Source: a virus. From it: a stretch of 25,568 nucleotides of DNA. The stretch is taken from IMG/VR virus record IMGVR_UViG_3300042341_000476, positions 1-25,568 of that record; one strand, written 5' to 3'. Below the pieces are notes generated by a model. That model was given only the letters and a program-made list of their open reading frames with translations, was not told the origin of the DNA and did not search any database. The position numbers and the translations under genes were made by a program. Shown here in pieces: positions 1 to 25,568 of this stretch (position 1 is the stretch's first letter; each line of letters begins with the position of its first letter).

Positions 1-191
1 CCACCATGTTTACGCAAGTCACTCGACTTACCGGGCCAATAGCATCGCCGCTGATCGGAGCTATTGACGCACTGATTGAAGTAGGTTCCTAGCTCCGTGG
101 TTGTCCTATCGTATGCAGACTTTAGGGCAACGACGTTTGGACCATCACTATCTACAAATGTCAGGGCGTGTTGCTGTTGAGTTTCTTGCAT
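1..191 (-). CDS. Phage portal protein, N-terminal fragment (runs off left edge)
   Basis: Sixty-three codons are open from an ATG at 191 to the window edge, so only the N-terminus is seen. The fragment has an RTTTELGTYFNQ stretch and then RRCYWPGKSSDLRKHG. This resembles the 'R-x-W-x-G-Q-x-x-D-G-R-K-H' segment I associate with the start of portal proteins in terminase-linked phage modules. Portal forms the dodecameric vertex through which DNA enters and leaves the capsid. Its position fits: the minus-strand order is small terminase, large terminase, two small genes, portal. It overlaps the preceding 85-residue gene by 31 bases and has no clear Shine-Dalgarno site, so it is probably translationally coupled. 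The call rests on a short motif and on context; the diagnostic core lies outside the window. Confidence 0.68.
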   Translation of the reverse strand, partial: MQETQQQHALTFVDSDGPNVVALKSAYDRTTTELGTYFNQCVNSSDQRRCYWPGKSSDLRKHG

Positions 192-418
192 AATTTTGCG
201 TGGGATATTGCGCTCTTGATAATACCATGAACGTATTCCTGCGAACGCCCTATCTTGTCTGATAGCTCATCGGGGAATAGTTCCGACGAGTTCTGCTCCT
301 TCCATCGCTTTATCTGTTCGTGGCGCAGAAGTCTATCGCTTTGCTCAAGCAACCACTTGCGGCTAACCGTAATATCAGGTGCTAAGGAATTCGTGTCGGT
401 AGCTGGTGCCGTTTTCAT
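161..418 (-). CDS. Small hypothetical protein between terminase and portal genes
   Basis: This is an 85-residue protein I do not recognise. It is basic and mostly helical. The C-terminal half (ELSDKIGRSQEYVHGIIKSA) could form a helix-turn-helix-like pair, but this is weak. Its start overlaps the end of the upstream 89-residue gene by 44 bases, and its end overlaps the portal start by 31 bases. That is unusually deep for this genome, where most overlaps are 1-4 bases. It belongs to the late packaging/head unit by position. Small genes here in other phages sometimes encode head-completion or packaging accessory factors, but nothing in the sequence proves such a role. Confidence 0.6.
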   Translation of the reverse strand: MKTAPATDTNSLAPDITVSRKWLLEQSDRLLRHEQIKRWKEQNSSELFPDELSDKIGRSQEYVHGIIKSAISHAKLCKKLNSNTP

Positions 419-644
419 CTGTAATGACTTCTACGTTAATTTGCTTGCCCTCTAGCTTGTTAGTTAGACGGCGCGGAATGGCTACAATGGACTTACCTTC
501 CACTCCCTCGACAGAAGCAAACACCCACTGTGGGTTGCGGGCTTGAGAAATAACATTGGCTTTAAGGAACCGAGGCTTCTCTGGCTCTGCGGCATTGAGC
601 GTTTCGACACTTTGGATTCTGGCTTTTACACTTTTAGCTTTCAT
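375..644 (-). CDS. Small hypothetical protein downstream of large terminase
   Basis: This is an 89-residue protein with a Lys/Arg-rich N-terminus and a beta-rich body (PQWVFASVEGVEGKSIVAIP). I do not recognise the family. The start is taken as ATG 644-642, not the in-frame TTG at 647. An AAGGAGG Shine-Dalgarno site (657-651) lies 6 bases before the ATG but only 3 before the TTG. The terminase stop and this start share one base (TGATG). The strong ribosome site suggests a product needed in quantity in the late operon. It could be a packaging or head accessory protein, which is inference from position only. Confidence 0.7.
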   Translation of the reverse strand: MKAKSVKARIQSVETLNAAEPEKPRFLKANVISQARNPQWVFASVEGVEGKSIVAIPRRLTNKLEGKQINVEVITDENGTSYRHEFLST

Positions 645-2248
645 CAATATCCTCCTTTAGAACGAGTTCTGGGTTGAGTTGTTTCATCTACAAAGCGAAT
701 GTTGTCAATGCACGCATAGCGGATGACATCTATTGGGTCTTTCCATGCTTCATCTGTTCCGCCGTCTCCTGTGTATTCCTGAAGGGCAGTGATGATGTTC
801 TGGCAATTCTCCGACACATAGAAGTGCGGACGGTTGAGGCTATCCATCTTGGTCTTACGATTGTAGGCCATCTTGCTTTGAATAGCTTGGATGCCGTCCT
901 CAATGTCTAGCCCCGGCGCAGGAATGAATGTAAGCCCGTTGTCTGCTAGGTCTTCAATGATCGAACTCGCCCCGTTCTGAGATTGATACTTGGCTGCGCC
1001 AAGGCGAGGGTCAATGAGTCGTTCCGTTATTGTTTCCCCATTATCGCTCTCGCAGCGAGTAATTAGTTCAACGTAGTCCCTAATGCCATAGCCCAACCCT
1101 TTGTTGCCTTCTCCGCCTATCCATCGTCCTCCGTGCCACTTGGCCCAGTCTCCCACATTAACATCCGGCCACTCACGATAGACGTAGTAGGTTTCGCTTT
1201 CATCTACGGCTATCCAGCACATAAACCAATTCTTGCGCCCAGCCGGGTCTAGGACCATGTAGCGTGTTACGTTCTCACGCGGTATCTTGTCATGTGGTAT
1301 GACATTAACCTCCCGCGAGAACATAGGGAAGCGGGTGGACGCACTCTTGGTTGGAACCCCGTAGGCTCGCGTTAGGATTTCTTCTTCGCCCCTACCTTGT
1401 AAGTCCTGAGCAATGCGATCATAACCACCAAACGGATTGTCCTTTGAATGAAAGTAAATGATTGCGCTATTCCCATTCGCAGCGTGCTGAATAAACGGAA
1501 CCGGTCTGTCATTGAGGAGTTCCGCCGTTTTGGTTTCAACAGTTCTTGCTTTCTCAAGGTAGTCTCTAACCACTTCCGTGTAACCGTCAATCGGAGTGAA
1601 CGTAACAATGACCTTGGCGTTACGGGTAGCCAATCGAAAACGCAGAGTGCGTAGTAGCTCAGGGCCAATGAGGTATTCATCACACCAAGCCCCAAGATTG
1701 AGCCATACCGGTTCACGACTGCCCAACTCCGCACCTTCCAGAATAGTATCGTTGTTAAGAAATTGAGCATAGGTCTTGAAGATGATGTGGCTCCTAGTCC
1801 CCGGCAGGATTAGACTACTCTTGGAGAACCCGTTCTTTCGTGTGTAGCTAATGTTCTCTTCTGCACTAAGGGTTTTCTTTCTAAGCTCTTCAGGGAGAGC
1901 ATCGTAAATGGCGCATTGTTGCTGGCGAATAGACACGTCTGCGTTCTGCGCGAAGCACATAATGACACTACCGGGATTGTCCATTGCAGCCTTCACCACG
2001 GCTGTCGCTGCCCACGTTGTCTTAGACGATCTATTGCCGCCGCTCACAAGTATCTCATTGAAAGACTCTAACAACTCCTCCGCCTTCTTCCAGTGGGGTA
2101 GTTTGAACCCATACCTGTAAGGGTCTCGGATGCTGTTCTCTATTGCCTGATGGTAGATGTCGTAGAGACTAGCCAGAACTTCCGGCTGCATTTGCGCCAT
2201 CTCCTCATTGGTTGGTGGCGCGAGAATGGCGTGTTTCCTCCAAATCAT
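644..2248 (-). CDS. Terminase large subunit (DNA-packaging ATPase/nuclease)
   Basis: This 534-residue protein is the motor that translocates DNA into the prohead and cuts it. The ATPase half shows a Walker A variant GGNRSSKT at residues 70-77, an acidic Walker B-like end (WCDE, about 188-191) and a TFTPIDGYT coupling segment (216-224). The C-terminal RNase H-like nuclease half has candidate metal-binding acidic residues in MVLDP (D334), LIDPRLGA (D413) and DPIDVIRY (about 505-511). The length is normal for the family. Its ATG shares bases with the small-terminase stop (ATGA), and an AAGGAGG ribosome site sits 10 bases upstream (2265-2259). It works with the small subunit next door and the portal downstream. 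Confidence 0.95.
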   Translation of the reverse strand: MIWRKHAILAPPTNEEMAQMQPEVLASLYDIYHQAIENSIRDPYRYGFKLPHWKKAEELLESFNEILVSGGNRSSKTTWAATAVVKAAMDNPGSVIMCFAQNADVSIRQQQCAIYDALPEELRKKTLSAEENISYTRKNGFSKSSLILPGTRSHIIFKTYAQFLNNDTILEGAELGSREPVWLNLGAWCDEYLIGPELLRTLRFRLATRNAKVIVTFTPIDGYTEVVRDYLEKARTVETKTAELLNDRPVPFIQHAANGNSAIIYFHSKDNPFGGYDRIAQDLQGRGEEEILTRAYGVPTKSASTRFPMFSREVNVIPHDKIPRENVTRYMVLDPAGRKNWFMCWIAVDESETYYVYREWPDVNVGDWAKWHGGRWIGGEGNKGLGYGIRDYVELITRCESDNGETITERLIDPRLGAAKYQSQNGASSIIEDLADNGLTFIPAPGLDIEDGIQAIQSKMAYNRKTKMDSLNRPHFYVSENCQNIITALQEYTGDGGTDEAWKDPIDVIRYACIDNIRFVDETTQPRTRSKGGY

Positions 2249-2739
2249 ATATCAACAGCCTCCTTCTGAAGCGCGGCCCTAGCATCAGCTATGGCCTTCA
2301 TAGCATCCTCCAAGCTAGGCTTCCCGGCCTTGTGCTCTACTACCACCTTGTTCTCCCCTAGAGCCTGCATACCCTTATCTACGGCTATGCCATAGGAAAG
2401 AACCAAGTCCCGAATGTTCACCTTAGCCAAAGCGTCAGGGTTGTTCGCCAGCATCTCTAGCTTCTGTTTAGCCAACAACCTAAGTCCCTCTGCCATCTCA
2501 AACCCATCAGCCGCCAGCTGTTTCCTTCTCACCTCTATGGCCACCTCATGCCGCGCCTTCACCTTACTAATCTGATTGAACGAGAATCCCGTAGCCTCAG
2601 CAATTTCTTCCCACGTATTCCCCTCCGCTAGTTGCTCCAAGCACAGCATAGCCTTCGTCGGCTCCCTTGCCTCTAGGGTGCGACAATCACTGTCCACTAG
2701 GGAGGACAATAGAACGGGACTAATGTTCTCTAGGCTCAT
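2245..2739 (-). CDS. Terminase small subunit (probable)
   Basis: This 164-residue protein lies directly upstream of the large terminase and overlaps it by 4 bases. An N-terminal helix-turn-helix (NTWEEIAEATGFSFNQISKV, about residues 41-60) fits DNA recognition. A long helical middle (about 80-115) would suit oligomerisation, and the tail ends in a helix (SLEDAMKAIADARAALQ). This is the usual plan of small terminases, which bind the packaging site and regulate the large subunit. The identity comes from architecture and neighbourhood, because small-terminase sequences diverge strongly. No Shine-Dalgarno site is evident before the ATG at 2739. The A/T-rich stretch at 2740-2790 could carry its promoter, but I cannot place one convincingly. 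Confidence 0.82.
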   Translation of the reverse strand: MSLENISPVLLSSLVDSDCRTLEAREPTKAMLCLEQLAEGNTWEEIAEATGFSFNQISKVKARHEVAIEVRRKQLAADGFEMAEGLRLLAKQKLEMLANNPDALAKVNIRDLVLSYGIAVDKGMQALGENKVVVEHKAGKPSLEDAMKAIADARAALQKEAVDI

Positions 2740-2794
2740 ACTTTAGACAAATAGATCATAATCGACTTATACTTAAAACAATCCAGACATAGGC

Positions 2795-3223
2795 TCATTG
2801 CGAGATCAATGCTAATAACGAGTGTTTATCCAAGGCAAGCGCAACATCGTTCGTAATGCGTTTAACGCGAAATCCACGGATAGCTGATAGGAAGTAGTCT
2901 CTACGACTGTCATACGCCATTTGCTCACTATCATCGTGATAGCCGCCATCTACCTCAAGACATAACTTCTTGCGACGCTTAAAGTAGAAATCAACAATGA
3001 AATGCTTGTTAGACGTACAGAAGCCTTTCTGAAAGCAATAGTCTTCACCAATACTATCAAGCAAGTCTTTAACGTAAAGCTCTGCCTTAGTAGCTTTGGC
3101 GATAAGCACACCTCGCCTTAAAGCTAACAAGCTTCGGTTGGAAGGACTACTGTTGATATTCATCTTACGCTTGCGTATGGATTGTACTGAGCCCCCGAAA
3201 TTTCTGTCAAGCCATTTGTTCAA
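2795..3223 (-). CDS. DUF559/Vsr-like PD-(D/E)XK endonuclease
   Basis: This 142-residue protein has the core of the DUF559/very-short-patch-repair-like nuclease fold. E48 (TKAELYVKDLL) is followed by HFIVDFYF (D78), CLEVDGGYH (E90, D92), a YDSRRDYFL helix (105-112) and GFRVKRITN (117-125). These proteins are predicted metal-dependent DNA nucleases. The longest frame starts at TTG 3223, immediately after an in-frame stop. An ATG at 3163 would remove 20 basic residues and keep the whole domain, so the start is uncertain. A 12-bp direct repeat covers the TTG start (see repeats). Being first in the packaging operon it could act in DNA end processing, recombination or host DNA breakdown. The function is inferred only. 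Confidence 0.82.
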   Translation of the reverse strand: MNKWLDRNFGGSVQSIRKRKMNINSSPSNRSLLALRRGVLIAKATKAELYVKDLLDSIGEDYCFQKGFCTSNKHFIVDFYFKRRKKLCLEVDGGYHDDSEQMAYDSRRDYFLSAIRGFRVKRITNDVALALDKHSLLALISQ

Positions 3224-3253
3224 CTATGTTTCCGTGTTTTCTTCAACTATGTT
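3219..3253. repeat. Two 12-bp direct repeats at the start of the nuclease gene
   Basis: TTCAACTATGTT occurs perfectly at 3219-3230 and 3242-3253, 23 bp apart, close to two helical turns. The first copy covers the TTG start of the minus-strand nuclease gene. An arrangement on one DNA face over a start site suggests a repressor or activator site controlling the leftward operon. This is inference; no bound protein is identified. Confidence 0.6.
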
Positions 3254-3323
3254 CTACGTTCTCCTTTTAGGAGGGACCATTTGAATTATTTTTTTATGGG
3301 GGCGTTCTGACCAATTACAATAA

Positions 3324-3359
3324 CCCCACCCCCCCCCGACCGCGATCCCCCTCCCCCCC
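3324..3359 (-). other. Four-run G-quadruplex motif on the minus strand
   Basis: Read on the minus strand there are runs of 7, 5, 9 and 4 guanines, separated by A, a 9-base spacer (ATCGCGGTC) and T. This satisfies and exceeds the standard four-run G-quadruplex pattern. It lies about 100 bases upstream of the first leftward gene. It could influence transcription, replication initiation or polymerase passage. Exact run lengths in such homopolymers are prone to sequencing or assembly error. Confidence 0.65.
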
Positions 3360-3385
3360 TCCTATTGAGACTGGGTCGCAACGTA

Positions 3386-3527
3386 TGGGACAAGGGATGT
3401 CCTAGGTATCCAGCTCAAACCATGGGTAAGACATAGGATGTCCCAGCCGAATAGCCTATTGAGAATGAATCTCAGTCGCGAGACGGTTATTCGCGTATGG
3501 GAGGGAATGCATTCCACAGCATTCCAC
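3386..3527. promoter_or_regulatory. Cluster of palindromes and short repeats (operator or iteron candidates)
   Basis: Sites seen: TGGGACA (3386-3392) with its exact inverse TGTCCCA (3439-3445); GGACA-5-TGTCC (3388-3402); the octamer GGATGTCC twice (3395-3402, 3436-3443); TGAGA-5-TCTCA (3460-3474); the perfect 12-bp palindrome GGAATGCATTCC (3504-3515); and GCATTCCAC twice with a 10-bp period (3509-3517, 3519-3527). One-turn spacing of the last pair suggests adjacent protein binding on one face of the helix. The density is far above what the coding regions show. Which protein binds is unknown; several small HTH proteins are encoded in the window. Confidence 0.5.
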
Positions 3528-3538
3528 CGGGGCATCCT

Positions 3539-3715
3539 ATAACCTGCCAGCAAGGGCATGAAGGCAGGGTTTGCCTTGCGCCTAGCGCTTGCCGTTGGCT
3601 CTCCTCTTTGAATGTGCTCTCCGCCCTTGGTTTGCTCTGTTCTTACGGTGTGAGGGTGAAGGGGCCGCAAATTTGGATGATGGGCCAACGAAAACAGCGT
3701 GCAAATCTTTGCAAG
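3539..3715 (+). other. Stretch with extensive self-complementarity; possible structured RNA
   Basis: AAGGCA-GGGTT-TGCCTT forms a perfect 6-bp hairpin (3561-3577). CGTTGGC (3593-3599) is the exact inverse of GCCAACG (3684-3690), and the helix can extend by two pairs inward. Inside it, CCCTT and AAGGG can pair. TGCAAA-TC-TTTGCA (3700-3713) follows. A long-range closing helix with inner stems is typical of a folded leader or small RNA, but the direction of transcription is assumed and no clear promoter or U-tract bounds it. I do not recognise a known RNA class. Confidence 0.35.
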
Positions 3716-3737
3716 ACTATCACTTAGAAACTAACTT
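3709..3737 (+). promoter_or_regulatory. Possible rightward promoter for the early genes
   Basis: TTGCAA (3709-3714) and TAACTT (3732-3737) are separated by 17 bases, the preferred sigma-70 spacing, about 100 bases before the first rightward gene. The -10 box is poor (three consensus positions), so this is only the best available match in the right place. Confidence 0.28.
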
Positions 3738-3834
3738 ACACGAAACAGATAAAAAGAATCGACCTTCGTGAATCGATCCCCATTCTCCCCACATAGCCAA
3801 CGCATTCCGCAACGGCAAAACAAAAACAAATCAG

Positions 3835-4026
3835 ATGTCCACTCCACTCCACTCAGCAAATAAGTCGTCACGCTATGTTTTCGTGAAAAAAGGTTCTCTC
3901 CGTGAATTTGAGGCCGCAAATTGGACCGATGCAATTAAACGTTTATCGGAGTTAACTAATGAGCCCAACGTAAGGGAATATCCCCACAACGGGTGGAAAC
4001 ACCTTGAAACCTTCCCCGCATATTAA
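3835..4026 (+). CDS. Small hypothetical early protein
   Basis: This 63-residue protein is the first gene of the rightward unit. I do not recognise the family. Its middle (RYVFVKKGSLREFEAANW) predicts two strands and a helix, followed by a helical DAIKRLSELT segment and an aromatic C-terminus (NGWKHLETFPAY). The leader is A-rich (AAAACAAAAACAAATCAG) without a Shine-Dalgarno site, as for many genes on this strand. Small first-expressed proteins in phages often modify the host, but nothing here shows that. Confidence 0.6.
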   Translation: MSTPLHSANKSSRYVFVKKGSLREFEAANWTDAIKRLSELTNEPNVREYPHNGWKHLETFPAY

Positions 4027-4046
4027 AGAAAAGGAAAAAAACACAC

Positions 4047-4271
4047 ATGAAAATCAAACTCACCGGAACCTTCCGGCATTCCAAATTCGTCAAGACTCCG
4101 CTAATCACGGATGTGCTCCATTTGCAGGCTTACAAACGCGGGCAATGGATTCAGCTGGCTTGGTGTGACAAGCCAAGCCGGTTTTACGGCATGAGCGAAA
4201 GGGGCAACGTAACCGCATTCCACTTCCCCAAAGCGCACTCCGGTTTTATTAGCTATTGCTCCGCCAAATAA
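4047..4271 (+). CDS. Small hypothetical protein
   Basis: This 74-residue protein is basic and rich in beta-prone and aromatic residues (GQWIQLAWCDKPSRFYGMS), with a predicted compact beta fold. I do not recognise the family. The start ATG carries the repeated AAGGAAAA...ACACAC leader, which supports it over other starts. It is part of the cluster of tiny genes that opens the rightward unit. Confidence 0.6.
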   Translation: MKIKLTGTFRHSKFVKTPLITDVLHLQAYKRGQWIQLAWCDKPSRFYGMSERGNVTAFHFPKAHSGFISYCSAK

Positions 4272-4297
4272 CCCCAAAACAGAAAAGGAAAACACAC

Positions 4298-4426
4298 ATG
4301 AAAATTCATATGTTTCTCGGTTACGACAACCTATCATATACGGTTCAAGCATTATCAAAACTGGATGCGTTGATTCAATTAGATTTGGCGGGTGTGAAAA
4401 TTAAGTGCTATCTCGGAGCGCAATAG
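4298..4426 (+). CDS. Very small hypothetical protein (42 residues)
   Basis: An ATG at 4298 opens 42 codons to a TAG at 4424-4426: MKIHMFLGYDNLSYTVQALS and then a helix (KLDALIQLDLAGVKIKCYLG). It is too short to assign a family. Support comes from the repeated AGAAAAGGAAAACACACATG leader, nearly identical to that of the gene before it (4047), and from filling the space between neighbours. Both proteins begin MKI, consistent with a duplicated start region. Confidence 0.55.
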   Translation: MKIHMFLGYDNLSYTVQALSKLDALIQLDLAGVKIKCYLGAQ

Positions 4427-4449
4427 CCTAGCACACCCCACAAAACCAA

Positions 4450-4500
4450 CCCCTTCACCCTGCCTCCTTCCAAGGGGCGGGGATAAGGCATTGAAAGGGG
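4450..4500 (+). other. Imperfect long stem-loop in a 114-bp gap
   Basis: CCCCTTCA (4450-4457) pairs with TGAAAGGGG (4492-4500, one bulged A), and inside it TGCCT (4461-4465) pairs with AGGCA (4486-4490). No U-tract follows, so it is not a classic terminator. It may be an RNA processing or regulatory hairpin in front of the 4541 gene. Confidence 0.4.
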
Positions 4501-4540
4501 GCGCGTTTGCCTTCTCAATTGACAGGAAACACACACACAA

Positions 4541-4897
4541 ATGAAACGAACACTCAGCACATACGACGTAGCGGGCGAACTAATGGCGGATAAAAACGCG
4601 GCGTGGTCGCGGGCCGGGGCTTATGCTCTCGCCGAACACATTGAGGAATTAGAGAGAGAGCTAGGCGAGGAAACAGAGCTGGATGTGGTGGCGATCCGTT
4701 GCGAGTTCTCCGAATACGCCAGCGCAACGTTGGCCGCTAGGGAATACGGCAACGATCATTCCGCCGATATTCACAATGAAGACGACACGGAAGACGAGGA
4801 CGCCGAAAAAAAGACCGAGGCTTATTGCCTCGAATGGTTGCAGGAACGCACGCAAGTTATTGAATTCGATGGCGGCATCATTATTCAGGATTTTTGA
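4541..4897 (+). CDS. Acidic conserved hypothetical protein of phage/plasmid type
   Basis: This is a 118-residue, strongly acidic protein. The N-terminus (YDVAGELMADKNAAWSRAG, YALAEHIEELE), the motif ELDVVAIRCEFSEY (about 46-59), an Asp/Glu run (about 78-91) and the end IEFDGGIIIQDF match a small-protein pattern I associate with phage and plasmid accessory regions. I know of no established function. The high acidity is reminiscent of DNA-mimic or antirestriction proteins, but that is only a resemblance of charge. The leader includes AGGAAACACACACACAA, related to the leaders of the two genes upstream. Confidence 0.72.
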   Translation: MKRTLSTYDVAGELMADKNAAWSRAGAYALAEHIEELERELGEETELDVVAIRCEFSEYASATLAAREYGNDHSADIHNEDDTEDEDAEKKTEAYCLEWLQERTQVIEFDGGIIIQDF

Positions 4898-4901
4898 ACC
4901 C

Positions 4902-5111
4902 ATGAGCACACCAACACGGGAGGAACTGCTAGACACCATTAATGATTTGCAGATGGCCATGCAGATGGTGGAAATTGAACTGACATCGGGATATAACACA
5001 CTGCCGCGTCGTCGCAACTTACGGGCGGCGGTCGAAAATTGCATGGACTGGAGTTTTTGCGGGCGTAAAGTCCTTGAACGGGCGCAATATAAAGCGGAGG
5101 GCAACGCATGA
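4902..5111 (+). CDS. Small hypothetical protein with N-terminal helix
   Basis: This 69-residue protein starts at ATG 4902, four bases after the previous stop. A longer in-frame extension upstream would lie wholly inside the 118-residue gene, so I reject it. The N-terminal half is an amphipathic helix (TREELLDTINDLQMAMQMVE) that could form a coiled coil. The rest is basic (PRRRNLRAAVENC). It overlaps the endolysin start by 4 bases (ATGA), so the two are translationally coupled. The family is unknown. Confidence 0.65.
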   Translation: MSTPTREELLDTINDLQMAMQMVEIELTSGYNTLPRRRNLRAAVENCMDWSFCGRKVLERAQYKAEGNA

Positions 5112-5479
5112 AGCGCACTCTGCTTATGCTCTGCCTTGCCTGCTCTGCCTTGCCCGCAAGGGCGGGCCTATGGGAAGCCGTTTGCACCGTTGAAAGCAAC
5201 GGAAACCCGCTTGCCGTAGGGGATGGCGGACGTGCGGCGGGAATAGCTCAAATTTGGGCCATCACCGTGCGGGACGTTAACCGGTTCGCGGGGACTCGTT
5301 ACACGTTAAACGACCGATTCGACCCCGAAAAATCACGGCAAATGTTTCGGCTTTACACGGAACACTATGCCAAGGGAAAAAGCGACGAGGTAAAAGCCCG
5401 AATTTGGAATGGCGGGCCTACTGGAAACAAAAAACGGGCAACGATTGCTTATTGGAACAAAATCAAAAAACACCTATAA
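5108..5479 (+). CDS. Secreted lysozyme-like transglycosylase (endolysin candidate)
   Basis: This 123-residue protein has a signal peptide (MKRTLLMLCLACSALPARA, likely cut after residue 19). The mature part has the SLT/lysozyme-like signature: the catalytic ES pair (E29-S30) in CTVESNGNP, GIAQI (45-49) and the ARIWNGGPTG segment (97-106). It would cleave peptidoglycan in the periplasm for host lysis or DNA entry. It is unusual that it sits in the rightward, otherwise early-type unit and not beside virion genes. Small membrane peptides lie just downstream (5833, 6213). The start overlaps the preceding stop. The protein ends in KHL within a 24-bp repeat shared with the next gene. Confidence 0.85.
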   Translation: MKRTLLMLCLACSALPARAGLWEAVCTVESNGNPLAVGDGGRAAGIAQIWAITVRDVNRFAGTRYTLNDRFDPEKSRQMFRLYTEHYAKGKSDEVKARIWNGGPTGNKKRATIAYWNKIKKHL

Positions 5480-5656
5480 AAAATGAAAACACACGACGAG
5501 ATAAATGATGAAATGCGCGAACAAATAAACATGGAATTCCCTCGGCCCAAGGGCGGATTTTCATCTATGGATGAGGAAGACGCATGGCGCGAATCTCATG
5601 AGAAGCGGTTTATTGAATTGGTCTTTAGCTATAAACACCTATAAAAAATGAAAACA
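5468..5656 (+). repeat. 24-bp perfect direct repeat at two gene junctions
   Basis: The same 24 bp occur at 5468-5491 and 5633-5656, exactly 165 bp apart. Each copy holds the final two codons and stop of one gene, a short A-run and the ATG start of the next (core CACCTATAAAAAATG). The 53-codon gene between them is thus flanked by direct repeats and could be gained or lost by a single recombination without disturbing its neighbours. Confidence 0.8.
5483..5644 (+). CDS. Small acidic hypothetical protein flanked by repeats
   Basis: This 53-residue protein is highly charged (DEINDEMREQ, SSMDEEDAWRESHEKR), helical and ends in SYKHL. It is too short to assign. Its start and end both lie inside copies of the 24-bp repeat, so its last residues and stop context copy those of the endolysin gene upstream. 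There is no Shine-Dalgarno site, only an A-run before the ATG. The repeat-bounded arrangement suggests a cassette insertion or tandem duplication followed by divergence. Confidence 0.6.
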   Translation: MKTHDEINDEMREQINMEFPRPKGGFSSMDEEDAWRESHEKRFIELVFSYKHL

Positions 5657-5836
5657 GATAAACTACTTGCAGAAAATCAGCTTGTCGGGGATGGGAGCGG
5701 CTGGGCCGCGTTGCGCGACTTATTTGAAACGCCTTCCGGCGATAGGTATAGCGTGAGGAAAACGGAATGGCATCCATGCGTTAGTCCGGCAGATAGGCCG
5801 TTCAAATGGCGATTTTTACAGGAGGCCGGAAAATGA
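5648..5836 (+). CDS. Small hypothetical protein
   Basis: This 62-residue protein is rich in Trp and Arg (GSGWAALRDLFETPSGDRYS, KTEWHP, FKWRFLQEAGK). I do not recognise the family. It starts in the second copy of the 24-bp repeat. Its last codons contain an AGGAGG site that serves the next gene, and the stop overlaps that gene's ATG. A 14-bp stretch near its end (AGGAGGCCGGAAAA) recurs near the end of the 6340 gene. Confidence 0.55.
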   Translation: MKTDKLLAENQLVGDGSGWAALRDLFETPSGDRYSVRKTEWHPCVSPADRPFKWRFLQEAGK

Positions 5837-5919
5837 CACGCCTACTTCTTAACGCCGCGCTCTGCCTGCTTTCCATCGGCGCATTAGTCCTATGCCTCGC
5901 GGTGAGGCTTCTCAGATGA
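5833..5919 (+). CDS. 28-residue single-span membrane peptide
   Basis: The frame MTRLLLNAALCLLSIGALVL followed by CLAVRLLR is almost entirely one hydrophobic segment with basic ends. Although tiny, it has a full AGGAGG ribosome site (5820-5825) 7 bases before its ATG, and both ends overlap neighbours by ATGA. This argues that it is translated. Position close to the endolysin makes a lysis role (holin- or antiholin-like) possible, but the length is well below usual holins. It could equally serve mainly to couple translation to the next gene. Confidence 0.55.
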   Translation: MTRLLLNAALCLLSIGALVLCLAVRLLR

Positions 5920-6140
5920 CGCCTAAGCCCTATCGCTTGCCCAAGGTGAGGATTGTCGGACTCGTGCAGCCTCGCACCCTCGCGAGCCTTCAGGCATGGC
6001 GTAAAGCCTACGGAATACCCATAGGCGAGAGCCTTGACGCCTTGTTTGACCATGCAATGGCCGGGGAGGGCGCGTTTATTTTCCGTTTACCGGTAACTGG
6101 AAAGCCTAATAGTGAAAAACTTCACCAAAATCAGCCCTAA
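5916..6140 (+). CDS. Small ribbon-helix-helix-like protein
   Basis: This 74-residue protein starts at ATG 5916, which overlaps the stop of the membrane peptide; an upstream ATG at 5892 would add eight residues. The segment VRIVGLVQPRTLASLQ followed by AWRKAYGIPIGESLDALFDH reads as a beta strand and two helices with a GIPIG turn, like CopG/Arc ribbon-helix-helix proteins that bind DNA as dimers. It may regulate the rightward genes or bind one of the palindromes at 3386-3527; this is inference. The 3' end carries GTGAA-4-TTCAC (6112-6125). Confidence 0.6.
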   Translation: MTPKPYRLPKVRIVGLVQPRTLASLQAWRKAYGIPIGESLDALFDHAMAGEGAFIFRLPVTGKPNSEKLHQNQP

Positions 6141-6212
6141 TATCCAAAAACTTCACGAAAACGGCAATCCTTTGCCTGATAACTCAGATAAACCTCAATA
6201 AATGACACTATT

Positions 6213-6323
6213 ATGACCGCCAGCAACCTCATCGGCCTCGGTTTGGCCCTGATTCTCCTTGTCCCCTTCGTTCTTTTCTGGCTCATTTGGCGAGCCGAGG
6301 ATGACGACCATTGGGATAAATAA
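6213..6323 (+). CDS. 36-residue single-span membrane protein (holin-like candidate)
   Basis: The frame begins MTASNLIGLGLALILLVPFV and continues LFWLIWRAEDDDHWDK: one long hydrophobic span, aromatic at the interface, then an acidic cytoplasmic-type tail. A four-codon frame (MTLL) just upstream ends in a TGA that overlaps this ATG, suggesting reinitiation. With the signal-peptide endolysin 730 bases upstream it is a candidate lysis-membrane protein, but size and sequence do not match a family I can name. Confidence 0.55.
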   Translation: MTASNLIGLGLALILLVPFVLFWLIWRAEDDDHWDK

Positions 6324-6339
6324 ACAAAATAAATAAAAC

Positions 6340-6573
6340 ATGGACACAAATAACGAATTCCGCGCCGTAATCGGCACCCGCAAAATCTGCTACCCGTTCC
6401 ACAACGGCCAACTCTGCGGCATCCTGCGCTACTGCCTGCCCTATGGGGTGATACCGGGCGTGACGATAACCGATAAGGCCGCGCTCAACGAATGGGTGGA
6501 AACAGAAATTGAACGGTGCATTCAGGAAGCCGAACAATTTGAAAAGGAGGCCGGAAAACCGCTTGACAACTAA
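6340..6573 (+). CDS. Hypothetical protein upstream of the small RNA gene
   Basis: This 77-residue protein has a beta-rich first half (FRAVIGTRKICYPFHNGQLC) and a glutamate-rich C-terminal helix (ALNEWVETEIERCIQEAEQF). I recognise no family. The leader is A-rich (AAATAAATAAAAC) with no Shine-Dalgarno site. Its stop codon lies 5 bases before the extended -10 element of the downstream small RNA promoter, so transcription of that RNA is driven from the gene's end. Confidence 0.62.
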   Translation: MDTNNEFRAVIGTRKICYPFHNGQLCGILRYCLPYGVIPGVTITDKAALNEWVETEIERCIQEAEQFEKEAGKPLDN

Positions 6574-6577
6574 AGTG

Positions 6578-6586
6578 TGATAGAAT
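6578..6586 (+). promoter_or_regulatory. Extended -10 promoter of the small RNA gene
   Basis: TGATAGAAT matches the extended -10 consensus TGnTATAAT except for one base. It lies just after the stop of the 6340 gene and about 7 bases before the first paired base of the structured RNA. The TTGACA at 6563-6568 is only 12 bases upstream of the hexamer, too close to act as its -35 box. An extended -10 does not require one. Confidence 0.6.
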
Positions 6587-6592
6587 GGCCTC

Positions 6593-6700
6593 GTTAGGTA
6601 GCTGAATCAGAGCTAAAGGAAAACTTTCGTCTTTCGGTCTGTCGGACCGGATTCCCTAAGAACGCCCCTTGGTGCTGATTCCACCTTGGGGCACTTTTTT
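6593..6700 (+). ncRNA. Free-standing structured small RNA with predicted kissing loops
   Basis: This stretch of about 108 nt, bounded by an extended -10 promoter and an intrinsic terminator, encodes no plausible protein but folds densely. A closing helix is TTAGG (6594-6598) with CCTAA (6655-6659). Hairpin 1 is TAGCT-GAATCAG-AGCTA (6599-6615). A hairpin CGGTC-TGTCG-GACCG lies at 6635-6649. The terminator stem has the loop CTGATTC (6675-6681). The 7-nt loop of hairpin 1 and the 7-nt terminator loop are exact complements, so the two ends can kiss or two molecules can dimerise. I do not recognise it as a known RNA family. It is most likely a phage regulatory RNA. Confidence 0.7.
6664..6700 (+). 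terminator. Intrinsic terminator of the small RNA
   Basis: GCCCC (6664-6668) pairs with GGGGC (6688-6692) and GGTG (6671-6674) with CACC (6682-6685), around a symmetric TT/TT internal loop and a 7-nt apical loop. It is followed by AC and six T residues (6695-6700). This is a standard Rho-independent layout. Confidence 0.8.
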
Positions 6701-7025
6701 GCCCGGAAAAAGAAGCGCACCGTTCTGGGGGCGTATCAGCCAAATTGCTCCAGACGCCTGAAGCGGCGACACACTCAGCTTTGCTAGGACAGCGCGAAAA
6801 TCCGTTCCCCAACTTTGAAGATTCGAGGGAGGGCGGTATGGAACTCCCTCTGGAGGATCATTTGGCAGCTAAGCGCATACCGAAGCCCCGATTCTTTTGG
6901 GGTAGTGCAAACGGGACTCTCAGACATTGGCCTAACGGCCTATGGAATCTTCTCTGTCGGATATTTGGCAGCTTACCTAGCCGCGAATTGCGTAGCGGCG
7001 TCAAAACAAGAAACAAACATGCGGG
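6701..7025 (+). other. Stretch without a convincing gene, rich in inverted repeats
   Basis: Between two terminators, no frame has a credible start and composition. Inverted repeats seen: GGCGT/ACGCC (about 6730-6757), the 7-bp pair GAGGGAG (6825-6831) and CTCCCTC (6844-6850), CCCC-9-GGGG (about 6886-6902), and GGCC-TAAC-GGCC (about 6929-6940). It could be a second transcribed but untranslated segment ending at the 7026-7047 terminator. A short membrane-type frame at its 3' end is listed separately. Confidence 0.4.
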
Positions 7026-7093
7026 AAACCCCTAAAAGGGGGTTTTTCGCCTCATTTAAACATGAATACAACACCTACAGAAACAAGCATTAA
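6905..7093 (+). CDS. Possible small membrane protein (doubtful)
   Basis: From GTG 6905 a 62-codon frame encodes one good hydrophobic span (IGLTAYGIFSVGYLAAYLAA) and a basic tail. Against it: no ribosome site; the intrinsic terminator at 7026-7047 lies inside the frame; and the end overlaps the next gene by 32 bases. The alternative frame ending at 7035 in the terminator loop is no better. It is recorded because the membrane span is unlikely in random sequence. Confidence 0.25.
   Translation: MQTGLSDIGLTAYGIFSVGYLAAYLAANCVAASKQETNMRETPKRGFFASFKHEYNTYRNKH
7026..7047 (+). terminator. Intrinsic terminator before the replication gene cluster
   Basis: AAACCCC (7026-7032) pairs perfectly with GGGGTTT (7039-7045) around a 6-nt loop, followed by further T residues to 7047. 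It lies 15 bases before the start of the 7062 gene and would insulate the replication genes from upstream transcription, unless antitermination occurs. Confidence 0.75.
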
Positions 7094-7289
7094 CCCTGAA
7101 CAAACCGTCTTAATGCCTAAAGAAACAGTCATTAAAACCAGAATAAGATTGCCTACCAAAAGAGGCTGGGCCGCAATGAAAGTTGCGGACCTTTTCAAAT
7201 CACAGAAAACCCTAAGAGAGCTTTGCAGGGACCACGGAGCACCGCTCCACCTAGCAAGACACTACCTCTACCAAAACAAAACAAAATGA
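7062..7289 (+). CDS. Small helix-turn-helix-like protein
   Basis: This 75-residue protein has a disordered, Thr/Glu-rich N-terminus. Its C-terminal half is basic and helical (KVADLFKSQKTLRELCRDHG, LARHYLYQNK) and resembles a small helix-turn-helix. It precedes the first ABA-sandwich-like gene and overlaps its start by 4 bases. A similar pairing of a helix-turn-helix gene with an ABA-sandwich-like gene occurs at 7890-8494, so the two units may descend from one duplicated block. The function is unknown; DNA binding is inferred. Confidence 0.55.
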   Translation: MNTTPTETSINPEQTVLMPKETVIKTRIRLPTKRGWAAMKVADLFKSQKTLRELCRDHGAPLHLARHYLYQNKTK

Positions 7290-7657
7290 AACTTGAAAAA
7301 CAAAGAATTGCCATCGCGGAAGCGTGCGGCTGGAAGATGCACGATCACCCCGACTGCCTAGCCAAGAAAGAAGGCTGGGTTTCCCGTGGTTGGGAAACTT
7401 GGGTTATGAATCCTAGTGGGCTTTTAGTGTTCAAGCATGACATCCCCAACTACCTCAACGACCTCAATGCTATGCACAAGGCGGAGAAGGTGCTGACCAA
7501 AAATAAATCCATGGAATATGCCTTTCGTTTAGCGGATTCGTGGATTCTTAACGGTGAAGATAAACAACCCGATTTAGTTAGGGGATTTTGCGCCACTGCC
7601 GTCGAACGTGCCGAGGCTTTCTTGAAAACGATTGGCAAGTGGGAGGATGAAGCATGA
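7286..7657 (+). CDS. Phage ABA-sandwich-like protein, copy 1
   Basis: This 123-residue protein begins MKLEKQRIAIAEACGWK, has a YLNDLNAMHKAEKVLT helix (about 55-70) and ends CATAVERAEAFLKTIGKWED. This pattern matches small phage proteins I associate with the 'phage ABA sandwich' domain family, of unknown role. The start at 7286 is chosen because it overlaps the previous stop (ATGA) and aligns with the start of its paralogue at 8177. A longer frame from 7223 would run through the upstream gene. Copy 1 carries an insertion absent from copy 2, around GWVSRGWETWVMNPSG. Confidence 0.78.
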   Translation: MKLEKQRIAIAEACGWKMHDHPDCLAKKEGWVSRGWETWVMNPSGLLVFKHDIPNYLNDLNAMHKAEKVLTKNKSMEYAFRLADSWILNGEDKQPDLVRGFCATAVERAEAFLKTIGKWEDEA

Positions 7658-7893
7658 GCACAGCAAGTATTTGCCTAGACCTAATCTTCCGCCATGCTCC
7701 GCGCCTTATGCGCGAGGGTGGGGGACCAATCGAAGAAGACCGGAAAACGAACAAGCTCTCAGCCAAGACGATTTTCGCTATTCTCGAAATGCGAAAAAGT
7801 GGCATGCCCATTAAGCAAATTGGGAAGGAATTGGGCGTAAGTAGGGCCGCAATTCAGGTCCATTGCCGAAAGAACGGAGTCAAACCTCTATGA
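7654..7893 (+). CDS. Small helix-turn-helix protein
   Basis: In this 79-residue protein the C-terminal 35 residues (SGMPIKQIGKELGVSRAAIQ) form a clear helix-turn-helix like that of resolvases and Hin-type recombinases, but no catalytic domain is attached. The N-terminus is a short helical stretch with a GGGPIEEDRK loop. It overlaps both neighbours by ATGA. It is probably a DNA-binding regulator or a replication accessory factor. It could bind sites in the 3386-3527 cluster; that is a guess. Confidence 0.72.
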   Translation: MSTASICLDLIFRHAPRLMREGGGPIEEDRKTNKLSAKTIFAILEMRKSGMPIKQIGKELGVSRAAIQVHCRKNGVKPL

Positions 7894-8180
7894 ACATATC
7901 AGAAACGATGGCTTCCGTCAGATTTTTGATGGGAAAATACTACAAACGATTTGCGGACAACCCCATTGCACAGGGTAAGAGCCGGGAGTTTGCCTCACGG
8001 CCTAGAATTGACGCCAAGAAAGCCCTAGCCGTTGTGCTTGACTGGCGAAAGGGGCTTAGCCGTAAAGATTTATGTAAGATACACAGCCTAAGCCTGCCCT
8101 CTGTTGATCGTTTGGTTAAGGCGAATAATTACAACTGCTCACCCACGTTAGAAAATGTTAGCTACAAAATAAAGAAATGA
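7890..8180 (+). CDS. Small helix-turn-helix protein
   Basis: This 96-residue protein starts at ATG 7890, overlapping the previous stop. After a basic, helical N-terminus (KYYKRFADNPIAQGKSREF) it has a helix-turn-helix-like segment (DWRKGLSRKDLCKIHSLSLP followed by SVDRLVKANNY). It resembles in plan the 7062 product, which likewise precedes an ABA-sandwich-like gene. It ends in an ATGA overlap with the second copy of that gene. DNA binding is inferred; no partner or site is visible. Confidence 0.65.
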   Translation: MNISETMASVRFLMGKYYKRFADNPIAQGKSREFASRPRIDAKKALAVVLDWRKGLSRKDLCKIHSLSLPSVDRLVKANNYNCSPTLENVSYKIKK

Positions 8181-8494
8181 ACAAAGAAAAACAAAGAATC
8201 GCCATCGCTGAAGCGTGTGGCTTCAAATGTAGCGAAGACTCGCACGAATTGCGACAACTTGTCGCGCAGTTCATCCCCGACTACCTCAACGACCTCAACG
8301 CCATGCACGTGGCGGAGAAGGTGCTGACTTATGAACAGGCCGAAGAGTTCGTTGAGCAGTTGTATATTGCTGATCAAAAAAACAACTTAGCCGAAAACCC
8401 ACCTCCGTGGAGATTTAATGTTGCTAGTGCCACCTCCGCCCAACGTGCAGAGGCTTTTCTTCGCACAATTGGAAAGTGGGAGGATGACAAATGA
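8177..8494 (+). CDS. Phage ABA-sandwich-like protein, copy 2
   Basis: This 105-residue paralogue of the 7286 product has near-identical ends (EKQRIAIAEACG, YLNDLNAMHVAEKVLT, QRAEAFLRTIGKWEDD) and a divergent, shorter middle. DNA identity is also high at both ends, so the duplication is probably internal to this phage lineage and not very old. It overlaps the helicase start by ATGA, so the two are coupled. No catalytic motif is visible; the role is unknown. Confidence 0.78.
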   Translation: MNKEKQRIAIAEACGFKCSEDSHELRQLVAQFIPDYLNDLNAMHVAEKVLTYEQAEEFVEQLYIADQKNNLAENPPPWRFNVASATSAQRAEAFLRTIGKWEDDK

Positions 8495-9750
8495 ACAAAG
8501 AATCCATCTTCATCGGGGCGTGCCTAGCTTGCCCTGAACTCATTGACGACGGCATAGCGCAGGGGCTATCGAACGCGGCCTTTGGCCAAGCCCACCGCAC
8601 CCTCTGGCAGACCCTTGTGGGGCTGCGCTCCAAGGCCCAACTCACCGACTGTAACAGTGTTTACCTAGCTTTGGGCGATAAGTGCCCTGCCGATGAGCTG
8701 TTTGCGGCTGAAAAAGCCTGCCAAAGTAGTGTGACGGGACGTAAAGCCCTTAAAAGCCTGATATGGGAGGGACAGCTAGCCACCCTTAAACCTGCCCTTC
8801 AGGACACGATTGCTTGCGTTTTACGGGGCGGGAAGGCCGAGGAGGTGTCTTCGTTGGTGGAAGGGCTGCAAACCCACTTAAAACCCACAGAATCGGAGGC
8901 TCCAAGCCTCACCCAGCTCATTACGGAGGTTAAACTATGGGCTGAGCAGGAAATTGCGGGCACTAGGGACAACCGGGACCTCGTAACTACCGGCCTGCCT
9001 AGCTTTGACAAGCTCGCCAGCCCTATGGAAGCACATGAATATGTGGTGGTGGGGGCGCGGACGAGCATAGGCAAGTCGTCCTTCATGTCCCAGATTGCCA
9101 GCCACAACCTCAACCGGGGGCTTAGAGTGGCCTATTTCACCCTTGAAACCTCAGCCGGGGCCGTAGTGAAGCAAATCGCGGGACAACGAGCCAAGATTAA
9201 CTTGCGGCAAATCAACCAAGAGATGAGCGATAGGCAGCAGGAATACTTCAAAGCCCTGAAGCGACTAGGCGAGCAACACCTCCGAGTGTTCGACAAGGAT
9301 ATGACTGTTGGCCAAATTGAGAGCCGTTGCCGCCTCCTCGCCGCAAGCTGGAAGCCACAGCTTGTAATCATTGACTACCTCGGTCTCATCCGTGGCACCG
9401 ATGGGTCTGCCTACGAACGCATGGGGCAACTAAGCAAAGCCATGATTCCGCTGAGGAAAACCCTTGGATGCGTGCTCATGGTTGCGGCACAACTCAATCG
9501 CTCTAACGAACGGGAAGATAGAGCCCCAACTCGTAGCGACTTCCGTGACGCTGGCTCCATTGAGGAAGACGCGCACCGTGTTCTTGCGCTGCACCGGCCT
9601 AGCAAGTCTCACACTGGAAACGTGCAGGAGCTAGGGCAGTCGCACTATGACTACGAGCTGTTACAGCTCAAGCTGCGTGATGGTCCGCTTGCTTATTCAA
9701 GAATCAAATATCTAGCCCCTCACACTTGGTTTTTCGAGGAACAGGCATGA
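8491..9750 (+). CDS. Replicative DNA helicase, DnaB family
   Basis: This 419-residue protein unwinds DNA at the replication fork. The N-terminal domain (about 1-130) and linker are followed by a RecA-like motor. Walker A is GARTSIGKSS (188-197). The YFTLETSA segment (about 215-222) carries the catalytic-type glutamate. Walker B is LVIIDYLGLI (291-300), and AAQLNR (332-337) and SIEEDAH (356-362) follow as DnaB motifs H3/H4. The length is close to phage and bacterial DnaB. Neither a loader nor a primase is evident nearby, so it probably uses host factors. It sits in a run of coupled genes with helix-turn-helix proteins upstream and an SSB-like protein downstream. Confidence 0.95.
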   Translation: MNKESIFIGACLACPELIDDGIAQGLSNAAFGQAHRTLWQTLVGLRSKAQLTDCNSVYLALGDKCPADELFAAEKACQSSVTGRKALKSLIWEGQLATLKPALQDTIACVLRGGKAEEVSSLVEGLQTHLKPTESEAPSLTQLITEVKLWAEQEIAGTRDNRDLVTTGLPSFDKLASPMEAHEYVVVGARTSIGKSSFMSQIASHNLNRGLRVAYFTLETSAGAVVKQIAGQRAKINLRQINQEMSDRQQEYFKALKRLGEQHLRVFDKDMTVGQIESRCRLLAASWKPQLVIIDYLGLIRGTDGSAYERMGQLSKAMIPLRKTLGCVLMVAAQLNRSNEREDRAPTRSDFRDAGSIEEDAHRVLALHRPSKSHTGNVQELGQSHYDYELLQLKLRDGPLAYSRIKYLAPHTWFFEEQA

Positions 9751-9920
9751 AACAATACGATCTTTTTGGAAACGAAATTACAATAGAAAAGGCTACCGAG
9801 AAGCCAGTTGCAAAAGTTGAAGAAAAAAAGCCGGAAATAGTTCGACAGGAATCAATCAATAGACCTTTCTCCGTTCTTCGGGTAGATAAAAATACAACGT
9901 GGATATTCCACGACACCTAA
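9747..9920 (+). CDS. 57-residue protein with N-terminal clamp-binding-like motif
   Basis: The start at 9747 overlaps the helicase stop (ATGA); an upstream ATG at 9726 would lie inside the helicase gene. The protein opens MKQYDLFGNEI, where Q-x-D-L-F fits the bacterial beta sliding-clamp binding consensus. A charged, probably unstructured Lys/Glu middle (EKATEKPVAKVEEKKPEI) and an aromatic end (RVDKNTTWIFHDT) follow. A very small clamp-tethering peptide beside the helicase could recruit or block the host clamp. The motif also starts many unrelated proteins, so the function is inferred. Confidence 0.6.
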   Translation: MKQYDLFGNEITIEKATEKPVAKVEEKKPEIVRQESINRPFSVLRVDKNTTWIFHDT

Positions 9921-9924
9921 ACAG

Positions 9925-10194
9925 ATGAACATAAACATAGACAATACAAGACTGCTAGGAATCGGGGAGACTGTTCTCCCTACCGACTACTGCCACATTG
10001 ACGGCGACTTCATGCTCGTTGACCACCCAGAGGTAGGCCACATCGTTGACGGCGACGAGATGTATGAATACAGGCGCGGCCTCCAAGGTTGCCCCTACGA
10101 AGCAATGTGCGCCGAACTCGGCCTAATCACCCAGCAACAGAAGAACTCTTTTCGTAGAATCTGCGAAGAACTCAAGAACCTAAAACATGAATAA
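9925..10194 (+). CDS. Hypothetical acidic protein
   Basis: This 89-residue protein has a beta-rich acidic first half (CHIDGDFMLVDHPEVGHIVD) and a helical second half (YEAMCAELGLITQQQKNSFR). I do not recognise it. It lies between the helicase-linked small gene and the SSB-like gene, whose start it overlaps by 8 bases, so a replication accessory role is plausible. The leader AAACAG has no Shine-Dalgarno site. Confidence 0.6.
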   Translation: MNINIDNTRLLGIGETVLPTDYCHIDGDFMLVDHPEVGHIVDGDEMYEYRRGLQGCPYEAMCAELGLITQQQKNSFRRICEELKNLKHE

Positions 10195-10741
10195 GACACT
10201 CCAAGAACTAGCGAACACGGCACCGGGAAGTTTCTTCTCCGGCACCTTCCAAGCAAATGTGAGCGGTTGCAAAGCCGTGAGCACGAAAACCGGCAAGACT
10301 TTCTACAAAGCCAACCTGTCAGGGGATGGCGTAGAAGTCTCCGCCACCTCGTTCTCCCGCGATCTCAGCCCACTGGAAGGCAAGCTCGTTAAGTTCGGCG
10401 GCATGGGCATCAAGCGCGGGGACGACTATCAGGGGAAGGGTCAAGTGGTTTTGGGCGATAAGTCAATTATAAGTCCAGTTGGCGAATCAGTCCAATCTGC
10501 GCCCGCCCCAACCGTCACGGGAATGCCCACACCATACACCCAAAGCAGCCGGATTGAAGGAGTCACGGTAGGCATGGCCATTAACAAGGCTGTGGACATC
10601 CTTATTCCTAGTGGTGTCCATATCGACGAGACCTCAGTTTGGCAACATGCCTCCATGCTCATCCGCGTGGCCCAGAAGCTACAAGCGGGCAACCTTGCAC
10701 CAGAACCCAGCAACGAACCCTCCGAAGAACAGCCATACTAA
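10187..10741 (+). CDS. SSB-like single-stranded DNA-binding protein (probable)
   Basis: This 184-residue protein has an N-terminal region (about 14-95) with alternating strands (SFFSGTFQANVSGCKAVSTK, FYKANLSGDGVEVSATSF, GKLVKFGGMGIKRGDDY). It reads as an OB fold and precedes a Pro/Ser/Thr-rich linker. The C-terminus is acidic and ends EPSEEQPY, like SSB tails that recruit partner proteins. A helical segment (GMAINKAVDILIP, about 128-140) lies between. Position beside the helicase and upstream of the recombination nuclease fits. No strong family signature is visible, so other OB-fold proteins remain possible. Confidence 0.65.
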   Translation: MNKTLQELANTAPGSFFSGTFQANVSGCKAVSTKTGKTFYKANLSGDGVEVSATSFSRDLSPLEGKLVKFGGMGIKRGDDYQGKGQVVLGDKSIISPVGESVQSAPAPTVTGMPTPYTQSSRIEGVTVGMAINKAVDILIPSGVHIDETSVWQHASMLIRVAQKLQAGNLAPEPSNEPSEEQPY

Positions 10742-10782
10742 TTTGTCGCCGGTATCGACTTAAACCAGAACCCTACGAGCCC

Positions 10783-10810
10783 GACCGTGGGCGTGCGAAA
10801 ATACGCGGTC
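10783..10810 (+). other. Stem-loop between the SSB-like gene and a 58-residue gene
   Basis: GACC-bulge-GCGT (10783-10794) pairs with ACGC-GGTC (10803-10810) around an 8-nt loop, giving an 8-bp helix with one 4-nt bulge. It fills most of the only sizeable gap (81 bp) in this part of the unit. With no U-tract it is more likely an mRNA processing or stability element than a terminator. Confidence 0.4.
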
Positions 10811-10822
10811 ACTTAAATAAAC

Positions 10823-10999
10823 ATGAACAAAAACGACTATCTAATGGCCCACTCTCTAGGCAGACTCTTAGGAGCCTGTGAGTTTGTAGGGCTTTACGGA
10901 AAAGAAATGGGAGTCGATGTACTCCATGAGCAGTTGCAAAAACTTGCAGCTCTTAGCAAAGAAATCTCAGCAGACCTAGAAAAAAACAAACAACTATGA
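10823..10999 (+). CDS. Small helical hypothetical protein
   Basis: An ATG at 10823 opens 58 codons: MNKNDYLMAHSLGRLLGACE, a Gly-rich turn, and a long helix (VLHEQLQKLAALSKEISADL). The stop overlaps the next start (ATGA), which supports translation. The leader AAATAAAC recurs before other genes on this strand. The sequence looks like a small helical-bundle protein. No family recognised. Confidence 0.6.
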   Translation: MNKNDYLMAHSLGRLLGACEFVGLYGKEMGVDVLHEQLQKLAALSKEISADLEKNKQL

Positions 11000-11229
11000 A
11001 AACTACTAACGACGGAGGCCCGGCGTTTCCTCGCCCAGAGTCACGCGGCACCAGTGGCGCCATAACCTTGCACGGCCAAAACGGCATGACCCTGCGCGAC
11101 TACCTAGCGGGTCAGGCGTTGGTGGGATTGATGAGCGACCAAACAATTAAAGCCATGCCTGATGATTTTGCGGAATCTGCCTATCTAGCAGCTGACGCAA
11201 TGCTAGCCGCACGGGAGGGCAAACAATGA
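10996..11229 (+). CDS. Conserved phage hypothetical protein (NDGGPAFPRP type)
   Basis: This 77-residue protein shows a pattern common in phage accessory genes: an NDGGPAFPRP start, GMTLRDYLAGQALVGLM in the middle and a YLAADAMLAAR end. I know of no established function. It overlaps both neighbours by ATGA. It lies between the SSB-like gene and the recombination nuclease, a position consistent with early or replication-time expression. Confidence 0.75.
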   Translation: MKTTNDGGPAFPRPESRGTSGAITLHGQNGMTLRDYLAGQALVGLMSDQTIKAMPDDFAESAYLAADAMLAAREGKQ

Positions 11230-11453
11230 GCTACGCACTTACGGGCTCCCCGTCGATTAAACCCTCAATCACCTTTGGTGTGCCGGGTAGAGAAGTGCTC
11301 CGCATCACTGCTGATGGTCATATGATTATTGGTGAAGGCATGAGTGCATCCGCAGCCACGCAAGAAGCTGCAAAAATGTTAGTCGAAGCCTTTAACGAGA
11401 AGTTTGAAGAAATGGTTCAACAACGCATCAAAAACATGGAGACAAACAAATGA
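11226..11453 (+). CDS. Small hypothetical protein
   Basis: This 75-residue protein has a beta-hairpin-like first half (SITFGVPGREVLRITADGHM), then a helix (AATQEAAKMLVEAFNEKFEE). No family recognised. The start overlaps the previous stop and its own stop overlaps the nuclease start, both by 4 bases, so it is part of the same coupled chain. Confidence 0.62.
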   Translation: MSYALTGSPSIKPSITFGVPGREVLRITADGHMIIGEGMSASAATQEAAKMLVEAFNEKFEEMVQQRIKNMETNK

Positions 11454-12259
11454 GCGAACACTATTACACATTAGACGGCAAAGCCTGCCACACGCAGGCC
11501 ACAAAGAAGGGGGCCAAGAACCCCACGAGACCCACCAACTTAAAGGATGCACGGGAGCAGAAGCTCCTGCCCTCAGTGACAGCCTACACGAAGATGTTGG
11601 CAAGCCCCGGCCTAGAACGCTGGAAGATGAGCAAAGTGGCCGAAACTTGCTTCCAGATGCCTCCACACCCCGGTGAGGAGATGGGGGACTACGTTAGGAA
11701 TATGCTGGAGAAGTCCAAGCAGGATGGCATGGGCGCAGCCGACCTTGGCACCACCATTCACGCGGCCATTGAGGGCAAGCTGAAGGGACAAGAATACTTC
11801 GACCACGAGGTAGCTCTGAACGAGGAGCGTAGCTGTATGCTATCTGAGCTAGTGGAACCAGCCTTCTCTAAGCTGGAAAGCCTGAGCATTAAGGTAGTCA
11901 AGGCTGAGACGGTGCTGGTAAATGCTACGCAAGGCTACGCGGGGACCACCGACGTAGTGTTTGAATCGCCCTACGGCAAAGGCATCTTGGACTGGAAGAG
12001 CAAGCGGACGAAGCCGGAAGAACCCATCTTCCCCGGCGAAACTCACCCCATGCAACTTGCGGCCTATTACATTGCCCACTACCAAGACTTGTTCTTCACC
12101 GATGCCCTCTGCATGAACATCTACATCTCCACCACTGAGCCGGGACGCATTGACGTAGTGAAGTATGACGGGGCGCAACTCATGGAGTCCTACAAAGACT
12201 TCCTCTGTCTCACACGTTTATGGAGACGCCAGAACAATTACGACCCGCGAGTAGCGTAA
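11450..12259 (+). CDS. Cas4/RecB-like PD-(D/E)XK exonuclease
   Basis: This 269-residue protein has the ordered motifs of phage RecB/Cas4-like nucleases: LGTTIHAAIEG (99-109, His104), GYAGTTDVVFE (162-172, Asp168), GILDWKSK (178-185, Asp181 and Lys183) and the QLAAYYIAH helix (202-210). These proteins resect DNA ends for recombination or degrade host DNA. No Fe-S cysteine cluster is evident, unlike classical Cas4. Next to the SSB-like gene it probably forms a replication-recombination module; no annealing protein is recognisable nearby. It overlaps the HNH gene downstream by 40 bases. Confidence 0.85.
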   Translation: MSEHYYTLDGKACHTQATKKGAKNPTRPTNLKDAREQKLLPSVTAYTKMLASPGLERWKMSKVAETCFQMPPHPGEEMGDYVRNMLEKSKQDGMGAADLGTTIHAAIEGKLKGQEYFDHEVALNEERSCMLSELVEPAFSKLESLSIKVVKAETVLVNATQGYAGTTDVVFESPYGKGILDWKSKRTKPEEPIFPGETHPMQLAAYYIAHYQDLFFTDALCMNIYISTTEPGRIDVVKYDGAQLMESYKDFLCLTRLWRRQNNYDPRVA

Positions 12260-12537
12260 ACTACTTCTTGCCGAAGAAGAAGAAGAGCTTGGGGCTTAAA
12301 CGAGTAAGCTCCAAGCAATCGGCAAGGAACAAGGAATACACCAAACTGAGGCGCATATTTCTGAAGGATTCGCCCTTCTGCGCCATATGCAACCAACCAG
12401 CCACGGACATCCACCACAAGGAGGGCCGGGGCTCTAAGACTAACGAAACAACGACATGGCTGCAAACCTGTCGTTCCTGCCACACTAACATTCACTACCA
12501 CCCTAGCTGGGCTAGGGAACAAGGCTACCTACTATGA
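12220..12537 (+). CDS. HNH endonuclease
   Basis: This 105-residue protein has a basic N-terminal tail (PKKKKSLGLKRVSSKQSARN), then the HNH core: C54-x2-C57 (FCAICNQP), DIHH (63-66), and C84-x2-C87-H88 (CRSCHTNIH). The four cysteines bind structural zinc and the histidines form the ββα-metal catalytic site. The ATG at 12220 lies within the exonuclease gene; an in-frame TTG at 12268 would avoid most of the overlap. The role may be Holliday-junction or branch processing (NinG-like), or nicking in packaging. The family does not decide which. Confidence 0.82.
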   Translation: METPEQLRPASSVNYFLPKKKKSLGLKRVSSKQSARNKEYTKLRRIFLKDSPFCAICNQPATDIHHKEGRGSKTNETTTWLQTCRSCHTNIHYHPSWAREQGYLL

Positions 12538-12713
12538 AACCAAAAATTGACCAACTAATCAACCACATGCTCGGGGACTGCATCCATTCGGATAACCCCA
12601 CCGATCTTTACAACGCCCTTGTAAGGCTGGAGAAGGGCTCTATCGCTCTCCTCAACATTGCCCGCATTCACGAGCTGGAACACTACATTCCAGACACCGG
12701 CCATGAAGTGTGA
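12534..12713 (+). CDS. Small helical hypothetical protein
   Basis: An ATG at 12534 opens 59 codons, helical throughout (KIDQLINHMLGDCIHSDNPT, DLYNALVRLEKGSIALLNIA). The start overlaps the HNH stop by 4 bases and its end overlaps the SWIM-finger gene by 11. Context suggests a nucleic-acid metabolism accessory protein. No family recognised. Confidence 0.6.
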   Translation: MKPKIDQLINHMLGDCIHSDNPTDLYNALVRLEKGSIALLNIARIHELEHYIPDTGHEV

Positions 12714-12960
12714 ACTGATTGGACGCTCGCAGATAGAATGCGAATCCGCCGACCGGGACGTAAAATACACCATTGAGCTAGACGAGAATTGTCCCAACGG
12801 AGCTTGTAATTGCGCCGACTTCATGACTAGATGCCAGAAGGAATGGGACCGGACAAAGAAAGTAGTGGAATACGGCAACCCTCAACGAACCAGATGCAAA
12901 CACATAAACGCAGCAGTAATGTTCTTAGGTAACACAGTGATAGCTAGTTTTAACAAATAA
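12703..12960 (+). CDS. SWIM-type zinc-finger protein
   Basis: This 85-residue protein starts at ATG 12703; a longer frame from 12658 would run through the upstream gene. It contains C35-x-C37 (GACNCADF) and C65-x-H67 (TRCKHINAAV), the C-x-C-x(n)-C-x-H zinc ligand set of SWIM fingers. Two further cysteines (C30, C44) lie between or near these. SWIM domains bind nucleic acid or partner proteins, for example with Rad51-type recombination complexes and SWI2/SNF2 ATPases. A free-standing phage version within a recombination gene cluster is unusual. The role is inferred from the finger only. Confidence 0.75.
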   Translation: MKCELIGRSQIECESADRDVKYTIELDENCPNGACNCADFMTRCQKEWDRTKKVVEYGNPQRTRCKHINAAVMFLGNTVIASFNK

Positions 12961-12964
12961 AAAC

Positions 12965-13591
12965 ATGAACCCACCCGACCAACCCACCCTCGCGCCGACG
13001 CCGCGCACGGATGCTGAGCAATGGGAAACCGTTGACGAGGTCCGCTGTTTTGCCCGCACTCTCGAACGCGAACTCACCGAAACCGAACGCCTGAGATTTG
13101 GTGCAGATGCGGACCGCCGCCGCCTCCGCGCCCAGCTTGCGGCCATCGAAGAGGATGGGACTGAAGAGCATAATGCTGCCGTGGGTCTTCGGCAAAAATT
13201 GGTTGCTGTATTAGACCGCGCCGAGAAAGCCGAGGCCGACAACGCCTATTGGCAAAAGCTACTCCTCATGTCCCGCGACGACCGCGAGATTGACTTGATT
13301 AGCGAAATTGAGGAGCAAGCCCGTCTGCTTGGTATGTCAGGGGAACGAGAAGCCGACCTATCGGGAAAACTTGGACGCCTTGAAAGCGAACTCGCGGCCA
13401 TTAAAAATGGGCATGGAGAGCTTGGGAAATATGAACAGCTCAGGCTAAAGAACGCGGAGCTTCAGAGGGATAAAGCGCGGCTGGATTGGTTGGCCGTTTC
13501 CGACACATGGTTTGATTATCCGGCCACCGAATCATTCAACCCGGAAACATTCCGTGACGCCATCGACGCGGCCATGAAAGGCACGCCATGA
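12965..13591 (+). CDS. Coiled-coil phage protein (PRTDA type)
   Basis: This 208-residue protein starts with a Pro-rich segment and PRTDAEQWETVDEVRCFART, followed by a long Arg/Glu/Ala-rich coiled coil (about 35-165: LERELTETERLRFGADADRR). It ends with a conserved-looking tail (KARLDWLAVSDTWFDYP, FRDAIDAAMKG). The N-terminal pattern and the DWL...RDAIDAA tail recur in phage accessory proteins of unknown function. Its base composition is slightly more G+C-rich than its neighbours, which could reflect separate acquisition. It overlaps the next gene by 4 bases. Confidence 0.7.
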   Translation: MNPPDQPTLAPTPRTDAEQWETVDEVRCFARTLERELTETERLRFGADADRRRLRAQLAAIEEDGTEEHNAAVGLRQKLVAVLDRAEKAEADNAYWQKLLLMSRDDREIDLISEIEEQARLLGMSGEREADLSGKLGRLESELAAIKNGHGELGKYEQLRLKNAELQRDKARLDWLAVSDTWFDYPATESFNPETFRDAIDAAMKGTP

Positions 13592-13773
13592 ACCAACCCC
13601 GCACCTACGCCATCCTTCAAGCTAAAGCCTCCCTGCTCTCCGGCATGGGGTTTAGACTAAAGCTGTGGCAAGATGGCGAACTCTGGAGATGGCAATGGAA
13701 CAACGGGCTGGCTGGATTTACTGACGCTCAGAGCAAAGAGATTGCCCTAATTTTCGCCTTAGAAAGCGTATGA
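13588..13773 (+). CDS. Small Trp-rich hypothetical protein
   Basis: This 61-residue protein has a Trp-rich centre (RLKLWQDGELWRWQWNNGLA) and a C-terminal helix (AQSKEIALIFALESV). No family recognised. It is coupled at both ends by ATGA overlaps. Confidence 0.58.
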   Translation: MNQPRTYAILQAKASLLSGMGFRLKLWQDGELWRWQWNNGLAGFTDAQSKEIALIFALESV

Positions 13774-13913
13774 TTTTCCCCGTGCTATTGCAAGCCGAGT
13801 CTCAGGAGTATAGCTTCCCAATGGGTTGCGAAAGCCTGAACACAGCGCATGGACGCTTAGGGTGCTGGAAATTTCCGGCCCTTCCATGCGGCGTGGTCTG
13901 TTTTAACCTATGA
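13770..13913 (+). CDS. Very small hypothetical protein (47 residues)
   Basis: ATG 13770 opens 47 codons: MIFPVLLQAESQEYSFPMGC and then a Cys-containing segment. No family can be named. It overlaps its upstream and downstream neighbours by exactly 4 bases (ATGA), which is good evidence for translation, as otherwise this would be a gap of about 140 bp in a gapless gene chain. The four cysteines might bind a metal, but spacing is irregular. Confidence 0.55.
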   Translation: MIFPVLLQAESQEYSFPMGCESLNTAHGRLGCWKFPALPCGVVCFNL

Positions 13914-14398
13914 AAACACAAGATCGAGATTACTTCAAAGAAGAATGCAAACGCTTACAAGCTGAGCTTCGTTATCGGTGGCAAACCGACCACCCGCTCG
14001 CGCTCGCAGCTCGCAGAGAAAACCAGAAACTCTACCGTAAAGACGGGAAGCGTTTTGTCAGAGTTAACGACCCCTATGCCCTTGATGGGCTTGGAGAGGG
14101 GTTTTGGCTCATTAAAATAGAGGATGGATGCACATCTATTCGTCAGGAAATAGTGCCGGATAAGGTGGCTATCCACGCCGCCGCAATCTCAATGGAGGAT
14201 GATCTTATTACCATCATTGCAGAAGCTTGTGAGGCTAAGCCTGTAAAACTTGTTTTGTCAGACGAGGAGAAGAAGGATTGGGAGTGGTTCATCGCTAAAC
14301 ACGGTAAGAGTTTTAGCGTTTTGAATTACCCCTCGTTTCAGAAAACAGCGGAAGAAATCATTAAAGTCTTAACAGGCAAAGCAACTGATAAACAATGA
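13910..14398 (+). CDS. Hypothetical protein, 162 residues
   Basis: A basic helical start (DRDYFKEECKRLQAELRYRW) precedes a beta-rich centre (KRFVRVNDPYALDGLGEGFW) and a helical C-terminus (EKKDWEWFIAKHGKSFSVLN). I do not recognise the family and see no catalytic motif. It overlaps the HNH gene by ATGA. Confidence 0.62.
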   Translation: MKTQDRDYFKEECKRLQAELRYRWQTDHPLALAARRENQKLYRKDGKRFVRVNDPYALDGLGEGFWLIKIEDGCTSIRQEIVPDKVAIHAAAISMEDDLITIIAEACEAKPVKLVLSDEEKKDWEWFIAKHGKSFSVLNYPSFQKTAEEIIKVLTGKATDKQ

Positions 14399-14754
14399 AT
14401 GACAAGCCCTACTGCAATGGACAATGGACTGCGGCTCGCAAGAAGAGCTTCATCACCTCTGCGTTGCGTAGGGCTTCGTCTCGTTGGGCTCCGAAGTTCA
14501 CATCAAAAAAAAACGCTAGGACTGCTAGAAACACCTACACCTGTTCCCTGTGCTCAAAAAGCGTAGGGAATAAGGACATAAAGATAGATCACATCCACCC
14601 TGTAGTTGACCCGCTTAAAGGCTGGGTTAGCTGGGATAGCTTCATTGAACGCTTGTTTGTGGAGAAGGACGGCTACCAAGCCCTTTGTGTAGCCTGTCAC
14701 CAGATTAAGACATCAGAGGAAAGACTTGTCCGTAAAGCTGCTAAACTCAAATAA
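14395..14754 (+). CDS. HNH endonuclease, second type
   Basis: In this 119-residue protein a basic N-terminus (ARKKSFITSALRRASSRWAP) precedes C50-x2-C53 (YTCSLC), IDHIHPVVDP with D65-H66, and C98-x2-C101-H102 (CVACHQIKTS). The long insert between the motifs (GWVSWDSFIERLFVEKDGYQ) matches a common phage HNH subtype. It is not a recent copy of the 12220 nuclease: the core spacing and flanks differ. Free-standing HNH proteins may be packaging-linked nickases, homing nucleases or recombination enzymes. This one lies close to the metallophosphoesterase gene (one intervening base). Confidence 0.84.
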   Translation: MNDKPYCNGQWTAARKKSFITSALRRASSRWAPKFTSKKNARTARNTYTCSLCSKSVGNKDIKIDHIHPVVDPLKGWVSWDSFIERLFVEKDGYQALCVACHQIKTSEERLVRKAAKLK

Positions 14755-14755
14755 C

Positions 14756-15487
14756 ATGAAGAAATTTGTCATAGTCGCAGACATTCACGGCAACCATGCA
14801 GACCCTCAAGCCACCGCCGCCGCCCTAGCCTTCACCAAAGACTTCAACCCTGAGATAAGGATTATAGCTGGCGACCTATGGGACTTCTCAGCCATCCGTC
14901 AGGGAGCCTCAGAGGAAGACCGGTCTGTAAGCATGAGGGACGACTTTGACGTAGGGGCAAAATTTGCCGACTCTTTCTTCAAGGGAGGAAAGGACAACAC
15001 CCTAATGCTGGGCAACCATGACGTGAGAGCATGGGACTTGGCTGAGTCCACAGATGCCGTTAAAGCCGATTTGGGGCAAAGAATGGTTAAGGACATACAA
15101 ATGGTGGCAAAGAGGAACAAAGCCTCTCTAATCCCCTACGATAGCCGCCTAGGGGTTGTTTCTATTGGCCATTTGAACGTGGTTCATGGCTTCCACACGG
15201 GAATGTCAGCTTGCGCCTCCCACTCCCGCATCTACGGCAACGTAGTTTTCGGCCACTGCCACAGCATAGAGTCCTATCAAACCCCCGGTTTAAAGCCCCA
15301 AGAAGCCCGCTGCATAGGCTGTCTGTGCGACCTCAACCCCGGCTACGCCAACAGGAAGACAGGCAAACTCCGTTGGAGTCACGGCTGGGTCTATGGCTGG
15401 GTAGAAGACGACGGAAGCTATTCCATCTTTCAAGTGCGCGGCATCAATGGCAAATTTCGCGCTCCCACAAACATAAAAACCTACTAA
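14756..15487 (+). CDS. Calcineurin-like metallophosphoesterase
   Basis: This 243-residue protein has the full two-metal phosphoesterase signature: D9-x-H11 (VADIHGNH), GDLWD (39-43), GNHD (86-89), H144 (VVHGF) and GHCH (166-169). The start at 14756 gives the canonical short leader strand before D9; a longer frame would run into the HNH gene. It could hydrolyse nucleic acid ends (Mre11/SbcD-like) or nucleotides, and the nuclease company favours nucleic acid. Substrate choice cannot be read from sequence. The C-terminal part has several cysteines (CIGCLCDL) of unknown use. Confidence 0.88.
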   Translation: MKKFVIVADIHGNHADPQATAAALAFTKDFNPEIRIIAGDLWDFSAIRQGASEEDRSVSMRDDFDVGAKFADSFFKGGKDNTLMLGNHDVRAWDLAESTDAVKADLGQRMVKDIQMVAKRNKASLIPYDSRLGVVSIGHLNVVHGFHTGMSACASHSRIYGNVVFGHCHSIESYQTPGLKPQEARCIGCLCDLNPGYANRKTGKLRWSHGWVYGWVEDDGSYSIFQVRGINGKFRAPTNIKTY

Positions 15488-15720
15488 TGAAAACCAACCC
15501 TTGGACTGAGATGGACAAACTAATGGCGGAGGACACTGTATCCCGTAAGGACGGGTGGTGGTCCATGCAAGATTTCATGGACAACTACAAATGCCCTAGA
15601 ACCACAGCCCGCTCACGAATTGAGTCTTGGCTTGCCCTAGGTGCTCTTGAGAAGAGAGCAGGAGTGTTGATGGACGGAAAACGCGGCTCTTACTATCGTT
15701 ACGCCAAAAAACCTTTGTAA
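15487..15720 (+). CDS. Winged-helix-like DNA-binding protein
   Basis: This 77-residue protein, after WTEMDKLMAED, has WWSMQDFMDNYKCPRTTARS (about 25-44), RIESWLALGALEKRAGV and GKRGSYYRYAK. These read as helix-turn-helix plus wing, as in small phage regulators. The start shares one base with the phosphoesterase stop (TAATG). As the last gene before the structured leader at 15714, and near the meeting point of convergent transcription, it may control late gene expression; this is inference. Confidence 0.68.
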   Translation: MKTNPWTEMDKLMAEDTVSRKDGWWSMQDFMDNYKCPRTTARSRIESWLALGALEKRAGVLMDGKRGSYYRYAKKPL

Positions 15721-15879
15721 TGGTGTTAAAGAATAACATTTCAGGGCTACCCACCTGACGAGGTGGGGGCAATCCTGAGGATGGGAGTTTGAGCCTCCCT
15801 TACAATATCCTGTCTGCACTGAATATCGGGTTCATCCGTGAAAGCCGAAAGGCTTCTAGGTGCAGATGGGAACTATTTT
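15714..15879 (+). ncRNA. Structured, tRNA-like RNA leader upstream of the last rightward gene
   Basis: Outer pairing is TTGTAA (15715-15720) with TTACAA (15800-15805). Within it lie TGTTA-AAGAA-TAACA (15724-15738), either TCAGG/CCTGA or the stronger CCCACCT-GACG-AGGTGGG (15750-15767), ATCCT-G-AGGAT (15772-15782) and GGGAG-TTTGAGC-CTCCC (15783-15799). The last is a 5-bp stem with a 7-nt loop like a tRNA T-arm. A second domain closes with CTGCAC (15814-15819) and GTGCAG (15860-15865), enclosing TGAA-7-TTCA and a GNRA hairpin AAGCC-GAAA-GGCTT (15842-15855). The anticodon arm is not canonical and there is no CCA, so this is not an ordinary tRNA. It may be a regulatory leader for the 15880 gene. 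Confidence 0.5.
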
Positions 15880-16119
15880 ATGAACAACCTGTCCCCCAAC
15901 GACCCGCTCTATTGGTTTAAGAACCTACCTAAAGAGGTAAGCGTCTTAGTTCAATTGGAGGACGATAGGCTTTTAGAGCTACCCAAACACTACAAGTTCA
16001 GGATGATGGGGGTGAACGAAGAAATGATTGCCCATTGTGAAGTGGTGGGAGGAGCCAATTGCGGCCTCCGCTTCTACCTGAGCGGGAATGGGATTAACGC
16101 GATGGAGCCTGCTGATTAG
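15880..16119 (+). CDS. Hypothetical protein, last gene of the rightward unit
   Basis: ATG 15880 gives 79 residues (MNNLSPNDPLYWFKNLPKEV, EVVGGANCGLRFYLSGNGIN). A GTG at 15838 would add 14 residues but lies at the GNRA hairpin of the structured leader, so I prefer the ATG. The family is unknown; the protein looks like a small mixed alpha/beta fold. Its 3' end overlaps the end of the leftward 16094-19081 gene by 26 bases, so transcripts from the two units converge here without an obvious terminator between them. Confidence 0.6.
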   Translation: MNNLSPNDPLYWFKNLPKEVSVLVQLEDDRLLELPKHYKFRMMGVNEEMIAHCEVVGGANCGLRFYLSGNGINAMEPAD

Positions 16120-19081
16120 CTTTTTCTTGTGCCTGTTTAACTCGGGCCTGCTCTTGCATAAGCCTGCTGTCATTCACAAGAATGATGGCCTGTTGAGATG
16201 GGAGCATAGCTACACTGTCCGAGAAAGCACGGGTGAGCCCCAGAATTGGGTCAGCAAAATCGGGCCTCGTAACCACCATAGCAAGGGAACGATAGGCTCC
16301 ATTACCTGCATAAGTAGCAAGGTTTCTAAGGAAGCCAGCTTGTCGGCCTTCAAATCTCGGGAAGGTTCCCTTTGCATTTTGAAGACCAGCCACCATGCCG
16401 TAAAAATTACCTAGGTTTGTAGCGTAATTGGTTCCCTGTTTCATCATCAAAGCGTCGTCTAAGGATGAAATGCCTTTGAGCATAACATCAAAACGCTTTG
16501 AGTATTCGTCTCCCATAATTTTCTTAACCTTAGCGTAATCTGCACTTTCCAGATATTGCCTGACGGCTTTTACGTCAACTTGTGTAGAGGAACCAGCATA
16601 CTTCGCAGGGACAAGAAAATCCCTCAACTGATTCGCAATCATGTTCTCGCTAACAATTAGCGCAGCATCAGGATTGTTCTTCCTCAAATGAGCCATCCAT
16701 GCCGTAGCCGCAGGGGTTTCAGATTCCAAAATAAAATTGGTGATTGTTTGAGTTGTTTTAGAAGGGTCTCTAGTAAGACTAAAATTGCCCTTCCCGCTGA
16801 AGATGGAGTATTCCGGATTGTCTGAAACAGATTTAAACACTGCTTTTTGTGCGTCGTTGTCCATCCCGGCTTTCTTAGCAAAAGCCCTAGCTTCAGCCAA
16901 AGCAACATTAGCCGCGCCTAGTCGTCCCGATTCACGATTGATTGTCGCTTCCTTAACCTTGTTGCTAAAAGCACTTTCTGCCAGAAACCTTCGGATTTGA
17001 CTATCTTTAGTGTTCACCCCTAAAGCCTCTTTACCACCAATGAGCACCGATTGAAACCGTGGGTCATCCAAAGCAAGGGCAATGTCGTCAGGACGCAATT
17101 CTCCCGGCTTAAATGATTTAACTGCTCTCGACCAAGCTCTAACCGCTTGTTCATCACCAAAGCCCAAACTCGCAACATCAAAGTATTGCTTCATGTCCTT
17201 GTATTGAGACATCTCGGAAACATCTTCCGCCACTCCGCTCCAGTTGACTCTGCCCGCACTCGTGTTTTTCTTAAGCAATTGAGTTTTAATAGCCTTAACA
17301 ACAGGGGTTAAAGCAACAGTCCTTACGTTCGGGTCTAGTTTACTAACCGCATTTACGAATGAAACATATTGAGCAATGTCGTCGGCTTTTCCGGCAATTA
17401 AATTGGTCGCCAAACTGCCAATAGCATCATCTGTAATCGTTCCCTTCAAAAGTGAGTTGCCCAACTTTGAATTGAGGATTTCAGACGTTTCCCGGTAGTA
17501 TTGCTTGAAGGCATTGTATTGCTTAATTAGAGACTTACCATTAGGCAGTTTTTCAATTTGCCTAGATACTGAATCGCTTGCAGCCCCATACACTTTAGCT
17601 GCCATTGCCTCGGCCTTGTTGTATTGGACCTTTTCACCCAAACTCAACAAATCGCTACTAATGTCGTTCCTAAGCTCTCGGAACTCATCCATGCTTAACA
17701 TGGCTGGAGTTGGCGCAGCCTTTGGAACATTACCAAAGCGGTCTATGGCTATGAGGCTTTCAGGCTGTTCCGGCTTTCGTCTGTTTAAGTATCTGGAAAC
17801 GGTAGCCATGATGCTCTTACCGGCATCCGTGTCTAAATCATCGCCCAAAGAAGCCTCAACCGACTTTCTGATTGATTCCCCGTTAATGAAACTCCCCTGC
17901 TTGTTTATATCCCTAGTCATTAGGGATGCCGTTTGTTTCCTCAAGGCAATCGTGTTTTCTAACTGCTCTGAAACCTCTTTTGCGTATTGAGTTGAGCTAG
18001 CACCAATAGTGGAGTCAAAAGCCATCAAATCAGTCAACGCACTTGCTTTAGCGGAGACAGCATTGAATTGGCTAACCAAGAGTTCATCAGTTGCTTTCTC
18101 CAAGAACTCAGGGGAAAGTGTTTCCTGAGCTTGTGCCAGTTTTGCGTTAGCATCGTCCAATGCCGCTTGAGCAGAAGTGAAGCGTTTGTATGCCTCATCA
18201 TACTTGGGCACAACATCTTGAAATTGCTTTGCCAGAGCCTCATTGGTTGAAAGCTCAGGATTGGTGGCCAACTGTCTCTTAACAAACTCCGATGTGTCAA
18301 AAACCATACCCGCTCTTTGAGCGGCCACTGATGGACTGGTAATTGCAATAGCCGCCTCCAAGTCTCCCAATTTATCAGGGAGTAAAGCTCCCAAAGGTGG
18401 GTTTTTAATTCCAATAGACTCTAGGAGTCCTCTGGTAGCCCTAGCGTCTTCAAGATTGTCCGCAATGTTACCAGTGCTTCCCGAAAGAAAACCTAATCCA
18501 GTGCCAAAAAGAACAGGTAGTTTTAATCGTTCAAACATCTCCTTTGGCCCCATTGGCTCACCGGTATTTATCAAACTTCTTGCCTGTTCAGCACCACCAA
18601 ATACCGCCGCCGTAGCACCACCGGTTTTTAATGCACCCATAAAAGCTCGGCCTAGAAAAGACGTTTGCTTGCCCAATCCCAACTGTGGAAGAAGATTGCT
18701 CGCGCTAGCAAAAGCAGCCTCACCCGCCGCTTCCCTATCGGTGGTTGAAAGACCCTCTATCTTTCTAGCCAACAGTTCACTTGGAGCTGCAATGGTTGAA
18801 GGCGCAGCCACCCGTCCCCTAGAAATAAAACTAGCAATAATTGGAGGAGCATTTCTTACGGTTGCAGCCAACATTTCTCGCCCAGTTGGAGCTGCCGCCG
18901 ACATCAATTGCCCCTCATCAAACGAGGGGTTCGCCATATCTCTTTCCAAAAAGGAACCAATGCGTTCCGTAAACGTAGTTGGAGCAGCCTTTACGGGCGC
19001 AACTGGAGCCGTTGCAGCTGCGTCGAATTGGTCAAAGGGATTAGCCTGTTCATCAAACTGGTCAAAAGGGTTTTTAGCCAT
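16094..19081 (-). CDS. Large internal virion / DNA-ejection-type protein
   Basis: In this 995-residue protein the N-terminus has a tandem NPFDQFD motif (residues 4-10 and 14-20, period 10), a hallmark I associate with large internal virion proteins of podovirus-like phages. Next come hydrophobic, Gly/Ala-rich helices (about 150-205: AFMGALKTGGATAAVFGGAE) and long helical/coiled-coil regions. Such proteins are carried in the head and ejected to help form the channel for DNA entry. I saw no lysozyme or polymerase motif in it. It is the last gene of the leftward late unit and overlaps the 16119 gene tail to tail. A weak AGGAAA site precedes the ATG. Confidence 0.72.
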   Translation of the reverse strand: MAKNPFDQFDEQANPFDQFDAAATAPVAPVKAAPTTFTERIGSFLERDMANPSFDEGQLMSAAAPTGREMLAATVRNAPPIIASFISRGRVAAPSTIAAPSELLARKIEGLSTTDREAAGEAAFASASNLLPQLGLGKQTSFLGRAFMGALKTGGATAAVFGGAEQARSLINTGEPMGPKEMFERLKLPVLFGTGLGFLSGSTGNIADNLEDARATRGLLESIGIKNPPLGALLPDKLGDLEAAIAITSPSVAAQRAGMVFDTSEFVKRQLATNPELSTNEALAKQFQDVVPKYDEAYKRFTSAQAALDDANAKLAQAQETLSPEFLEKATDELLVSQFNAVSAKASALTDLMAFDSTIGASSTQYAKEVSEQLENTIALRKQTASLMTRDINKQGSFINGESIRKSVEASLGDDLDTDAGKSIMATVSRYLNRRKPEQPESLIAIDRFGNVPKAAPTPAMLSMDEFRELRNDISSDLLSLGEKVQYNKAEAMAAKVYGAASDSVSRQIEKLPNGKSLIKQYNAFKQYYRETSEILNSKLGNSLLKGTITDDAIGSLATNLIAGKADDIAQYVSFVNAVSKLDPNVRTVALTPVVKAIKTQLLKKNTSAGRVNWSGVAEDVSEMSQYKDMKQYFDVASLGFGDEQAVRAWSRAVKSFKPGELRPDDIALALDDPRFQSVLIGGKEALGVNTKDSQIRRFLAESAFSNKVKEATINRESGRLGAANVALAEARAFAKKAGMDNDAQKAVFKSVSDNPEYSIFSGKGNFSLTRDPSKTTQTITNFILESETPAATAWMAHLRKNNPDAALIVSENMIANQLRDFLVPAKYAGSSTQVDVKAVRQYLESADYAKVKKIMGDEYSKRFDVMLKGISSLDDALMMKQGTNYATNLGNFYGMVAGLQNAKGTFPRFEGRQAGFLRNLATYAGNGAYRSLAMVVTRPDFADPILGLTRAFSDSVAMLPSQQAIILVNDSRLMQEQARVKQAQEKANQQAPSR

Positions 19082-19084
19082 TTT

Positions 19085-20467
19085 TTAATTTCCTAGCACT
19101 TGTTTGGCGGCACCAGCACCATATTTTTCGTCAAAAGCAGCTCTAGCGTTAGGGTTTTGTTTTAAGTAATTTATTGCTCCTTGGGTGGGCGTGGGCTTGC
19201 TAGCGGCAGATGGAGCGTTTGGAATTAGGGAACCAATATCGTTGTCATACCTATCCTGACGAGAAATAATTTGTTCCTGAGCTTTTTGTCGGTCAAGTTT
19301 ACCAAGTCTGTAATCCTTGGCAATCCTCTCCAAATCGCGGTCAAACTCATTTCGTTTCTTTGAGAACGTCAGGATTGCTTTATTGGCTACTTCAGACTTA
19401 CCAAGCTCGGGACCAAAACTTTGGAAGAGTATGTTTTCCGCATTAGAAATAGAACCCTTGGTTTGTTGGTAATACTGCAAAATCATCTGACCAAACATGG
19501 CATTTGCTTGTTGAGCGTTCGCCAGAGCTGCTTCATCAACGGGAAATCCAATTGCCTTACCCACTGAACGAAATTGAGCTTTAGCAGCTTCACCAAATCC
19601 GGTTTCTAGTTTTCCGCTGTCTAACAAACCCAAAAGGGAGTTAATTGCGGGAGCAACCTGTCTAGCTGCTTCACCTGTCTGGATAATGCGATCAATTTCT
19701 TTACCGAAAGATTCCAATCTAATTTTTGTTTCATCATCTGGAACCATTCGTTGCGCTGCCTTAAATTGAAACCCACCGGGAGCATTTTCCACCTGAACGA
19801 CTGAACCGGGATTGGCAGCTTCACCGGCTATACGGGCTGCGTCAGCGGTTGGATAGACTGTTGCTACTGGTTTGATTCTGTTAACAAGATTTTCGGCTGT
19901 TTCAGATTTTGTCTTTGCAAGTCCAGCAGCCAAGACTTCGCCTTTAAATTTGGCGGTGGGCGTAACCTGATTAACCATAGAGAATGGACGGCCACCGGCT
20001 TCCGTAAGGGCGTTAGCGTATTTAGCAGCTTCATTTTCAGCTGCATTTTCCATTGTGGTTTTTAGACCAGCGGTTAATACTGAACCAAAAATGTTACCGA
20101 GCATGGACGCACTTGCGGCTTGCTGGGAAAGCGAAACATTCGGATTGCCAAGACCTTGAGTAAATTCTGGAAGTAGTTTTTTAACTGACTCAGGAATATC
20201 TGGAGTTTTTCCAAGCACCTCAAGTATTTTCATTCCAGAAGCAATTGTATCCTTGTATTTGCGTTCTTCTAGCTTAAGTTCTTTTGCTTCTTTATATTGC
20301 TCCCTCATTCCAGCTGCTGCTTGCTGTCCAAGCCCAGCCAAGCCCTGTGCAATGTTCTCAGCACCCCGCGCCTGTGCCTGAGCACCCTGCATAGCCCCTT
20401 GCAAGAAGGGGGTGAAGTCGGTGCGACCTAGAGCCGCATTTACCTGTGAGCCAGTTTGAAAAGCCAT
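19085..20467 (-). CDS. Virion-associated helical protein
   Basis: The start is set at ATG 20467, giving 460 residues. A longer frame from 20524 overlaps the upstream gene by 50 bases and begins with unrelated residues. The sequence is Ala/Gln-rich and helical: a Q/A/G-rich N-terminus (QGAMQGAQAQARGAENIAQG) and two long helical blocks around 60-110 and 310-400. The pattern suits an internal core or ejection protein. It ends 3 bases before the 995-residue gene starts, so they are probably made together. The family is not recognised beyond that context. Confidence 0.65.
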   Translation of the reverse strand: MAFQTGSQVNAALGRTDFTPFLQGAMQGAQAQARGAENIAQGLAGLGQQAAAGMREQYKEAKELKLEERKYKDTIASGMKILEVLGKTPDIPESVKKLLPEFTQGLGNPNVSLSQQAASASMLGNIFGSVLTAGLKTTMENAAENEAAKYANALTEAGGRPFSMVNQVTPTAKFKGEVLAAGLAKTKSETAENLVNRIKPVATVYPTADAARIAGEAANPGSVVQVENAPGGFQFKAAQRMVPDDETKIRLESFGKEIDRIIQTGEAARQVAPAINSLLGLLDSGKLETGFGEAAKAQFRSVGKAIGFPVDEAALANAQQANAMFGQMILQYYQQTKGSISNAENILFQSFGPELGKSEVANKAILTFSKKRNEFDRDLERIAKDYRLGKLDRQKAQEQIISRQDRYDNDIGSLIPNAPSAASKPTPTQGAINYLKQNPNARAAFDEKYGAGAAKQVLGN

Positions 20468-20474
20468 AAAGTTA

Positions 20475-21392
20475 TTATAAGCCCGGGATTTTGCCAGCAA
20501 GCTTACCAAATAGACTTCCGCCACCAGTCATAGGAGCCGCTGCAAGAGCACCAAGACCTTGGAACGCTCCGCCAATCATAGCACCACGAGCCTGAGCTTG
20601 TGCCCCAGCCAGAGCTGCCTGAGAGCCATAGATGGACGCATTGTAGTTGGAGAGATTGCTTGCGTTCTGGAGGGCCAAATTGACGCCAGCGTTAGGATCG
20701 CTAAAACGAGGACCAACCTGTTGCCCACCCTGTTGATAGGCCAAGCCCTGCTGTCCTTGTGCATATTGCATAGCCGAAGAAGGACGGCCAAGAATGGACA
20801 TAAGTGGACTGGAGAACTGTTGATTATACGACTGGGCAAGCTGTCCCGCGCCCATAGCTTCCTGACGCTTAGACGACAAGAACCCTTCCCGTCCCAGAAT
20901 CTCTGCTGCTACGGACGATTGATCGCCAATGCGCCCTCTAGCCATACCTGCACTACGGGCTTGCTGTTCAACTAAACGACGTTGCTCAGGGGTGAGTCCT
21001 TGGGACTGCCCATAGAGCTGCATAGCCAATTGGTTCTGTTGGTTGGCAATAGCCGCCGAATAGGGATCGGCTTGGCGCATAGCCTCCGTCACCCCAGACC
21101 CATATTGACCAATGGCTGCTACGTCTCCAGCCCGTTGTTGAGCCAAGGCTTGACGTTCAATTTCACCCAACTGCTGAGTTCCTTGCCCCAAAAGGTTAAT
21201 GCCACCCTGTTGATATTGCCCAATGTCGGCCAAGTTAAGCGCGGCATATTGAGGACGATATTGCTGCTCCAATCCAAAGGTTAACGCTTGGAGTTCTGGA
21301 TTGGCAAACTGCTGCTGATAATCCAGCATGGATTGACCCGCATTCACGCCTGTGGGCGCAGGGGGAGGAGTGGGTGTTTTCGTCTTACTCAT
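20475..21392 (-). CDS. Gln-rich virion protein with glycine-zipper C-terminus
   Basis: This 305-residue protein starts SKTKTPTPPPAPTGVNAG, then Gln-rich helices (DYQQQFANPELQALTFGLEQ; YRPQYAALNLADIGQYQQGG). The C-terminus is Ala/Gly-rich and hydrophobic (AQARGAMIGGAFQGLGALAA, about 264-283) and could insert in or cross a membrane. This architecture is typical of small internal virion proteins that accompany large ejection proteins. Assignment is from composition and position. It overlaps the preceding gene's stop by 4 bases (ATGA). Confidence 0.62.
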   Translation of the reverse strand: MSKTKTPTPPPAPTGVNAGQSMLDYQQQFANPELQALTFGLEQQYRPQYAALNLADIGQYQQGGINLLGQGTQQLGEIERQALAQQRAGDVAAIGQYGSGVTEAMRQADPYSAAIANQQNQLAMQLYGQSQGLTPEQRRLVEQQARSAGMARGRIGDQSSVAAEILGREGFLSSKRQEAMGAGQLAQSYNQQFSSPLMSILGRPSSAMQYAQGQQGLAYQQGGQQVGPRFSDPNAGVNLALQNASNLSNYNASIYGSQAALAGAQAQARGAMIGGAFQGLGALAAAPMTGGGSLFGKLAGKIPGL

Positions 21393-21733
21393 TTGTGCTT
21401 TAGTCTATCATAAAGCCGTGCAGCGTCATAGACGGCCAACTGTTGAGCTTTAAGCCCCTTATCCCTCATCCAAGCAATCTTAGGCAAGAAGAACGGAGCT
21501 TGGCCTAAAAACCACTCCAAACAGCGTTTACCAGCGGCATAATGGACATACCAAGCATCCGGCTGGGCCGGAAACCAATCAGCCTCCCCTATCTCAGCCC
21601 TAACAGGCTTAAACATCATAAACCTATCAGGCGCGGCCACTACATAGGCATTAACTAAGTAGTAGCCTAAGTCCTGCTCAAAGTTGAGGCCATGTTTAAC
21701 GTAATGAGCCTTGGCTTGCTCAATTGGGGTCAA
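21389..21733 (-). CDS. Small virion-region hypothetical protein
   Basis: This 114-residue protein is aromatic- and Tyr-rich (EQAKAHYVKHGLNFEQDLGY; ADWFPAQPDAWYVHYAAGKR) and compact. The start is TTG 21733: it overlaps the previous stop (TTGA), GGAG lies 10 bases upstream, and the next in-frame ATG would remove more than 35 residues. Small proteins of this type recur next to tail and internal protein genes in phages, role unknown. Confidence 0.65.
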   Translation of the reverse strand: MTPIEQAKAHYVKHGLNFEQDLGYYLVNAYVVAAPDRFMMFKPVRAEIGEADWFPAQPDAWYVHYAAGKRCLEWFLGQAPFFLPKIAWMRDKGLKAQQLAVYDAARLYDRLKHK

Positions 21734-22290
21734 GCAATTGGAGCTCCAAGATTTATTCTAAATTGAGTGCTATCTACAAACACATTCAAATAGTTGACTC
21801 CCTCCAATTCCTCAAAGTTAAACGACAACTTATTACCACCCGCAACAGGAACTCCACTACCGTCCAGAGCTGCGGTGGACAGTCCTACTGTTTTAAATGC
21901 GCGGCCTTCTGTGCCTATTGGAAAAATGCCATGACTATCTGGAACCAACATTTTTGCGTTGGTAGTGAGATTGCCGTTTGCCGTAATAGCATTACTGGAA
22001 GTGATAGCTCCACCCGTAGCCAGAGTTCCAGCTATGGTTTGATTGCCGGTTACAGTTAAATTACCACTGGCATCCCACGCGGGCCTACCAGTTGAGAGCT
22101 TGCTCACCGTAACGCCGCCGTCCTTCACCCTGAGTTTACCACTAGACACCTCCAATGAGAGGTTGTCTGTGGCTCCGGTATCCCCAATGATTGGAACAGC
22201 AAACGTAGCATTGTCCACCAAAGCGTTAAGATTGTCGGCAGTGACTTGGTTGCCTGTGGCGAAGGTCTGACCTTTAGATAGGATGGGCAT
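21730..22290 (-). CDS. Tail-fibre-like beta-rich protein
   Basis: This 186-residue protein starts MPILSKGQTFATGNQVTADN, with LNALVDNATF, like the N-terminal adaptor region of phage tail-fibre proteins. Next come Thr/Ser/Gly-rich beta repeats (GNLTVTGNQTIAGTLATGGA) and a C-terminal FNFEELEGVNYLNVFVDSTQ segment. It is probably a short fibre or spike accessory located at the tail tip. It lies directly downstream of the long tail spike gene (37-base gap), and the two may form one adsorption apparatus. Confidence 0.7.
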   Translation of the reverse strand: MPILSKGQTFATGNQVTADNLNALVDNATFAVPIIGDTGATDNLSLEVSSGKLRVKDGGVTVSKLSTGRPAWDASGNLTVTGNQTIAGTLATGGAITSSNAITANGNLTTNAKMLVPDSHGIFPIGTEGRAFKTVGLSTAALDGSGVPVAGGNKLSFNFEELEGVNYLNVFVDSTQFRINLGAPIA

Positions 22291-22327
22291 GAGAGTAGTT
22301 TATCAGTAGGGAGACGTTGCAAATCTA

Positions 22328-24778
22328 TCAATAATTATTGAATACCTGATTGTTTGCGCCGTTGTCCGTTACGCACGTTCCAGCCCGCGCCGTTCCTCCT
22401 GAGTTGTAAAGCTGATTCAAAGCAACAAGCGAGCGATCCGAACCGGAATTAAGCACAATCCCACTGCTCTGTCCCTCCATCTTATTTCCAACAATCGTAT
22501 GGTTGTCGCTGTCCATTGAAATAGCTACGTCACCAGAACCGCAACGAAGAAAGTTATTAGTGATGGTTGCCCAATCACTATTGGCATTTATGTCAATTCC
22601 TGTAAATGATGCGCTTCCGTCTTTGTCAAAATTACCGCTTGTAATGAAACAACGATTGCAATTGGAAACATTAACCCATGAGGCAAGGGCCTTTATATGA
22701 CAATTTGTTACGTTTAGCTGCTCCTCTACCGTTGTTGTATTCCAATAGATTCCAGTGTTTACCAAAACGAATGTGGATTCAGAAACGGTAACACCCTCCC
22801 AAGTATTGCTACCGATAACCCTAATCCCGTAGGCGTGTCCCTGAACATTGACATTGCTTATGTCACAAACAGTTGGTGAGCGATTTACTTCTGGAGCCGT
22901 GCTATCCAACAAAATGGCATCTCCGCCATTTGCAACAGAGTTATCTCTCGAAACCGTTCGTATGCTTTTTATTACCGCGTTAGGGCAATTGATTAAGTGT
23001 ATCGCATCTTTCCAGTATTTTGTAACGGTATATCCCTCAAAAGATATGCGACGAATTTCATAACCAATTGAAGACCCGTTTACGTTTAGCCCCGAAATTT
23101 TAAGACCCTTGTAAATACCTTCTTGGCTAGAGCAAATACTAAAATCCTCAACAGTAACGACATTTGATGTGGTTGCGCCTTCTGTTTGAGCAACCGACGC
23201 AATGATTTCCACGCCATTACTTGCTGAACTAAAAAACAGTTTAGTAACTCCCGGTCCGTCTCCACGCAAACAAATGCTTTGGGAATTGGTTGTTTGAGTA
23301 ATGGTCCAAACACCTGCTAGTTTGTAACTAACTGCTGGCGCAGGCATATAAATACAGCCACCCCCATAAGTAAGCATAGCGGTAGCTGCCGCATTAAAAG
23401 CCGGTAAATCATTAGTGCTTCCATCACCGGTGGCCCCAAAGTCCTTTACATTAAACACGTCTCCTGCTCTAGCCGCAAACGTCCGAGCAACCGAACCCGT
23501 GCCCGTTGGCTTGCTAGTTGCTGCCGATATGTCTCCAAGTGTAAGAGTGATTGCAGGCGTAGTAGTAGGAGTGGCAACGGTGCCCGAAACTCCGTTGGCT
23601 GTCACAACGGAAACCGATGTTACCGTCCCGGTTCCACCAGCAGTAGAATTGATGGTTTGATTGGGCCATGAACCACTAATCGTGACATTGGTTCCAGCAA
23701 CAAGACTTGGGCTGGCAGTTCCCGTACCTCCATTGGCAACAGCCAGAGTTCCGCCAAGAGTGAGCGTGCCGCTACCTGTAATTGGACCACCTGTAAGGGT
23801 AAGTCCTGTGGTTCCGCCAGCACCAGAAACACTTGTCACTGTTCCACCAGACGATGGAGAACTATTGGTGACGGTGAAGCTAGGGTAAGTGCCGGAAACG
23901 GTGATTCCAGTGCCACCAGTAATCCCCACAGTTTGATCTGGCGCAGAATTTGTAACAGTAAAATTCGGATAGGTGCCAGAGGTTGTAATTCCTGTGCCAC
24001 CAGACAACGTAACAGTTTGATCTGGTGCGCTGTTTGTAATGCTAAGTGTGCCACTTGATGTAATAGGGCTACCAGAAATTGTTATTCCGGTTCCAGCAGT
24101 AGCCGCGACACTTGTAACTGTTCCGGTGAACGCATCGTTGGATGTAACCGTAAAATTTGGATAGGTGCCTGTAATAGCCGTAGTTCCAGCTCCAGTGAGA
24201 GAAACCGTCTGGTCAGGCGCACTGTTGGTGATGGTAAAATTTGGATATGTGCCACTAGTGGATATTCCAGTGCTAGCCGTTAAAGCCACAGTTTGGTCGG
24301 GCGCGGTGTTGGTGATGTTTATCGTGCCCGAAGTTGTAATGGGGCTTCCCGATACGCTAATGCCCGTGCCAGCAGTTGCGGCCACTGATGTAACAGTGCC
24401 CGTAGCTGAATCAGCAGAACTAACTGTAAAGTTAGGGTAGGTGCCTGTAACTGTTGTAGTCCCGGCCCCTGTCAGGCTAACCACTTGATCTGGGGCGGTG
24501 TTGTTCACCGTAATGCTTCCGCTAGTAGTGATGGGCCCGCCACTAACGCTAATGCTTGTTCCTGCCGTAAGATTGACGGACGTTACCGTTCCCGTTCCAC
24601 TTCCACTAGCCGAAATAGACGGGCCATTTGCCGTAGGAGTGATGGTAATGTTCGCTCCGGCCACCAAGTTCACCTTGGCGTCGTCCAACATCTTGTTCAG
24701 CCGAATGGCTGTCTCCTTGTTGGAAGCCCAGTCCGTGGACTTGTCCGTGAACGTGTAGCCTTTGTTGATGTCAGACAT
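22328..24778 (-). CDS. Tail spike with beta-repeat shaft and pectate-lyase-like beta helix
   Basis: In this 816-residue protein a helical N-terminal adaptor (about 1-40) leads into many degenerate repeats (about 62-400) built from GTVTSV, GPITTSG, APDQTV and GTYPNFTV. An AGDVFNVKDFGATGDGSTND signature (438-457) then opens a right-handed beta helix of the pectate-lyase superfamily, continuing nearly to the end with short N/G-rich coils. Such spikes bind and often cleave surface polysaccharide, so this is the likely host-recognition protein or depolymerase. I cannot assign catalytic residues. The start shares one base with the upstream stop (TAATG). Confidence 0.88.
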   Translation of the reverse strand: MSDINKGYTFTDKSTDWASNKETAIRLNKMLDDAKVNLVAGANITITPTANGPSISASGSGTGTVTSVNLTAGTSISVSGGPITTSGSITVNNTAPDQVVSLTGAGTTTVTGTYPNFTVSSADSATGTVTSVAATAGTGISVSGSPITTSGTINITNTAPDQTVALTASTGISTSGTYPNFTITNSAPDQTVSLTGAGTTAITGTYPNFTVTSNDAFTGTVTSVAATAGTGITISGSPITSSGTLSITNSAPDQTVTLSGGTGITTSGTYPNFTVTNSAPDQTVGITGGTGITVSGTYPSFTVTNSSPSSGGTVTSVSGAGGTTGLTLTGGPITGSGTLTLGGTLAVANGGTGTASPSLVAGTNVTISGSWPNQTINSTAGGTGTVTSVSVVTANGVSGTVATPTTTPAITLTLGDISAATSKPTGTGSVARTFAARAGDVFNVKDFGATGDGSTNDLPAFNAAATAMLTYGGGCIYMPAPAVSYKLAGVWTITQTTNSQSICLRGDGPGVTKLFFSSASNGVEIIASVAQTEGATTSNVVTVEDFSICSSQEGIYKGLKISGLNVNGSSIGYEIRRISFEGYTVTKYWKDAIHLINCPNAVIKSIRTVSRDNSVANGGDAILLDSTAPEVNRSPTVCDISNVNVQGHAYGIRVIGSNTWEGVTVSESTFVLVNTGIYWNTTTVEEQLNVTNCHIKALASWVNVSNCNRCFITSGNFDKDGSASFTGIDINANSDWATITNNFLRCGSGDVAISMDSDNHTIVGNKMEGQSSGIVLNSGSDRSLVALNQLYNSGGTARAGTCVTDNGANNQVFNNY
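23579..24595 (-). repeat. Degenerate tandem repeats encoding the spike shaft
   Basis: At least five APDQ(T/V)V units and five GTYPNFTV-type units alternate with GTVTSV...GSPITTSG units across about 340 codons. DNA copies are recognisably similar (for example around 23880-23990 and 24220-24310) but not identical, so the length can change by recombination between copies. Copy number may be under-counted in short-read assemblies. Confidence 0.8.
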
Positions 24779-25568
24779 TAGGAAGCGGAAGTAGTGGAAG
24801 CGAACGCAAGCATACCCGTGATTTTGACAGCGCGAACTTTGGGCCTACCCACGGTTTGAGACACAGAAAATTGTGCGCCATAAGCTCGTTTGTTTCCTAA
24901 ACGACCACGGAAACTAGCATCGTCACCTGAAGCTACAATTCCCAAACTACCATAGCTTTGATTTCCATCCAAGTTTTCTGTCTCCAAAGAAATAGCCAAG
25001 TTGGACTCCATATCTGGCGAACTTTCCATGTGAACCTCGTAAGAGTTGAACTTCTTACGGTCCATAGTGCCAAAGGTATATTGACGGGTGGTAAGCGCGG
25101 CTTCGATGCTGTGGGTTGTGGAAGCTCCGCCAATGTCCAATGCAAGCGTATCTACGGCTGCTATTCCACTATCAATGAGATGGATGCCGCCAAATTCTGT
25201 AATAGCGTAGAGGCTGTTTATGCCGCCCGCGCCTGCTCTAACAAACTCACGGATGTTCCATCCCTGCTGGTTGACAACATCAATGCTTTCCCAGCCTGCA
25301 TTCAAGAAGTTGTAAATCATCATCTTGTTATTGGCTGTCTGCCCTTTAGCAGTGTAGGCCAAGTAATAACGATTGTTGTGATAGACGCCTACCGCATTTG
25401 TAACCAAGGTGGGATCAATGTCCTCAATGATGGGATTGATGGCTTCAGAAAGAGGAACACTTACACCACGAAGGTTGTAAAGATCGTCAAACTCAATGCC
25501 ATAAACCCCGTTGTCAGAGAGGAACATGATTTTGTTGCCCACCTGAGCAATGGACTTGCGTGAGCAAC
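24778..25568 (-). CDS. Tail protein, beta-propeller-like C-terminal part (runs off right edge)
   Basis: The frame is open from the window edge to a TAA at 24778, so only 263 C-terminal codons are seen; the apparent GTG start at 25542 is internal. The segment SIAQVGNKIMFLSDNGVYGI followed by YHNNRYYLAYT and GWESIDVV resembles beta-propeller blades of podovirus tail tube and stabilisation proteins. It is followed by a C-terminal beta domain. Its stop overlaps the tail spike start by one base (TAATG). It probably links tail and spike, with moderate certainty because the N-terminus is missing. Confidence 0.65.
   Translation of the reverse strand, partial: CSRKSIAQVGNKIMFLSDNGVYGIEFDDLYNLRGVSVPLSEAINPIIEDIDPTLVTNAVGVYHNNRYYLAYTAKGQTANNKMMIYNFLNAGWESIDVVNQQGWNIREFVRAGAGGINSLYAITEFGGIHLIDSGIAAVDTLALDIGGASTTHSIEAALTTRQYTFGTMDRKKFNSYEVHMESSPDMESNLAISLETENLDGNQSYGSLGIVASGDDASFRGRLGNKRAYGAQFSVSQTVGRPKVRAVKITGMLAFASTTSAS

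Follow-up and report, generated by a model that had tools for sequence, protein, structure and literature searches.

Matched, co-varying loops join a 5′ hairpin and an intrinsic terminator in a putative family of phage small RNAs

Main finding

A putative small RNA of an uncultured bacterial virus, here called RNA1, carries complementary loops on its 5′ hairpin (L1) and on its terminator hairpin (L3). The two loops change together across relatives, from which we conclude that the L1–L3 pairing is real and selected. RNA1 most probably represents a new RNA family that relies on an interaction already described, the kissing of two hairpin loops, and the use to which the pairing is put is inferred. 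Riboswitches, plasmid control RNAs and packaging RNAs all offer examples of loop–loop pairing; in RNA1 the kiss is nearly the sole feature conserved across four dissimilar classes, with a terminator as one partner. Its pairs switch in a matched and strength-preserving manner and thus form a natural set of orthogonal kissing loops, which raises the question of whether a nascent 5′ loop controls an intrinsic terminator or whether the loops serve as an identity code for phage RNA self-assembly.

The RNA1 locus and its architecture

The window, the whole stretch of DNA analysed, is the 25,568-base IMG/VR virus record IMGVR_UViG_3300042341_000476, whose genes include a large terminase (PHROG_2), a DnaB-like helicase, an exonuclease and an endolysin-like gene. 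Approximately 480 bases without a good protein separate a 77-aa ORF (6340-6573) from a small ORF (7062-7289), and RNA1 is the first part of this gap. The features are as follows:

6563..6586, + strand: presumed promoter, with TTGACA at 6563-6568, TAGAAT at 6581-6586 and TG at 6578-6579 (extended -10), by direct reading
6593..6700, + strand: RNA1, proposed small RNA of ~108 nt with three hairpins, the last an intrinsic terminator (fold); ~24 class I homologues
6599..6615, + strand: hairpin P1 (TAGCT/AGCTA) with loop L1, GAATCAG, at 6604-6610 (fold)
6633..6651, + strand: central hairpin P2, variable (fold)
6664..6692, + strand: terminator hairpin P3 with loop L3, CTGATTC, at 6675-6681 (fold)
6695..6700, + strand: U tract of the intrinsic terminator, T6, by direct reading
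6703..7010, + strand: RNA2, a second structured non-coding RNA of ~320 nt, conserved after RNA1 in nearly all relatives; the wider interval 6703-7055 is also assigned to it
7021..7050, + strand: terminator-like hairpin ending RNA2, GCGGGAAACCCCT AAAA GGGGGTTTTTCGC (fold; terminator scan match at 7029-7041)

The original prediction had described two 7-nt loops, at 6604-6610 and 6675-6681, as exact complements that each occupy a whole loop. Sequence, coordinates and complementarity held exactly, and an unconstrained fold of 6593-6700 yields both loops, GAAUCAG and CUGAUUC. A terminator with six T's (6695-6700) and the lack of a credible protein had also been claimed, and both held; no good protein overlaps the RNA1 region on the + strand. 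The stem of P3 has 11 layers (GCCCC-UU-GGUG / CACC-UU-GGGGC), which are retained together with the 7-nt loop in both class I variants. Of the several stable hairpins foreseen, three appear in the fold of 6593-6700, though this fold is only mildly better than that of shuffled sequences (z -1.7). Folding energy therefore does not establish the gene, and comparative evidence is needed.

The presumed promoter overlaps the end of the upstream 77-aa ORF. An extended -10 had been predicted, and TAGAAT with its TG is present; the sole -35-like TTGACA lies 12 bp upstream of it, not the 16-18 bp of sigma-70 spacing, and a consensus promoter scan returned no site; the promoter is presumed only. The TTGAC-12 nt-TATAAT-like arrangement is invariant before RNA1 in all class I and II relatives, despite differing upstream genes. 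Class III carries TTGATG-16-TACAGT upstream of RNA1 instead.

Relatives fall into four classes with matched loops

Relatives were sought among 2.9 million viral contigs; the queries were the helicase, the 77-aa protein encoded upstream and DNA patterns. All sequences compared are metagenomic or IMG/VR contigs. In IMG/VR viral contigs we found at least 35 distinct RNAs that are homologous or occupy the equivalent position; they form four sequence classes and carry 16 loop-pair types. Fifteen of these types are fully complementary over 6-8 nt, and the single exception (L029) keeps 5 of 6 pairs. The loop pairs (L1/L3) are:

Class I (the window and about two dozen distinct relatives): GAATCAG/CTGATTC, GAACTAG/CTAGTTC, GAACAAG/CTTGTTC, GTACTAG/CTAGTAC, GTACAAG/CTTGTAC, GTTCAAG/CTTGAAC
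Class II (position shared with class I, sequence different, 8-nt loops): GCTGACAC/GTGTCAGC, GATGACGC/GCGTCATC, GATGACAC/GTGTCATC, GGTGACTC/GAGTCACC
Class III (7 of 8 loop bases pair): GTGAAGG/CCTTCAC, GTGGTGA/TCACCAC, GTGATGG/CCATCAC
Class IV: CTGAAGG/CCTTCAG in L030 and L186, CTTGCG/CGCAAG in L177, GTTGC/GCAAC (5/6) in L029

All classes share the 5′ hairpin, the terminator hairpin and the complementary loops, and nearly always RNA2. Every relative listed has a T-rich tract after P3, and most relatives also have a central hairpin, of different sequence. The linkers between P1 and P3 are not conserved; they measure 24-56 nt across classes, and both the length of RNA1 and the fold of its linker differ widely from class to class. 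By inspection, no nucleotides outside the pairing pattern are common to all four classes, and there is no conserved aptamer.

No host was found: two pattern scans of bacterial genome contigs and the named-phage searches all ended without a match, and in 50,697 phage records blastn returned no homologue, either for the RNA1 region of the window or for the corresponding stretches of classes III and IV. C75C1, whose terminase is the closest among named phages (43% identity), showed no RNA1-like element in the stretches inspected or in the terminator list made for it. One pattern match, L138, has a loop 3 that is not complementary and was regarded as a chance hit. On a single contig, IMGVR_UViG_3300020042_011731 (L017 / L111), a class I and a class II RNA1-RNA2 unit lie in opposite orientation, which could reflect a true duplication, a chimaera or an artefact of assembly.

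In 4 of 15 representatives (L027, L028, L030 and L114) a longer L1-L3 duplex takes the place of the two hairpins in the lowest-energy fold, and the resting form of RNA1 may, on these model predictions, differ between classes. These folds speak for a terminator/antiterminator switch, in which L1 and its flanks open the terminator through an extended duplex and the kiss serves as nucleation only. In L030 and L186 both hairpins have near-identical stems as well as complementary loops, and their complementarity reaches well beyond the loop, as such a switch would have it. Against it, only the loops are conserved as complements: class I has no contiguous extension (7 bp exactly) and L025 has lost it. 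We regard this switch as unlikely.

The two loops co-vary

The check put forward in the original prediction, that the loops of relatives be examined for co-variation, was run and passed, with 35 distinct RNAs and one 5/6 case. Co-variation of L1 and L3 is far beyond chance. The kissing helix is 100% paired throughout the class I alignment, which has 22 rows (19 distinct). Three of the seven pairs of the helix vary, and wherever they do both partners have changed, never one alone; adding L117 by inspection raises the both-sided changes to four of seven. The inner three pairs of P1 are invariant in this alignment, while its loop varies together with L3. The whole-structure co-variation score is 0.221, compared to 0.101 in shuffles (0/500 as high), and it drops to 0.000-0.072 when the partner is slid by 1-3 columns. 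With L3 unconstrained and only parts of L1 fixed, a pattern search retrieved 24 distinct class I RNAs, all of them (24/24) with exact complements.

Close relatives locate the changes in the loops. The window and L102 have one difference in the ~50-nt linker and 2+2 matched loop differences, L007 and L107 have two linker differences and 2+2 in the loops, and L021 and L023 have two linker differences and 3+3 in the loops. Within class I the same loop types recur on different backbones. At least ~10 independent matched loop changes are required, an estimate made by inspection of linker groups and not from a tree.

We also used a scan blind to sequence, which asked for two hairpins no more than 120 nt apart, the second a terminator whose loop is fully complementary to that of the first. 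It gave one hit in 1.36 Mb of Markov-shuffled sequence, an amount equal to the real sequence, and on the real loci it found RNA1, its relatives (L028 and L030 included) and only a few strays. The claim that a chance match is unlikely thus held on both the scan and the co-variation.

A cause at the level of DNA, namely inverted protein-binding sites or correction by template switching without any RNA pairing, is very unlikely. In its favour there is inference only: an inverted repeat co-varies either way, and a template switch could alter both loops at once. Against it, the complementary stretch fills the loop (in class III, all but one of 8 nt) and its length tracks loop length, the flanking stem pairs are not homogenised, most contigs show no surplus of the loop 7-mers at other places, and no third site tracks the changes.

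Loop identity switches while pair strength is kept

The strength of the class I loop duplexes hardly varies (-6.5 to -7.1 kcal/mol); of 2000 randomly drawn sets of six G....AG loops, just 2 were equally uniform. The six class I types share ancestry, and for this reason we treat a held pair strength as a suggestive possibility, not as proven. The types hardly cross-pair, with cross-pairs weaker by at least 2.4 kcal/mol. From near-constant strength and weak cross-pairing together, we consider it likely that class I loops switch identity and keep strength.

The original prediction had also proposed that the loops bind targets. For phage targets this is unsupported, as a search for the loop 7-mers elsewhere in the phage contigs revealed no third co-varying site. 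One coding match to the loop, in the window and in L004, seemed to co-vary and then failed in L102, L007, L008 and L091.

Two readings of the kiss other than a role in termination remain possible. In the first, RNA1 would assemble in trans, with L1 of one molecule pairing L3 of another to give dimers or head-to-tail rings as in phi29; the loop pair would then be an identity code, and its switches would keep the RNAs of related phages apart within one cell. Such assembly is favoured by loops that turn over faster than the linker on near-identical backbones and are always matched, by the recurrence of loop types on different backbones, by the weak off-diagonal pairing within class I (weaker by 2.4 kcal/mol or more), and by the precedent of phi29 pRNA and GOLLD/ROOL, whose kissing loops join separate molecules (PMC7357161, PMC12286853). 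Against it, the linker gives L1 and L3 of a single molecule enough length to pair in cis, and tethering favours such pairing; an intrinsic terminator is in every case one of the two partners, though assembly has no need of one; a packaging-motor parallel is lacking, the phage having an ordinary large terminase; and RNA length and linker fold vary widely between classes. A bolder form of this reading, which we can put forward as no more than a possibility, is a self-recognition code: RNA1 would self-assemble, perhaps with RNA2 as a two-RNA machine, and related phages would adopt orthogonal pairs of equal strength against mixing at co-infection.

In the second, RNA1 would be a closed small RNA, its kiss tying the 5′ end to the terminator and shielding a trans-acting regulatory RNA from RNases, with the linker and P2 as a target-binding part that differs between phages. 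The linker and P2 are indeed variable and partly single-stranded, as expected for a changing target-binding part, and the kiss is conserved as architecture. However, no target is known, the fixed place before RNA2 in nearly all relatives is left unexplained, and many stable small RNAs do without such closure.

RNA1 compared with known RNA families

The claim that RNA1 belongs to no known family held. Neither RNA1 nor RNA2 of the window matches Rfam 15 at the gathering score, the same search on relatives that cover classes II-IV (L030, L114, L106, L177, L135 and L094) gave only one distant tRNA in L030, and a permissive Rfam scan of 6400-7150 gave poor, unrelated matches only. In particular, RNA1 matches none of the Rfam models of phi29 pRNA, GOLLD/ROOL and guanidine-IV. 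We found no description of such an RNA in the open-access literature searched, which leaves out most subscription papers.

RNA1 has an architectural likeness to guanidine-IV riboswitches (GGAM-1/mepA), in which a proposed loop-loop kiss likewise joins a 5′ hairpin to a terminator hairpin. In guanidine-IV this kiss has been proposed to give read-through, and the P1-P2 linker is described as having been shortened until the kiss was hindered (PMC7736828, PMC11611296). RNA1 differs in that its classes share neither a conserved ligand pocket nor a conserved sequence, in its long linker and in its fully complementary pair of 6-8 bp, and the unit that follows it is usually a non-coding RNA instead of a guanidine transporter gene.

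Like the phi29 prohead RNA, RNA1 is a phage RNA with two complementary pairing loops (PMC7357161). The phi29 pRNA is about 110-120 nt long, similar to RNA1. In contrast to the prohead RNA, RNA1 has no match to the pRNA model, an ordinary large terminase in its phage and one of its loops on an intrinsic terminator. GOLLD and ROOL, too, are structured non-coding RNAs of phages or prophages; their kissing loops co-vary and their function is not known, but they are several times larger and their kissing loops are intermolecular by cryo-EM (PMC12286853). ColE1 RNA I and RNA II share with RNA1 fully complementary 7-nt hairpin loops and an RNA of ~108 nt. Their complementarity arises from antisense transcription of one locus, whereas in RNA1 both loops lie on one strand of one RNA.

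A proposed role of the kiss in termination

The explanation we favour, by analogy with guanidine-IV, is that the kiss couples the 5′ hairpin to the terminator and sets the balance of termination and read-through towards RNA2. It is inferred without transcript data, and we give it a probability of about 0.4, which is short of even odds. RNA1 would be a phage-encoded small non-coding RNA ending at a terminator. Co-variation shows that L1 pairs with L3, the loop of the terminator, in a kissing helix of 7-8 bp. This pairing is inferred to be mainly intramolecular, since the linkers (24-56 nt) are long enough to bridge P1, the kissing helix and P3, and since tethering favours pairing in cis; P1, the kissing helix and P3 may stack as one rod, for which the linker leaves room. 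Its main use would be co-transcriptional. L1 would be folded before L3 leaves the polymerase, and the kiss would therefore meet the terminator hairpin during its formation, setting the share of transcripts that stop as the ~108-nt RNA1 and the share that read into RNA2 (in L028, into an ORF). Loop identity would drift or be driven, with pair strength held.

The features that are kept (5′ hairpin, complementary loops, terminator and, nearly always, RNA2) support a termination role by inference from sequence alone, as do the uniform pair strength of class I, the start of RNA2 close to the U tract without a visible promoter, and the ORF that begins just past the U tract in L028. Against it, the long linker (24-56 nt) could let the kiss coexist with the full terminator, in which case termination might be unaffected, and a purely cis pair offers no explanation for loop switching on near-unchanged linkers. 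Moreover, L027, L028, L030 and L114 fold lowest as the long duplex, and a promoter of RNA2 itself is not excluded. A kissing pair that closes the RNA on itself, dimerises it or tunes its termination had been put forward originally; the pairing held, and the three uses each remain proposals.

RNA2 and other downstream units

RNA2, which adjoins RNA1, is a second undescribed structured RNA. Its fold (6703-7056) has a z of -2.7, and 9 of 25 predicted pairs show double changes, evidence of co-varying helices; alignment shows it to be present also in L005, L016, L094, L102, L114 and others. It starts no more than ~15-25 nt past the U tract of RNA1, and no promoter-like site was seen between the two, although RNA2 may have a promoter that we did not recognise. 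In L028 an 86-aa basic ORF (L028:6624-6884), which starts a few bases past the U tract, separates RNA1 from an RNA2-like stretch, and in L125 a stretch of ~110 nt with extra hairpins (L125:5975-6065) lies between RNA1 and RNA2. Given these two inserts and the lack of a visible promoter, downstream units may depend on read-through from RNA1, an inference that we hold tentatively. A GCCC just past the U tract could pair with the 3′ arm of the terminator in an antiterminator-like manner, and this pairing was no better than in shuffles.

RNA2 holds two direct repeats of ~35 nt whose core changes in concert: ATTTGGCAGCT occurs twice in the window, CGGGGAGC twice in L102 and AAGCCAC twice in L017. 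By inspection, the repeat type does not follow the loop type of RNA1, and RNA2 was therefore rejected as the partner driving the loop switches. The RNA2-like stretch of class IV (L029, L030, L177 and L186) shows a repeated core (CTTTTCTGA...AAGCA) and contains GGTGAGTAACGTGAGCTGGGTGAATAGAGTCAA, which we take to be similar to a stretch of 16S rRNA.
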